Of a stretch of 50,157 nucleotides of DNA, positions 1-50,157 are shown one piece after another; the stretch's first letter is position 1; every line of letters starts with the position of its first letter. Origin of the DNA: Actinomycetota bacterium. GTDB lineage: Bacteria > Actinomycetota > JAUVYG01. Both the position numbers and the translations under genes were made by a program. The stretch covers positions 1 through 50,157 of the forward strand of contig JAUVYG010000004.1 of the NCBI GenBank assembly GCA_030603185.1, given 5' to 3'. The notes under the pieces are model-generated. The model was not told where the DNA came from, searched no databases, and saw only the letters and a program-made list of their open reading frames with translations.

Positions 1-942
1 GCTACCCTCGCCCACCAATACCTTCTGGCCCCTGTAGATCCAATTCAATTGGTTTCGGCGGTCCAAAGACTCAAAGACCTTCAGAGCGAGATCTACTCAG
101 ACGCACTACAGAACATCATCATCAGGATCGGAAGGCTCCCAAGCTTGCCAGCCTTGTATTCTGAGATAATCCGCGAGATCAATCATCCGTCCGGGACACT
201 GGACAACGTTGGCAAGATCATCTCAAGGGACGTAGCTATGTCCGCCAAAATACTACAACTCTCCAACTCGCCCTTCTTCGGATTCACCACGCGGATCATG
301 GACCTTTCGCACGCCGTGTTCGTGCTGGGAATGAACACTATCACCGGACTTGTTCTCACCAACGGAATATTTTCAGACACTAAAGTATCCGCAGCCTCAG
401 GAGTGGACCCCGAGCGATTGATGGAGCACAGCACCGATGTGGCGCTGGTCGCACGTGCCATGGCGATGGCCGAGAATCTTCCTCGCGAGATGGTCGACAT
501 GGCTTACGTGGGTGGGTTCCTGCACGATATCGGTCATCTGATACTAGCCAGCAACCTGAGTGAAGACATGGCGACCGTGCATCGCATCGTCCAGGAGAAG
601 CAAGTCTCGATTGAAGACGCTGAGTTCATGATGTTCGGAGCGACTCACGCTCAGGTCGGCGGTAGTCTTCTGGGCCTGTGGGGCTTCCCGAACGAGGTCA
701 TCGAAGCAGTACTGCGCCATCACCATCCAGAGGAATCATCAGACCAGAAGTTCTCACCTCTGACGGCTGTCCATGTGGCCGACGCCCTGGTCAAGAAGTA
801 CGAGAGCGGAATCCCGGATGCCGATCTCGCTATTGATCCAACATATCTGAACGGACTGGATATGCTGGAAAAGGTTGATGGATGGGTACATAAGTACCAG
901 AATATCGATCACGACCAAAGGGATCCGCATCGCAGCGTATAG
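1..942 (+). CDS. REC-HDOD signalling protein, 3' part (cut by left edge)
   Basis: The frame is open from base 1, so this is the C-terminal 313 residues of a longer protein; an internal TTG at 49 is not the likely start. The first residues (LAHQYLLAP) match the end of the receiver domain in the two paralogues at 1989-3203 and 3305-4525. The HDOD domain follows (roughly residues 35-230 of the visible part), with FLHDIGHLILA and a HAQVGGSLLGLWGFP segment. HDOD proteins are non-enzymatic or weakly enzymatic HD-fold scaffolds in signalling, often linked to chemotaxis or cyclic-di-GMP. The conserved receiver Lys of the K-P turn is Ala here (LLAP), so the missing receiver may be degenerate. Family assignment is firm; the partner and signal are unknown. 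Confidence 0.85.
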   Translation, partial: ATLAHQYLLAPVDPIQLVSAVQRLKDLQSEIYSDALQNIIIRIGRLPSLPALYSEIIREINHPSGTLDNVGKIISRDVAMSAKILQLSNSPFFGFTTRIMDLSHAVFVLGMNTITGLVLTNGIFSDTKVSAASGVDPERLMEHSTDVALVARAMAMAENLPREMVDMAYVGGFLHDIGHLILASNLSEDMATVHRIVQEKQVSIEDAEFMMFGATHAQVGGSLLGLWGFPNEVIEAVLRHHHPEESSDQKFSPLTAVHVADALVKKYESGIPDADLAIDPTYLNGLDMLEKVDGWVHKYQNIDHDQRDPHRSV

Positions 943-970
943 GGCTAATAGATAACCGGATATGTTGCAC

Positions 971-984
971 TTGTTGACTATAAT
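971..984 (+). promoter_or_regulatory. Probable -10 region (TATAAT) for the 1024 gene
   Basis: A perfect TATAAT lies at 979-984, about 40 bases before the ATG at 1024. No -35 hexamer is recognisable 16-18 bases upstream. The 14 bases TTGTTGACTATAAT are identical to those that contain the -10 of the greA promoter on the other strand (40898-40911). Confidence 0.4.
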
Positions 985-1023
985 CACTAATCTCAACAGG
1001 TAGTCACATCGCTCAGAGGTAGT

Positions 1024-1992
1024 ATGAAGAACCTACAGATCAAAGGGTTACCGCTAATAATCGTATTCGCAGGACTTGCGGTTCTTGCGACATTTCTTGT
1101 AGTGATTCCCGCATCTACCGGTGTCCCCCTTGCCTCCACAAGCCTGTTCGGACAGAACGGTGCCCCCAATGACTACACCGAGGCAGGTAGCTTCAACTGT
1201 ACAGCCTTCGAGATACTTCCAACGGATCTAGATGTCACAAGCCAAGGGCTCACCGTGGTACTCGACTCAGCCACCGGCAGCATCATTACCTTAGACAAAG
1301 ACATGGAGCTCATCGAGACCGCCAGCCTGCATTGGGACAACTTCCCTGACCTCTCTACCGTAGACATCTCAGCACTGACCATTGATGACCGTGGAATCCT
1401 GGTCGCTGCCGATAACGACGGAAAAAGATTGATCAAGTTGCGTCGAGCCCTCGACGGTAGCCGAGGATGGATACCGGACGGCTTTGTCCCACTAAACACT
1501 TCAGCCGAGATCCTGGATGTTGTTACCTTGAACTCGGATGTGGTTCTAGTTGCAACCTCAAGTGGGGTCATTCCGCTAATCGATGACGTTCAGGTCGCAA
1601 CCTGGGACATTGTAACCACCTCACTCGCAGCTGATCAGTCCGCCGGAATCGTCTACGCCGCAGCGTTCTCTGACGAGATATACGGTGCCGGTATACAGAA
1701 GTACTCACTTGAAGGCCATCTCATCGACGAATGGTACGTTGGAACAGACATAGGCCCATTCGGGGTCGACGTAGGCCCTACTGGTCACGTCTTCTGGTCC
1801 CGAGGGTGGAAGGCCGATCGCTCGATCGCGAGGACGAACAATCAAGGTGACCAGGAATTCTTCATCGCCACCGAGGCGCCGTTGGACCGCAGCATATATG
1901 ACCTTGGTAGAGTTGCGGTGGGTAGCGACGGTAGTGTCTCGGTGATTCAAGGTAACGATCAGGAGTGCATCGCACGATTCGCCGCTAGCTAG
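1024..1992 (+). CDS. Membrane-anchored or secreted beta-propeller-like protein, function unknown
   Basis: The 322-residue product starts with a hydrophobic segment (about residues 10-30) that is either a signal peptide or an anchor, so the rest should lie outside the membrane. The body is beta-rich with repeated units of the type 'GxLLVADxxGxRLIKL', 'GIVYAAAFSDEIYGAGIQKY' and 'GPFGVDVGPTGHVF', resembling NHL/SMP-30 style propellers. The mature part has only two cysteines, one near its start (SFNCTAF) and one near its end (QECIAR), placed where a disulphide could close a propeller. AGAGG just upstream supports the ATG. Its stop overlaps the stop of the convergent REC-HDOD gene by two bases. 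I do not recognise a specific family. Confidence 0.6.
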   Translation: MKNLQIKGLPLIIVFAGLAVLATFLVVIPASTGVPLASTSLFGQNGAPNDYTEAGSFNCTAFEILPTDLDVTSQGLTVVLDSATGSIITLDKDMELIETASLHWDNFPDLSTVDISALTIDDRGILVAADNDGKRLIKLRRALDGSRGWIPDGFVPLNTSAEILDVVTLNSDVVLVATSSGVIPLIDDVQVATWDIVTTSLAADQSAGIVYAAAFSDEIYGAGIQKYSLEGHLIDEWYVGTDIGPFGVDVGPTGHVFWSRGWKADRSIARTNNQGDQEFFIATEAPLDRSIYDLGRVAVGSDGSVSVIQGNDQECIARFAAS

Positions 1993-3203
1993 ACCTCGGC
2001 CTCTTGTGCCGTCTTGCCTGCCTTGCGCGCGTTGATGTATGCGAGTCTCCACATCGGGACAAAATCCAGCATTCCGATCCGCTGCAAATACTGTGAATCG
2101 ATATCAGGGTCTGCCTCCACCGAATCATCGATCTCGGCAAACGCATTGCTGGCATGCACGGCCGTCAATGGTGTGAACTCCTTATCTCTGGATTGAGCCG
2201 GACTGTGGTGTCGCATGACAGCTTCAGCTACATCATTGGGTAGACCCCATAGGCTGAGCAGATAACCACCGACATGGGCGTGATCGGCCCCAAGAATGTT
2301 TTGTTCAGCCTCAGGCAGCAGTATTCCCTCTTCGCGAACTGCGTCGAGCACCTCTTGGTATTTTCCAGGAAGATTAGCGGCAAGGATGACCTTTCCGATG
2401 TCATGCAGGAATCCCGCCAGAAATGCCATGTCGGTGCGCTCTCGCTCGAGGCCTCTGGACTCAGAAAGATCATGAGCCAGCGAGGCGACCAATGTGCTGT
2501 GTTCGACAAGGTCGTTCATGCTTACACCACCACTGTGTGTCTCACTCGCCTGGGCAAATATGCCTGCGCTAAGAACAAGACTGCTGATAGTGTTGATACC
2601 AAGGACAGCAACCGCATGTCCGGGGTCGACTATCCGATGCGAGAATCCAAAAAATGCTGAGTTGGCAAGTTGTAGAACCTTTGTTGTCATTGCCATGTCC
2701 CTTGAGATGATCCCGCCGACTTTCTCAAGTGTGCTTGAAGGCGAACGAAGTTCGGCCATTATCTCGGCATATAGGGTTGGAAGACTGGGAATTCGATCGA
2801 GGCTACCGACCAGGGCCTGAAGCGGCCTGGACTGAAGCTCCTCTTGGAACTCGGAAAGTCCCTCGATCGTCGCTATCAGCTCCTCGGGCTGGCAAGGTGC
2901 TGAGAGGTACTGGTGAGCGATGCGCGCTTGAACAAAGATGGACTGAGGATGAACGATCTGATCAACGATCAGGCGTAGAGCCGACGGATGCTGAACCGAG
3001 GCCGTCTTGAGCAGTTCTTCGCCACTACTGCCGTTAAGTGTGGCCGAGGCTACAATGACGTCATAAGCGTTATCAGCAAGAAGACTGTAAGCCTCCGCTG
3101 AAGATGAGCTGTAAGTGAAATTCCAGTCGATCACACGGCCCTGGAGCACCTCGGCCATACTTTCAAGTGCAGTCTTGTGGTCATCAACATAGAGTATCTG
3201 CTT
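1989..3203 (-). CDS. Receiver-HDOD protein with degenerate receiver
   Basis: The product of 404 residues has an N-terminal CheY-like receiver (about 1-115) and an HDOD domain (about 125-330). I chose the TTG at 3203, preceded by GAGGAGG, because it gives MKQILYVDD, aligned with MKRILFVDD of the neighbour; an upstream ATG at 3245 would add 14 residues. The acidic pair D8-D9 is kept. At the phospho-acceptor position the paralogue's Asp (VVIADSD) is Ser here (VIVASAT, S54), and the conserved Lys of the K-P turn is Ala (LSAP, A103). So it probably cannot be phosphorylated normally. The HDOD part (FLHDIGKVILA, HAHVGGYLLSLWGLP) is well kept. It lies 101 bases downstream of the paralogue at 3305-4525, probably co-transcribed. 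Confidence 0.85.
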   Translation of the reverse strand, partial: KQILYVDDHKTALESMAEVLQGRVIDWNFTYSSSSAEAYSLLADNAYDVIVASATLNGSSGEELLKTASVQHPSALRLIVDQIVHPQSIFVQARIAHQYLSAPCQPEELIATIEGLSEFQEELQSRPLQALVGSLDRIPSLPTLYAEIMAELRSPSSTLEKVGGIISRDMAMTTKVLQLANSAFFGFSHRIVDPGHAVAVLGINTISSLVLSAGIFAQASETHSGGVSMNDLVEHSTLVASLAHDLSESRGLERERTDMAFLAGFLHDIGKVILAANLPGKYQEVLDAVREEGILLPEAEQNILGADHAHVGGYLLSLWGLPNDVAEAVMRHHSPAQSRDKEFTPLTAVHASNAFAEIDDSVEADPDIDSQYLQRIGMLDFVPMWRLAYINARKAGKTAQEAEV

Positions 3204-3304
3204 CAACCCTGGCTCACCTCCTCGTACCCCCCGGACCTCCGCCATATTGAAAGTATCGGCCTAAATTCCAGGTAGCCCACAGAAAAAGCTATTCAAACGC
3301 TCGA

Positions 3305-4525
3305 CTATAAGGCGCCCGGACTTGATTTTTCCTCGCGAGAGGCAGCCTTCACGAAGATGCTGTGCCATATCGGTAGACTGTCAGCAAGTCCGATGAACTG
3401 AAGATACTGAGAGTCCACATCGACATCGCCATGTGGATTTGGCCCAGCCTCAACGAGGGCGTTGGCAACATGAACGGCCGTCAACTCGTTGAACTCTTTT
3501 GTCCTGGTCAGTGCCGGCCAATGATGTCTGAGGACCGCCTCTACGACGCCCTCCGGAAGACCCCACAGTGCTAGCAGGTAGCCACCTACCTGAGCATGGT
3601 TGGAGCCAAGAATCTCAGACTCTGCCTGCACCATCACTACGCCTTCTTCGTCGGACATACGAGCCACCTCGGCGTACTTATCGCTCACCTCACTGGCAAG
3701 GACGAGTTTACCTACGTCATGAAGGAACCCAGCGAGAAACGCACGGTCAGCCAACTCTTTCCCGACGCCCTCGTGCTCTGCAATGGTTCTTGCCACATAC
3801 GCGACCTTGGCGCTGTGATCCATTAGATCTTCAATGTCGAGAGGGCTGTTGGGCGGAAGTTTCGGCTGATCAAAGATCCCACTGCTCAGGACCAGGCTCG
3901 TCATCGTGTTAATACCAAGTAGAGAGGTCGCATGGCCCGGATCCACTATCCGCTGGGTGAACCCGAAGAAGGCTGAGTTGGCCATCCTAAGCACCTTTGT
4001 GGTCATCGCGATGTCTTTCGAGATGATCTCGCCCACATGCTGCAAGGTTCCGGATGGCGACCTGAGTTCAGCCATAATCTCGGTGTAAAGCGCTGGTACG
4101 CTCGGTAGATTCTCGATTCGCCCAACAATCTCCATCAAAGGTCGAGACATCAGCTCTTCCTGCATTTCAGAGATCCTCTTGATCGACTGGACCAGCTCTT
4201 CGGGGTCACACGGCTTGGGAAGATACTGGTGCGCCGTCTTGTCTTGTTCGAAGACGCCGTCTTTTAGCAACTGGGCAGCGATGCCCAGACGTATCGCAGC
4301 GGGATGCTTTTCCCCGACCGAAGACAGAAAATCGGCGCCTTTGACCGCGCCGATATCGGAGTCGGCGATCACCACATCGAACTCAGAATCACTCTCGAGC
4401 ACGTCTGTGGCCGCCTCTACATTGTCCACGAATACCCATTCCCAGTCGTAGACGCGACCGGCTAGACTTTCAGCCAGTGAGTCGAGAACTTGAGTATCGT
4501 CGTCGACGAATAGAATTCGTTTCAT
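3305..4525 (-). CDS. Receiver-HDOD response regulator
   Basis: A 406-residue protein with a receiver domain (1-115) and a C-terminal HDOD domain (about 125-330). The receiver has the acidic pocket D8-D9-D10, phospho-acceptor D55 in VVIADSD, and K104-P105 in LPKP, so it looks competent for phosphorylation. The HDOD domain carries FLHDVGKLVLA and HAQVGGYLLALWGLP. No histidine kinase is adjacent, so the phosphodonor is unknown. It is divergent from the metallophosphoesterase at 4637, and the shared upstream region holds a 15-base direct repeat. With its two paralogues it forms a local family that probably arose by tandem duplication (inference). Confidence 0.9.
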   Translation of the reverse strand: MKRILFVDDDTQVLDSLAESLAGRVYDWEWVFVDNVEAATDVLESDSEFDVVIADSDIGAVKGADFLSSVGEKHPAAIRLGIAAQLLKDGVFEQDKTAHQYLPKPCDPEELVQSIKRISEMQEELMSRPLMEIVGRIENLPSVPALYTEIMAELRSPSGTLQHVGEIISKDIAMTTKVLRMANSAFFGFTQRIVDPGHATSLLGINTMTSLVLSSGIFDQPKLPPNSPLDIEDLMDHSAKVAYVARTIAEHEGVGKELADRAFLAGFLHDVGKLVLASEVSDKYAEVARMSDEEGVVMVQAESEILGSNHAQVGGYLLALWGLPEGVVEAVLRHHWPALTRTKEFNELTAVHVANALVEAGPNPHGDVDVDSQYLQFIGLADSLPIWHSIFVKAASREEKSSPGAL

Positions 4526-4541
4526 TTAGTCACAGTCCAAG

Positions 4542-4596
4542 TTATTGCCATTAGAGTGATATTCGACCCCTTACCTATGTTTTATTAGCATTAGGG
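4542..4596. promoter_or_regulatory. Pair of direct repeats in a divergent promoter region
   Basis: TTATTGCCATTAGAG at 4542-4556 and TTATTAGCATTAGGG at 4582-4596 agree at 12 of 15 bases and start exactly 40 bases apart, about four helical turns. They lie between the divergent REC-HDOD (4525) and metallophosphoesterase (4637) genes. Such phased repeats suit a regulator-binding site, but this is inferred from spacing and position only. Confidence 0.3.
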
Positions 4597-4636
4597 CAAT
4601 CAAATATTCATAGATTCTTCCAACCAAGAGGTGAAC

Positions 4637-5434
4637 ATGTCCGAAAGTTTCCGAATCGCACAGATTTCTGATCTACATTTTGGGGATGGTCGGTTCGATG
4701 AGCAACTGCTAGAGCACCTTATTGATGAGGTCAACGTGTACCAACCTCACCTCCTGATCGTCCCTGGTGATCTAACCACTGCCGGATACCGGAATGAATA
4801 CGAAGCCGCCAAAACTGCACTGGACCGCATCGAGTCTGATCACCGGATTATCCTTGCGGGCAACCATGACTGTCGGAATGTGGGAAACCTTTTCTTCAAC
4901 GACCTATTCGGCGAGCGTTTCCACGAGCTTGAGCTAGATACCCCCTACCCCGGGACCGAACGGATCAAAGTAGTCGCTCTTGACTCAAACAAGCCTGACC
5001 TCAACGACGGCGAGATCGGTCGCAGGAACTACAGTTTCATACGGGAGGGCTTCGCTGGTCATGATGAAGACTTCAAGATATTCGTTATTCATCATCATCT
5101 TGTTGGAGTCCCCGGGACCGGACGTGAGCGCAATATTGTATGGGACGCTGGCGATGTCCTGGAAGAGTTGACCCGCGCAAGCGTCCACATGACCCTCAAT
5201 GGCCACAAGCACGTCCCGTATGTTTGGGAGGTCAACGGCATGCATCTGATCACGTCCGGGACGGCTACCACCAGGCGCACCAGAGGCTACTGCGAGCCGG
5301 CTTACAATCTGATCGATATCAACGACGAGATGTTCCAGGTGTCTGTGCGGACCCCTGGTGTTCTCGAGCCCACTGTCACCGTAGTACCAAGAAGAAGAAA
5401 AACCAAAGCGTTCTCCCCCCCGGAGGTCACCTAG
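4637..5434 (+). CDS. Calcineurin-like metallophosphoesterase
   Basis: A soluble 265-residue binuclear-metal phosphoesterase. All the metal ligands of the family are visible: D12-x-H14 (SDLHFGD), G44-D45 (PGDL), GNHD at 75-78, a conserved His in HHHLVG, and GHKH near residue 190. The order and spacing resemble class III cyclic-nucleotide phosphodiesterases and related Icc/CpdA-like enzymes, but similar proteins hydrolyse other phosphodiesters, so the substrate is open. I chose the ATG at 4637, because the GTG at 4631 forms part of its ribosome-binding sequence (AAGAGGTG). Its stop overlaps the convergent secreted-protein gene by 8 bases. Proximity to HDOD genes hints at nucleotide signalling only weakly. 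Confidence 0.85.
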   Translation: MSESFRIAQISDLHFGDGRFDEQLLEHLIDEVNVYQPHLLIVPGDLTTAGYRNEYEAAKTALDRIESDHRIILAGNHDCRNVGNLFFNDLFGERFHELELDTPYPGTERIKVVALDSNKPDLNDGEIGRRNYSFIREGFAGHDEDFKIFVIHHHLVGVPGTGRERNIVWDAGDVLEELTRASVHMTLNGHKHVPYVWEVNGMHLITSGTATTRRTRGYCEPAYNLIDINDEMFQVSVRTPGVLEPTVTVVPRRRKTKAFSPPEVT

Positions 5435-5882
5435 AGCAGCTAAGGGTCCACTGGCAGCCGAGCCCGCAGGACTCATCTGGCTTGATAGTCGAACCACTGG
5501 GCCATGGGCCTACACCTAACTGGTCAACGGCGTAGGAATCCCAACTCTGACAATCGACCGGTGACTGACAGAACCCGTTGGCAGCGCATTGGGCGCCAAC
5601 GCTCACATTGGCCGCGAACTGTCCGCCTTCGCATCCGCAAGTTGACGCCACTACATCTTCTGTAGTCTCAACGTCGTTGGTCACGACCGGATCCTGCGAT
5701 GAGGCCTCTGTGGTCGATGTGCTGCTGTCCGGAGCATCGTTCCTCGCATCGTCAGTACTACTCTGCCCCGTGCTCTGGGTTGACGAAGTTGTGCTGGACT
5801 GCGAGCCAATAAGAGAGTTAGCGGCGAGCCCACCGGCCACCAAGATTACGACGGCAAGTGCTGCAATACTGATTTTTTTCAT
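5427..5882 (-). CDS. Secreted or anchored protein with Cys-rich C-terminal domain
   Basis: This 151-residue protein has a positively charged N-terminus and a hydrophobic segment (about 5-22) acting as a signal peptide or anchor. A long Ser/Thr-rich, low-complexity linker (about 27-80) leads to a compact C-terminal domain with eight cysteines (C82, C84, C99, C105, C111, C139, C143, C149). An even number of extracytoplasmic cysteines suggests four disulphides. The domain is not one I can name; it could bind a ligand or the cell wall. There is no lipobox cysteine near the signal segment. It is divergently oriented to the small gene at 5972. Confidence 0.6.
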   Translation of the reverse strand: MKKISIAALAVVILVAGGLAANSLIGSQSSTTSSTQSTGQSSTDDARNDAPDSSTSTTEASSQDPVVTNDVETTEDVVASTCGCEGGQFAANVSVGAQCAANGFCQSPVDCQSWDSYAVDQLGVGPWPSGSTIKPDESCGLGCQWTLSCSR

Positions 5883-5971
5883 GTATTTAGGGTATTCCTA
5901 TTCTCATGATAGTTACAACGTTCTAGCCTATTAATGGCCCGGTCCTACAATCACAACAGTCAGGACACCTG

Positions 5972-6205
5972 ATGAGCTCGATTTCAAGCAACGCCAAGTT
6001 GATCATGGACCAACTGAAACAGCTAAAAATGGAACAGCCCAATGAACCCGTGACCGGCATCGATCTTCTCAACATGACCGGGCTGACCTCGACCGAGGTT
6101 AATCTTGCGGTTACAGACCTGCTCGTGGAGCGCATGGTCACAGTAGAGGTATCAGGAAGACAAGGGGAGTTCGATTTCTCTACCATCAAACCAGTAGAGA
6201 TCTAG
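5972..6205 (+). CDS. Small helical protein, possible winged-helix fold
   Basis: The product is 77 residues, soluble, and mostly helical in appearance, with a TGIDLLNMTGLTSTEVNLAV segment that reads like helix-turn-helix followed by a short strand pair (MVTVEVSGRQGEFDF) like a wing. This is a pattern-based guess, with no family recognised. No strong Shine-Dalgarno is visible before the ATG. The stop codon ends directly at the 3' end of the convergent tRNA-Arg gene. Length, composition and a clean frame support a real gene, but confidence is moderate. Confidence 0.5.
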   Translation: MSSISSNAKLIMDQLKQLKMEQPNEPVTGIDLLNMTGLTSTEVNLAVTDLLVERMVTVEVSGRQGEFDFSTIKPVEI

Positions 6206-6279
6206 TGCGCCCGGCACGATTCGAACGTGCGACCTCTTGATTCGTAGTCAAGCGCTCTATCCAGCTGAGCTACGGGCGC
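6206..6279 (-). tRNA. tRNA-Arg (ACG anticodon)
   Basis: The minus-strand cloverleaf is complete: a seven-pair acceptor stem (GCGCCCG with CGGGCGC), D arm GCTCAGCTGGATAGAGC, anticodon stem CTTGA/TCAAG around loop CTACGAA giving anticodon ACG, and T arm with GTTCGAAT. The 3' CCA is not encoded. The 74-base gene abuts the stop codon of the convergent gene ending at 6205. Confidence 0.95.
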
Positions 6280-6413
6280 GAAACCAAGGACTGTAAAGTC
6301 ACCAGGCCGACCTACGATAGCAAAACGGTCCGCCTATCCACAAGAGGCTTACGGTATCGTATGCATGTATTCCTCAATATCTGGAGGGCAGATAGATCGG
6401 CGACCTGACTTTT

Positions 6414-7529
6414 GTGAACTCGATGGGCCCACTCGCGACGCTAGCGGTCGGTATCGTCCTGGGTGTTTTAGTGGAGCGAGTAGTATTCCCAGTGATCCTT
6501 AGCCTCACCCGCAAGACACAGTGGGCTGGCGACGATGTCATCGTTCACTCCTTCCGCGGGGTAACGACGGTAATATTCGCAGCAGTGGCACTATACATCG
6601 GCTCGCTTACCGTCGATCTCACTGACTCAGCGGCCTTCTGGGTCGCACGAGGAGTCATAGCCGTGGTCATACTCATGTTGACCATTGCAAGCTCTCGTAT
6701 CGCAGCTGGATTCGTCGGCTTGTACTCAGGACGCATCAAGGGTGAACTGCCCCAAAGCTCGATTTTCACCCATCTGACCCAAGCATTCGTGTTCATCATC
6801 GGGGTCTTGATGATCCTTCAGTCCCTGGGAATATCCATCACTCCCCTACTGACGGCTCTTGGTGTCGGCGGTCTCGCCGTCGCATTGGCACTACAAGATA
6901 CCCTCTCCAACCTTTTCGCAGGGCTCCAGATAATTCTTGGGAAGCAGCTCAGAATTGGTGATTACGTTCTACTCGAGACCGGCCAAGAGGGCTACGTCGA
7001 GGACATTCACTGGCGCAACACGACGATCCGCCAGTGGTCCAACAACATGATCATCGTCCCAAATGCAACACTGGCCAACTCGATCACCACTAATTTCAAC
7101 CAACCCGCGCATGAGATGAGCCTGCTGATCCATTGTGGGGTCTCGTACGACACTGACCTCGAAGTCGCCGAGCGAATCGCTAAGGAAGTCGCACGAGAAG
7201 CCATGGATGTTCTTCCGCAGGGCGTGTCCGACTACGAGCCTGCCGTCCGATTCCATGAGTTCGGCGACTCCAGCATCAACTTCAAAGTGGTTCTTCGCAC
7301 CAAGAACAGAGATGATCAGTTCCTCCTTAAGCATGAATACATCAAGCGCCTTCACCGAGCATTCGACAAAGAGGGTATCGAGATACCGTTCCCAATAAGG
7401 ACCGTATACATGGCTGACAATGAGGACCCAGAGGCCGTATACGAAGAGGGCTCCAGGTCTGAAAAGTCTACCGCTCCAAGCGGGAAACGCGCTGTGGGAG
7501 CTGGTCCAGAGGGCGGCGACGGAGAGTAA
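6414..7529 (+). CDS. MscS-family mechanosensitive channel
   Basis: A 371-residue inner-membrane channel of the small-conductance mechanosensitive family, which opens on hypo-osmotic shock. There are four hydrophobic N-terminal segments before residue 165. Next come the pore helix region rich in Gly/Ala (ALGVGGLAVALALQDT), the signature beta domain (LRIGDYVLLETGQEGYVEDI ... WRNTTIRQW ... NNMIIVPNA), and the alpha-beta C-terminal domain. The last ~35 residues are a charged, disordered tail. The GTG at 6414 and an ATG at 6423 are both possible starts and change only three residues. The gene stands alone, facing the cytochrome gene across a hairpin-rich gap. Confidence 0.9.
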   Translation: MNSMGPLATLAVGIVLGVLVERVVFPVILSLTRKTQWAGDDVIVHSFRGVTTVIFAAVALYIGSLTVDLTDSAAFWVARGVIAVVILMLTIASSRIAAGFVGLYSGRIKGELPQSSIFTHLTQAFVFIIGVLMILQSLGISITPLLTALGVGGLAVALALQDTLSNLFAGLQIILGKQLRIGDYVLLETGQEGYVEDIHWRNTTIRQWSNNMIIVPNATLANSITTNFNQPAHEMSLLIHCGVSYDTDLEVAERIAKEVAREAMDVLPQGVSDYEPAVRFHEFGDSSINFKVVLRTKNRDDQFLLKHEYIKRLHRAFDKEGIEIPFPIRTVYMADNEDPEAVYEEGSRSEKSTAPSGKRAVGAGPEGGDGE

Positions 7530-7535
7530 AAGAAA

Positions 7536-7584
7536 GGCCCGGACGATGGAGCCTTGGGGAGACAGGGTACTCCATCGATGGGCC
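7536..7584. repeat. Imperfect inverted repeat downstream of mscS
   Basis: Arms GGCCC...CGATGGAG (7536-7551) and CTCCATCG..GGGCC (7570-7584) can form a bulged stem just after the mscS stop. No run of T follows, so it is not a classical intrinsic terminator, though it may protect or end the transcript. Confidence 0.4.
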
Positions 7585-7608
7585 TGAGGGGTCAGTATTC
7601 TTTTGGTA

Positions 7609-7670
7609 GCCGTAGGCAGTGGCGGTGGGGCAGCCTGCCAGCTGCCCCACCGCACCGTCCTCTCTACGGC
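7609..7670. repeat. Nested perfect inverted repeat (hairpin or cruciform)
   Basis: A perfect 13-base arm GCGGTGGGGCAGC (7622-7634) is followed by a 6-base loop and its exact complement (7641-7653). An outer pair of arms, GCCGTAG (7609-7615) and CTACGGC (7664-7670), encloses it. It lies between the convergent mscS and cytochrome genes. The stem is very stable but lacks a T tract on either strand. Confidence 0.6.
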
Positions 7671-7671
7671 C

Positions 7672-7696
7672 GGAAGGACTACTTAATAGCCCTTCC
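7672..7696. terminator. Hairpin directly after the cytochrome stop
   Basis: On the minus strand the cytochrome stop codon is followed at once by GGAAGGGCTA, a 5-base loop and TAGTCCTTCC, a 10-pair stem with one G-U pair. There is no T tract after it. Position suggests an mRNA 3'-end or terminator hairpin. Confidence 0.4.
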
Positions 7697-8362
7697 TTAC
7701 ATCCAAGACCGGCCGGAAAAGGCCCGCTCCGCTGTCGCTTTCCCATCGCTATCAAGCTCGGCGGTCTTGGTGTCTTTTCCATCCCCGTCCAGGCCATATG
7801 CCTCATGGCAGGCCACGCAGGTTTTCGCGGACGTATCGGTCGCGATCCACTTGGTGTGAGTATTGACATCAGTGTCGTGGGCAGAGTGGCAAGTAGCACA
7901 GTAGATCTTCTCGCCCATCCGCTCACCACCCTCATCGATGACGGCCTTATCGTGGAAATGGCCCTCTATGTGCTGCTCTCCGGTCTTTTCTGACGAATGG
8001 CATTTCAGGCAGGTGTCCACACTTGGGGGCATGATGGCCTTGATCGGCGTCTCATAATCGTCCGTCAGGTAATTCACAAGGGCTCCGCCTGCTCGCGTCA
8101 TTGAGGCCAGTGCCCCGCCGACCCCAGGCTCTCTATGGCACCCGATACACTTCACGTCGCCACCTTTGCGATGCTCTGAGGCTAGATCGGCCTTGGTGGT
8201 AGTGAAGCGCTCATATATCTCATCGTGAACGTGGCATGAGTTACAAAATCCGTTGTTGCTCTCAAGGGTGTAGCTTGCGCCCACTCCAAGAGCGGCTACA
8301 CCTACTAGGCCACCGACAACGACGATCATCGTTCTTGCTAAGCTGATCTTCGGAAACTTCAA
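7697..8362 (-). CDS. Five-haem NapC/NirT-family cytochrome c
   Basis: The 221-residue protein has one N-terminal membrane anchor (about 11-31) and five CXXCH haem sites: C40NSCH, C72IGCH, C118LKCH, C155ATCH and C182VACH. This is the NapC/NirT/NrfH pattern of quinol dehydrogenases that pass electrons from the quinol pool to extracytoplasmic reductases. The start is a TTG preceded by GGAGGA at good spacing. No terminal reductase or cytochrome-maturation gene is adjacent, so its partner is unknown. The C-terminus has two short Asp/Gly repeats (LDGDGKD and LDSDGKA) that look like loop or metal-binding elements (speculative). Confidence 0.9.
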   Translation of the reverse strand: MKFPKISLARTMIVVVGGLVGVAALGVGASYTLESNNGFCNSCHVHDEIYERFTTTKADLASEHRKGGDVKCIGCHREPGVGGALASMTRAGGALVNYLTDDYETPIKAIMPPSVDTCLKCHSSEKTGEQHIEGHFHDKAVIDEGGERMGEKIYCATCHSAHDTDVNTHTKWIATDTSAKTCVACHEAYGLDGDGKDTKTAELDSDGKATAERAFSGRSWM

Positions 8363-8427
8363 ATCAATTCCTCCGCTAGTACAAGTTGTTCGTCGTTGAA
8401 CAATCTGACCAATCTCGAAGAAGATTT

Positions 8428-8460
8428 CTCACGTATGAGCTTAGAAGCCTCTAATGTGAG
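8428..8460. promoter_or_regulatory. Nested dyad upstream of the cytochrome gene
   Basis: CTCAC (8428-8432) and GTGAG (8456-8460) flank a perfect small dyad TTAGA-AGCC-TCTAA (8441-8454). It lies 66-98 bases before the cytochrome start on the divergent side of the 8525 gene, so it could be an operator. No known regulator is implied. Confidence 0.25.
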
Positions 8461-8524
8461 TAAGGTCTAATATTCACGGGCCTCTGACTTGCCCCTTATC
8501 ATCTCTAGGCTTAGGCTGGTCATT

Positions 8525-9337
8525 ATGTCTAACGATCAACCTCCCAAGAAACGAATACACAGAAAAAGACGTCCAGCTCAAAAGTCCGAGCAGAAGTCTA
8601 CACCTCTAATCCTCTACCTGGCACTGGCCGGCGGAATAGGTGTTGTCGTGACTGTTGGAGTCCTGATTGCAGTCCTATCCAGCCAAGAGACTGACGTACC
8701 CCTGGCAGGTGCTCCGCAGCCGATCCCTCAGACGCAACCCGTTCAACCTGACCCGGCGACTCCAGACGCGCTCGCCCCAGAGACGACCTCAGATGTTGCG
8801 ATCGGCACACCGGTTTCTCCCCCCGCCGAGACTCACAGTGATTCACCTGGCGGAAGTGCCGAACTTGCGCCGGACTTCACCCGGACTCTTGAGATCGACC
8901 AAGAAGAGATCATTGTCCGACTTAGCAAACCTGATGCCGGCCTTGAGTTCGGACCCGGACCGCCGGTGGATGGCAAGACAACGATACTAGGGATATCAGA
9001 CGAGAAAGCAGCAAGAGCAAACCTGATCGGTGAACCAAGGAACCTCTACAGCGTCACGGTCACAAAGGCCTTCACAGGCTCGGGTCTAGCTGCAACCAAT
9101 GTTGACACGACACTGTTCAAAGCCCTGTTCGAAGCGGCAGCATCTGATTGGGACGAGGGTTACGAGACCTTCCGGGGTAACCTTGCCGAGGCGAACTCAA
9201 AGGGTGGTGCCATCTTCTTCAATGATGGCAAGGCCTACATCATCCGCTGGGTATCTCCGCTGCTGATGGTAGGCATCTACGAGGAGGAAGAGGGGCGCAA
9301 AGTCGCGCAGGCCTCTGGCCTCAATGGCGGAGAGTGA
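8525..9337 (+). CDS. Single-TM protein with proline-rich linker, unknown domain
   Basis: The 270-residue protein has a basic N-terminus (PPKKRIHRKRRP), one membrane span (about 27-52) and a Pro/Thr/Glu-rich linker (about 55-120). A folded C-terminal domain with no cysteines follows, containing GGAIFFNDGKAYIIRWVSP. The topology is cytoplasmic N-terminus with the domain outside. I prefer the ATG at 8525; an in-frame TTG at 8489 would add twelve hydrophobic residues. The last ten bases overlap the 3' end of the convergent tRNA-Ser(GCT) gene, so the C-terminal residues are read from antisense tRNA sequence. No family recognised. Confidence 0.6.
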   Translation: MSNDQPPKKRIHRKRRPAQKSEQKSTPLILYLALAGGIGVVVTVGVLIAVLSSQETDVPLAGAPQPIPQTQPVQPDPATPDALAPETTSDVAIGTPVSPPAETHSDSPGGSAELAPDFTRTLEIDQEEIIVRLSKPDAGLEFGPGPPVDGKTTILGISDEKAARANLIGEPRNLYSVTVTKAFTGSGLAATNVDTTLFKALFEAAASDWDEGYETFRGNLAEANSKGGAIFFNDGKAYIIRWVSPLLMVGIYEEEEGRKVAQASGLNGGE

Positions 9338-9417
9338 GGGATTCGAACCCTCGAAAGGGCTAAAAACCCTTTACTCGCTTAGCAGGCGAGCGCCTTCAGC
9401 CACTCGGCCAACTCTCC
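9328..9417 (-). tRNA. tRNA-Ser (GCT anticodon)
   Basis: A 90-base class II tRNA: acceptor GGAGAGT/ACTCTCC, anticodon stem CTCGC/GCGAG with loop CTGCTAA (GCT), a long variable arm (AAAGGGTTTTTAGCCCTTT region) and T loop TTCGAAT. The discriminator is G as expected for serine. It is followed upstream (higher coordinates) by a second tRNA-Ser, probably in the same transcript. Confidence 0.95.
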
Positions 9418-9458
9418 AAGCGCGGTGTTCATTCTACATGAATGACCGATTATGACGG

Positions 9459-9547
9459 CGGAGGGGGAGGGATTCGAACCCCCGGAACCGGTTCCCCGGC
9501 TCAACGGTTTTCAAGACCGCCGCATTCAACCACTCTGCCACCCCTCC
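9459..9547 (-). tRNA. tRNA-Ser (TGA anticodon)
   Basis: An 89-base class II tRNA with acceptor GGAGGGG/CCCCTCC, anticodon stem GCGGT/ACCGT around CTTGAAA (TGA), a long GC-rich variable arm (GGGGAACCGGTTCC) and T loop TTCGAAT. The discriminator is G. It lies 41 bases upstream of tRNA-Ser(GCT). Confidence 0.95.
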
Positions 9548-9591
9548 GTTTAGGAAAAGACAGCCATAATCAGCTCTTTGCCGCACGCTAG

Positions 9592-9620
9592 ATTATCACA
9601 GGACTTTAGCCATGTTCCAA
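9592..9620 (-). promoter_or_regulatory. Promoter for the tRNA-Ser pair
   Basis: On the minus strand TTGGAA (9615-9620), 17 bases, then GATAAT (9592-9597) with an upstream TG making an extended -10. It lies 45 bases before the first tRNA-Ser, so it fits a housekeeping-sigma promoter for both tRNAs. Confidence 0.55.
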
Positions 9621-9705
9621 CAATCAAATAGTACTAAAGCAAACATTGAGGATTGACGATAACTCATATAGGATTGCCTTATACACAAGATGTGAGGTAA
9701 CGAAG

Positions 9706-9726
9706 GTTCGCAAAGGAGTTGCGAAC
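9706..9726 (+). promoter_or_regulatory. Hairpin with ribosome-binding sequence in its loop
   Basis: GTTCGCAA (9706-9713) and its exact complement TTGCGAAC (9719-9726) enclose the five bases AGGAG. The loop is the only strong Shine-Dalgarno before the gene at 9735, but its distance to the ATG is 16 bases. It is 10 bases from an in-frame CTG at 9729. Confidence 0.45.
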
Positions 9727-9734
9727 GACTGGGA

Positions 9735-10700
9735 ATGGGGTCAAGGATGATGACAACTCCCGGAACTGGAAATGTTGCGAACGGATCAGCCGTCAACGTT
9801 CCGGTCCACGCAGTACAATCGAAGAGCGTTCCTCAGGCATCAAGAGCGATGCCGGGTTCTAAGACTGCCGCCGTTTATTCTACTCCTACCGACTCACCAA
9901 GAATCCCCCTCGAGCGCTTTGACGTGTCCGCTGAGCTTGAGATCGGCGGTGCTTCAGTGTCTCTAAACGCTAGCGCGACGGTCTCACAAAGAGGCCCAGC
10001 CTTCGAGGTCGATCTTTCCATGATGTATTTTGAGGTCGTAATGGTCAGCTCCAACGGTATCGCTCGCCAGCTCGACCTCGCAGGAGATCACCTCGTGAGC
10101 CTAAGTGGTGGTGAGATGGCCCTTATCTTCTCACCCGGTAGTCGCTCATCTGGAAGCAGTTACCTCGGTGCCATACGCCAGATAACCACAGAACTCGCTA
10201 GTCAACTGGTCAGGCCTCGCACTCCGACTCCTGTTGCGCGGTCCGACAACGCAGCAGCACGTCAGGCAAAGATGGTTGCAGCACGCCAGCAGGCTATTGA
10301 TAAAGCGGCTACTGCTCAAGCCCAGGCGGCACAAGCCACTCAGCCCACCAAGAAATCGGTCGAGGCTCCGGTAATCGTGAAGACCAAGAGGGTCCAGGCT
10401 CAGCCGGTCTCTTCCAAACAGTTGGTCATGACCGTGGCATCGCTCGCATCACTGATCAAATCCAACGACGTGAATCACTCTGGTAAGTCGGTTTCCCAGA
10501 AGTACTCTCAACCAGTGAAGAACATGGCCGACAGCAACATAGTCGCTCGCACCAAGGATCACACTGATGGTAGCGGGCAGAACGTTATGAAGGTTCTAAT
10601 CGACGACCATGACGTCAAAGGTAAGGTCTCGATCGTTCACAGCATACTCACTGACGATCAAGGCGATAGCCGGGGAACCCTGTTCGACCAGGCTCTCTAG
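9735..10700 (+). CDS. Hypothetical soluble protein, Ala/Gln/Lys-rich centre
   Basis: A 321-residue protein with no signal peptide, no membrane span and no cysteines. The N-terminal 55 residues are low complexity. A folded-looking beta-rich segment (about 60-150) holds FDVSAELEIGGASVSLNASA and LSGGEMALIFSPG. An Ala/Gln-rich, probably coiled or disordered stretch (about 160-215) leads to a polar tail. I recognise no family. The start could be the ATG at 9735, an in-frame CTG at 9729 that sits better behind the AGGAG loop, or ATGs at 9747/9750. It converges on the chemoreceptor gene with a four-base gap, which is weak evidence for related function. Confidence 0.5.
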   Translation: MGSRMMTTPGTGNVANGSAVNVPVHAVQSKSVPQASRAMPGSKTAAVYSTPTDSPRIPLERFDVSAELEIGGASVSLNASATVSQRGPAFEVDLSMMYFEVVMVSSNGIARQLDLAGDHLVSLSGGEMALIFSPGSRSSGSSYLGAIRQITTELASQLVRPRTPTPVARSDNAAARQAKMVAARQQAIDKAATAQAQAAQATQPTKKSVEAPVIVKTKRVQAQPVSSKQLVMTVASLASLIKSNDVNHSGKSVSQKYSQPVKNMADSNIVARTKDHTDGSGQNVMKVLIDDHDVKGKVSIVHSILTDDQGDSRGTLFDQAL

Positions 10701-10704
10701 CCTT

Positions 10705-11874
10705 CTAGAAGTCATCCAGTTCTGATTCATCCAATGGAAACTCTGCAGCCGCGGCTGAAACATTTGCAGCCTTCTTTTTTGGCCTTGGAGCCTTAGGCGC
10801 TTCTTTAGGCTTCGCGGAAGTGATCTGCTTGGGTGCCACAGTGGATTTATTCATCCTCGTACCTGCTGTAGCGACTGCTCGCCGGCTGGCCGGGGTGTTC
10901 TCTTCTGCCCTAATGCCCACCACGGCGGCGATTTCTTCCACAATCGCATGCAAGCTCTCTGCCTGAGTGGACAGCTCTTCAGCAGCTGTAGCACCCTGCT
11001 CTGAGGCGGCAGCAGTCGTTTGCGTCACGTCGTCCATCTTAGTGACGGCCGATGCGACCTCGTTGACGCCCTGAGCCTGCTCCTGTGACGCAGCGGTGAT
11101 CTCGGAGATAAGGTCAGCTACCTTAGTCACCTTGTCTACGATCTCTTCCAGGGCAGTGACAGCACTGGCTGTGATATTCGCGCCCTCATTGGCCTTGGAC
11201 ACATTGCTCTCGATGAGCCCTGTACTGTCCTTAGTCGCTTCCGCTGCCCTCTGAGCGAGGTTGCGCACCTCGTCGGCCACGACCGCGAAGCCCTTGCCGT
11301 GCTCCCCTGCTCGTGCGGCCTCAACGGCGGCATTAAGCGCAAGTAGGTTGGTCTGGAAGGCGATTTCTTCGATGACCTTAATGATCTTGGATACCTCGCC
11401 GGCAGACTCACGGATAGCGCTCATAGCAGAGTTGAGCTGCTCCATATAACCCTGGCCCGTACCAGCCGAGTTCTTCGCTTCTTGTGAAAGAGAGTTAGCC
11501 TGAGCAGCGTTATCAGCGTTCTGCTGTGTCATGGAAGAGACTTCCTCGAGCGCTGAGGAGGTCTCTTGTAGGGCGGCAGCCTGGCTGATAGCACCCGTCG
11601 CCACCAACTCACTACTGGCTGCGACTTGTCCGGATGCCTCTGCGACCTGATCACTTCCAGTCACCATCGATGCAACTGACCTATTGAGTGCAGTTCTGAG
11701 TCCTTTAACGGCAAGCTGACCGACGACCAGTGCGATGGCCAAAGACACAGCTCCCAAAAGCAACGTGTTGCCAAGGTCCAGATGAACGTGGTTCTCGGAA
11801 AGATAGAACATGATCGCTACGGGTACTAGGGCTACTGCCCCAAAACTGATCAACATGCGACGATTCAACTTCAT
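10705..11874 (-). CDS. Methyl-accepting chemotaxis protein lacking an outside sensor
   Basis: The 389-residue chemoreceptor has two adjacent membrane spans (about 7-25 and 37-58) joined by only about ten residues, so there is no periplasmic ligand domain, and I see no HAMP domain. The signalling part is intact: the hairpin tip [20 protein letters not shown] continuing to [18 protein letters not shown], flanked by long coiled-coil helices with Gln/Glu methylation-type pairs. A Lys/Pro/Ala-rich linker and an acidic end (DESELDDF) follow. It probably senses membrane state, energy or a cytoplasmic partner (inference). AAAGGA precedes the ATG. No other che genes are in the window, though HDOD proteins nearby may belong to the same signalling network. 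Confidence 0.9.
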
Positions 11875-11986
11875 TCTCGCGGGGTTCCTTTCACTGAGAC
11901 CTGCTTAAACGAGGAATAGGAACACCTATAGCGTCCTCGATATTTTTTCTTGTTCGAATTTTATTTCGACCTGGACGAGGGATACC

Positions 11987-13261
11987 TTAACCTTGAGCAG
12001 CGATTATTGTGGAATTCCCCATATATTCGACCAATGCGGGCGGAATCGAGACAGAGCCGTCCTGGCGCTGATAATTCTCGAGGACGGCGGCGACCGTCCG
12101 GCCTATGGCGAGACCAGAGCCGTTGAGGGTGTGGGGGTATCTGGTCTTGCCGTCCCCACCCTTGAACCTGACGTTGCTGCGACGTGCCTGGAAATCACTG
12201 AAATTACTACAAGACGAGATCTCTACGTAGCCACCCATGCCCGGCATCCAGACCTCGAGGTCGTAGCATTTTGCGGCGGCGAAGCTCAAGTCCGCGGTAC
12301 ATAGCTCTACCACTCGGTAGGCCAGACCGAGACCCTGCAGCACCGCTTCGGCCTGCGCAGTCAGCTCCTCGTGAGCAGTCGGCGAATTGTCCGGCTCAAC
12401 GAATCGGACCATCTCCACCTTGTTGAACTGATGTTGGCGGATAAGACCTCGAGTCTCTCTTCCGTATGAACCGGCTTCTCGGCGAAAGCAGGGAGAGTAT
12501 GCCACGTATTTTATTGGCATATCCCCCGCCGGGATTATCTCGTTCCTATGCAGATTGGTCACCGGCACTTCTGCCGTCGGTATGAGGAACAGGTCATCGG
12601 TCACCGCGTACATGTCCTCACGCAGCTTCGGAAGCTGACCGGTAGCAAACAGGCTGTCCTCGTTGACCAGGATCGGAGGGAACACCTCTTTGTAGCCGTG
12701 TTCTCCGGTGTGCATGTCGAGCATGTAATTCATCAGGGCTCGCTCAAGGCGAGCGCCGGCGCCGACCGTGACGGTAAACCGGGCGCCTGTAACCTTTGCC
12801 CCTCGCTCGAAATCTAAAATGCCTAGATCGGTCCCGATGTCCCAGTGCCCCTTGGGCTCGAACTCAAAGTCGGGCTGCTTGCCCCAGGTCCTGATCTCGA
12901 CGTTGTCCTCTTCGGACTCGCCGACAGGTACGCCATCAGCTGGGATATTCGGAATCTCTGCTATCTTCTCGGCAAGCTCTTCCTCGTGTTCCTTGAGTAG
13001 CCCATCTAGGTGCTTAAGGTGCTCACCCACCTCTTTGCTTTCCGCAACCAGCTCACCGATGTCCTTGCCCTCCTTTTGGGCGATGGGGACTTCTTTGGCG
13101 AGCCGGTTCTTTTCTGCCCTAAGATCCTCGACCTTCTTGATGAGGGCGCGCCTGCCGTCATCGATATCAAGGATGTGACTCAGATCGAACTCAAGATTGC
13201 GATCCTTCAATGCCCTTTTGACCTTCTCGGGGTCCTCTCGAACAATCTTGATATCGAGCAT
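11987..13261 (-). CDS. serS: Seryl-tRNA synthetase
   Basis: A full-length 424-residue class II synthetase charging tRNA-Ser (and tRNA-Sec where present). The N-terminal antiparallel coiled-coil arm spans about residues 30-100. Motif 2 is in the [20 protein letters not shown] region and motif 3 in [19 protein letters not shown]. The ATG follows the pheA stop without a gap (TAGATG), so the two genes are almost certainly co-transcribed. Pairing of serS with pheA suggests shared amino-acid-supply control, but no leader or T-box lies before it because the upstream gene is contiguous. Confidence 0.97.
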
Positions 13262-14230
13262 CTAGACAACATCCTTCCATCTCGGGTATGACCCGAGGAC
13301 TTTTACTACGGGCAGGAATTCGTCGAGGAGCCTGAACACCTCGGCTACGTTTTTATCTGTTTTGTGACCCTCTAGATCTATCAGGAAGCAGTACTCTCCC
13401 AGTTTGGTTTTTGTGGGTCTGGATTCAAGCTTTGTTAGGTTGATCCCCTGGGCTGCGAATATCTTGAGTATTTCAAGCAAGCTACCGGGCCTATCCCCAT
13501 GGATGAAGCATACGATCGAGGTCTTGTCCTCTCCTGTGGGCTTGACGTCACCCTTACCCAGCACGATGAACCTGGTCACATTTTCTTTGACATCCTGAAT
13601 CTGCTCTCCGACAGTCTCGAGTCCGTATATCTCGGCCGCCAGACGTGTCGCAACAGCAGCGCCCTCAGGAATCTCACGTGCCACCAATCTGGCGGCATCA
13701 GCCGTACTGTTTGTGGCGAGCTTGGCCACACCGGGCAGGAATTCGCCAAGATAATCTGAGCATTGCGCGGTGGCGTGGGGGTTTGAATAGACTGCTCTGA
13801 TGTCTTTAAGGTCGGTTCCAGGTCTAATCAGTAGATTGTGGTCGACCGGCAGCACGATCTCCTGCTGGATCTGAAGGTCGACGCGGAAGACAAGCATGTC
13901 GGTAGTCGCATTCACAGTGCCCTCGATCAGATTCTCTACCGGCACTATTCCTTCGTCTACATCCCCATGCTGAACGGCGGAAATCACATCAGCGATGGAA
14001 GACAACGGTACCGAGGTGAACTCGGTCTCTTTAGGTAGCCGACGAAGAGCTTCTTCGGTGAATGTTCCACTGGGTCCAAGAAAACCAAGTCGTTTTCCGG
14101 ACGGCTGATCACTGATAAAGGCCCCACCAAACTTCGGTTTGAAACTGTCACTACCTGGCGAATAGAAACATAACTTCCACCTATTAGTCCACAACCCTAT
14201 ACTTGGCGGAGCAACGTTATCTCCACTCAT
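13262..14230 (-). CDS. pheA: Prephenate dehydratase with ACT domain
   Basis: The enzyme converts prephenate to phenylpyruvate in phenylalanine synthesis. The catalytic domain starts at LGFLGPSGTFTEEAL and includes the NVTRF motif with the catalytic Thr. The C-terminal ACT domain has GSLLEIL and LESRPT, the phenylalanine-binding signature, so feedback inhibition by Phe is expected. The start is uncertain: the ATG at 14230 gives 322 residues with about 48 residues before the domain, and a GTG at 14245 is also possible. Either leaves only 0-15 bases to the divergent kinase gene, so the true start may lie further inside. Confidence 0.9.
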   Translation of the reverse strand: MSGDNVAPPSIGLWTNRWKLCFYSPGSDSFKPKFGGAFISDQPSGKRLGFLGPSGTFTEEALRRLPKETEFTSVPLSSIADVISAVQHGDVDEGIVPVENLIEGTVNATTDMLVFRVDLQIQQEIVLPVDHNLLIRPGTDLKDIRAVYSNPHATAQCSDYLGEFLPGVAKLATNSTADAARLVAREIPEGAAVATRLAAEIYGLETVGEQIQDVKENVTRFIVLGKGDVKPTGEDKTSIVCFIHGDRPGSLLEILKIFAAQGINLTKLESRPTKTKLGEYCFLIDLEGHKTDKNVAEVFRLLDEFLPVVKVLGSYPRWKDVV

Positions 14231-14245
14231 AAGGCAAAGGAGCAC

Positions 14246-16012
14246 TTGGCCAACGGACTAGTCCTGCTTAACCGATACGAGATATTGGGTGAGCTCGGTA
14301 GAGGAGGCAACTCTGACGTTGTGCGCGCCTTCGACCAGCGCATGGAACGTGAAGTTGCCATAAAACGGATTCCCAACAATCCACGTACTGCTCCAAGGGC
14401 CCTTCGCGAGGCCCGAACTCTTGCTCTCCTAAATCACACCGGAATCGTCACCGTTCATGACTTTGTGGAAAAAGAAGACTACTTCTACATGGTCATGGAG
14501 GTGGTTGAGGGTCAGGATCTCGCAGAGCTTCTGGATAGTGAGCCCCTCCCCCTACAAATCGCACTCGGTATAGCGGCTCAGATCGCCAACGCCCTTGAGT
14601 TCGCCCACAGCAACGAGATCGTCCACAGAGACATCAAGCCCTCTAACCTGATCATCATGCCCACCGGTCGTGTGAAAGTGGTTGACTTCGGAATCGCACG
14701 CCTTATGCAGGGAGCTGGAGCTACAAACGATGAGTCCCTGGTCGGGACCATCGGGTACCTTGCTCCGGAGCAAGCTGAACATAGTGTCATCGACGACCGA
14801 ACTGACCTGTTCCTATTCGCCACATTGCTTTACCGGCTTTTGACCGGCGTTGACCCCTTTGGCAGCGAAACGGCTGCTGGATCGATCTACAAAGTGATAA
14901 ATATCGATCCACCCCACCCATCAGACCTGAATCCGGACATCCCGCGTCAGCTCGGGGGCTTCATCATGACCGCTCTCTCAAAGGATGCAGAGGACAGATA
15001 CGGAAGCGTTGTAGAGTTCCGCTACAAGCTTGAGCGGTTCATGGAGTTTGAGGAACCAGAGGTTGCTGCGGCGGAGTTGTTTGAACTCAGAACATCCTCT
15101 GACGCCGCTGACCAGAGTTTCGTGTCTCGCATCAAGGGTCGCGGCCTGGGCCAAGCGGACAGTCCTGCCAGCGCAGCTTTAGCCTTCGTAATCGTCCTGG
15201 CCTTCCTTATCAAACTGACCGGAGAGGTACCCATATCGTTCTTGGGAGGGCTTGCGGCCGGAGTCGTCACCTACTACAGACCTCAGATCGGGATCGTTTT
15301 AATTCTTACGGTGATGCTTATCGCTGCCGGCCTCTCTCAATGGTGGTTGGCACTCGTTGGCCTCCCTCTGGCAGCCGGCTACTACTACGTCTGGCGCAAT
15401 CACGAAGCGTTTGCGCCCCTGCTACCGTTCTCGGCCCCTCTTCTTGCCAATCTTGCCGGAGGAGGCTTGGGGCTCGGCCTCATGTTCCCATTCATCTCAG
15501 GATTCCTTCTCGCCCCTCTACCTGCCGCCTTGGCGGCCCTGGTCGGCGGCTTCGTTCTCGAGGGTTATGACCTTCTGTACAGCCCTGAGCTCAGATACCT
15601 GTTCGTCCCAAGTCCCGAGCTTGCAGCCGGTATGGCTGGAGCTGCTGCAGGAATCAGTCTGGATGCTACAGCCGGTCGGGGAGCTCAAGTCTTCCTGATT
15701 CAGCTGACCTCTCCGTTCGCCACAAACCCATTCCTGCTACTTCAACCATTCCTATTCGCTGTGGCGGCCTTCTTCGTTTCGTATCTGCGCAATCACCGAT
15801 TCCGCACACAAGCCGTTGGTGGGGCTGCGGTAATGCTGTTCATGCTCGTGACCCTGTCACTATTGTTGCTGTTCTCGCCGGACACAGAAAATGCATACTT
15901 GGTGCTAGTGCGGCAGTTCGTCACTGCTTTGCCTATACTTCTGATTATCATCTTGCTCAGGCAAGCAGTTCTAAGATCGCGAAAACGAAGAGCGGAAGGA
16001 CGCGAAGATTGA
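14246..16012 (+). CDS. Ser/Thr protein kinase with polytopic C-terminal membrane domain
   Basis: Residues 10-270 form a complete Hanks-type kinase: Gly loop GELGRGGNSDVV, K40 in VAIK, H127-R-D129 (HRDIKPSN), D147-F-G and A173-P-E. Residues about 305-580 contain roughly ten hydrophobic segments instead of the usual single span plus sensor repeats. The start is TTG with AAAGGAG five bases before it. It overlaps fhaA by four bases (TTGA), so it heads the fhaA-fhaB-pstP-ftsW-pbpA-pknB operon. Its place at the head differs from the classical pknA position between pbpA and pknB. Substrates are likely the FHA proteins and division or wall factors (inference from operon). Confidence 0.92.
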   Translation: MANGLVLLNRYEILGELGRGGNSDVVRAFDQRMEREVAIKRIPNNPRTAPRALREARTLALLNHTGIVTVHDFVEKEDYFYMVMEVVEGQDLAELLDSEPLPLQIALGIAAQIANALEFAHSNEIVHRDIKPSNLIIMPTGRVKVVDFGIARLMQGAGATNDESLVGTIGYLAPEQAEHSVIDDRTDLFLFATLLYRLLTGVDPFGSETAAGSIYKVINIDPPHPSDLNPDIPRQLGGFIMTALSKDAEDRYGSVVEFRYKLERFMEFEEPEVAAAELFELRTSSDAADQSFVSRIKGRGLGQADSPASAALAFVIVLAFLIKLTGEVPISFLGGLAAGVVTYYRPQIGIVLILTVMLIAAGLSQWWLALVGLPLAAGYYYVWRNHEAFAPLLPFSAPLLANLAGGGLGLGLMFPFISGFLLAPLPAALAALVGGFVLEGYDLLYSPELRYLFVPSPELAAGMAGAAAGISLDATAGRGAQVFLIQLTSPFATNPFLLLQPFLFAVAAFFVSYLRNHRFRTQAVGGAAVMLFMLVTLSLLLLFSPDTENAYLVLVRQFVTALPILLIIILLRQAVLRSRKRRAEGRED

Positions 16013-16827
16013 GCCTACTCTCTGACCTTGAAAGTCGACTTGAAAAGTTAATCGAGGGTGTATTCTCTCGCGCGCCGAGTCGGGTGGAGCCGATGGATAT
16101 CGCGCGCTTCCTCCGAAAAGAAGTAAAAGACGGCAAGCGTCAGGGCGCCGGCCGCGTGCGAGCACCCAACTTCTACACAATAGCTTTGTCCTCCAGCGAC
16201 CATCAGCACATCAAGTCTCTTGGTGGGGCGGTGACCACCGAACTCGAAAACTACCTTGAGCTAGAGGCCGGTAACCAAGAGGTCGAATACGTAGGTGAAG
16301 CCAGGGTGGTCTTCGCGGACAACCCTGACCTCAAGGCGGGTGAGGTAGATATTGTTGCCGAGATAAAGACAGACAGCGAGGTAGCGAGTGCGCTAGCAGC
16401 AGTCAATCGTGGCGAAGTCGTACCCGGGGTCGCCCCACCTATGGCTCCACCAGTGGCTCCGGTGCCTGACCCCACAATTGTGATTCCCGATCCAGATGAG
16501 TCGCACCACACCCACAAGTCGGCCGAAGATTCCGGGTACGTGCTTGTGGATACGGGCTCCAACGATGTTTACGACATTCCCCTCTGGGGGGCGATGATCG
16601 GTCGCTCACGGTGGGCAGATGTAAGCGTTCCCTCACTAGGTATCTCTAGACAGCATGCCCAGATCCAATTCGAGGACAGCCGTATTGTCATCGAAGACCT
16701 CGATAGCACAAACGGAACGAATGTGAACGACTCACGTGTGACCTCTCAAGAGTTGAGTATCGGTGACGAAATATCCATTGGTGAGCTCAAGCTTGTGCTC
16801 AAACGCAAACAGGGCCACAACCGATAA
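16009..16827 (+). CDS. fhaA: FhaA-like protein (DUF3662 + FHA)
   Basis: The 272-residue protein has the DUF3662 N-terminal domain of FhaA (about 1-120, starting LLSDLESRLEKLIEGVF). A Pro/Val-rich linker (about 140-165) leads to a C-terminal FHA domain (about 180-265) with GRSRWADVSV, S-x-x-H (SRQHAQI) and STNGTNVN. FHA domains bind phosphothreonine, so it should read out the kinases of this operon and, by analogy with actinobacteria, control wall synthesis. The TTG start overlaps the kinase stop. Confidence 0.93.
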   Translation: MSLLSDLESRLEKLIEGVFSRAPSRVEPMDIARFLRKEVKDGKRQGAGRVRAPNFYTIALSSSDHQHIKSLGGAVTTELENYLELEAGNQEVEYVGEARVVFADNPDLKAGEVDIVAEIKTDSEVASALAAVNRGEVVPGVAPPMAPPVAPVPDPTIVIPDPDESHHTHKSAEDSGYVLVDTGSNDVYDIPLWGAMIGRSRWADVSVPSLGISRQHAQIQFEDSRIVIEDLDSTNGTNVNDSRVTSQELSIGDEISIGELKLVLKRKQGHNR

Positions 16828-16828
16828 A

Positions 16829-17224
16829 TTGAGAGTAATCGGCTTGTCGCTCAATCTTGTGTTTTTGGGTCTTCTGTTCGCTCTGGTCTGGACGATCTCA
16901 AGGCTATTGATTCGAGAGACCGAGGGCGGGCGGTCGTCTAACCCGTCCTCTGGTGCCAGGTTAGTGTCCCAGATCGACGGAGTCAGCCATCCCTTGCGAG
17001 CCAAGACAACCCTTGGGAGGGACCCCTCATCAGATGTTCTTCTTACCGATGAGTTCTGTTCCGCACAACATGCAGTGATCGAGTGGAGAGGTGGACGCTG
17101 GATGCTCACCGACTTGCGCAGCACCAATGGGACCACAGTCAACGCGATCAGCGTGCACGAGACTGAGGTACAAAAAGGCGACATAATAGGTCTTGGGCGG
17201 CACGATTTTACTGTGGAGGGATGA
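16829..17224 (+). CDS. fhaB: FhaB-like membrane-anchored FHA protein
   Basis: I place the start at the TTG at 16829, one base after the fhaA stop. It gives a 131-residue protein that begins with a membrane span (about 3-25) and continues to an FHA domain with GRDPSSDVLL, SAQHAVI and STNGTTVN. This is the FhaB/FipA layout. A longer frame starting at a GTG at 16763 would put 22 polar residues before the membrane segment, out of frame inside the fhaA FHA domain, and is unlikely. In mycobacteria FhaB links the kinases to division proteins; the same role is inferred here. Confidence 0.85.
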   Translation: MRVIGLSLNLVFLGLLFALVWTISRLLIRETEGGRSSNPSSGARLVSQIDGVSHPLRAKTTLGRDPSSDVLLTDEFCSAQHAVIEWRGGRWMLTDLRSTNGTTVNAISVHETEVQKGDIIGLGRHDFTVEG

Positions 17225-17227
17225 CCG

Positions 17228-17962
17228 ATGACAAAAAAGCCCACTGCGTTCGGTCAGTCTGATATAGGGAACAAACGTGAGCGGAATGAGGATTCATTCC
17301 ACGCCGGAGAGTATCTCTTCGTGGTAGCTGACGGTATGGGGGGCCATAAGGCGGGCCATGTCGCATCGAATATGACCATTGATCTCTTGGATGACCGGAT
17401 TGAATCGATCTCGGCTGATCCCGGTGCCGCCCTCAAAGAGTCGGTAGCTATCGCCAATCATGAGATCTTCGTCCGCAGCACATCCGAGGCTAAACTTTCT
17501 GGAATGGGCACGACCGTAACCGCAGTATTCCTCCAACCGGGCAAGATCACAGTCGCCCAGGTCGGGGACAGCCGCGCATATCGATATCGTGATGGGAAGT
17601 TGACACAGCTGACCACCGACCACTCCCTGGTGCAGACCATGGTGGACTCCGGGGAGATCACACAGGAACAAGCGGAGTCCCATTCTCACCGATTCATACT
17701 CACACGTGCTCTCGGAATCGAGCCGACAGTCGAGGTCGCTTCATTCGAAGAGGGTGTCTCAGATGAAGACCGCTTCCTTCTGTGTTCGGACGGCCTGACT
17801 AATGTCTTGTCTGATGACACCATCTCTGAGGTCTTGTCGTCTCTTGACGATGAAGAAGCTGTGCGCCGACTCATCGAACTGACCAAGGACGGCGGCGCAC
17901 CAGACAACGTTACAGCAGTGGTCATCACCATACCCACCGGATCCCCGGACAGCTCTGCTTGA
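17228..17962 (+). CDS. pstP: PP2C-family Ser/Thr phosphatase
   Basis: The 244-residue PPM phosphatase has the metal-binding motifs NEDSF, ADGMGGHKAGHVAS, VGDSRAYRYR, LCSDGLTN and GAPDNVTAVV. It should reverse phosphorylation by the two kinases of the operon. Unlike mycobacterial PstP it has no membrane span or extracellular domain, being only the catalytic domain. It begins four bases after fhaB and overlaps the next gene by TTGA. Confidence 0.95.
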   Translation: MTKKPTAFGQSDIGNKRERNEDSFHAGEYLFVVADGMGGHKAGHVASNMTIDLLDDRIESISADPGAALKESVAIANHEIFVRSTSEAKLSGMGTTVTAVFLQPGKITVAQVGDSRAYRYRDGKLTQLTTDHSLVQTMVDSGEITQEQAESHSHRFILTRALGIEPTVEVASFEEGVSDEDRFLLCSDGLTNVLSDDTISEVLSSLDDEEAVRRLIELTKDGGAPDNVTAVVITIPTGSPDSSA

Positions 17963-19188
17963 TACTGGCACTGTTCGTGATGGGCGCGGTCAGTCTGACT
18001 GGCTTCACATCCGTATCGATCGCCACTGAACGACCCATCCTAGACGGTCTCTGGCTAGCGGCTGGACATTTCACAGTGACCGCCATCTTCGTCGCTTTGG
18101 TGAGAGGCTTAGGGGTAAAAGAGAGAACCCTTATCATCACGGCTGCGACTCTGGTCGCTATTGGCCTGTTGGTCCAATATCGGGTCAGTCCGGAGTTGGC
18201 TCAAGCTCAGCTCGTCTGGTACATGATCGCCCTGGCGGTGGCAGCAGTCGTGGTCTATTTCATCAAAGATCCCGGGATGCTCGAACGATACAAGTACATT
18301 CTCGGGATCGTGGGCCTGGTACTGCTTCTATCCCCTATCCCTTTTGGGGTGGTGCGGGGCGGAGCAAGACTCTGGATCGATTTTGGACCCATTTCTTTTC
18401 AACCAGCTGAGCTCGCAAAGATCATGTTGGCCGTGTTCTTCGCGGCATATCTAGCCGATCGCTATCGCCAGCTGAGTAGCGGCAGCGATCGACTAATGCG
18501 TCTCCCCCGCCTCGCAGACGTCGGACCGCTCATCGCGATGTGGGTCATTTCTATGCTGGTCTTGGTGCTCGAGAGGGATCTGGGCTCCAGCCTGATCTTC
18601 TTCAGTCTATTCCTGGTGCTTCTGTACGTCGCCACGGCTCGCTGGTTATACCCGGTGATTGGGCTAGGTCTGTTCACCGCGGGAGCCTGGGCCAGCTATT
18701 ACGTTTTCGACCATGTAAGTCTTCGCATCAATGTGTGGTTGGATCCGTGGACGGATTTCTTCGGAAGCGGCTATCAGGTAGCTCAAGCTCAACTGGCGTT
18801 CGCAACCGGTGGGATCGCCGGACGAGGTCTTGGACAGGGTTCGCCGGAGCTTATTCCAGCTGCTGCCACTGACTTTCCTCTGGCCGTGATCGGCGAGGAG
18901 CTAGGTCTTATCGGTGTAGGCTTGGTGATACTGCTGATCATTCTCCTGGTCGGTCGGGGCTTTTCCATTGCTCTCAACACCCAGGACCTATTCACAAAAC
19001 TATTGGCCACAGGCCTAGCTTCGGCCATCGGCCTGCAAGCACTGGTGATCATCGGAGGGGTCACCAAGGCGATTCCCATGACCGGGGTGACCCTCCCCTT
19101 CGTCAGCTACGGCGGAAGCTCACTTCTGACCAACTCCCTGATCTTGGCCCTACTTCTACGCATCCGACCTAACGGCGGTGAGTCATGA
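17959..19188 (+). CDS. SEDS glycosyltransferase (FtsW/RodA family)
   Basis: A 409-residue polytopic protein of the FtsW/RodA/SpoVE family, the peptidoglycan polymerase that works with a class B PBP. It contains about ten spans and the family motifs GGARLWIDFGPISFQPAELAK, LERDLGSS and, near the C-terminus, TGVTLPFVSYGGSSLLTN. The start is TTG overlapping the phosphatase stop. Whether it works in elongation or division is not decided by sequence; in actinobacteria the equivalent gene is called rodA or ftsW. Confidence 0.95.
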   Translation: MILALFVMGAVSLTGFTSVSIATERPILDGLWLAAGHFTVTAIFVALVRGLGVKERTLIITAATLVAIGLLVQYRVSPELAQAQLVWYMIALAVAAVVVYFIKDPGMLERYKYILGIVGLVLLLSPIPFGVVRGGARLWIDFGPISFQPAELAKIMLAVFFAAYLADRYRQLSSGSDRLMRLPRLADVGPLIAMWVISMLVLVLERDLGSSLIFFSLFLVLLYVATARWLYPVIGLGLFTAGAWASYYVFDHVSLRINVWLDPWTDFFGSGYQVAQAQLAFATGGIAGRGLGQGSPELIPAAATDFPLAVIGEELGLIGVGLVILLIILLVGRGFSIALNTQDLFTKLLATGLASAIGLQALVIIGGVTKAIPMTGVTLPFVSYGGSSLLTNSLILALLLRIRPNGGES

Positions 19189-20582
19189 GTGTGCTCGGGA
19201 GTCCAGCGAACGGGAGAATAAGAGCGCTATTCCGGATCATCCTCGGTCTATTTCTTGCCCTATTCCTATACATCGCCTACCTGCAGACTATTGCCGCGGA
19301 CGGCACTGCGGGAAGATCCGAGAACACCAGAACCGCCTTTGAGGAGTTCGAATCCCCCAGAGGATCCATCCTATCTTCAGACGGTGTGGTCCTGGCCGAG
19401 TCCGTCGCAGATGGTCAGGGCGGCTTTGTCCGAAAGTATCCGCTTGGATCTGTCGCAGCTCATCTTGTCGGATACGATTCATTTCGGTTCGGTTCTACCG
19501 GTGTCGAAAGGGCAAGATCCGCGATCCTGTCCGGCATCTCCGGTGGTCGCCTGTTCGACAGATTCCTGCGCCTGGGTGTACCCGGGGATGACAGCGGTCG
19601 TGATGTTGTGTTGACCATTGATTCCGTTCTACAGCAATTGGCCGCAGATCAGCTAGGTTCCCGCAATGGCGCCGTCGTGATGCTAAGAATAGATGACGGC
19701 GCCATCCTCGCTGCTCACTCATACCCCTCATTCAACCCGGGGCAGATAGACACCGAACTTCCCAACCTAAGAGAACGCACCGATGCCCCATTGCTCAACC
19801 GAGCATTCCAGGGCCTATATACTCCTGGGTCCACATTCAAAGTGATCACAGCAGCATCCGCTCTAGATTCCGGCGTAGCGACCCCCGACTCCACTCTATC
19901 CAGTCCCTCCGTCCTGACCATCGAGGGGGGCGACATCACCAATCACGGCCGAGAGAACTGTGGCGATTTGTCCATCAGCGAAGCATTCGCTAGATCCTGC
20001 AACACGGCGTTCGCAGCGCTCGGGGTCGAGGTCGGAGAAAGCGCCCTTTTCGAGACTGCTCGATCCTTTGGGTTTGAAAGATCCATGATCGACGTGCTCC
20101 CCACCAATCCTTCTCGCCTGCCCGCCGGAGGAGTCGAGGACGACCTGGATCTGGGATGGACATCCGCCGGTCAGGGTCGGACTCTGGCATCTCCGCTTCA
20201 GATGGCCATAGTAGCCGCAGTTATCGCAGGAGACGGACGTCTAGCCTCCGCCAGGCTCATCGAATCAGACCTTAGAGGAGCAGACTCACTTATAGATCGA
20301 GCCGTGATTCCCCGCGAGATCGCCGAGGAGCTTCAGAAGATGATGGAACGTGTCGTGGCCAGCGGGACTGGCCGAGCAGCCTCAGTACCTGGCATCAGGG
20401 TAGCCGGAAAAACCGGTACGGCAGAGCTTGCTGACGCGGCGGATCACGCATGGTTCATCGGGTATGCGCCGGCGACCGCGCCCCAGGTAGCTGTTGCAGT
20501 CATCGTCGAGAATGGTGGCTCAGGTGGCGCGGTCGCCGCTCCCATCGCTGGAAAACTTCTGGAAGCGGCAATTTCCCGTTAA
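19185..20582 (+). CDS. pbpA: Class B penicillin-binding protein (PbpA type)
   Basis: A 465-residue transpeptidase with one N-terminal span (about 14-34), a short pedestal and the catalytic domain. The active-site motifs are S216-T-F-K (YTPGSTFK), S271-C-N and K409-T-G (VAGKTGTAEL). It cross-links peptidoglycan together with the SEDS partner encoded just upstream, with which it overlaps (ATGA). The size and short pedestal match actinobacterial PbpA. A small inverted repeat CCCGT-TAAT-ACGGG spans its stop codon. Confidence 0.95.
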   Translation: MSVLGSPANGRIRALFRIILGLFLALFLYIAYLQTIAADGTAGRSENTRTAFEEFESPRGSILSSDGVVLAESVADGQGGFVRKYPLGSVAAHLVGYDSFRFGSTGVERARSAILSGISGGRLFDRFLRLGVPGDDSGRDVVLTIDSVLQQLAADQLGSRNGAVVMLRIDDGAILAAHSYPSFNPGQIDTELPNLRERTDAPLLNRAFQGLYTPGSTFKVITAASALDSGVATPDSTLSSPSVLTIEGGDITNHGRENCGDLSISEAFARSCNTAFAALGVEVGESALFETARSFGFERSMIDVLPTNPSRLPAGGVEDDLDLGWTSAGQGRTLASPLQMAIVAAVIAGDGRLASARLIESDLRGADSLIDRAVIPREIAEELQKMMERVVASGTGRAASVPGIRVAGKTGTAELADAADHAWFIGYAPATAPQVAVAVIVENGGSGGAVAAPIAGKLLEAAISR

Positions 20583-20629
20583 TACGGGCATCGCATGTGC
20601 TAACATCCGTCTAAACCCTGAACCACGGG

Positions 20630-22573
20630 ATGAGCTTGGACAACATCTTCACTGAACGGGTCTTCGCGGACCGATATCAGATACTGGAAAAGATCGGCTC
20701 GGGCGGTATGGCCGATGTCTATCGGGCCCTCGACCGTGAGCTCGACCGCAAAGTGGCCATCAAGGTCCTTCACCACCGCCACGGGCAAGACGCTCAATTC
20801 GTTGAACGCTTTCGCAGAGAAGCTCGTTCCGTCGCCCAGCTGAACCACCCCAACATCGTCCAGGTCTACGATTGGGGCAAAGAGGGCGACACCAACTTCC
20901 TGGTCATGGAACTTCTGAACGGCCAGACGCTAAAACAAATCATCAATGACAGAGCGCCTATGTCATCCAGCGAAGCGATATCAATCGGACTTCAGGCTTG
21001 TGCTGCGCTGGATTATGCTCATGACCATAAGGTCATCCACCGAGATATTAAGCCACACAACATAGTCATCAGTCCGGCCGGTCAGGCAAAGGTCACAGAT
21101 TTCGGAATCGCTCAAGCCCAGACAGATGACGCTACAGTCACCCAAGAAGGCTTCCTGCTGGGAACCGCACAGTACTGCTCCCCCGAACAGGCACAAGGCC
21201 GGCCAGTCGTCCGTGGTAGTGACATCTACTCGCTTGGCATAGTCATGTACGAGATGCTGACTGGCACCCTGCCTTTTGATGGTGATAATCCAATTTCAGT
21301 CGCCATGTCTCAGGTCAATGACGAGCCCACACCTCCGAGTCAGTTACGTGGGGACATACCCACGGATGTCGAAGCAGTAGTGATGAGGGCCCTGTCAAAG
21401 AGCGCTGAGGCCCGGTTCGCGACTGCTGGGGAGATGTCCTCAGCTCTAGAGCGAGCACGAGAGAACCTAAGACGAGGACTGGCCGGCGCTGCCACGACCA
21501 CCCCGGGCTCTGGGGTCGAAGACCAGCCCACTGTTGCGATTCCAATAGGTGACGCTCTTAATCGGCCATCTCTCACCGACTTCGAGGAATCACAAGAAGC
21601 CTCGAAACGTGGCCGCAAGATCGGTATAGCCGTAGCAGCAGTCGTCAGCCTGCTCCTTGCCATCGGTGTGGCATTTGCTCTGGTCGGGGGCGGCGATGAC
21701 CCCCTCGCTGAGACTGTTGACACCCCCGACCTCACCGGACTTACCCTCGATGACGCTCAGGATCAACTCAATGCGGCCGGGCTGTCACTAGGAAGCATCC
21801 ACCAGGAACCGCATGAGACGGCGGCTGATGGCACAGTATTCATTCAAGACCCAAACCCCACAGACACCGCTGAAGTAGGCTCTAAAGTCGAAGTGTGGGT
21901 CTCGACCGGGCAAGAGTCGGTCACAGTTCCAAATGTTGTCGGAGAGACTTTGGACAATGCTACCGACGCACTTCAGGGCGATAGCCTGAAGGTCGGAGAC
22001 GTTGAGCAGGTATTCGACGATGAGGTACCCGCCGGCGAGGTCATGTCACAAGACCCCCGTGCCGATACCTCTGCAGCGATGGACAGTGAAGTCGATCTCA
22101 CAGTGAGCAAGGGCATTGAACCCGATGAAACGGTTGTCGTTCCAAGCCTGCTGGGTCTCAGTAAGTCAGCAGCACTGTCAAAACTGAATCAGCGAGGCCT
22201 GGTGGCCTCGGAAGAGGATGAGTTCAGCACTACAATCCCAGTGGACACGGTTGCTCGTCAGACGCCTCAACCCGGTGACTCCGTACGTAAGGGTTCAGCT
22301 GTGACTATTTTCCTCTCGAGAGGCCCTCAGACCGTTAAGGTGCCGGATCTTGTTGGTCTACCGCAGAGTTCAGCCGAAAGGCAGCTGCGAGATAAGGGAC
22401 TGGAGTTCCAGATACTTCAGGAAGAAAACGACGCGTTCGAACCAGGATCCGTCATCGCCCAAGACATACGAGTCGACACGATCGTTTCAGTGGGCAGCAC
22501 AATTGTAATCATTCTGGCCATCCCAATCACAGAGTTACCGCCCGGGGACGAGACCCCAGACGCAGAGGACTGA
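20630..22573 (+). CDS. pknB: PASTA-domain Ser/Thr kinase PknB
   Basis: The 647-residue kinase has the catalytic domain at about 15-280 (SGGMADVY loop, K45, H137-R-D139 in HRDIKPHN, D157-F-G). A juxtamembrane linker and one span (about 331-352) follow, then four PASTA repeats outside the cell (about 362-636). PASTA repeats bind lipid II or muropeptides and tell the kinase about wall synthesis. The repeats share phrases such as VTVPNVVGET, VVVPSLLGLS and VKVPDLVGLP. The end is a Pro/Asp-rich tail. It closes the cell-envelope operon, 47 bases after pbpA. Confidence 0.97.
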   Translation: MSLDNIFTERVFADRYQILEKIGSGGMADVYRALDRELDRKVAIKVLHHRHGQDAQFVERFRREARSVAQLNHPNIVQVYDWGKEGDTNFLVMELLNGQTLKQIINDRAPMSSSEAISIGLQACAALDYAHDHKVIHRDIKPHNIVISPAGQAKVTDFGIAQAQTDDATVTQEGFLLGTAQYCSPEQAQGRPVVRGSDIYSLGIVMYEMLTGTLPFDGDNPISVAMSQVNDEPTPPSQLRGDIPTDVEAVVMRALSKSAEARFATAGEMSSALERARENLRRGLAGAATTTPGSGVEDQPTVAIPIGDALNRPSLTDFEESQEASKRGRKIGIAVAAVVSLLLAIGVAFALVGGGDDPLAETVDTPDLTGLTLDDAQDQLNAAGLSLGSIHQEPHETAADGTVFIQDPNPTDTAEVGSKVEVWVSTGQESVTVPNVVGETLDNATDALQGDSLKVGDVEQVFDDEVPAGEVMSQDPRADTSAAMDSEVDLTVSKGIEPDETVVVPSLLGLSKSAALSKLNQRGLVASEEDEFSTTIPVDTVARQTPQPGDSVRKGSAVTIFLSRGPQTVKVPDLVGLPQSSAERQLRDKGLEFQILQEENDAFEPGSVIAQDIRVDTIVSVGSTIVIILAIPITELPPGDETPDAED

Positions 22574-22574
22574 T

Positions 22575-23480
22575 CTAGTCCAGTCCGTGTTCCGACTTGA
22601 CCCTATCGACAATGGTGCGTATCTGGGACTCGATCGGAAAGACCACACTCGCTCGCCCGGCGTAACCGACACTTCCTGGAAGTACGATCGCCTCTACATT
22701 TTCAGCAGGAATCCTCTTCAGCCCCTTGGCCACCTTTAGAGCCTCAATGACTGGAAGGTCTGTCCGAAGATTGTCCTTCATAAGGCTGACGATGTAACCG
22801 AGGTCTGTCCCATCGTTTCCATCCAGGAACTTATCGTGAGCTCCCTGCACCATGCGCTGCTGATTGGCAGCTCGTCCGAAGTCCCCGCCCACAACAGCTT
22901 TTCTCGCACGAGCCAAGCCAAGGGCGTTGGGTCCATTGAGTTCGTTGTGCCCCGCAGGCAGATTGATCTTTGCCCCGCTGTCATTGATTCGCCTCTCGAG
23001 GTCAACCGGTATCGTGCCAATGGCGTCGACAACCCTCTTGTATGACCAGAACTCAGCCAGCACGTAGTAGTCGACAGGTAGCCCCAAGAACTCCGAGACA
23101 GTCCTTGCGGTGAGCTCCGGACCCCCGAAGGTGAGCGAGGCGTTGATCTTGTTGCGCCCATGACCGGGAATGGCAACGTAAGAGTCCCGCGGGAACGATA
23201 GTAATGTCATCCTCTTCTTTTCCGGACTGATGAGAGCGTACATGATAGCGTCAGCGCGCTCACCCGGCTCGTAACTTCTTTTGTCACTACCCAAAAGCAG
23301 CAGAGCAATAGTGCCCGATTCGACCTCAGGAACTAGCGCCGGAATATCCGGAGTCACCCCAATGGGCGTCATGGTCGGTGGGTCAGGGATTGCATCGGTC
23401 TTAGCCTTAGGGCATCCGGTGGCGAAAAGCGCGAACATCAAGGCTGATATGAATAGCGTACTGAGAGCTCTTCTCGTCAA
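22575..23480 (-). CDS. LytR-CpsA-Psr (LCP) family lipoprotein
   Basis: A 301-residue extracytoplasmic LCP protein, a family that transfers polymers such as teichoic acid, arabinogalactan or capsule from a lipid carrier to peptidoglycan. The N-terminus is a lipoprotein signal with lipobox LFATGC, which is unusual because most LCP proteins keep a membrane span. LCP motifs include LLLGSDKRSYEPGERADAIM, SFPRDSYVAIPGHGRNKINA, FGGPELTARTVSEFLG and LGLARARK. The start is TTG with AAGGA upstream and a strong promoter. It converges on pknB with one base between the stops. Confidence 0.92.
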   Translation of the reverse strand: MTRRALSTLFISALMFALFATGCPKAKTDAIPDPPTMTPIGVTPDIPALVPEVESGTIALLLLGSDKRSYEPGERADAIMYALISPEKKRMTLLSFPRDSYVAIPGHGRNKINASLTFGGPELTARTVSEFLGLPVDYYVLAEFWSYKRVVDAIGTIPVDLERRINDSGAKINLPAGHNELNGPNALGLARARKAVVGGDFGRAANQQRMVQGAHDKFLDGNDGTDLGYIVSLMKDNLRTDLPVIEALKVAKGLKRIPAENVEAIVLPGSVGYAGRASVVFPIESQIRTIVDRVKSEHGLD

Positions 23481-23534
23481 GACAGCGATTCCTTCGCTAG
23501 TTCGAGTGGTTTTGGAGCCATCCGGCTCGGGCAG

Positions 23535-23563
23535 AGATTAACAACCACAGAGGCCGGTGTCAA
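23535..23563 (-). promoter_or_regulatory. Promoter for the LCP gene
   Basis: Minus strand TTGACA (23558-23563), exactly 17 bases, then TAATCT (23535-23540), 55 bases before the TTG start. This is a near-consensus housekeeping promoter. Confidence 0.65.
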
Positions 23564-23588
23564 ACCTCCATAAATCGGACCGGTTCAG

Positions 23589-23616
23589 TTGTTATTTAGG
23601 CATTACAGGGTAGAAT
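23589..23616 (+). promoter_or_regulatory. Promoter for the DUF151 nuclease gene
   Basis: TTGTTA (23589-23594), 16 bases, then TAGAAT (23611-23616). The expected transcript start is followed within about ten bases by AAGGAG (23629-23634) and the TTG at 23644. It is back-to-back with the LCP promoter. Confidence 0.5.
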
Positions 23617-23643
23617 TGGAACCGTGAAAAGGAGATTACCTCA

Positions 23644-24123
23644 TTGAATGAAACTGAACTCCAGGTGCATGGCGTGAACTTGGACATGATGACCAACCAA
23701 CCGGTCGTAATTTTAAAGGACCTAGAGTCAAAAAAGTTCCTACCCATTTGGATAGGGCAGTTCGAGGCGACCTCAATACTCATGGAGATTCAGGGAGTCG
23801 AAGCGGCTCGACCGCTTACTCATGATCTTCTTCGCAACGTCATCGACGAGCTCGGCGCGGATGTGGTCAAGATTGTAATCGACGACATCGAAGAAGGCAC
23901 ATTCTTCGCTAAGATTCATCTTCGGATGCCTAACTCTACGAGGCCCGTCGATGCCAGACCAAGTGATGCCATCGCTCTAGCCGTACGAACAAGGTCCCCC
24001 ATTTTTGCCACAGATAAGGTTGTCGAAAAGGCCGCTATGGCGACTGAGTTCGGCGAAGAGGACGAGGTCGAGAAGTTTCGAGAGTTCCTGGATGGAATCG
24101 AGCCAGAGGATTTTCAGGAGTAG
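23644..24123 (+). CDS. Bifunctional nuclease family (DUF151) protein
   Basis: The 159-residue protein matches the DUF151 family along its length: LPIWIGQFEATSILMEIQG, the RPLTHDLL segment, FFAKIHL, and DARPSDAIALAVRT. Some members degrade both RNA and DNA, but the role in this organism is unknown. The start is TTG with AAGGAG nine bases upstream. The acidic C-terminal tail (about 135-159) is typical. It is a single-gene transcript converging on the SH3 gene. Confidence 0.9.
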   Translation: MNETELQVHGVNLDMMTNQPVVILKDLESKKFLPIWIGQFEATSILMEIQGVEAARPLTHDLLRNVIDELGADVVKIVIDDIEEGTFFAKIHLRMPNSTRPVDARPSDAIALAVRTRSPIFATDKVVEKAAMATEFGEEDEVEKFREFLDGIEPEDFQE

Positions 24124-24136
24124 GCTGAGCGCCTCT

Positions 24137-24601
24137 CTACAGATCCCCGCTTAGGACTTTCACAAAGCGCCCGTCAGCTGAGACGTAGCCCTGTATTCCA
24201 TTTGAGTCGACCACCTTGTACCAGCCGTCCTCTTTGGCGATCACGCCGAGCTTGCTACCTTTGACAGCAGAACCCAGAACTTTGGCGCTCGTATTAGGCG
24301 TGGCCCGAATATTCAATGATCCTGAGATCACAACCTCAATCTGACCTATGGTCTTGGGGCCCGGCGCTGCAGTAGTCGTGGTCGCCTTAGGTTCAGGTGT
24401 GCTTGCGCCTGCGGCTTCGACATCGCCCGTCGCCTCAGAGTCCGCGGTCACAGTGTCTGCGGATGAGGCCATGTCGGACTGTTCGCTCATGACCGCAGTC
24501 ACCTGTGTGAGCATATAGATCGCTAGTACTGCCAACGCCACCCAGGCAGCTATTCGAAAGTACTTACGATTGTTGTCGATGATGTCTTGTAGATGGTTCA
24601 T
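24137..24601 (-). CDS. Membrane-anchored bacterial SH3 protein
   Basis: A 154-residue protein with a short cytoplasmic N-terminus, one membrane span (about 16-38), a Thr/Ala/Glu-rich linker (about 40-85) and a C-terminal bacterial SH3 domain. The domain is recognised by SLNIRATPNTSAKVLGSAVKG and EDGWYKVVDSNGIQGYVSADGRFV. Such domains bind wall peptides outside the cell. It lies three bases downstream of the 40-residue TM gene and is probably in the tRNA-Met-rpmG transcript, where nusG would usually be. Confidence 0.8.
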   Translation of the reverse strand: MNHLQDIIDNNRKYFRIAAWVALAVLAIYMLTQVTAVMSEQSDMASSADTVTADSEATGDVEAAGASTPEPKATTTTAAPGPKTIGQIEVVISGSLNIRATPNTSAKVLGSAVKGSKLGVIAKEDGWYKVVDSNGIQGYVSADGRFVKVLSGDL

Positions 24602-24604
24602 AGA

Positions 24605-24727
24605 TTACGCCGTATACCAGAGGACAAAAACGTAAAAGATCAAAGTGACTGAGCCAGCTGCGAGCAGGCTTTTCCAAATGATGATCTCATCACGCTTCTC
24701 GGGGCTGATCTTTTTTGTATTAGCCAT
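24605..24727 (-). CDS. 40-residue single-TM protein in the secE position
   Basis: A short frame with ATG start encodes 40 residues. The charged N-terminal part (MANTKKISPEKRDE) is followed by one membrane span (about 19-38). It lies between rpmG and the SH3 gene with 26- and 3-base gaps. In most bacteria rpmG is followed by secE, itself a small single-span protein, but here the conserved SecE features (amphipathic helix with a Lys-x-x-x-W-P element) are not visible. It may be an orphan membrane protein, an extremely divergent SecE, or a partner of the SH3 protein. A clean frame, spacing and coding composition support it. Confidence 0.6.
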   Translation of the reverse strand: MANTKKISPEKRDEIIIWKSLLAAGSVTLIFYVFVLWYTA

Positions 24728-24753
24728 GTATTACCGCCCTCTGGACGATCGTG

Positions 24754-24903
24754 CTATCGAGTCTCTTTGTGGGAAGTGTGCTTCCCACACCATTGACAGT
24801 ACTTGTTGAGTTCGATCCTGTCAGGATTGTTTCGCTTATTCTTCTTGGTCGCATAATTGCGCCTCTTGCACTCTGTGCAAGCTAGTGTCACCAAATCACG
24901 CAC
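24754..24903 (-). CDS. rpmG: Ribosomal protein bL33
   Basis: The 49-residue product has the two CxxC zinc pairs of the C+ form of bL33 (CTEC and CQWC), with [20 protein letters not shown] between them. A GTG start at 24903 is supported by AAAGGAG six bases upstream; an ATG further up is followed by a stop within eight codons. It follows tRNA-Met, as in many bacteria where tRNA genes precede rpmG-secE-nusG. Confidence 0.95.
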
Positions 24904-24956
24904 TGGCTGCTCCTTTCATGGGCATACATAAGTTTTTATCACAAATCCGGGTTCGG

Positions 24957-25030
24957 TAGCGGTGGGAGGACTTGAACCTCCGACCTCACGGGTATGAACC
25001 GTGCGCTCTCACCATCTGAGCTACACCGCC
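24957..25030 (-). tRNA. tRNA-Met (CAT anticodon)
   Basis: A 74-base cloverleaf: acceptor GGCGGTG/CACCGCT with one G-U pair, D arm, anticodon stem CACGG/CCGTG around TTCATAC (CAT), T stem GGAGG/CCTCC around TTCAAGT. The paired first base and normal stems suggest elongator tRNA-Met. A lysidine-modified tRNA-Ile2 also has CAT in DNA and cannot be fully excluded. Confidence 0.93.
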
Positions 25031-25052
25031 ATGCTGTCTGAGACCCTAGTGG

Positions 25053-25081
25053 ATGTTATCCAACACGGTGTGTGGTGTCAA
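25053..25081 (-). promoter_or_regulatory. Promoter for tRNA-Met-rpmG transcript
   Basis: Minus strand TTGACA (25076-25081), 17 bases, then TAACAT (25053-25058), placed 23 bases before the tRNA 5' end. It is one of the best housekeeping promoter matches in the window and separates this transcript from sigH. Confidence 0.7.
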
Positions 25082-25116
25082 TCATAGTTACTGCTGGTAT
25101 ACCAAGGTGTTTGACG

Positions 25117-25719
25117 CTAGGAAGCTTTGAGCACAACGCCCACTTTTCGCTTGATGCGCTGAAGGGCGTTGTCCACCGCCTTGGGGTTCTTCCCCATGGC
25201 CTCGGCGATCTCGGTATAAGTCATCCCGTCAAGCGACATAGACAGTACTTGGGTCTCGAAGTCTGATGCGCATTCCCTAACCATCTTTTTGACCTGGGTC
25301 CAGCTCTCTTGAGTGAGAACCATGGAAACCGGATCACTGGACTGTCCGGCTTGAATTCGATGAAATGCGCCTCCCTGTTCATCGTCAGAGCCGGGATCAG
25401 AATCGGTTGGAACGTACTCATTGAGAGGAGAGTGCTTTAGGCGATTGGCTGCCCTAACCGCAGTTTGTATCTGCCTCTCAGCGCATAGGCTGGCAAATGT
25501 TGAGAATGAGCTACCGGCGTCCTCTGAGTAGTCCCTGATAGCTTTGTAGAGGCCGATAAGCCCCTCTTGTATCAAATCGTCTCGATCTGCCCCCGGAAGG
25601 AAATACTTAGCAGCGATCGCACGAATAATCGAACGGTGGGCATCGATTAGAATCCGTAAAGACTCTTCACATCCTGATCGAGCAGAACCGATTCTAAGCC
25701 TGATAGCAGCTTCATTCAT
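25117..25719 (-). CDS. sigH: SigH-like sigma-70 family factor
   Basis: The 200-residue factor has region 2 (LIQEGLIGLYKAIRDYSEDAG followed by FSTFASLCAERQIQTAVRAA) and region 4 (MSLDGMTYTEIAEAMGKNPKAVDNALQRIKRKV), with NRLKHSPLNEYVPTD at the region 2/3 junction, typical of the SigH/Spo0H group. Its place, yacP-sigH-rpmG, matches Firmicutes. No anti-sigma gene is adjacent. In an organism that probably does not sporulate, a stress or competence role is possible but unproven. A Shine-Dalgarno is not obvious. Confidence 0.92.
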   Translation of the reverse strand: MNEAAIRLRIGSARSGCEESLRILIDAHRSIIRAIAAKYFLPGADRDDLIQEGLIGLYKAIRDYSEDAGSSFSTFASLCAERQIQTAVRAANRLKHSPLNEYVPTDSDPGSDDEQGGAFHRIQAGQSSDPVSMVLTQESWTQVKKMVRECASDFETQVLSMSLDGMTYTEIAEAMGKNPKAVDNALQRIKRKVGVVLKAS

Positions 25720-25759
25720 GAAGCAATCCTACCACTTATGGGCCTTTGGATAAACCTTA

Positions 25760-26299
25760 CTATGATTCCGGACGAGTCATCTTCTTCAGCTTCCGAGCCA
25801 CATCAGGATCAACGCTCTCGGAAAGCCTATAGCTCTTCTGTTGTTCCTGGTCTGATCTGGTCGCCTTCGGGCCGTCTTCATCTTCGTCGCCACGTTCGAT
25901 AGCCTCAATAATCTCGCGCGGCGCCATCCTCAGGACCTTACCCCCGAAAGTCATGCGCTGCTGCAGATAGTCCGCTGTCACGACGTAGACTCTTTCGTAT
26001 ATCTCGACGTCCCGGGTCAGCCGTTCGATCACCTGGTCTGCTCCGTGGGGCTTTTCACTGAACATCACCTGCACTCCGGGTGTCTCGATGCCGGGAGAAG
26101 TAATCTCTCTGCGCCCGTCGAACACGATCTTTACCTCGGCGTCCTCACGAACAGCGATTTCGAACATCTTATCGACTAGGCGATCCCTAAGGGTTTCTAG
26201 GCTCTCACCTTCGCCTGATATCGATCTTGAACTCATCGATCCTGGGGACATCACCGCTATCACGTTGTAGCCATCGACTACATATAGCGTCTTACCCAC
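25760..26299 (-). CDS. yacP: YacP-like NYN-domain RNase
   Basis: The GTG at 26299 gives a 179-residue protein that begins VGKTLYVVDGYNVI, as expected for the PIN-like NYN fold, with catalytic acidic residues in VDGYN, KIVFDGRRE and VVTADYLQQ. A longer frame from 26353 would add 18 unrelated residues read from within rlmB. B. subtilis YacP/Rae1 cleaves mRNA on the ribosome, so an RNase role is expected. It overlaps the end of rlmB by 8 bases. Confidence 0.87.
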   Translation of the reverse strand: MGKTLYVVDGYNVIAVMSPGSMSSRSISGEGESLETLRDRLVDKMFEIAVREDAEVKIVFDGRREITSPGIETPGVQVMFSEKPHGADQVIERLTRDVEIYERVYVVTADYLQQRMTFGGKVLRMAPREIIEAIERGDEDEDGPKATRSDQEQQKSYRLSESVDPDVARKLKKMTRPES

Positions 26300-27023
26300 T
26301 GGAAGCTCTGCGTCGAGCCTCGTAGAACAACAGTGCCGCAGATACCGAGACATTCAGGGACTCGACTTCGCCATGAATTGGAATTGAGACCTGCTGATCG
26401 CATGCGCTCTTGAGCAACGGCCTCACTCCCTTCCCCTCGGAGCCGAGAACGATGACTGTGGGGCCCGTTAGGTCCGCTTCCCAAATACTCACCTCAGCTT
26501 CAGCGTCAGTTCCCAGAACCCAATATCCCTCTTGCTGTAGACGCCTAACTGCGTCAACACTATTTCCGACCATCGCGATCGGCATGCTGGCATCAGCGCC
26601 CGCAGAAGCCTTGGTGGCGGCCTCATTCACCTGCGCAGAGCGTCTTTCAGGAATAACAATGCCCCTGATCCCAGAGGCCTCTGCTGACCGAATGACTGCA
26701 CCAAGGTTCCGAGGGTCTGTCACCCCGTCCAGTACAGCTATGACGTCGATCCGGTCGTCGCCTAATTCTGCGTGCAAGAGATCATCTATGGATAAGTACT
26801 GATACGGAGCAACCTTTGCGATCACTCCTTGGTGCAGAACGCCGTTGGAAGCCCGATCCAGTTCAGAAACATCCACTCGCCGCACCCGAACCCCAGCGGC
26901 TCTGGCGGCGCCTTCAATATCCTTTAGGGCCCCTTTTTTCCCGGGACCGCTCGCGACCAGGACCTCTTGTACGTTGTCAGACGAGCGCAGGGCGACAATA
27001 ACAGGCTGGCGCCCTACTATCAT
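26292..27023 (-). CDS. rlmB: 23S rRNA (guanosine-2'-O-)-methyltransferase RlmB type
   Basis: The 243-residue SPOUT methyltransferase has the substrate-binding N-terminal part (VGRQPVIVALRSS ... VLHQGVIA) and the knotted SAM-binding part (LDGVTDPRNLGAVIRSAEASG, VLGSEGKGVR, IPIHGEVESLNVSVSAAL). I chose the ATG at 27023, which gives the normal family length; a TTG at 27092 would overlap cysS by 56 bases. The mini-RNase III gene that often sits between cysS and rlmB is absent. Confidence 0.93.
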   Translation of the reverse strand: MIVGRQPVIVALRSSDNVQEVLVASGPGKKGALKDIEGAARAAGVRVRRVDVSELDRASNGVLHQGVIAKVAPYQYLSIDDLLHAELGDDRIDVIAVLDGVTDPRNLGAVIRSAEASGIRGIVIPERRSAQVNEAATKASAGADASMPIAMVGNSVDAVRRLQQEGYWVLGTDAEAEVSIWEADLTGPTVIVLGSEGKGVRPLLKSACDQQVSIPIHGEVESLNVSVSAALLFYEARRRASSG

Positions 27024-27036
27024 CCGCGGTGAGTCG

Positions 27037-28584
27037 TCAGTTCTTTTCAAGAGGTTTCCACATGGTTCCGAACGAGGTGTCTTCGATTCCAATGCCGGCG
27101 TTGGCTAGCCCATCCCGGATCACATCGGCCTTTGCCCAGTCCTTGTCAGCCCTGGCGGCAGCCCGTATCTCAAAGATCCGGTTCAAATGCTGGGCCGTTT
27201 CATCGGTTTCGAGAACGGTCTCTCCGAGTTCCGTCATCAGCCCATGCACTGCCTGGCTGACCGTTTCATCCAAGCTGCCATCAGCAGATGGAATATCTAT
27301 GCCGATCACACCCAATAGCCGGCGTAGGGTTCCTGCAACAAGTCCTAGATTGGAGCTCAGTGCCGGTCTAATACTGCCAAGAGATTCACCCTTCAGATAA
27401 CGGTTGGAGTCATTCACATATTCAAAGAGCACTGCCAGCGCCTCCGCGGTGTTGAAATCATCATCCATGGCTTTGCGGAAATTGGCCTCGACCACACTGG
27501 TCGTTGATTCGAACTCGGGGTCCTTATCATCGCCTCCACTAGGTGCACCGCTGTCTACCACAAGATCAGTGTCCAATACCTGGATCTGGTCTATCAAGAA
27601 CAGAAGATCCTCAAACCGCCTGAGCGCCTCTCGCGCCTCCGCCAACCCTTTGTCAGAGAACTCGAGTGGTTGTCTGTAGTGGGTTCTACTCATGAACAGT
27701 CTGAGAACGCTTGTCGTCCAGTCGTCATACAGATCCCGGAGCAGAGTGAAGTTGCCGGTAGACTTAGACATCTTCTCTTGGTTCAACTGAAGAAGACCGG
27801 CATGTAGCCACTGCCTTGCGAATTGCCCCACGCCTTGGGACGCCTCTGACTGGGCGATCTCGTTCTCGTGATGAGGGAATATCAGGTCTTGAGCTCCCCC
27901 GTGGATATCGAAGTCTTTACCAAGAAGATCAAGCGACATGACCGAGCACTCGATGTGCCATCCCGGTCGCCCGGGGCCCCAGGGGCTATCCCAGAACGGC
28001 TCTCCGGGCTTTGAGGACTTCCATAGCGCAAAGTCCATTGGGTTGCCCTTGCGCTTGTCCACCTCCACCCTCTCGCCGGCTCTCATTTCTTCGAGGTTGC
28101 GCCTACTGAGCCTCCCGTAGCTCTCAAAACTCTCTACCGAGTAATACACATCCCCATCGACCGCATACGCGTTGCCGTTGGTGATCAGCTCCTCGATCAT
28201 GGATACCATCTGAGGGATGAACTCTGTCGCCTTGGGGGCGTGAGTCGGGGGTGCTACGCCGAGAGAGTCCATATCCTGCCTGAATGCCTTTGTGTAGCGC
28301 TCTGCGACTTCCTGAGGGTCAACACCCTCTTCCTTAGCCTTGTTGATGATCTTGTCGTCTACGTCGGTGATATTCTGCACGAAGTCTACGGTAAAACCTC
28401 GGTACTCGAGATAGCGACGGATCATGTCGAATGACATGAAGGTCCGCGCGTTACCGATATGAATGTAGTTGTATACAGTCGGACCACAGATATACAGACT
28501 CACCCGACCGGTTTCGCGGGTGGTCATCGGCCCTTTTTTCCGGGTCAGAGTGTCGTATATCACTATGTCGGTCGACTCAGCCAT
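27037..28584 (-). CDS. cysS: Cysteinyl-tRNA synthetase
   Basis: The 515-residue class I synthetase has the zinc ligand Cys in YICGPTVYNYIHIGN, the HIGH motif (HIGNARTF), EIAQSEASQG and KMSKSTGN. An insertion of about 25 residues (SGAPSGGDDKDPEF) lies between the catalytic and anticodon parts. Its start overlaps the end of gltX by eight bases. The neighbouring cysE of Firmicutes clusters is missing. Confidence 0.97.
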   Translation of the reverse strand: MAESTDIVIYDTLTRKKGPMTTRETGRVSLYICGPTVYNYIHIGNARTFMSFDMIRRYLEYRGFTVDFVQNITDVDDKIINKAKEEGVDPQEVAERYTKAFRQDMDSLGVAPPTHAPKATEFIPQMVSMIEELITNGNAYAVDGDVYYSVESFESYGRLSRRNLEEMRAGERVEVDKRKGNPMDFALWKSSKPGEPFWDSPWGPGRPGWHIECSVMSLDLLGKDFDIHGGAQDLIFPHHENEIAQSEASQGVGQFARQWLHAGLLQLNQEKMSKSTGNFTLLRDLYDDWTTSVLRLFMSRTHYRQPLEFSDKGLAEAREALRRFEDLLFLIDQIQVLDTDLVVDSGAPSGGDDKDPEFESTTSVVEANFRKAMDDDFNTAEALAVLFEYVNDSNRYLKGESLGSIRPALSSNLGLVAGTLRRLLGVIGIDIPSADGSLDETVSQAVHGLMTELGETVLETDETAQHLNRIFEIRAAARADKDWAKADVIRDGLANAGIGIEDTSFGTMWKPLEKN

Positions 28585-30022
28585 TGCCTATCCTCTCTGG
28601 GGCAGCATCTAGGGCTCCACTCAAACGTTCCATCGCACCATCTCTACCGAGAATAAGTAAGCAGTACCTTAGTTCAGGTCCTGATTTCTTAGCTGTCAGA
28701 GCAAATCTTATCGGTAGCATGACCTTTCCAGGCCCGACACCCTGATCCTTGAACCGCCTCTTTGTCGCATCAATCAACTCTTGCGCACCGGTCTCGCTCA
28801 ATTCAACGCTTTCCTGAATGCTATCCAAGAAATCTGAAAGAACATTCCGGGTCAAAGGGTCAGAGAACCGGGCAGCCACATCATCAGAATAGCGCAGAGA
28901 ACCGCTATAGAGCCTAGCTTGTTCCACCAGCTCGCCGACGTCGTAAAGCTCTCCCTGAAAAACGTTAATGAGCTGCTGCCACCAGTCATCGGAGCGCTCG
29001 ACGATAATCCCCAGCTCCAAAGCCTGATTCCTAGCGTCCTTGGTCAGAACAGCCGAGCTCATCTGCCGAAAGTGTTCACCTGCGATCCACTTGAGCTTGG
29101 CTGGGTCCCATCTACCAGGGGAGGTAGACAGGCGCTTCCATTCAAAAGCGTCACACAGATCTTTCGGCTTAAAAACCTCGGCCTGGGTCGCTGAGGACCA
29201 ACCGAGCAGAGCCACGTAGTTGAGAACTGCCTCTGCGGAGTAACCCTCATCACGAAACTCGCCGAGCGTTCTCGCCCCGTCTCTCTTGCTGAGCTTCGAA
29301 CCGTCCGCCCCGACCACTAGGCCCACATGCAAGTATTCGGGCGCCGAAATATTAAGAGCATCCGCCACAACCTGCTGGCGGGCGGTGTTACTCAAATGAT
29401 CCTCTCCGCGCAGCACATGAGTGATACCCATTTCGTGGTCGTCAACGACCACGGCAAAGTTGTATGACGCAACGCCGTTAGACCTCATAATCACGAAATC
29501 ATCGAATGCTGACTCAGGGAACTGCATTTCCCCCCTGAGGATATCTCGGAATGAGGTGCCCCCTTTTGGAACATTGATCCGATACGAGGGATCCGATTCC
29601 CCGGCCTTTTGCTCGGTCTCGGCAGCGGATAGGTTGCGGCACTTTCCTGAGTACCTGGGGGGCCTCCCCTTGGCCGTTGCCTTCTCGCGTTCTGCGCGTA
29701 GCTCGTCATCGGTGCAGAAACAAGGATATGCGCTACCATCTTTCAACAAGGTCTCGAGGTAGCCTGCATGGATTTCTACTCTTTGGCTCTGAAATACGGG
29801 GGGCTCATCCGGCACGATCCCCATCCAGTCCAGATCCGCCAGAATCGACTCGACGTACTTGACCTCAGAGCGTTTAGCGTCAGTGTCCTCGAACCTAAGC
29901 AAGAACTGCCCTTCGTAGTGCCTGGCGTAAAGCCAGTTCAAGACAGCGATCCGGGCTGTGCCGAGATGAAGATCTCCGGTTGGACTGGGAGCGAACCTTA
30001 CTTTGACTTCTTTAGTGGGCAT
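28577..30022 (-). CDS. gltX: Glutamyl-tRNA synthetase
   Basis: A full-length 481-residue class I synthetase with the HIGH-type motif in FAPSPTGDLHLGTAR, zinc-loop-like CFCTDDELRAERE and KLSKRDGARTLGEF as the KMSKS-type motif. Whether it also charges tRNA-Gln (for GatCAB amidation) cannot be told from the sequence alone. It follows ispF without a gap (ispF stop at 30023). Confidence 0.97.
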   Translation of the reverse strand: MPTKEVKVRFAPSPTGDLHLGTARIAVLNWLYARHYEGQFLLRFEDTDAKRSEVKYVESILADLDWMGIVPDEPPVFQSQRVEIHAGYLETLLKDGSAYPCFCTDDELRAEREKATAKGRPPRYSGKCRNLSAAETEQKAGESDPSYRINVPKGGTSFRDILRGEMQFPESAFDDFVIMRSNGVASYNFAVVVDDHEMGITHVLRGEDHLSNTARQQVVADALNISAPEYLHVGLVVGADGSKLSKRDGARTLGEFRDEGYSAEAVLNYVALLGWSSATQAEVFKPKDLCDAFEWKRLSTSPGRWDPAKLKWIAGEHFRQMSSAVLTKDARNQALELGIIVERSDDWWQQLINVFQGELYDVGELVEQARLYSGSLRYSDDVAARFSDPLTRNVLSDFLDSIQESVELSETGAQELIDATKRRFKDQGVGPGKVMLPIRFALTAKKSGPELRYCLLILGRDGAMERLSGALDAAPERIGNG

Positions 30023-30490
30023 CTAGTCGACCAAGGCTATCGCGGTGGCGGTCATACCCTCGCCTCTTCCTTCCGGCCCCAAGCCCTCAGTGGTGGTGGC
30101 CTTGATGCTGACCGCTGCCTTGTCGATGCTCAGTCGGGCACTGATCTGTTCTCGCATCTTATCCACGTAACCCGACACCTTCGGAGCTTCTGCGATCAAC
30201 GTGGAGTCGATATTCACAATCGAATAGCCGGCCGACACCAGCCTCTCGCCCACTTCTGAGAGCAGAACCATACTGGAAATTCCTGAGTAGCGATCATCAC
30301 TCGGAGGGAAGTGGGTTCCTATGTCCCCCAGCGCAGCTGCACCAAGAAGTGCATCCATGATCGCGTGAGCCAGTACATCAGCGTCGGAGTGCCCCAAAAG
30401 GCCTTGGTCGCTGGGTATCTCGACCCCTCCAAGGATCAATGTCTTATCAGGGGTCAGCCTGTGTGTATCTGTCCCGATTCCGATTCTCAC
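30023..30490 (-). CDS. ispF: 2-C-methyl-D-erythritol 2,4-cyclodiphosphate synthase
   Basis: The 155-residue enzyme of the MEP isoprenoid pathway has the metal-binding GTDTHRL and HSDADVLAHAIMDALLGAA motifs and the KATTTEGLG segment. The GTG start overlaps the ispD stop (GTGA). It acts after ispD and ispE; ispE is not in the window. Confidence 0.97.
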   Translation of the reverse strand: MRIGIGTDTHRLTPDKTLILGGVEIPSDQGLLGHSDADVLAHAIMDALLGAAALGDIGTHFPPSDDRYSGISSMVLLSEVGERLVSAGYSIVNIDSTLIAEAPKVSGYVDKMREQISARLSIDKAAVSIKATTTEGLGPEGRGEGMTATAIALVD

Positions 30491-31176
30491 GAAAGACCCT
30501 TTCTCAAGTCCATGATCAACTCCACCATTTGGGCGTCTCTTGGCGAGGTCACTTTGATGTTGTCTCGCTCTCCTGGGATGACAGTAACATCCACATCCAT
30601 AGCCTCCACCAAGGAGGCGTCGTCAGTGCCGATAATACCACCTGCCAGTGCGCTTCCGTAAGCCGCTACCAGCAGGTCACGAGAGAACCCCTGCGGGGTT
30701 TGAGCTGCCCGAAGTCTAGCTCTGTCCAGAGTGGCCACCACTCGATCGCCCTCGATCTCTTTGATGGTATCGGCTACCTCAACACAAGGAAGTGCTGAGC
30801 CAGCTGTTTTGGCGCCCTCTATTACAGAGGAGAATAGCTCTGGTGAGGCCAGCGGCCGGGCGGCATCGTGCACAAGAACAACCTCAATGTCATCAGAGAG
30901 CACGGCGAGTGCAGATCTGACAGAATCCGTACGCTCAGACCCGCCAACAACAATGTCACTGACGGTATGAGTTCCAATAAGTCGTGCAGCATCCGAATGG
31001 TCAGTCTGCGGAAGGACCAGAATGGTCTGAGCGACTGATTCTAGCTTTGCGATAGTTTCAAGCGACCACCAGAGCATAGATTTGCCACTGATCTGCATGA
31101 ACTGCTTTTTCTGGCCAAAGCGCTCGCCGCGGCCGGCAGCCAAGACGATAATAGCCGTATTAGCCAGCGGACTCAC
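30487..31176 (-). CDS. ispD: 2-C-methyl-D-erythritol 4-phosphate cytidylyltransferase
   Basis: The 229-residue enzyme makes CDP-methylerythritol in the MEP pathway. The CTP-binding motif is AAGRGERFGQKKQF, and HDAARPL and ATLDRARLRAAQTPQ follow. I place the start at the GTG at 31176 (VSPLANTAIIVLAAGRG), 17 bases inside the end of yacL; a frame from 31233 would add 19 residues coded over yacL. It is followed at once by ispF. Confidence 0.94.
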   Translation of the reverse strand: MSPLANTAIIVLAAGRGERFGQKKQFMQISGKSMLWWSLETIAKLESVAQTILVLPQTDHSDAARLIGTHTVSDIVVGGSERTDSVRSALAVLSDDIEVVLVHDAARPLASPELFSSVIEGAKTAGSALPCVEVADTIKEIEGDRVVATLDRARLRAAQTPQGFSRDLLVAAYGSALAGGIIGTDDASLVEAMDVDVTVIPGERDNIKVTSPRDAQMVELIMDLRKGLS

Positions 31177-32239
31177 TCGCTGGGTCAACAAGTTTCGAGA
31201 ACAGAAGCCTGCCCGCGGAGGTCTGAAGGACATTCGTTATCTCCACAGTCGCCTTCTCGCCGATGTGGGTCCCACCTTCGTTGATGATGATCATAGTTCC
31301 ATCTCCGAGGTACCCGATGCCCTGTCCCGGCTCTTTGCCCTTTTCCTTTATATCGACCTCGATCCGCTCGCCGGATGAGATCACTGACTTAACAGCATTT
31401 GTTAGGTCGTTGATGCTAAGAACCTTTACTCCGGCGACCTCTGCGACCTTCTGTAGGTTGAAATCCTTGGTGATTATCGAGCCTTCGAACTCTTTTGCTA
31501 CGGCGACCAGTTGTGCGTCGACACCCGCTGAGGTGAGTTCCTCTTCTAGAACATCCACCGATATCGAAGTGTCTGCCTGCAGCTCTTTGAGGATGTCGAG
31601 ACCTCTGCGACCCTTCTCTCTCTTTGCCGAGTCACGGGAGTCCGCAAGCCTTTGAAGCTCCTGAAGTACGAAGGTCGGGACAACGACCTGGCCGTCCAGA
31701 AATCCGGATCTTGCGACATCGCCGAGCCGACCATCGATAACAATACTTGTATCAACAAATTTTGGTCCGACCGTCATATCGCCAATACCATCGCGACCGA
31801 CCTTTTGTTCTGTAAGAAAGGAAAGCTTTGACTCGAACTCTGTTCTTTTTCGAATCATCACTCTCAGGCCTAAATAACCAAAGACAATGAATATCAATGG
31901 TGGGAGGTAGACACCGATCAATTCGATACCCCTAATAGATAGACTGACCAGGGCAGCTATTCCCAGACCGAGTACAAGACCGATGAAACCAAGAATCATA
32001 TCCGAAACACTGTATCGCTGGATGGATGTCTCGGCCTTTACGACCAGTTTCTCGATCCACCTACCCACTACCCCACCCAGCACATAGCCGAGGCCTGAAA
32101 GTATAAATACGGCAACGACGATCGCGGAGAAATAGCCAAGCTCATCGTTCTGCCAGTACGAGGAGTATTCACGCATGAACTCAAGGCCACCCGCAGCGCC
32201 GATAGCGACCAGAACGATTCTGATGAAGCCCACAACCAT
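31160..32239 (-). CDS. yacL: PIN/TRAM-domain membrane protein (YacL type)
   Basis: A 359-residue protein with four membrane spans in residues 1-135, a PIN nuclease domain (about 160-275; KFVDTSIVIDGR, LVAVAKEFEGSIITKDFNLQKVA) and a C-terminal TRAM domain (about 290-345; GIGYLGDGTMIIINEGGTHIGE). The PIN Asp residues are kept, so it may be an active RNase at the membrane. The ATG overlaps the disA stop by one base (TAATG). Confidence 0.93.
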   Translation of the reverse strand: MVVGFIRIVLVAIGAAGGLEFMREYSSYWQNDELGYFSAIVVAVFILSGLGYVLGGVVGRWIEKLVVKAETSIQRYSVSDMILGFIGLVLGLGIAALVSLSIRGIELIGVYLPPLIFIVFGYLGLRVMIRKRTEFESKLSFLTEQKVGRDGIGDMTVGPKFVDTSIVIDGRLGDVARSGFLDGQVVVPTFVLQELQRLADSRDSAKREKGRRGLDILKELQADTSISVDVLEEELTSAGVDAQLVAVAKEFEGSIITKDFNLQKVAEVAGVKVLSINDLTNAVKSVISSGERIEVDIKEKGKEPGQGIGYLGDGTMIIINEGGTHIGEKATVEITNVLQTSAGRLLFSKLVDPASESAG

Positions 32240-33318
32240 TAGGTGGCCCCACCGTACAAAATGTTCTCTCTCAACTTACGCAGCCCCTCACTGATGTTCC
32301 TGGCTCGGGTCTCTCCGACACCCTCGGCCTCATCGAGTTGCTCAAGGGAGGCTTCCATCAATCTCTGGAGGCTCCCAAATCGCTTACCGAGCTCAAGTAC
32401 TATCTGCGTCGGAAGTCTTGGGACTCTGGAAAGGATCCTGTAACCCTTGGGGTGAGCCCTACGCTCGCCTATGTTCACTTCGGATCGGTAGCCGAGCAGT
32501 GCGCACACACGATTAACGTCGAACAGCTCATCTGCGTCCATGCCGACAACACTTTCGAATATCTTGTCAGGTGCCTGCCTGCCACTGGGCGCTTTGTAAT
32601 CCATGATCATCATATGTATGTCATCGTCAACATCTGCAACAAGCTCATCAAGTTGTAGGGCGATCAGCCTACCCTCGATTCCAAGTTCATATATATATCG
32701 CCTGATCTCTCCTCTGACCATCCGCATCATCGCTCCGGTTTGAAGCAGGCCGGCGACATCAGATAGAACCACGTTATCCTCGAACTCGAGCCCCGATAGT
32801 CGAAACGCGTCTTGGTCAAAACGATATCGGTATTTTTCGAGTGTTTGAAGGGCCTGGTTGCCCTTCGCCAGAAGGATCCTGAGCTCCTCAAGTTCGTACT
32901 TAAGGTTCCCCTTGTAAAGAGTCACAACATCGCGCTTCTGGGAGACAGAGATTGTCAGCTTACCCGTATGCTTGGCTACTCTTTCGGCGGTCCTGTGCCT
33001 CATTCCGGTTTCAGCGGTTGCAAGCCTTGAGTCAGGGACGAGGTGCACATTAGCACGACGAATCGTGCCGGCATCGTCAGAGAGAACAATAGCCCCATCC
33101 ATCTTCCCGAGCTCAAAGAGCCTTTGCTCAGTGAAGGGACAGTCTATGTCAAAGCCGCCGTTGCTGATCTTCGCGACCGATGGGTCGTCTCCGAGGACAA
33201 TGAGCGCGCCGGTGCCTGCGCTGATAACGCGATCCAGGGCTGCCCTGAGAAGCGTGCCAGGGGCGACCCTTTTCACGACATCCAACAGCTCTTCATCGTG
33301 TGCGTGTTCAACGGTCAT
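32239..33318 (-). CDS. disA: Diadenylate cyclase DisA
   Basis: The 359-residue DNA-integrity scanning protein makes cyclic di-AMP from two ATP. The DAC domain has KMDGAIVLS and ETGMRHRTAERVA; a helical linker leads to a C-terminal helix-hairpin-helix DNA-binding domain (LDEAEGVGETRARNI). The ATG at 33318 overlaps the radA stop as ATGA; another ATG at 33333 would add five residues. RadA binds and regulates DisA in other bacteria, which fits the adjacency. Confidence 0.96.
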   Translation of the reverse strand: MTVEHAHDEELLDVVKRVAPGTLLRAALDRVISAGTGALIVLGDDPSVAKISNGGFDIDCPFTEQRLFELGKMDGAIVLSDDAGTIRRANVHLVPDSRLATAETGMRHRTAERVAKHTGKLTISVSQKRDVVTLYKGNLKYELEELRILLAKGNQALQTLEKYRYRFDQDAFRLSGLEFEDNVVLSDVAGLLQTGAMMRMVRGEIRRYIYELGIEGRLIALQLDELVADVDDDIHMMIMDYKAPSGRQAPDKIFESVVGMDADELFDVNRVCALLGYRSEVNIGERRAHPKGYRILSRVPRLPTQIVLELGKRFGSLQRLMEASLEQLDEAEGVGETRARNISEGLRKLRENILYGGAT

Positions 33319-34691
33319 GCTTCTAATGCCCATTTCATGGCTTCACTTAGATTTCTCACATTGACGACCTCAATATCGCTTTTCTTGGTAGGAGTACTCT
33401 TGCTAGGGCTAGGCCCACAAAGGACCCGCTTGAATCCAAGTTTTCTAGCCTCCTCGATACGCTCGCTGTGGCTGCGGACCGGTCTGATCTCACCGGCAAG
33501 TGAAAGCTCGCCAAAAACCACAGTATCCGCGGGCAAACATAAATCCCTCTTGGCGGAATATACAGCAATAGCTACCGCAAGGTCAGCCCCCGGATCATCG
33601 ATGCGAAGCCCAGCCGATACAGCGACATAGATCTCATCGCCATCGAGGGCAAGCCCACCACGTTCGGATAGAACAGCCAGAATAATTGAAAGACGACTTT
33701 GATCCACACCAAGGCCGACTCGTTTGGCCGGTCCTGCTGAGGTGGATGTGACGAGCGCCTGCAGCTCCGCCATCAATGGTCTGCGGCCTTCAGTAGAGCC
33801 AACGACAACAGTTCCAGCCGGGAGGGTCGCTCCTCCAGGCTCAATGGTATGCGGCAAGAATAGTGAGGATGGGTCGTCGACTTCGGCGAGTCCCGATTCA
33901 ACCATCGCAAAAACGCCGATCTCCCCGGTGGAACCGAACCGATTCTTTGTGGCCCTCAGTATCCGATACTCATGGTTTGCCTCGCCTTCGAAATACAAAA
34001 CGGTGTCGACCATGTGCTCCAGAAGTCTGGGCCCTGCAATGGCTCCATCCTTGGTGACATGCCCGACGATCAGTATGGCGCATCCGGTCGTCTTGGCAAT
34101 GCGCATGAGCCTCGCAGCACCGTCGCGGACCTGACTGACACTTCCAGGGGCCGAGGCGACATCAGGGTGATACATAGTTTGTATCGAATCGATCACTACA
34201 CAGGCTGGGGCCATCTCGATGATGGCTGGCTCGATCTTTGAAAGGTCGGTCTCGGCGATCACCTTGAGATCATCACCGGCTCCCACGCGTTGCGCCCGCA
34301 TCCGCACCTGCTGGGGTGATTCCTCTCCGGAAACTAGAAGAACGGGTCCAGCACCGGAACCAGGCTCGCTCATTATCGACAGAGACTGTAGCAGTAGGGT
34401 CGACTTGCCGATTCCAGGCTCTCCGCCCAGCAGCACCAGTGATCCTGGAACGATTCCGCCGCCGAGTACGTTATCGAATTCTGCTAGCCCGGTCCCTATT
34501 CTGTCGGAATGCGATATGTCGATCTCAGATAGCGACTGTGGGACCGCACTGACGACAGCAGGAGACCGCTTACTTGAAACGCTCTCCTCTAAAAGACTAT
34601 TCCAAGCCCCGCAATCGGGGCACTTGCCAAGCCATTTGGGTGTCTTGTACCCACACTCACCACACCTAAAGGTGGTTGTGACTCGGCTCAA
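33315..34691 (-). CDS. radA: DNA repair protein RadA
   Basis: A 458-residue RecA-like helicase loader for recombination. The N-terminal zinc finger CGECGYKTPKWLGKCPDCGAWN, Walker A GGEPGIGKST, the KNRFG motif and a C-terminal Lon-like domain (about 350-450) are all present. The start is TTG; GGAG sits immediately before it, closer than usual, so the initiating codon is not fully certain. Confidence 0.96.
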   Translation of the reverse strand: MSRVTTTFRCGECGYKTPKWLGKCPDCGAWNSLLEESVSSKRSPAVVSAVPQSLSEIDISHSDRIGTGLAEFDNVLGGGIVPGSLVLLGGEPGIGKSTLLLQSLSIMSEPGSGAGPVLLVSGEESPQQVRMRAQRVGAGDDLKVIAETDLSKIEPAIIEMAPACVVIDSIQTMYHPDVASAPGSVSQVRDGAARLMRIAKTTGCAILIVGHVTKDGAIAGPRLLEHMVDTVLYFEGEANHEYRILRATKNRFGSTGEIGVFAMVESGLAEVDDPSSLFLPHTIEPGGATLPAGTVVVGSTEGRRPLMAELQALVTSTSAGPAKRVGLGVDQSRLSIILAVLSERGGLALDGDEIYVAVSAGLRIDDPGADLAVAIAVYSAKRDLCLPADTVVFGELSLAGEIRPVRSHSERIEEARKLGFKRVLCGPSPSKSTPTKKSDIEVVNVRNLSEAMKWALEA

Positions 34692-34705
34692 CTCCTACTC
34701 TCGCC

Positions 34706-37246
34706 CTACTCGGCGGGAGCGTCATCGGATTTCTTAGACTCTGCGGCGGCATTAGTTGCCTTTGACTTGGCCTTTGGTTTCGCCTTTGGCTTGGGCGTGT
34801 CCCCACTAGTGAATACGATGTTCCCGTCCACTGCATCAACGACGATCTTGGTACCCATCTTGTACTTGCCCGCCAGTATCTCTTCGGACAGTGGGTCCTC
34901 GATAAGCCTTTGAATCGCCCTGCGAAGCGGTCGAGCGCCCATATTTGGATCAAAGCCCTCAACCGCGAGAAGCTCTTTCGCGGATTCTTTAAGCTCGACA
35001 TCGAAATCCTGGGCGTGAAGCTGTACTGCAAGACGCTTGAACATGAGGCCTACGATCAACTTGATATTATCCATCGTCAGGTTGTGGAACACGATGACGT
35101 CGTCTACACGATTGAGAAACTCTGGCCGGAAGCTCTTCTTGAGTTCACCTGTGACCTTCTTCTTCATCTCGTCATAATCTATACCGGATGAAGACTCTTG
35201 AGTGAATCCAAGAGACATACCCTTCGCGATCGTCGAGGCTCCTATGTTGCTCGTCATCACGACTGTTGCGTTCTTAAAGTCCACCTTGCGACCTTGCGCA
35301 TCGGTCAGATGACCATCCTCAAGTATTTGAAGCAGAAGGTTGAACACATCCGGATGTGCTTTCTCTATCTCGTCAAAGAGGACAACGCTGTATGGCTTGC
35401 GTCTTATAGCCTCGGTTAACTGTCCGCTCTCGTCGTACCCTACGTAGCCAGGAGGAGAGCCGATCAGACGACTGACGGTGTGCTTTTCCATGTATTCAGA
35501 CATATCAAGCTGAATGAGCGCAGACTCGTCGCCGAACAGGTATTCAGCTAATGTTCTTGCGAGCTCGGTCTTTCCGACGCCCGATGGGCCGAGGAATATG
35601 AAGCTACCATTTGGGCGCTTAGGATCCTTCAGGCCTGCTCTAGAGCGCCTGATGGCCTTAGAAACGGACTTAACCGCCTCGTCCTGGCCAATGACCCTAT
35701 GATGGAGCTCATCTTCCATTCGAAGCAGTTTGGCGGACTCTTCTTCTGTAAGGCGGATGACCGGGATGCCTGTCCAAGTGGAAACGATACCGGCGATCTC
35801 TTCCTCGCCCACACTGGCTTCAGCTGATTCTGGTATCTCCCATTCACCTCTGACCGTGCCCAGCTCCTCTTCCATTTTTCGCTCGCGGTCTCGGAGCTCC
35901 GCAGCCTTCTCGAAATCCTGGCCCTGAATAGCCTCTTCCTTACCTTTGCGGACTTCGTTGAGCTTCTCTTCCTTTTCACGGACCTCAGGGGGCGCGGTCA
36001 TACTCAAAATGCGCACTCTGGAGGCGGCCTCATCGATAAGATCAATGGCCTTGTCCGGAAGGAACCTGTCAGCGATGTATCTGTCGCTCATCATCGCGGC
36101 AGCGACTAGTGCGTCGTCGGTAATCTCGACCCTGTGATGGCTTTCGTACCTCTCACGCAGGCCTTTAAGTATTTCAATCGTTTCATCGACGGTCGGCTGT
36201 CCGACCATGATCGGCTGGAACCTGCGCTCAAGGGCAGGGTCTTTCTCGATGTGCTTTCTATACTCATCCAAAGTCGTTGCACCGATGGTCTGGATTTCGC
36301 CACGAGCCAAAGCCGGCTTCATGATCGATGCCGCGTCGATGGCGCCTTCAGCTGCGCCAGCGCCGACAAGATTGTGCATCTCATCGATAAAGAGCACGAT
36401 ATCGCCTCGTTCACGAATCTCTTTCATGACTCTCTTAAGCCGCTCTTCGAACTCACCACGATACTTGGAGCCGGCCACGAGTGACCCAAGGTCCAGCGTA
36501 TATATCTGCTTGTCTTTCAAGATCTCTGGCACGTCGTTGTCGGCTATAAGCTCCGCAAGCCCCTCGACGACTGCAGTCTTTCCGACACCCGGCTCACCGA
36601 TAAGCACCGGGTTGTTCTTGGTCCTTCGAGACAGTATCTGCATGACTCGTTCGATCTCTTGGCTTCTGCCGATGACCGGATCGAGTTTGTCCTCGCGAGC
36701 GAGTTCAGTCAGGTTACGTCCGAACTCGTCCAGAACTCCTGAACCTGTTCCTCTCGTCTGTTGACCACTTGCCGGAGCGCCTTCCTGTGCTGCGCCGCTG
36801 GTGCTTCCGTAATATCCGGAGAGCAGCTGAATGACCTGATTCCTGACCCTGGAAAGATCAGCACCCAGGTTCAGCAGGACTCTAGCGGCAACGCCCTCGC
36901 CCTCACGGATCAGACCCAGAAGAATATGCTCGGTGCCGATGTAGTTATGACCCAACTGAAGCGCTTCTCTAAGAGACAGTTCGAGGACCTTTTTGGCCCT
37001 AGGTGTGAATGGTATGTGTCCAGTCGGTTCGGACGTACCCTTTCCAATAATAGATTCGACCTGAGAACGAACCGCCTCGTGGCTGATGTTCAGGCTCTCA
37101 AGCGCCTTTGCGGCGACCCCTTCGCCTTCGCGGATCAATCCGAGAAGCAGGTGCTCTGTACCGATGTAATTTTGATTAAGTTGACGAGCCTCTTCTTGGG
37201 CAAATACGACTACTCGTCTGGCGCGTTCTGTAAACCTCTCGAACAT
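34706..37246 (-). CDS. clpC: ATP-dependent Clp protease ATPase subunit ClpC
   Basis: The 846-residue unfoldase has a double Clp-N repeat (1-145, with [20 protein letters not shown] twice), AAA-1 ([13 protein letters not shown]), a UVR-containing middle domain ([20 protein letters not shown]), AAA-2 ([17 protein letters not shown]) and a Lys/Ala-rich tail. It feeds ClpP and, with McsA and McsB, handles phosphoarginine-marked proteins. It starts three bases after mcsB, which carries GAGGAGG near its end. Confidence 0.97.
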
Positions 37247-37249
37247 TAC

Positions 37250-38260
37250 TTATCCCTCCTCGACGTCAGTGTTCAGGATAGACCTGATTACCTGGGCACG
37301 GACTATCTCTTCTTTGTCTGGACCGATTGACCTTCCTGCGATCTTCTCGAGGTGAGCCGACCGCATCGCCTTCCAGACTCTATCCAAGCTATTCGGGTCA
37401 ACATCAGTGAGTATTCCCGTCTCGGCCCCTAATCTCACCATAGAAGTAAGCTCTAGGGCCTCTTCGAAGCTCATTATTCTCGCACTATTAAGGATACCAA
37501 AAGCTCGGTACGACTGGTCAGCAAGACGGTCCTTAGAGTTGACGACCATTCCCTTTCTTGCTGAGCGCTCTCGCTCAATCACTTGATCTGCCACTGTAGC
37601 CAGATTCTCAAGTATCCCTTCCTCTGTGACCCCTATGGTCTGAGAGTTGGAAAGCTGGAAGATATTTCCAGCCGCTTGCGCTCCCTCGCCGAACATTCCT
37701 CGAACTGTGATTCCAGCCTGAGACAGGATCGGCATCAGCTCCTGAGCTTTGCCGGTCATGACCAGTGCGGGTAGGTGCAGCATCAAAGATGCTCTCATAC
37801 CAGTGCCCACATTGCTCGGACACGCTGTCAGGTAACCTAACTTCTTCGAGAAAGCGTAATCCAGCTCTGTCTCTAACTCATCGTCAACAAGAGTCGCTAG
37901 CCCAAGAGAGTTCTCAAGAGATAATCCGTCACTGATTACCTGGATCCTAAGATGGTCCTCCTCGTTGACCGTGATGCTGAGATCGCTGTCATCTGAGGTG
38001 ACCAAGTATTTTTCACCTTCAGAGAATGCGAAATCGGGAGTGACCACATGGGATTCCACCCACATCTGCCTTTGGATCGGATCGACTTCGCTCATAGAGT
38101 AAAACCGATGTGCAGCAAGCGCGGTGCGGGATGCTACCGCGGCTTTGACCTTCTCGCCGACCATAGAGGATGAGGTCCGATCCGCCCACATGGGAAAAGG
38201 AATCTGATCTAGGTTCCTGGCAAGCCTAACTCGGCTATTGAGAACGATCCTGTCACTCAT
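37250..38260 (-). CDS. mcsB: Protein arginine kinase McsB
   Basis: The 336-residue guanido-kinase-fold protein has SSRVRLARNL-type start (NSRVRLARNLDQIPFP), NEEDHLRIQVI, the catalytic-Cys segment CPSNVGTGMRAS and DRxxRAFGIL-like DQSYRAFGILNSAR. It phosphorylates arginines in damaged proteins for ClpC degradation in B. subtilis. Its start overlaps mcsA by 8 bases, as in other mcsA-mcsB-clpC operons. The operon repressor gene ctsR is not here. Confidence 0.96.
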   Translation of the reverse strand: MSDRIVLNSRVRLARNLDQIPFPMWADRTSSSMVGEKVKAAVASRTALAAHRFYSMSEVDPIQRQMWVESHVVTPDFAFSEGEKYLVTSDDSDLSITVNEEDHLRIQVISDGLSLENSLGLATLVDDELETELDYAFSKKLGYLTACPSNVGTGMRASLMLHLPALVMTGKAQELMPILSQAGITVRGMFGEGAQAAGNIFQLSNSQTIGVTEEGILENLATVADQVIERERSARKGMVVNSKDRLADQSYRAFGILNSARIMSFEEALELTSMVRLGAETGILTDVDPNSLDRVWKAMRSAHLEKIAGRSIGPDKEEIVRAQVIRSILNTDVEEG

Positions 38261-38765
38261 CTACGGCCAACACCTCGGGCTGTAGATCCCTTATCTGGTC
38301 TCGGACCTCAGCGGCACGCTCATAATCTTCCGTGAGGATCAAGCGGTTCAACAGATCAGTAAGCTCGACTAATCTGTTCGCAAGGACGATGGGCACCCCG
38401 GTCCTCGAAGGGATCTTCCCTCTGTGCGAATCAGCGCCTTGGACTTTAAGTATCAGTTGACCCATGTTCTCATCGAAAGCTGCGTAGCAGTCCCCGCATC
38501 CAACCCTTCCGGTCTCGTGGATATCATTGAAGCTACTTCCGCATGACTCGCACTTGACGACCCTTTGGGACAAGCCTTCAATCTGACCCATATCCATAGG
38601 AGGAGAATCTTCTCCCATAAGGGCAGACAGGATCTGAGGGATCGACTCAGAGCCCATCTGATGGTTGGCGCAGTCATCACACAACTGGATCTTGGACAAC
38701 TGACCTTGCTCTAATTTGGTCATATGAACAGTAGCAAGCCTCTTCTGGCAGCGGTTACAAAGCAC
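38253..38765 (-). CDS. mcsA: McsA, activator of protein arginine kinase
   Basis: I start this 170-residue protein at the GTG at 38765 (VLCNRCQKRLA), preceded by GGAGG at six bases, rather than at an upstream codon that would add 11 residues read over lysS. The Zn-binding pairs are CNRC, CDDC, CESC and CGDC, and a C-terminal UVR motif (LTEDYERAAEVRDQIRDL) follows. McsA activates McsB by zinc-dependent binding. Confidence 0.93.
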   Translation of the reverse strand: MLCNRCQKRLATVHMTKLEQGQLSKIQLCDDCANHQMGSESIPQILSALMGEDSPPMDMGQIEGLSQRVVKCESCGSSFNDIHETGRVGCGDCYAAFDENMGQLILKVQGADSHRGKIPSRTGVPIVLANRLVELTDLLNRLILTEDYERAAEVRDQIRDLQPEVLAVDE

Positions 38766-40335
38766 CGACTTCCTCCATTCTGGCGACAACCCAATCACGG
38801 TCTAAAGAAGATATGAAGTATCCAGCCCTGGGACCGCTGTCCCTTCCGATCACCGATGTATATACAGCGCCAAAGGCCTTCTTCGCGTTCAGGCCGTTCT
38901 CTTTTCCGAGCTCGTATATGCTGGACTGAACTGTGTCTGGGTCCCAGTCAACTTCAGCCAGGACTCCGGAGAGTTTGCCCAAGAACTGCAGCTGTTCGGG
39001 AATAAGATCACCCGCAGCATCCGGTACTACTTCTTGAATAGAGAACTTGTAGGCATCCGGAGCATGTTCGGACAGCCACACTTTGGCTCGTTCGATCTGA
39101 GACAAGACCGCAGGCCTATCAGATTCTCTAACGCTGTAACCGCTACGTCCAATGACCTCAAGAGCACCCTCGCCACTGCCTCCGGCCGCTTGGGCAGCAA
39201 CCGATAGATGAACGAATGGGACCTGACTGGGGATCTCTGTGGGCACCTCGCCTGGCTGCGATATCTCGTATATCCGTCGGGACCATTCATCAACAGGGTC
39301 ATCAGGCGAGAAATAGGTCTTTTCAAACTTATCGTATTCATCATGGAGTCCAGGGATCCCGTTCACTGGATCAAAATCAATATGCTTTTCGGGCCGAGGT
39401 CGCAGCACGAAACATCGCACCGCGGCAGGTGGGACCATCCCGAGAATGTCATTAATAGATATGGCAAGACCTGTGGAGCTAGCCATTGCCCCCTGCCCCT
39501 TAAGATAAATCCACTCATAGACGATGGGTTCGGGTGGCTCGGCACCGAATACATCCCGAACGATCTCGCTGCCGGTTTCGTAGGAGCCGCCGGAGGCCGC
39601 GTGGTCTTTGCCGAATGGTTCTGCTGTCACACCAAGCACTTTCCAGCGGGCTGGCCAATCGACACGCCAAGGGAGTTTGCCCTGTCCTGCGCGCACGTCG
39701 GCCCGGCCACTGTGGCCGCATACACATTCATAATCGACCCACTCACCTGCTGGGTCGGCCCCGGTGACAGTAGGACCGGTTATTCTTCCGCATTCTGAGC
39801 ATTCGGGATTATAAGAGATCCAGTCCTCAGGCAGTTCACGCCCTGACACCCGGCCGATTATCTCGGCGATCTTCGCACTGCTCGCAACAGCCTCAACTGC
39901 AACGTCAGAGTAGAGACCCTCTTTGTACATCTCGTGGGCTCGGTATGCCTCGACCTTGACCCCCAACTCATCTAGAGCGGCTAGAAATGGTTTCAGGAAG
40001 TGTTCCGCGTAGTTCTCGCAGCATCCCTCGGGGTCGGGGATCGCATACAAAGGCATGCCCACATACTGCGAGTAGTCATCTGGAAGGAACGGATACACGC
40101 TTCTTAGCGGATCAAATGTGTCCGCGATGTAGATGAGCTTGGCACTAGATCCGGCGTGATTAAGCGCCCGGTACACAGCATCCCCACTCAATACTTCCCG
40201 AATGTTTCCAAGATGGATCGGTCCGGAGGGCGTGATACCCGTGGCGACTACATGGCTGTCGCCGCGCTTGGCGACAATGCTCGCGGCTAATGTATCAGGC
40301 CAAAAACTTCCCTCAGTGTCAGGAGTTTGGGTCAC
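38755..40335 (-). CDS. lysS: Class I (archaeal-type) lysyl-tRNA synthetase
   Basis: The 526-residue enzyme is the rare class I LysRS. The HIGH-type motif is TPSGPIHLGNIREVL, a Cys-rich insertion (CSECGRIT...CVCGHSG) follows, and the KMSKS-type loop is KGQGAMASSTG. Most bacteria use the unrelated class II enzyme; class I LysRS occurs in archaea, spirochaetes, alphaproteobacteria and some actinobacteria. The GTG start overlaps the greA stop (GTGA). No class II lysS is in the window, so whether both exist is unknown. Confidence 0.95.
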   Translation of the reverse strand: MTQTPDTEGSFWPDTLAASIVAKRGDSHVVATGITPSGPIHLGNIREVLSGDAVYRALNHAGSSAKLIYIADTFDPLRSVYPFLPDDYSQYVGMPLYAIPDPEGCCENYAEHFLKPFLAALDELGVKVEAYRAHEMYKEGLYSDVAVEAVASSAKIAEIIGRVSGRELPEDWISYNPECSECGRITGPTVTGADPAGEWVDYECVCGHSGRADVRAGQGKLPWRVDWPARWKVLGVTAEPFGKDHAASGGSYETGSEIVRDVFGAEPPEPIVYEWIYLKGQGAMASSTGLAISINDILGMVPPAAVRCFVLRPRPEKHIDFDPVNGIPGLHDEYDKFEKTYFSPDDPVDEWSRRIYEISQPGEVPTEIPSQVPFVHLSVAAQAAGGSGEGALEVIGRSGYSVRESDRPAVLSQIERAKVWLSEHAPDAYKFSIQEVVPDAAGDLIPEQLQFLGKLSGVLAEVDWDPDTVQSSIYELGKENGLNAKKAFGAVYTSVIGRDSGPRAGYFISSLDRDWVVARMEEVGAL

Positions 40336-40823
40336 TTACTCTTCGCTTGGCTCTTGGTTGATACGCTGATTATTTCGTAGTCAGTCATTCCGCGAGGGGC
40401 CGCAACCTGAACCTTCTCACCGGCCTTCTTATCCATGATGGCCACACCGACCGGCGACTCATAGCTGATCTTGTGTTCGCTCGGATTAGCTTCCGCCGAC
40501 CCGACCACCTTGTACTCGACCTCTTCGTTGTCCTCAAGGTCCTTGATGACAACCCAAGAGCCAATACCGACCTCGGTAGCAGAGCGTGTTTTCTTGGCGA
40601 TGGTGGCATGGTTAAGTGTGTCGATGATCTCGGATATCCGACCCTCGATAAATGCCTGCTCGTTCTTGGCATCCTCGAACTCGGAGTTCTCGGATAGATC
40701 GCCAAAGGCGATGGCCTCTTTGATTCGGTCAGCCACTTCCTTGCGCTTGGTGGTCTCGAGGTGCGTAAGTTCCTCTTCGAGCTTCTTGAGCCCCTCTTTT
40801 GTGAGTATTACCTCTTTGTCCAC
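40332..40823 (-). CDS. greA: Transcription elongation factor GreA
   Basis: The GTG at 40823 gives a 163-residue protein starting VDKEVILTKEGLKKLEEEL, with a coiled-coil domain ending at the acidic tip LSENSEFEDAKNEQAF. A C-terminal FKBP-like domain follows. A longer frame from 40862 would add 13 unusual residues. GGGGGA lies nine bases before the GTG. GreA rescues backtracked RNA polymerase. The gene has a strong promoter and a leader hairpin (40856-40882) and heads the clpC-sigH run. Confidence 0.94.
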   Translation of the reverse strand: MDKEVILTKEGLKKLEEELTHLETTKRKEVADRIKEAIAFGDLSENSEFEDAKNEQAFIEGRISEIIDTLNHATIAKKTRSATEVGIGSWVVIKDLEDNEEVEYKVVGSAEANPSEHKISYESPVGVAIMDKKAGEKVQVAAPRGMTDYEIISVSTKSQAKSK

Positions 40824-40855
40824 AGGAAAAGTCCCCCTTATAAGTTCAACCAAAA

Positions 40856-40882
40856 GGGACACTACGCCATTAGTAGTGCCCC
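40856..40882 (-). promoter_or_regulatory. Hairpin in the greA leader (possible attenuator)
   Basis: On the minus strand GGGGCACTAC, a 7-base loop TAATGGC, and GTAGTGTCCC form ten pairs including one G-U, then TTTT follows. It lies between the mapped promoter (transcription start about 40890) and the greA start at 40823, so it could pause or end transcription. Confidence 0.4.
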
Positions 40883-40897
40883 CGAATTATCTCGCGA

Positions 40898-40926
40898 ATT
40901 ATAGTCAACAACGCGGAGTGCGTCAA
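40898..40926 (-). promoter_or_regulatory. Promoter for greA-lysS-mcsAB-clpC run
   Basis: Minus strand TTGACG (40921-40926), 17 bases, then a perfect TATAAT (40898-40903). The -35 abuts the stop codon of the upstream dehydrogenase gene. Confidence 0.7.
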
Positions 40927-42099
40927 TCAGGAGACGGTCTCTCCGGCTTCTGGTGACTCGCCAGAGAGTCCTGCCTTGCGCACGAACTTGCTGTGCTTCA
41001 TGCGCGAGAACACCCTCATCCTCGCCTTCCTGCGCGTCCGAGTCATTTCTTCCTCGGTCAAAGTGCGATCGAAATTGCGGAGTCCAGCGACCTCGAAACC
41101 ATGCTTTTCAGCAGCCTTCGCTAGAGCGCTGATCTCTTTGACGTTGATACCCAAGGCGTTCTTCCTAAGATCTGGCTCAAGGGCTCTAAGGGCGGTCTCA
41201 GAGAAGCAGGCGTAACTAAGATTTGGTGGCAATCCCAGATTATTGAAGGTGGTGAATCTTGAGTCCCACTCGGGCTCACCTGGCAGGCGAACGATGCCGC
41301 CTTCTATCACAAGTATTCCTGTAGTCTTGGCTGCCTCTTCTGCGACATCCCTAGGCCGAGCGATGTCGCAGACCACGCTTCCCGGCTTCAGCCAGTCAGC
41401 TTCGACGATCACGCCAGTATCACTACTAGCACTGATCACAATGTCCGATCCCCGGAGGCTCTCTTTGATGTCGGTCGAGAAACTGATGTTGTCACCGGCC
41501 TCAGCCATTTTAGCCAATCGGTCCACGTTCTTGTGGCCAACGAGAACTAGCTCTTTCACCTCGGACTGAAGCTGCTTCGCACATACTCGACCAATGGATC
41601 CGGTTGCGCCGATGACGACAGCGCGCGCATCAGACAATTCGATCTTCATTTGATCAGCTGCCTCTCTGGCAGCTTCAAGTGCGGTCCACACGGTGAACCC
41701 ATTCCCGGAGGTCACAGGAACTCCGACTTCGCGTTCGATCATGCGGCCATGGTCTCCGACGATAGCTGTGTATGCCCCAAGGCCGATTATCTTGGCCCCA
41801 TCGGCTTCCAGTTTCTTGGCCGCCTGAAGGACTAGCTCACGAATGTCTTCGTCATCCACGATCATCTGCTCAGGAAGGCGTGGAACGCATTGGATGCGGG
41901 CCTCGACCTGTTGACCGGTCTGAGAAGTGATGATGACTGAGGAGATCTCCCATGATTCTTTCATCCAACCCAGCACCTTCTTCACCAGAGGGACGGGCTT
42001 CCCGATGGAGCCAGGCTCGAAGTCATACACGTCTTCAAGGTCGAGCGGATGCATGATGAATCCGAATATGGGTATTTCCGGTTCAGTCCCTTCGGTCAT
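40927..42099 (-). CDS. Acyl-ACP reductase (AAR)-like dehydrogenase
   Basis: The 390-residue protein matches the layout of cyanobacterial long-chain acyl-ACP reductase. An N-terminal domain starts FGFIMHPLDLEDVYD. The glycine-rich NAD(P) loop is GATGSIG (164-170) in a Rossmann fold. A Cys sits in YACFSETAL (C298), which aligns with the AAR ACFAEAML segment that holds the catalytic Cys; the following GINVKEISALAKAAEKHGF also aligns. AAR makes fatty aldehyde from acyl-ACP. The protein also belongs broadly to the shikimate/quinate dehydrogenase fold. No aldehyde-deformylating oxygenase is nearby. The ATG overlaps the SRPBCC stop, so it is in the aminotransferase operon. Substrate is inferred. Confidence 0.7.
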   Translation of the reverse strand: MTEGTEPEIPIFGFIMHPLDLEDVYDFEPGSIGKPVPLVKKVLGWMKESWEISSVIITSQTGQQVEARIQCVPRLPEQMIVDDEDIRELVLQAAKKLEADGAKIIGLGAYTAIVGDHGRMIEREVGVPVTSGNGFTVWTALEAAREAADQMKIELSDARAVVIGATGSIGRVCAKQLQSEVKELVLVGHKNVDRLAKMAEAGDNISFSTDIKESLRGSDIVISASSDTGVIVEADWLKPGSVVCDIARPRDVAEEAAKTTGILVIEGGIVRLPGEPEWDSRFTTFNNLGLPPNLSYACFSETALRALEPDLRKNALGINVKEISALAKAAEKHGFEVAGLRNFDRTLTEEEMTRTRRKARMRVFSRMKHSKFVRKAGLSGESPEAGETVS

Positions 42100-42530
42100 A
42101 CCTCAACCTCTCTCTTCATGCCCTCCAGCATCATCTGGGAGTTCTCTCTCACTTTTAGATCAAGAATGGGGCCGAGAAGATCGGCGAGCGTAGGCATCCC
42201 AAAATCGAACTCTACGACCAAGGTCACCTTGGTACCACCATCGACCGGCTCAAAGGTCCATTGGCCATCAAACTTATCTAGGTCGCCCTCTAGAAGCTTG
42301 TACTTGATCATCATCTGATCGTCATGGAAGGTATCTTCCTCTTTCCATGAGAGAGGGATTCCCTCGACCAGGGTGTTCCACTCGGTGATGGTCACGTTGT
42401 CATGACGCTCAAGAACTGTGATCTTGTCTACATCCGCCATGAACTGTGAGTATCGCTCCATGTCGGATGCGAAATCATAGACCGTTTGGGGTTCGGCGCT
42501 TATCTGAATAGAACTCTCAACTATCGGCAA
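42096..42530 (-). CDS. SRPBCC/START-like ligand-binding protein
   Basis: The 144-residue protein has the START/Coq10-type pattern: an N-terminal strand (VESSIQISAEPQTVYDFASD), a helix with DMERYSQFMADVDKITVLER, a central sheet and a long C-terminal helix (LKVRENSQMMLEGMK). These folds make a deep hydrophobic cavity for lipids, polyketides or isoprenoids. The TTG start lacks a clear ribosome-binding site. It is overlapped by the AAR-like gene by four bases and lies 17 bases from the aminotransferase, which suggests it binds the same hydrophobic intermediates (inference). Confidence 0.75.
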   Translation of the reverse strand: MPIVESSIQISAEPQTVYDFASDMERYSQFMADVDKITVLERHDNVTITEWNTLVEGIPLSWKEEDTFHDDQMMIKYKLLEGDLDKFDGQWTFEPVDGGTKVTLVVEFDFGMPTLADLLGPILDLKVRENSQMMLEGMKREVEV

Positions 42531-42547
42531 GTTGTCTCGGCACTCCT

Positions 42548-43816
42548 CTACTGTCGTTCCGCAAAGAGTAGCTCATATTTATCATCCGCGTAAGTAACTG
42601 CGGCCCGTAGAGCTTGTAGGGCGGTATCAACTTGCTCACGTGTGACTACCAATGGAGGCTCGACCCTGATCACCTTGGGCTGATTCAGAGTGTATGCTGC
42701 AAGCACACCAGCCTTTATCATCTCTGGAATAACCACCCCACCCAACCCTTCTTTGGTGAGCTCGACTCCGATCATCAGACCCTGGCCTCTGACCGCTTTG
42801 ATGATCCTCGGGTATTCGCTGCGGATCGCATCGATCCCCTCTATCAGTAGTGCGCCCATCTCCACTGCTTTGGCTGAGAGGTCCTCGTCTTTGGTCACTT
42901 GCAAGGCAGCCATTGCAGCCGAGCAGGCTAGTGGATTACCTCCGAAGGTGGAGGTGATGATCAATGGGTCTTTGGCAAAACTCTCCCACACCCAGGGGCG
43001 ACCGCAGAACGCGCCGATGGGCATCACTCCCCCACTCAGACCCTTGGCCAAAGTGATGATGTCAGGGGTGACTTCTTCGTGGTCGACCGCGAACATCCGA
43101 CCTGTACGCCCAAGTCCTGTCTGGATCTCATCCACAATCATCACTGCGCCGTGCTCATCGCACAGCTCACGTACACGGCTGAGGTACCCAACGGGTGGCA
43201 TAATGATCCCACCCTCCCCCTGGATTGGCTCGATGATAACGGCTGCTGTTTCCTTGGAAATGGCGACGGCTAACGGGTCAGTATCCCCGAAGGCTACGTG
43301 CTTGAAATCATCGACCAAGGGTCGGAACGGTGCCTTGAACTGCTCTCTTCCGGTCGCGCTTAGGGCGCCCATGGTTTTTCCATGAAAAGCGTTATCAGTC
43401 GCTATGACTTCGGTGCGACCTGTGGCCATACGAGCAAGTTTGATGGCGCCCTCTACTGCCTCCGCCCCGCTATTGCAAAAAAACGAGTACTGCATGTCCC
43501 CCGGCAACACCCCTGCAAGCATCTCGGCAAGATCGGCAAGGGGCTCATTCAGAAGAAGTTTCGAACCGAGTGACATCCGATCCATCTGCTTCTTCACCGC
43601 CTCAACTACGACTGGGTGAGAATGTCCAACATTGAACACTCCATAGCCGCCGGCAAAATCTAGGTATTCTTTGCCTCCGTTGTCGGTGATCACGCAGCCG
43701 GCTGCGGACACTTCAACGTTTCCGAGTCCGGTCACCTTTAACAGCCTGGCCAATCCTGGATTGTGAAACTTTGCGATCTTGGCTCGGACCATCTCGCTGT
43801 ATTGACCGCTATCCAT
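42548..43816 (-). CDS. Class III PLP-dependent aminotransferase
   Basis: The 422-residue enzyme starts at the ATG at 43816 behind GAGGAG; a GTG one codon upstream is too close to that site. Fold-type I features: CNSGAEAVEGAIKLAR binds the PLP phosphate, DEIQTGLGRTG holds the PLP Asp, and the Schiff-base Lys is in LAKGLSGGVMPIGA. It resembles putrescine, ornithine and acetylornithine aminotransferases; sequence alone does not fix the substrate. It overlaps the dehydrogenase-like gene by one base (TGATG). Confidence 0.85.
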   Translation of the reverse strand: MDSGQYSEMVRAKIAKFHNPGLARLLKVTGLGNVEVSAAGCVITDNGGKEYLDFAGGYGVFNVGHSHPVVVEAVKKQMDRMSLGSKLLLNEPLADLAEMLAGVLPGDMQYSFFCNSGAEAVEGAIKLARMATGRTEVIATDNAFHGKTMGALSATGREQFKAPFRPLVDDFKHVAFGDTDPLAVAISKETAAVIIEPIQGEGGIIMPPVGYLSRVRELCDEHGAVMIVDEIQTGLGRTGRMFAVDHEEVTPDIITLAKGLSGGVMPIGAFCGRPWVWESFAKDPLIITSTFGGNPLACSAAMAALQVTKDEDLSAKAVEMGALLIEGIDAIRSEYPRIIKAVRGQGLMIGVELTKEGLGGVVIPEMIKAGVLAAYTLNQPKVIRVEPPLVVTREQVDTALQALRAAVTYADDKYELLFAERQ

Positions 43817-44721
43817 CACAGCTCCTCTATGCTGGGCTCGATATCGAGCTTGTCCAGTAGGTCTAGGTAATCACTGGGGGTGATTTGGTCGACGCCCTTG
43901 CCAAGCGCTGCGACAAAGACGGCCTCGAGTACATTTGTGCCAAAGGACCGTCCCCCGAAGCGCGGGGTAGTAGTCACCAGCCACTTGACCCCTCGCTCAC
44001 GCAAGACCTCTACGTCTGATGGAGTCGTAGTGTTTGTAAGTACCGCCTTGCCCTCCAAGGTCGGGGGCATGTACCTGCGAATATAGTGAAAATCACCCGC
44101 GATCAGGGAAGACTCTGAGAACAACTCTTCACCTCTGGGTTCCGGTTCCTTTTCTTGTTCAGCTCCTACCGGATACAGTGCATCGAAAGGACCCTTTGTA
44201 ATCCTGGGAAGAATCTCGTCCGCTACTTTGGCCAACTGCTCAAATGACCTGATCGGGACTGGCATATCGAGAGCAAATATCATGTCTCCAAATGTAACGT
44301 CAGCACCCGCATCGACCAGCGATTCTGCCATTCCGAACCTATCCACGGCACAGACCATGAGTACTTTTTCCCCAACTATCGGGAATGGTCCGGACTCGAC
44401 GAGGGTGGATACGACCCTTTTTTCCAAAGAGTTCTTGAGACCGCTGCCGTCAACCACAGGAGTGGACTTCACCATGTCGCGCAGACGGGCGCCGTCCTTC
44501 ATTTCGTAGCGAGTGGTGGGGGAGTATACGTATATGTCGATACCGCCCAGTCCGATCGCGTCAACCGAGCCGTCGGCCTCAGCCAAGATCCGTGAGGCCT
44601 CGTCGAAATCCCCGTCAGTACCGATCCGCCTGATGTTGTAGTGCTCACCTAGCAGGTCGATCTCGACCTCGTGGTCCCTCTTTGAGGAGCCCAGACTAAC
44701 GCTGAGTATTCGGCGGCTCAG
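43816..44721 (-). CDS. Quinate-5-dehydrogenase-like protein, probable CTG start
   Basis: The conserved frame extends 45 codons beyond the last TTG (44586). The added residues (RRILSVSLGSSKRDHEVEI...) read like the family N-terminus. The only suitable start I see is the CTG at 44719-44721, which overlaps the rpe stop as CTGA, giving 301 residues. Typical segments are GLGGIDIYVYS, VVDGSGLKNSLEKRVV, VCAVDRFGMAESLVDAG, AGDFHYIRRYMPP and TTTPRFGGRSFGTNVLEAV. Such proteins are named quinate 5-dehydrogenase in databases without firm proof of function. The GGACTGGTC stretch just upstream is a poor ribosome site, so translation is probably coupled to rpe. Confidence 0.75.
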   Translation of the reverse strand: MSRRILSVSLGSSKRDHEVEIDLLGEHYNIRRIGTDGDFDEASRILAEADGSVDAIGLGGIDIYVYSPTTRYEMKDGARLRDMVKSTPVVDGSGLKNSLEKRVVSTLVESGPFPIVGEKVLMVCAVDRFGMAESLVDAGADVTFGDMIFALDMPVPIRSFEQLAKVADEILPRITKGPFDALYPVGAEQEKEPEPRGEELFSESSLIAGDFHYIRRYMPPTLEGKAVLTNTTTPSDVEVLRERGVKWLVTTTPRFGGRSFGTNVLEAVFVAALGKGVDQITPSDYLDLLDKLDIEPSIEEL

Positions 44722-45473
44722 GACCAGTCCGATCTGGCATAGGCGGAGTCACTAAGACTCTTGAGCTCGATGGCCTTAGCTTTGGGGTCGACAGGGAAAA
44801 CTGCAGACCCAGCGACTATCATAGAGGCACCGGACTCAACGACCTCTTCGATGTTCCGGGCGCCGATACCGCCGTCGATCTCAAGCTCGATCTCAACACC
44901 CTTGGCCTCGATCATTTTCCGAAGATCCCTGACTCGGCCAAGACTCTCAGGGATGAAAGTCTGACCAGCGAATCCTGGAAACACAGACATCAAGAGCAGG
45001 TAATCTACTTTGTCTATGTACGGTTCGATCTTTTCGAGTGGAGTATCGGGATTGAAGGCGATGCCTGCTTTAACGCCCACGTCCTGCAGGTCCTGTATCA
45101 AATGCTCCGGCTCGGGGACTGTCTCAATATGAAATGAGATCATATCAGCGCCGGCTTCGATGAATGCTGCCACATAAATATGGGGATGCTCGATCATCAA
45201 ATGACAATCAAGCGGAAGATCTGTACATTTGCGCAGCCATTTCACAACCGGGGGACCGATAGTCAAATTCGGCACGAAATGCCCGTCCATCACATCAACG
45301 TGTAAGACATCAGCACCACCCTGTTCGGCCAGTTTCACCTGCTCGGCAAGTCGACCAAAGTCTGCGGATAGTATCGATGGCGCCAACTTTACCGGAACTT
45401 CGGGAAGTTCCTTCCGTGGGCTGAAGTGATCCTTTATCTCAGACGGGACGCTGGGGGTCGTTAGATCATCCAT
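44718..45473 (-). CDS. rpe: Ribulose-phosphate 3-epimerase
   Basis: The 251-residue TIM barrel interconverts ribulose-5-phosphate and xylulose-5-phosphate. Motifs: PSILSADFGRLAEQV, HVDVMDGHFVPNLTIGP, DCHLMIEHP, MSVFPGFAGQTFIPE and EIDGGIG. About 28 extra residues precede the barrel, rich in Pro and charged residues. The ATG at 45473 is preferred to a TTG at 45476. It lies four bases after the glutamate-synthase gene. In many bacteria rpe follows rsmB, kinase and rsgA; here three glutamate-synthase genes lie between rsmB and rpe. Confidence 0.94.
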   Translation of the reverse strand: MDDLTTPSVPSEIKDHFSPRKELPEVPVKLAPSILSADFGRLAEQVKLAEQGGADVLHVDVMDGHFVPNLTIGPPVVKWLRKCTDLPLDCHLMIEHPHIYVAAFIEAGADMISFHIETVPEPEHLIQDLQDVGVKAGIAFNPDTPLEKIEPYIDKVDYLLLMSVFPGFAGQTFIPESLGRVRDLRKMIEAKGVEIELEIDGGIGARNIEEVVESGASMIVAGSAVFPVDPKAKAIELKSLSDSAYARSDWS

Positions 45474-45476
45474 CAA

Positions 45477-46322
45477 TCAGGAGGCGTACATCTTGCCGTA
45501 CGGCCTGTGACTGACCGGAATCAGTTTGACGTACTCGCTGTCTTTCAACTCTTGCCGCTCGTCGTCACTCACTTCGAAGTGGTTGCAGTACTCGTCGATC
45601 TCATGATGAAGAGTTTCCGTGTCCTTGTCTGTGAAATCTACCGGAGCGACTTCAGCACCAAGCTGATACGGCTCGACTCTTCCACGAAGATAGATAACCC
45701 CACCGTGCATGCCCGTTCCGATGTGATGGCTGGGAATGAGGTCGCTGGGCATCTCGCCGAATTCCGTGGCACCCTGGACTGACGGCCTATTAAGAAGAAG
45801 CAAGACGCCACCGGCCATGTACTCGCCAAGGAAGTCGTGGGCGACTCCGCCGACAACGAGCACGGGAATCTTGTCCTCGTACTCCTTCATGTGAATCCCA
45901 CAGCGATATCCGGAATTGTCTCGTATATACACTTTGCCACCCCGCATCGCGAAGCCAGCAATGTCACTGCTGTGCCCATGAACGATAATACTGCCAGCAT
46001 TCATGGTGTTACCCACCGCGTCCTGGCAGTTGCTGTTCACTGTGATCTCGCAGCCGTTCATGAACACACCAAGATCATTACCAGCACAGCCCTCGATATC
46101 GATCTTTACTGGAGGAAGGTCTGTGGCAATATACCGCTGACCGTTAACATTCTTTAGTAGTAGGTGCTTTGCACCCTCGTCGCACACGACTCTCAGAAGC
46201 AGGTTGAGCTCACGATAGGTCAGGTCCTGCGCGTTTACTTCGACCTTTCCTTTTCCGTGATCAGTCACTCGGGACCTGTCCAGTGCCACATCAGCCTGCA
46301 TCGGATTGATCATCTTAGACAT
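45477..46322 (-). CDS. Glutamate synthase GXGXG-domain subunit (GltB3 type)
   Basis: The 281-residue protein forms the beta-helix of glutamate synthase as a separate subunit. Its repeats include EGCAGNDLGVFMNG, GNTMNAGSIIVHG and GFAMRGGKVYIRD. In the split archaeal-type enzyme it works with the FMN subunit and the amidotransferase encoded just upstream. An AGGTGG sequence precedes the ATG. A 50-residue C-terminal extension (about 225-281) goes beyond the helix. Confidence 0.88.
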   Translation of the reverse strand: MSKMINPMQADVALDRSRVTDHGKGKVEVNAQDLTYRELNLLLRVVCDEGAKHLLLKNVNGQRYIATDLPPVKIDIEGCAGNDLGVFMNGCEITVNSNCQDAVGNTMNAGSIIVHGHSSDIAGFAMRGGKVYIRDNSGYRCGIHMKEYEDKIPVLVVGGVAHDFLGEYMAGGVLLLLNRPSVQGATEFGEMPSDLIPSHHIGTGMHGGVIYLRGRVEPYQLGAEVAPVDFTDKDTETLHHEIDEYCNHFEVSDDERQELKDSEYVKLIPVSHRPYGKMYAS

Positions 46323-46333
46323 GTGTGGTCCAC

Positions 46334-47845
46334 CTACTTCCCTGCTGGGCGAACGCCCAAGATCTTTAGAGTTTCTTCATCCAGCCCTACACCTCGTAGC
46401 CTGAGACGATTCCCTCTGAGCGACTCAATGGCATTTACACCCATGGCTCCGAGAATATCTTTGATCTCTATGCTCCAGCCACGAAGGAGGTTGTATAGCC
46501 TCTCACTGCCCTCTTCAGGGTTAACCCTCTTGTTGAGCTGCCGATCCTGAGTTGTGAGCCCCCAGGCGCATTTACCGGTGAAACACCTCTGGCAAACTGT
46601 GCAGCCCAAAGCAATTAGAGCAGCCGTACCGATATATACCGCGTCAGCACCCAGCGCAATAGCCTTAGCAACGTCAGCACTATTCCTGATTCCACCGGAT
46701 ACGACAACAGAGACCTGATTCCTGATTCCCTCTTGGCGCAGTCTGTCGTCCACTGCCGCTAGAGCGAGTTCGATCGGGATACCCACGTTGTCTCTAATGA
46801 CGGTCGGAGTCGCTCCCGTGCCGCCCCTGAAACCATCGATCACGATTACGTCTGCGCCTGCGCGGGCGATTCCGCTGGCGATGGGCGCAGCATTATGGAC
46901 TGCAGCGATCTTTACAGCTACAAGCTTCTCGTAGTTTGTCGCCTCTTTGAGGGACATGACCAACTGTCTCAAGTCCTCAATGGAGTAGACGTCATGATGA
47001 GGCGCGGGCGATATAGCGTCAGTACCCTCAGGGATCATTCGAGTGAGTGAGATCTCGGCGTCGATCTTTTCACCAGGTAGGTGCCCACCAATACCAGGCT
47101 TAGCGCCTTGTCCGACCTTGATCTCGATCATTTGCCCAGCCTTTAAGTACTCGTCGAACACACCGTAACGACCCGACGCCACCTGAACGATGGTGTTGTC
47201 GCCGTACTCATACAGACTCGGGTGCAGGCCGCCCTCACCTGTGTTGTAAAGAGTGCCAGCCTCAGTTGCGGCAAGGGCGAGAGACTTGTGCACGTTATAG
47301 CTGATGGCTCCAAAGGACATCGCAGCGAACATTATTGGTGTCTCCAGCGCGACCGAGGGTCGATTCGGCGCCTTCACTTTTCCCTGGTCATCGATCTCGA
47401 TGGCGTCCGGCTTCGAACCCAAGTAGGTCCGCAGCTCCATCGGTTCACGCAAAGGGTCGATGGAAGGATTGGTGACCTGACTGGCGTCGAGCAGAAGATG
47501 ATCCCAGTAGATGGGGTGCGTCGTCGACGGCAGTTCGTTGCCACACGATGTGAGCAGTACTCCGCCGGTTTCTGCTTGCTTGTTTATCTCGCGCTGCGCT
47601 CGATTGGTCCAGAGTCCGTGCTTGCGAAAGGCAAGTCCATTCTCGTAAATGTTGATGGCGAGGGTCGGGCAGAACACCGCACATCTGCGACAGTCCACAC
47701 AGTTGCGGTTGTTAGCTACAATCCTGTCATCATCTTCATCGTGCTCAAGGGCATCAAAACTACAGTTGACCACACACGCACCGCAACGGATGCAAAGGTC
47801 ATCTTTTATCTCTACCTCGAACTCTGGTGATGAATAACTGATCAT
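46334..47845 (-). CDS. Glutamate synthase FMN subunit with ferredoxin domain (GltB2 type)
   Basis: The 503-residue protein has an N-terminal domain with two 4Fe-4S clusters (CIRCGACVVNC and CVDCRRCAVFC). The large FMN-binding glutamate synthase barrel follows (about 130-480; GAKPGIGGHLPGEKI, GADVIVIDGFRGGTGATP, GADAVYIGTAALIALGC). A third Cys group (GCTVCQRCFTGKC) is the 3Fe-4S site. It produces glutamate from 2-oxoglutarate and ammonia delivered by the amidotransferase. ATGA overlap with that gene. Confidence 0.93.
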   Translation of the reverse strand: MISYSSPEFEVEIKDDLCIRCGACVVNCSFDALEHDEDDDRIVANNRNCVDCRRCAVFCPTLAINIYENGLAFRKHGLWTNRAQREINKQAETGGVLLTSCGNELPSTTHPIYWDHLLLDASQVTNPSIDPLREPMELRTYLGSKPDAIEIDDQGKVKAPNRPSVALETPIMFAAMSFGAISYNVHKSLALAATEAGTLYNTGEGGLHPSLYEYGDNTIVQVASGRYGVFDEYLKAGQMIEIKVGQGAKPGIGGHLPGEKIDAEISLTRMIPEGTDAISPAPHHDVYSIEDLRQLVMSLKEATNYEKLVAVKIAAVHNAAPIASGIARAGADVIVIDGFRGGTGATPTVIRDNVGIPIELALAAVDDRLRQEGIRNQVSVVVSGGIRNSADVAKAIALGADAVYIGTAALIALGCTVCQRCFTGKCAWGLTTQDRQLNKRVNPEEGSERLYNLLRGWSIEIKDILGAMGVNAIESLRGNRLRLRGVGLDEETLKILGVRPAGK

Positions 47846-48984
47846 CCAGTCACCACCTCTTCCTTGTTCGTTGTCTTTGCCGTCTCGTAGAGCTCTGTGG
47901 CTGCTGCCTGGCCACCACGAGGCATCCAGATCTGCTCAGGCTCAGGACATATCTCGCGGATGGATGCCTCTTCAGAAGACAGATAGTATGTCGGGCCATG
48001 GGTCGCGACGACCAATGGCCTAAGGCGGATGCGGTCGGTGATGCCGATCATTCTTTCGCTATCGGCGATTATGAAGCTGAACGGGCCATTGAAGAGAAGT
48101 GGTCCGTACACTCTACGCAACGCCTCGGTAACAACTCGTTCATCCTCAGGCATCCTATCGATCGCCTCCCACAGTGGAGAAGCAATCACCTTTTCTACCA
48201 TCTCGATCGGTAGTCCGTGCTTTCTCATCAACAGATCGATCGTGTAGGCGACGACCTCAGTGTCAGTCATAAGGGTACATTTATAGTCATACATCTCGAG
48301 GTGACGCATGTTTGTCCCGTAGCTGGATAGCTCACCGTTGTGTACAACGGCCCAGTCCAGAAGGCCGAACGGATGACAACCGCCCCACCACCCCTGAGTG
48401 TTGGTCGGAAAACGGCCATGAGAGAGCCATGTGTAGCCCTTGTAATCGTAAAGACGGAAGAACTCACCTACATCTTCGGGGTATCCGACCCCCTTGAAGA
48501 TGCCCATATTCTTTCCACACGAGGAGACGAAGGCTCCCTCGATCCTGTCATTTACCTCGAGTGACAGTCTGACGACGTAGTCGCTTTCATCCTCGTTGAC
48601 CACGCTGGCGGCTTCAACGTCAACGAAGTAACGCCACAGCAATGGCGGATTGTGAACGTGCGCTGTCGGGTCAGTAGGAATAATCTCTGCCGCGACAATA
48701 CTGAAGTGCTCATGGAGAAACTCTTCCGTGGTTACACGAGCGCTCTCATCCATGTACATAAGGTGAAACGCGTACTGGTCAGCATGGTCAGGGTAGATGC
48801 CATAGCCGGCAAATCCACCGCCCAGACCATTTGAGCGCTCTTTCATGTTGGCGATTGCCTTAATGATGTCACTGCCATCTGTCAGAGATTTGTCTCTGTT
48901 CATGAAGCCGATAAGACCACAGGCTGCTATTATTTTTTCTCCGTGCAGCTGCCAGCTGCTGGAGAGATGCTTGGGAAAGCTCAT
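47842..48984 (-). CDS. Class II glutamine amidotransferase, GltB1/GlxB type
   Basis: The 380-residue protein releases ammonia from glutamine for the neighbouring FMN subunit. The Ntn-type catalytic Cys is in AACGLIGFMN at residue 22; it must be N-terminal to work, so a 21-residue propeptide should be cleaved off, as in proteobacterial glutamate synthase. Other family features are GYGIYPDHADQ, LSHGRFPTNTQG and VVHNGELSSYGTN. No start codon lies directly before the Cys. A promoter-like sequence sits at 49028-49057. Confidence 0.88.
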   Translation of the reverse strand: MSFPKHLSSSWQLHGEKIIAACGLIGFMNRDKSLTDGSDIIKAIANMKERSNGLGGGFAGYGIYPDHADQYAFHLMYMDESARVTTEEFLHEHFSIVAAEIIPTDPTAHVHNPPLLWRYFVDVEAASVVNEDESDYVVRLSLEVNDRIEGAFVSSCGKNMGIFKGVGYPEDVGEFFRLYDYKGYTWLSHGRFPTNTQGWWGGCHPFGLLDWAVVHNGELSSYGTNMRHLEMYDYKCTLMTDTEVVAYTIDLLMRKHGLPIEMVEKVIASPLWEAIDRMPEDERVVTEALRRVYGPLLFNGPFSFIIADSERMIGITDRIRLRPLVVATHGPTYYLSSEEASIREICPEPEQIWMPRGGQAAATELYETAKTTNKEEVVTG

Positions 48985-49027
48985 TAGTGGAGGGTTCTCC
49001 TGGTAATTGAGTCCAACGTAAGTACTT

Positions 49028-49057
49028 ATTCTAGCATCAGCCCAGACTATGGAACAA
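49028..49057 (-). promoter_or_regulatory. Possible promoter for the glutamate-synthase operon
   Basis: Minus strand TTGTTC (49052-49057), 18 bases, then TAGAAT (49028-49033), about 45 bases before the amidotransferase ATG and after the rsmB stop. Weak to moderate match. Confidence 0.35.
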
Positions 49058-49089
49058 CCAGGATAGTCCAGGTTTTCTAGGGTTTGAGA

Positions 49090-50157
49090 CTACCCTTTTC
49101 TAAACTTTGATATAAAGAAACCTTGAATGGCATCATCGGCATCAGGAAGCAACTCTACCCAGCCGTCTCCCTTGCGGAAATGAAGCGGCTTGTGGCCGTG
49201 AAACTCAATGTCACATTCATGCAGGCCTAGGTTCTCGGCCGCCCACTCAACGTTGTCCTGATTTTCTCGTTTCGAAAGTGTGCAAGTCGAATACACCAGA
49301 GTCCCGCCTGGCTTTACGTACTTAGAACCCGTCTCTAGCAGCCTTCTCTGAAGAGCGGCTAGAGCATCTAGCTCGGACTCCTTCCTATTCCACCGAATAT
49401 CAGGCCTGCTGGAAAGGGTCCCAAGACCAGAGCATGGAGCGTCAATAAGTACCCGGTCAAAACTGGCAGCCAAATCCTCTTGGAAGACAGTGCCGTCCGC
49501 AACTAGGGGCTCAACGATGGACGCTCCCAATCGCTCAGCCCGATCAGTCAACCGGGCAAGTCTTTTCTCGTTCTTATCCACTGCAACGATACGACCGGCA
49601 TTGTTCATCAAGGCCGCTATGTGTGTGCTCTTGCCCCCGGGTGCCGCGCACAAATCGAGGACGGTCTCACCTTCGTGAGCCTCGAGCATGACTGAAGCCA
49701 GCATCGAAGCCACGGACTGTCGCGTATAACGCTCGGTGCCCTCACCAATACTCGCGGATGATCCCTCAACGACCAATGCCTCATCAAGCAACCGGGTATG
49801 TCTGACAACGGCACCCCCTTCGGTAAGCTCCTTTTCCACCTCGGGCCTTGAGGCAGCAATGGTATTCACTCGAATGGAGGTCGGCGATGAGTTCTGATAC
49901 GCCTCAGCCAACATATGGGCCTCTTCCGCCCCGCGTTCATCTATCCACATTCTAGACAACCACTGAGGCAGGGAATGTCTGTGAGTCAAATGCATGAGGG
50001 GGTCACTCTCAAAGCGGGGCCAAGGTATCCCGGCCTTAGAGCGATCCGCCGTCCTACAAATGGCATTCACGAATCCTGTGAATCCGGGTGAGACCGTCTT
50101 CCTCACCATCTCAACCGCCTGGTCTATGGCTGCATAGGCGGGGATTCGATCAAGATA
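49090..50157 (-). CDS. rsmB: 16S rRNA m5C967 methyltransferase RsmB, cut by right edge
   Basis: The frame stays open to the window edge; residues before the first ATG (YLDRIPAYAAIDQAVEM) read as the NusB-like N-terminal domain, so the gene continues beyond base 50157. The visible 355 residues include the end of that domain and the SAM-dependent RNA m5C methyltransferase core: LDLCAAPGGKSTHIA, VAVDKNEKR, DAPCSGLGTLSSRPDI and STCTLSKREN, with both catalytic cysteines. It usually lies next to fmt and def, which would be off the right edge. Confidence 0.93.
   Translation of the reverse strand, partial: YLDRIPAYAAIDQAVEMVRKTVSPGFTGFVNAICRTADRSKAGIPWPRFESDPLMHLTHRHSLPQWLSRMWIDERGAEEAHMLAEAYQNSSPTSIRVNTIAASRPEVEKELTEGGAVVRHTRLLDEALVVEGSSASIGEGTERYTRQSVASMLASVMLEAHEGETVLDLCAAPGGKSTHIAALMNNAGRIVAVDKNEKRLARLTDRAERLGASIVEPLVADGTVFQEDLAASFDRVLIDAPCSGLGTLSSRPDIRWNRKESELDALAALQRRLLETGSKYVKPGGTLVYSTCTLSKRENQDNVEWAAENLGLHECDIEFHGHKPLHFRKGDGWVELLPDADDAIQGFFISKFRKG

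Follow-up and report, generated by a model that had tools for sequence, protein, structure and literature searches.

The window (the whole stretch of 50,157 nucleotides analysed here) carries a small open reading frame that encodes a 40-residue protein with a single predicted membrane span, placed between the ribosomal protein gene rpmG and a gene for an SH3-domain protein (Table 1). The spacing is tight, with 26 nucleotides between rpmG and the small frame and 3 between the small frame and the SH3_3 gene, all on the minus strand, where the full order is gltX, cysS, the RlmB-type methyltransferase gene, the YacP-type gene, the SigH-like gene, tRNA-Met, rpmG, small frame and SH3_3. Upstream of the small frame's ATG there is a purine-rich tract (AGAGGGCGG) that ends 6 nucleotides short of the start codon. 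A terminator scan, performing at chance level, found no terminator-like site on the minus strand from rpmG to the end of the SH3 gene (the promoter and terminator scans returned 2 sites each, where 1.4 are expected). Because the row is tight and has no such site within it, rpmG, the small gene and the SH3-protein gene probably share one transcript. A preliminary description, made from the letters alone, had reported a short single-span protein lacking the W-P signature of SecE, followed by an SH3 membrane protein, and both observations hold: the small protein has one hydrophobic stretch and a one-helix model, and the SH3 protein has a significant domain match and is itself hydrophobic in an N-terminal stretch.

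Table 1. Features around the small frame, in window coordinates.
Feature	Coordinates	Strand	Basis or remark
Bifunctional-nuclease-domain protein	23644..24123	+	Convergent with the SH3 gene; row boundary
SH3_3-domain protein, 154 aa, hydrophobic N-terminal stretch	24137..24601	-	SH3_3 match, E 1.8e-13
Small frame, 40-aa single-span membrane protein	24605..24727 (including stop codon)	-	ATG start; homologues; modelled helix 9-39
rpmG (ribosomal protein L33), GTG start	24754..24903	-	PF00471, E 1.3e-24
tRNA-Met (cat), upstream of rpmG	24955..25030	-	
SigH-like sigma factor	25117..25719	-	Top NCBIfam match under its curated cut-off
YacP-like NYN domain protein	25760..26353	-	
SpoU/RlmB-type rRNA methyltransferase	26292..27092	-	
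cysS	27037..28584	-	
gltX	28577..30022	-	

The position behind rpmG was said in the same description to belong normally to secE, which is borne out in related genomes. Matches to rpmG were found in 58 of the 60 genomes searched, and among the best-scoring 30 loci, which were read and include our own, 22 of the 29 others have the order rpmG, tRNA-Trp, secE and 7 do not. In the source genome (1.81 Mb in 147 contigs, 95% complete) secE does not adjoin rpmG, as the description had also recognised, and lies together with nusG on another contig, C128, in the order tRNA-Trp, secE, nusG (PF02357, E 1.9e-31) and the ribosomal protein L11 gene rplK. The tRNA-Trp thus stayed with secE-nusG-rplK, which puts the break between rpmG and tRNA-Trp. 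An artefact of contig edges can be discarded as the cause of the separation, as both genes are well inside their contigs of 50.2 kb, rpmG at 24.8 kb and secE at 41.9 kb. A rearrangement in the source genome would have split rpmG from tRNA-Trp-secE-nusG, with the small gene and the SH3-protein gene now standing behind rpmG. The order gltX-cysS-rlmB-yacP-sigH-rpmG (25117-30022, minus strand) is one that we take to be similar to that of Bacillus, here with secE-nusG-rplK on a different contig, and the position of rpmG with its usual secE neighbour missing is mildly odd.

The gene on C128 encodes a genuine SecE of 125 residues with an ordinary V-T-W-P motif, and it is the sole SecE match in the source genome (PF00584, E 3.2e-19 to 4e-19). 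It is also the gene that has nusG behind it, whereas the small frame comes after rpmG without nusG following. The W-P motif before the span, invariant among 11 aligned SecE sequences, is absent from the small frame, which reads I-I-I-W-K-S at that place, and its relatives have D-P-[IVL]-[IVL]-W. None of 15 members of the small family matches PF00584 at E values up to 10, so that a profile search gives no sign of a SecE fold, and comparing the small-family profile with a profile of the 11 SecE sequences from the same genomes gives a probability of 0.5 percent (E 0.12, 6 columns). SecE is present in all 17 genomes that carry the small gene, and in the 16 other than our own the L33 and SecE profiles find nothing around it (2.5-14 kb searched in each, with the positive control found). 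Since rpmG and secE are absent near the small gene in these 16 carriers, it did not originate as a replacement for SecE, and since all carriers keep SecE it is not a functional stand-in. The proposal that a new small protein took the place of secE is therefore right as to position only, and we regard it as practically certain that the small protein is not SecE.

The length of the frame is by itself no proof of a gene, since 101 frames of at least 30 residues overlap a 10 kb stretch here. Homology is more telling. A single-sequence search of 60 genomes finds matches in 4 others (E 9.5e-8 to 8.8e-7), with 59-62% identity over 29 residues, and a profile built without the window sequence scores the window protein at 39.4 bits (E 3.6e-11). 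For comparison, the best score was 12.4 bits among 19,444 scored full shuffles and 18.4 bits among 19,957 scored segment-wise shuffles (39,401 scored in all). The small frame also ranks first of the 1,453 open frames in the window and 12 kb of contig C128, the next scoring 6.6 bits. Judged by these alignments, the window protein is homologous over the membrane span to a family found in the class that holds Candidatus Aquicultor. In one taxonomic family of that class (11 sequences, hereafter the Aquicultor family), the mean pN is 0.135 and the mean pS 0.709, giving a pN/pS of 0.19 (as uncorrected proportions at saturated sites), and pN reaches or exceeds pS in none of 55 pairs. The variable columns at codon positions 1, 2 and 3 number 23, 8 and 38 of 41. 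With pN far below pS and variability distributed in this way across codon positions, purifying selection acts on the coding frame in the Aquicultor family. The small frame almost certainly encodes a real, conserved protein.

Two profile searches covered 396 genomes of the phylum, which apart from our own are related to the genome of the window at phylum level at the closest, and returned 20 and 18 matches at E 0.01. Three weak ones (G097, G305 and G314; E 0.0019-0.0071) lie in larger unrelated frames or spans and were dropped, and none of them is found at E 0.01 once a larger alignment is used; this leaves 17 carriers among the 396 genomes, our own included. A further match in G232 (C23, near 4482-4562; E 0.0015) holds four internal stop codons, with E 0.00032 over a 27-residue frame; it was left uncounted and could be a decayed copy of the small gene. 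That the frame would be conserved in relatives was a point on which its reality had been made to hang, and homologues are indeed present in the class of Candidatus Aquicultor (presumably NCBI class Candidatus Aquicultoria), where 16 of 36 genomes have one. By taxonomic family within this class the gene is present in 11 of 11 genomes, in 1 of 3, in 1 of 2 (two families), in 1 of 1 (two families) and in no genome of seven others. A scan of 84,980 species returned 8 loci, apparently carriers already known, and missed other carriers, so that absence elsewhere is not to be read from it.

Members of the small family have 39-44 residues and one span, in which W18, S20, L21, A24, F31 and F34 (numbered as in the window protein) are invariant in all 15 aligned sequences, that of the window included. 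Where the rest of the family has Asp-Pro before the span, the window protein has E14-I15, and its N-terminal part is unlike the amphipathic N-terminal segment of the others; for these reasons it is a divergent member. Searches of known families are almost empty. The window protein has no Pfam or NCBIfam match at E values up to 10, and scans of all 15 members against both libraries give nothing significant (best E 0.01, to DUF5654 for one member, and 0.057). Among PHROGs there is nothing beyond one match at E 0.15, among solved structures in the PDB only one weak match to the span (E 0.28), among viral contigs 67 pattern stretches but no relative, and among plasmids no match. The portion of the open-access literature consulted on Aquicultor (including PMC10746217), on the rpmG-secE-nusG order and on small proteins contains no description of the family. 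It is thus missing from Pfam and NCBIfam, and common to the source lineage and part of the Aquicultor class.

The surroundings of the small gene in relatives differ from those in the window. Throughout the Aquicultor family (11 of 11 genomes) the small gene has a divergent J-domain gene on its 5′ side, on the opposite strand, and a thioredoxin-reductase-like gene lies on its 3′ side, again on the opposite strand, in all 10 genomes where this side can be read (one contig ends). Four further families have a DUF498 (MTH938-type) gene on the 5′ side and opposite strand, and the fifth (G179) has different neighbours, with a same-strand gene 6 nucleotides downstream. Most carriers transcribe the small gene away from its neighbours. 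In the genus of the carrier G222 only 1 of 3 genomes has the gene; the other two, G071 and G265, keep the DUF498-QueD neighbourhood with the site empty, which implies gain or loss of the small gene at that site, and such patchy presence within one genus implies that it is not essential everywhere. Taken together, these surroundings point to a gene that works alone, with its partner encoded elsewhere, and argue against an origin as a replacement at the secE position.

Several properties of the protein bear on how it might work. The Kyte-Doolittle maximum over 19 residues is 1.86, indicating a hydrophobic stretch, the N-terminal tail has a net charge of +2, and a single-sequence AlphaFold model consists of one helix (residues 9-39, mean pLDDT 83.6). 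With its positive N-terminal tail staying in the cytoplasm, the helix would cross the inner membrane once. Residues that are invariant or nearly so (S20, L21, A24, T28, F31, Y32, F34 and V35) are confined to an arc of about 160 degrees around the helix, with the variable ones elsewhere; at 100 degrees per residue the moment of variability reaches 0.369, where permutations average 0.153 (p 0.007; 22 positions and about 4.8 effective sequences). W18 is invariant, yet lies off the conserved face. Small residues spaced four apart serve tight helix packing, and here S20, A24 and T28 form such a series, beside F31, Y32, F34 and V35. Because one face is conserved and the other varies, another membrane protein most likely lies packed against the helix, and the conserved face would be the surface of contact.

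On this view the small protein would serve a larger membrane complex as an accessory or regulatory subunit, the remaining genes of the complex being located at other places in the genome. CydX, KdpF and AcrZ are small accessory subunits that span the membrane once within such complexes, and the protein resembles them in size, in its single span and in a conserved helix face suggestive of packing on a larger partner. It differs from them in having no sequence relation in Pfam, NCBIfam or PDB searches and no complex genes adjoining it. We put the odds of such an accessory role, with packing against a partner, at about even. The explanation as a whole, in which a genuine one-span family distinct from SecE provides an accessory subunit and has been moved behind rpmG by rearrangement, is the one we lean towards, by a little.

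Several other explanations have been weighed against it. The protein might form homo-oligomers or act on the membrane directly, as a small pore, a stress peptide or a type I toxin-like peptide; the face of small residues could serve self-association, and transcription away from the neighbours in most carriers would suit a self-contained product. However, the PHROG, viral and plasmid searches give no support to a toxin or pore, and conservation throughout the Aquicultor family beside the same J-domain gene better fits a housekeeping accessory, so that we consider this explanation unlikely, if the best of the alternatives. Less likely again is that it partners the SH3-domain protein, for example as a membrane anchor or regulator. 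The two genes are on the same strand, closely spaced and free of a terminator-like site between them, but the SH3 neighbour is missing in the other carriers read, and the SH3 protein has its own hydrophobic N-terminal stretch. That the frame is no gene at all is very improbable, frames of its length being common by chance in the window but its homology standing far above the shuffles and its relatives being under purifying selection, which refutes a chance origin barring contamination or assembly error. A reduced or paralogous SecE working in the translocon, the second possibility raised in the preliminary description, is least credible of all and can be dismissed: the protein sits where secE stands at most of the rpmG loci read and shares with SecE (PF00584) its shortness and a charged cytoplasmic tail followed by one span, but it lacks the W-P motif and any profile or profile-profile relation, its genome and every other carrier have an ordinary SecE, and in the 16 other carriers it has neither rpmG nor secE within the 2.5-14 kb read.

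As to what the protein does for its hosts, one could go further than the accessory subunit favoured above, and picture a subunit within a conserved membrane machinery of the deep-branching Actinomycetota, perhaps an additional Sec or insertase subunit, belonging to a previously undescribed family that is a lone gene in most of the sampled families having it, and whose place behind rpmG in the source genome would keep its expression linked to ribosome production. This is a long shot. The small protein represents an unnamed family of modest interest, and a profile for it, missing from current libraries, is now at hand. Established knowledge of SecE is left standing by the result. A gap in the textbook order rpmG-secE-nusG can house a real and unrelated small protein, and naming this one by its position alone would have misled.

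Follow-up and report, generated by a model that had tools for sequence, protein, structure and literature searches.

Three enzymes in which a reductase is fused to a class III transaminase are known: PigE, TamH and KecF (PMC8341465, PMC9594044, PMC6498172). PigE carries out both thioester reduction and transamination (PMC8341465). PtTamH converts a C12 aldehyde to the C12 amine with L-Glu, and the transaminase step of TamH has been demonstrated for C7-C14 aldehydes (PMC9594044); for KecF, the passage from acyl thioester through aldehyde to amine is predicted (PMC6498172).

We analyzed a stretch of 50,157 nucleotides from an Actinomycetota bacterium (hereafter, the window), in which a related reductase and transaminase are encoded by separate genes. 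The initial annotation had called an acyl-to-amine module at this locus undescribed, a claim overturned by the three fusions: the thioester-aldehyde-amine chemistry is already described, in natural-product clusters, and the novelty here is the split version. No previously described split operon was found in the open-access literature, subscription journals lying outside the coverage of that search.

Layout of the four-gene locus

Four minus-strand genes occupy positions 40927-44721 (Table 1), and their reading-frame coordinates bear out the first impression that neighboring genes overlap or sit 17 bases apart. The probable CTG start of the first gene, initially labeled quinate-DH-like and referred to here as QDH, overlaps, in its last bases, the TGA with which the preceding epimerase gene ends. 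The transaminase gene starts with GTG in a 4-base overlap with the QDH stop, with an alternative ATG at 43816. The SRPBCC gene begins 17 bases past the transaminase gene, with GAGGAG upstream of its start, and is joined to the reductase gene by an ATGA overlap. The four genes are flanked by rpe/glt genes and by greA-lysS-mcsAB-clpC. To judge from its sequence, the promoter-like element before greA likely marks the end of the operon.

Table 1. Features of the locus (window coordinates)
Feature	Positions	Strand	Description
QDH ("quinate-DH-like" gene)	43816-44721	minus	301 aa; probable CTG start; uncharacterized family
Class III PLP transaminase	42548-43819	minus	423 aa; K259; YgjG/PigE superclade, outside ArgD
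SRPBCC (Polyketide_cyc/Coq10-type) protein	42096-42530	minus	144 aa; hydrophobic-ligand-binding family
AAR/PigE-type thioester reductase	40927-42099	minus	390 aa; GATGSIG 164-170, Cys298, Glu301
Promoter-like TTGACG-N17-TATAAT	40898-40926	minus	11/12 consensus match only; directly after reductase stop, upstream of greA

The two enzymes and their partners

The reductase matches a Shikimate_DH-type Rossmann domain and the PigE and AAR models. PigE is its best match in the PDB, followed by SeAAR; the family profile scores 224 bits with PigE and 155 bits with SeAAR, and the single sequence 107 bits with PigE. The PigE model gives the reductase 180 bits (cut-off 850, set for the whole fusion), and TIGR04058, the equivalog for cyanobacterial long-chain AAR, 90 bits against a cut-off of 449.7. 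Glutamyl-tRNA reductase appeared as a weak relative in the PDB sequence search. The predicted structure (pLDDT 88) has the three-domain AAR fold and superposes on SeAAR (6jzu) at TM scores of 0.72/0.82. The initial annotation had noted the GATGSIG loop and aligned the Cys of YACFSE with the AAR catalytic Cys; alignment and structure agree, with Cys298 placed on SeAAR C294 rather than far from the nicotinamide site, and with SeAAR E297 kept as Glu301. Among 59 family members, the Cys is present in 58, the Glu in all and the loop glycines in 58-59. The SeAAR Arg pocket for the NADPH 2'-phosphate (R189/R193/R314) is partly kept, reading K190, R194 and a gap or non-Arg residue, and SeAAR Y247 is replaced by Arg. 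The branches of PigE and SeAAR in the reductase tree are very long, so that their exact placement was not used. The reductase is a genuine AAR relative, with PigE and not cyanobacterial AAR as its nearest solved relative, and it probably converts fatty-acyl thioesters to aldehydes.

The transaminase belongs to the Aminotran_3 family and carries the PLP lysine at K259; it probably converts aldehydes to amines. YgjG (4uox) is its nearest solved relative, at 389 bits. It scores 475 and 408 bits against the curated YgjG models, with cut-offs of 612 and 658.65, and 419 bits against the PigE model, for which the cut-off of 850 is again that of the whole fusion. These scores lie below both the PigE and the YgjG curated cut-offs and so do not fix its substrate; kinship with YgjG also fits small amines. 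Three clades stand apart from ArgD in the tree: the operon transaminases, the PigE transaminase domain with fusions and solo Bacillota/Actinomycetota enzymes, and YgjG. The first two are neighbors, with the PigE domain on a long branch. ArgD identity was rejected, since the operon transaminases fall outside that clade, and a separate ArgD-like transaminase is encoded elsewhere in the source genome (G000:C45).

The SRPBCC protein matches Polyketide_cyc (PF03364, 4e-24), and its nearest solved relative is TTHA0849 (2d4r). QDH gave no Pfam match at E<=1, no NCBIfam match at 0.1 and no PDB sequence match, and its sequence profile found nothing credible in the PDB. The dinucleotide loop is altered to AVDRFG and the catalytic Cys is absent. 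With no family match and this loop, identity as a shikimate/quinate dehydrogenase, and with it the original name, is not supported. A single-sequence search of genome contigs found no relatives; with the QDH alignment as query the search succeeded. Relatives of QDH start M-K-x-V-V-S-V-S-L-G-S-S. In comparisons of the predicted fold, an AAR chain had the top query TM among the listed entries (0.51), non-AAR entries reaching at most 0.46. Local profile-profile comparison (hhalign) with AAR was not significant; the global profile score was 21.0, and shuffling the columns 30 times never gave more than 9.9, such shuffles, rather than other Rossmann families, being the sole control. QDH is a separate conserved family and, on the fold and profile evidence, probably a diverged AAR paralogue, with a predicted AAR-like fold that lacks the catalytic Cys. 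It is found without the reductase or this transaminase in genomes f24 and G180, and so also has an independent existence; genome G094 has the reductase and no QDH.

Distribution and gene order

Among 199 Actinomycetota genomes, 21 have both reductase and transaminase, none the reductase only, three the transaminase only and 175 neither. For reductase and QDH the corresponding numbers are 20, one (reductase only), four (QDH only) and 174; as the sampled genomes are kin, P values for either co-occurrence overstate independence. The full set of four is found repeatedly in Actinomycetota and Vulcanimicrobiota (Eremiobacterota), ordered either QDH-transaminase-SRPBCC-reductase or transaminase-SRPBCC-reductase-QDH, and complete loci account for 28 of the 80 named genome loci. 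Conservation of the whole set held only in part: QDH usually adjoins the reductase, and many lineages have just this pair adjacent, the transaminase and SRPBCC genes being paired elsewhere. The SRPBCC gene lies directly behind the transaminase gene in 29 of the 29 loci where the contig is long enough, and the two stay together even where unlinked from QDH and reductase. The four-gene linkage is real yet modular, and the arrangement is not chance, since the genes are linked and co-occur time and again in different phyla.

The core operon of many Bacillota consists of genes for an HTH regulator, QDH and the reductase, in that order. No such regulator was found in a search of the source genome, run without an internal control, and it therefore seems to lie outside the window's system. 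Three Bacillota carry transaminase-reductase fusions in the TamH order (loci L181, L182 and L249), with no recognized pigment genes alongside. Co-occurrence, operons and fusions together support a functional link between reductase and transaminase, as had been supposed from the window.

An SCP2 gene lies beside QDH in Desulfotomaculum-type Clostridia. In Aquicultor-type genomes a CDP-alcohol transferase gene adjoins the transaminase-SRPBCC pair; it was set aside as a lipid link, because the DUF881/DUF1290 genes beside it suggest what we take to be an ordinary actinobacterial neighborhood.

Proposed chemistry and relation to known systems

We lean towards reading the operon as a split version of the PigE/TamH/KecF machine. 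The families of the two enzymes, the fold of the reductase, its retained catalytic residues and that of the transaminase, and the linkage, co-occurrence and fusions are computational findings; the direction, substrate, chain length and end product, as well as the roles of QDH and the SRPBCC protein, are what we infer. The reductase would take an acyl group from acyl-ACP or acyl-CoA onto Cys298 and reduce it with NAD(P)H to the aldehyde, which the transaminase would convert to a primary amine with an amino-acid donor and PLP on K259. The SRPBCC protein would probably bind or shuttle the poorly soluble aldehyde or amine, and QDH would probably either catalyze a step of its own or act together with the reductase as its partner. 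Kinship with AAR, PigE and TamH and the lipid-binding partners (SRPBCC, SCP2) favor a hydrophobic substrate with an acyl chain of medium length or longer.

The pairing of a reductase with a class III transaminase is also the logic of GluTR/GSAM and ArgC/ArgD, and an analogue of these, yielding a polar aminoaldehyde or diamine and not a lipid amine, would fit the weak relation to glutamyl-tRNA reductase and the proximity to YgjG. We consider this unlikely, as the reductase is AAR/PigE in fold and sequence, not GluTR or ArgC, the genome has its own ArgD-like enzyme apart from the operon clade, and proteins for hydrophobic ligands (SRPBCC or SCP2) are encoded adjacently. Still less likely is a catabolic direction, in which an imported amine or diamine would be converted to an aldehyde by a YgjG-like step and then to acyl-CoA by the AAR-like enzyme. 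An amino-acid/polyamine-type permease gene (PF13520) does lie behind QDH in Eremiobacterota and Clostridia, in line with the YgjG score; however, it is absent from the window operon, the characterized AAR, PigE and TamH relatives run reductively, and two-domain fusions of the same kind are biosynthetic (PMC8341465, PMC9594044). The position between rpe/glt and greA-lysS-mcsAB-clpC may be inherited, given that the QDH-reductase pair adjoins greA in most lineages, but that the four genes are merely co-transcribed housekeeping neighbors without a common pathway is improbable in view of the two internal orders across phyla, the re-pairing of transaminase and SRPBCC elsewhere, the co-occurrence of the genes within genomes even where they are not linked, and the fusions. 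A cyanobacterial-type alkane route through AAR and ADO, suggested by AAR homology, can be dismissed, in line with the initial annotation: no Ald_deCOase was found in nine genomes, the S. elongatus control being positive, and SeAAR ADO-interface residues R73, R79 and K80 are D82, E88 and L89 here.

Beyond the split machine, a wider and distinctly tentative possibility is that QDH, the AAR-type reductase, the PigE/YgjG-type transaminase and either SRPBCC or SCP2 form an undescribed chromosomal pathway common to many anaerobic Bacillota, Actinomycetota and Eremiobacterota, in which a primary amine or an aminolipid would be made as part of the core chemistry of the cell; QDH would be a Cys-less AAR-fold enzyme or subunit, and the PigE/TamH/KecF fusions of pigment and alkaloid clusters captured derivatives. 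The host lineages span several phyla and are mostly anaerobic bacteria. In one Bacillota phylum, 187 of 300 sampled genomes encode a relative of the reductase, and we came across no role assigned there to this protein or to QDH. Should the pair indeed turn acyl thioesters into amines, a class of aminated lipids or polyamine-like compounds would have been overlooked in widespread anaerobes, and the operon would offer a plausible ancestral context for PigE/TamH/KecF. Cultured hosts, e.g. Desulfofundulus and Pelotomaculum, make the proposal testable.

PigE (prodigiosin MAP biosynthesis; 4ppm) likewise joins an AAR-like thioester reductase to a class III transaminase, but as one polypeptide in a pigment cluster, whereas the window pair is two genes separated by SRPBCC, each product far under the PigE equivalog cut-off, with SRPBCC and QDH as extra partners. 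PtTamH (tambjamine) and KecF (koreenceine) have a transaminase domain followed by an AAR-like domain and the same thioester-aldehyde-amine sequence; they are fused and belong to natural-product clusters, mainly in Proteobacteria, while the genes described here are separate and belong to lineages that are mostly anaerobic and have small genomes. SeAAR (6jzq/6jzu) shares the three-domain fold, catalytic Cys and GATGxIG loop, but the window reductase has no ADO partner, does not keep the ADO interface or the Y247 equivalent, and is under the TIGR04058 cut-off. The putrescine aminotransferase YgjG, though the closest solved structure to the window transaminase, forms a separate clade, and its curated cut-offs are not reached.

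The operon and its probable boundaries

The four genes that follow rpe in the window, on a contig (C81) of a 1.8 Mb genome in 147 contigs, are packed as tightly as the initial annotation had described. Judging from the conserved N-terminus of its relatives, the uncharacterized protein QDH probably starts at a CTG (44721) that overlaps the rpe stop. Since a TTGACG-N17-TATAAT site begins one base past the reductase stop, upstream of greA, the transcription unit probably ends at the reductase gene. The stem ahead of greA is possibly a leader attenuator of that gene.

Coordinates of features in the window
Feature	Position	Strand	Remark
QDH	43816-44721	minus	First of four genes after rpe
Class III transaminase	42548-43819	minus	4-base overlap with QDH
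SRPBCC protein	42096-42530	minus	17 bases past the transaminase
Reductase	40927-42099	minus	4-base overlap with SRPBCC gene
Stem with T-rich tail	40855-40883	minus	11 pairs; between greA promoter-like site and probable greA start
Three successive genes	45477-48984		Judging by sequence alone, resemble separate domains of glutamate synthase large subunit (split arrangement)

The encoded proteins

By sequence search, the best PDB match of the reductase was PigE and the second the Synechococcus elongatus acyl-ACP reductase (SeAAR), with family profile scores of 224 and 155 bits, respectively; the predicted structure (pLDDT 88) superposes on SeAAR (TM 0.72/0.82). Alignment to SeAAR positions (PMC7089970) bears out the AAR-like identity and catalytic Cys first proposed: GATGSIG, C298 (SeAAR C294) and E301 (SeAAR E297) are conserved family-wide. 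The window protein lacks SeAAR Y247 and the basic residues that bind aldehyde-deformylating oxygenase (ADO), and, in line with the initial annotation, no ADO gene was found in the nine genomes searched (S. elongatus control positive).

The transaminase carries K259; its nearest relatives are YgjG and PigE, and it scores under both curated cut-offs. The transaminase tree groups PigE with the fusions L181 and L182 and with "solo" transaminases (SH-aLRT 99), puts the SRPBCC-linked enzymes in a second clade (support 86) and YgjG in a third, and separates all three from ArgD; the operon transaminase of locus L039 is not placed in any of these clades. The SRPBCC protein is of the Polyketide_cyc/Coq10 type, and its gene follows the transaminase in 29/32 loci, the three exceptions lying at contig ends.

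QDH has no family in Pfam or NCBIfam and no credible PDB match by sequence; the quinate-DH-like identity originally assigned is thus unsupported, and the name is kept only as a label. Among the structures listed, its model (pLDDT 92.5) had the highest query TM, 0.51, with an AAR chain. Local profile comparison with the reductase was not significant. The global score was 21.0, whereas 30 column shuffles averaged 3.9 and reached at most 9.9; with these shuffles as the sole controls, paralogy is probable. The global alignment pairs GLGGID/GLGAYT, DGSGLK/TSGNGF and AVDRFG/GATGSIG (QDH motif first).

Distribution and linkage

Among 199 Actinomycetota genomes, the reductase was found in 21, covering nine families (plus one weak match, G097), and QDH and the transaminase group (cut at 1e-94, set from an observed gap) in 24 each. 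All 21 reductase genomes had the transaminase, which occurred without the reductase in three (neither, 175); reductase and QDH co-occurred in 20 (reductase only, 1; QDH only, 4; neither, 174). QDH without reductase was seen in f24 and G180, with no transaminase in the genomes tested.

The linkage expected from the initial annotation recurs: all four genes were together in 28 of 80 named loci. Actinomycetota carry them as QDH-AT-SRPBCC-AAR (AT, transaminase). Vulcanimicrobiota/Eremiobacterota, one Armatimonadota genome and some others have the order AT-SRPBCC-AAR-QDH, and one Chloroflexota locus shows AT-AAR-QDH. QDH adjoins the reductase in most loci examined, and in 25/29 Bacillota loci, where an HTH regulator is nearly always ahead. 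Aquicultor-type genomes (f18) have the AT-SRPBCC pair at a separate site. In Desulfotomaculum-type Clostridia, SCP2 and permease genes adjoin QDH, and the reductase lies at a second site, mostly beside an HTH gene or greA in the loci examined.

Several loci depart from these layouts. The Aquicultor-type locus L036 (G094) has the reductase straight after the HTH gene, a natural loss of QDH, and L029:10480-12428 has QDH duplicated in tandem ahead of the reductase. In some Clostridia, uncharacterized proteins that may be degenerate reductases fill the reductase slot after QDH (L076:4389-5519, with no Pfam match; L089:3654-4391; L110:6946-7734). In many Bacillota assemblies, the contig breaks off ~2.4-2.6 kb away from the reductase, the pattern expected if greA-lysS were followed by an rRNA operon.

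Proposed chemistry and reductase-transaminase fusions

The best reading, by analogy with PigE, TamH and KecF, is a two-gene pathway in which the reductase would convert an acyl thioester to an aldehyde and the separately encoded transaminase would convert this to a primary amine; SRPBCC or SCP2 may handle the hydrophobic intermediate. Reaction direction, chain length, product and the role of QDH are what we infer.

Three Bacillota (L181, L182, L249) encode ~900 aa fusions with the transaminase N-terminal and the reductase second, with no recognized pigment genes in the scanned neighbours. A fourth, L250 (G333), scores 1349 bits with the PigE model (cut-off 850); a PigD-like gene (676 bits, under the cut-off of 950) immediately precedes it and a methyltransferase lies downstream, so that the locus (L250:4601-9615) possibly encodes a prodiginine-type pathway in an unexpected phylum.

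PigE reduces a thioester and transaminates (PMC8341465), TamH converts C7-C14 aldehydes to amines with L-Glu as donor (PMC9594044), and the function of KecF is a prediction (PMC6498172); TamH and KecF share the domain order of L181, L182 and L249. Because of these precedents, the acyl-to-amine chain of the initial annotation is chemically sound yet not undescribed; what is new relative to PigE, TamH and KecF is the split form, its broad distribution, and QDH.
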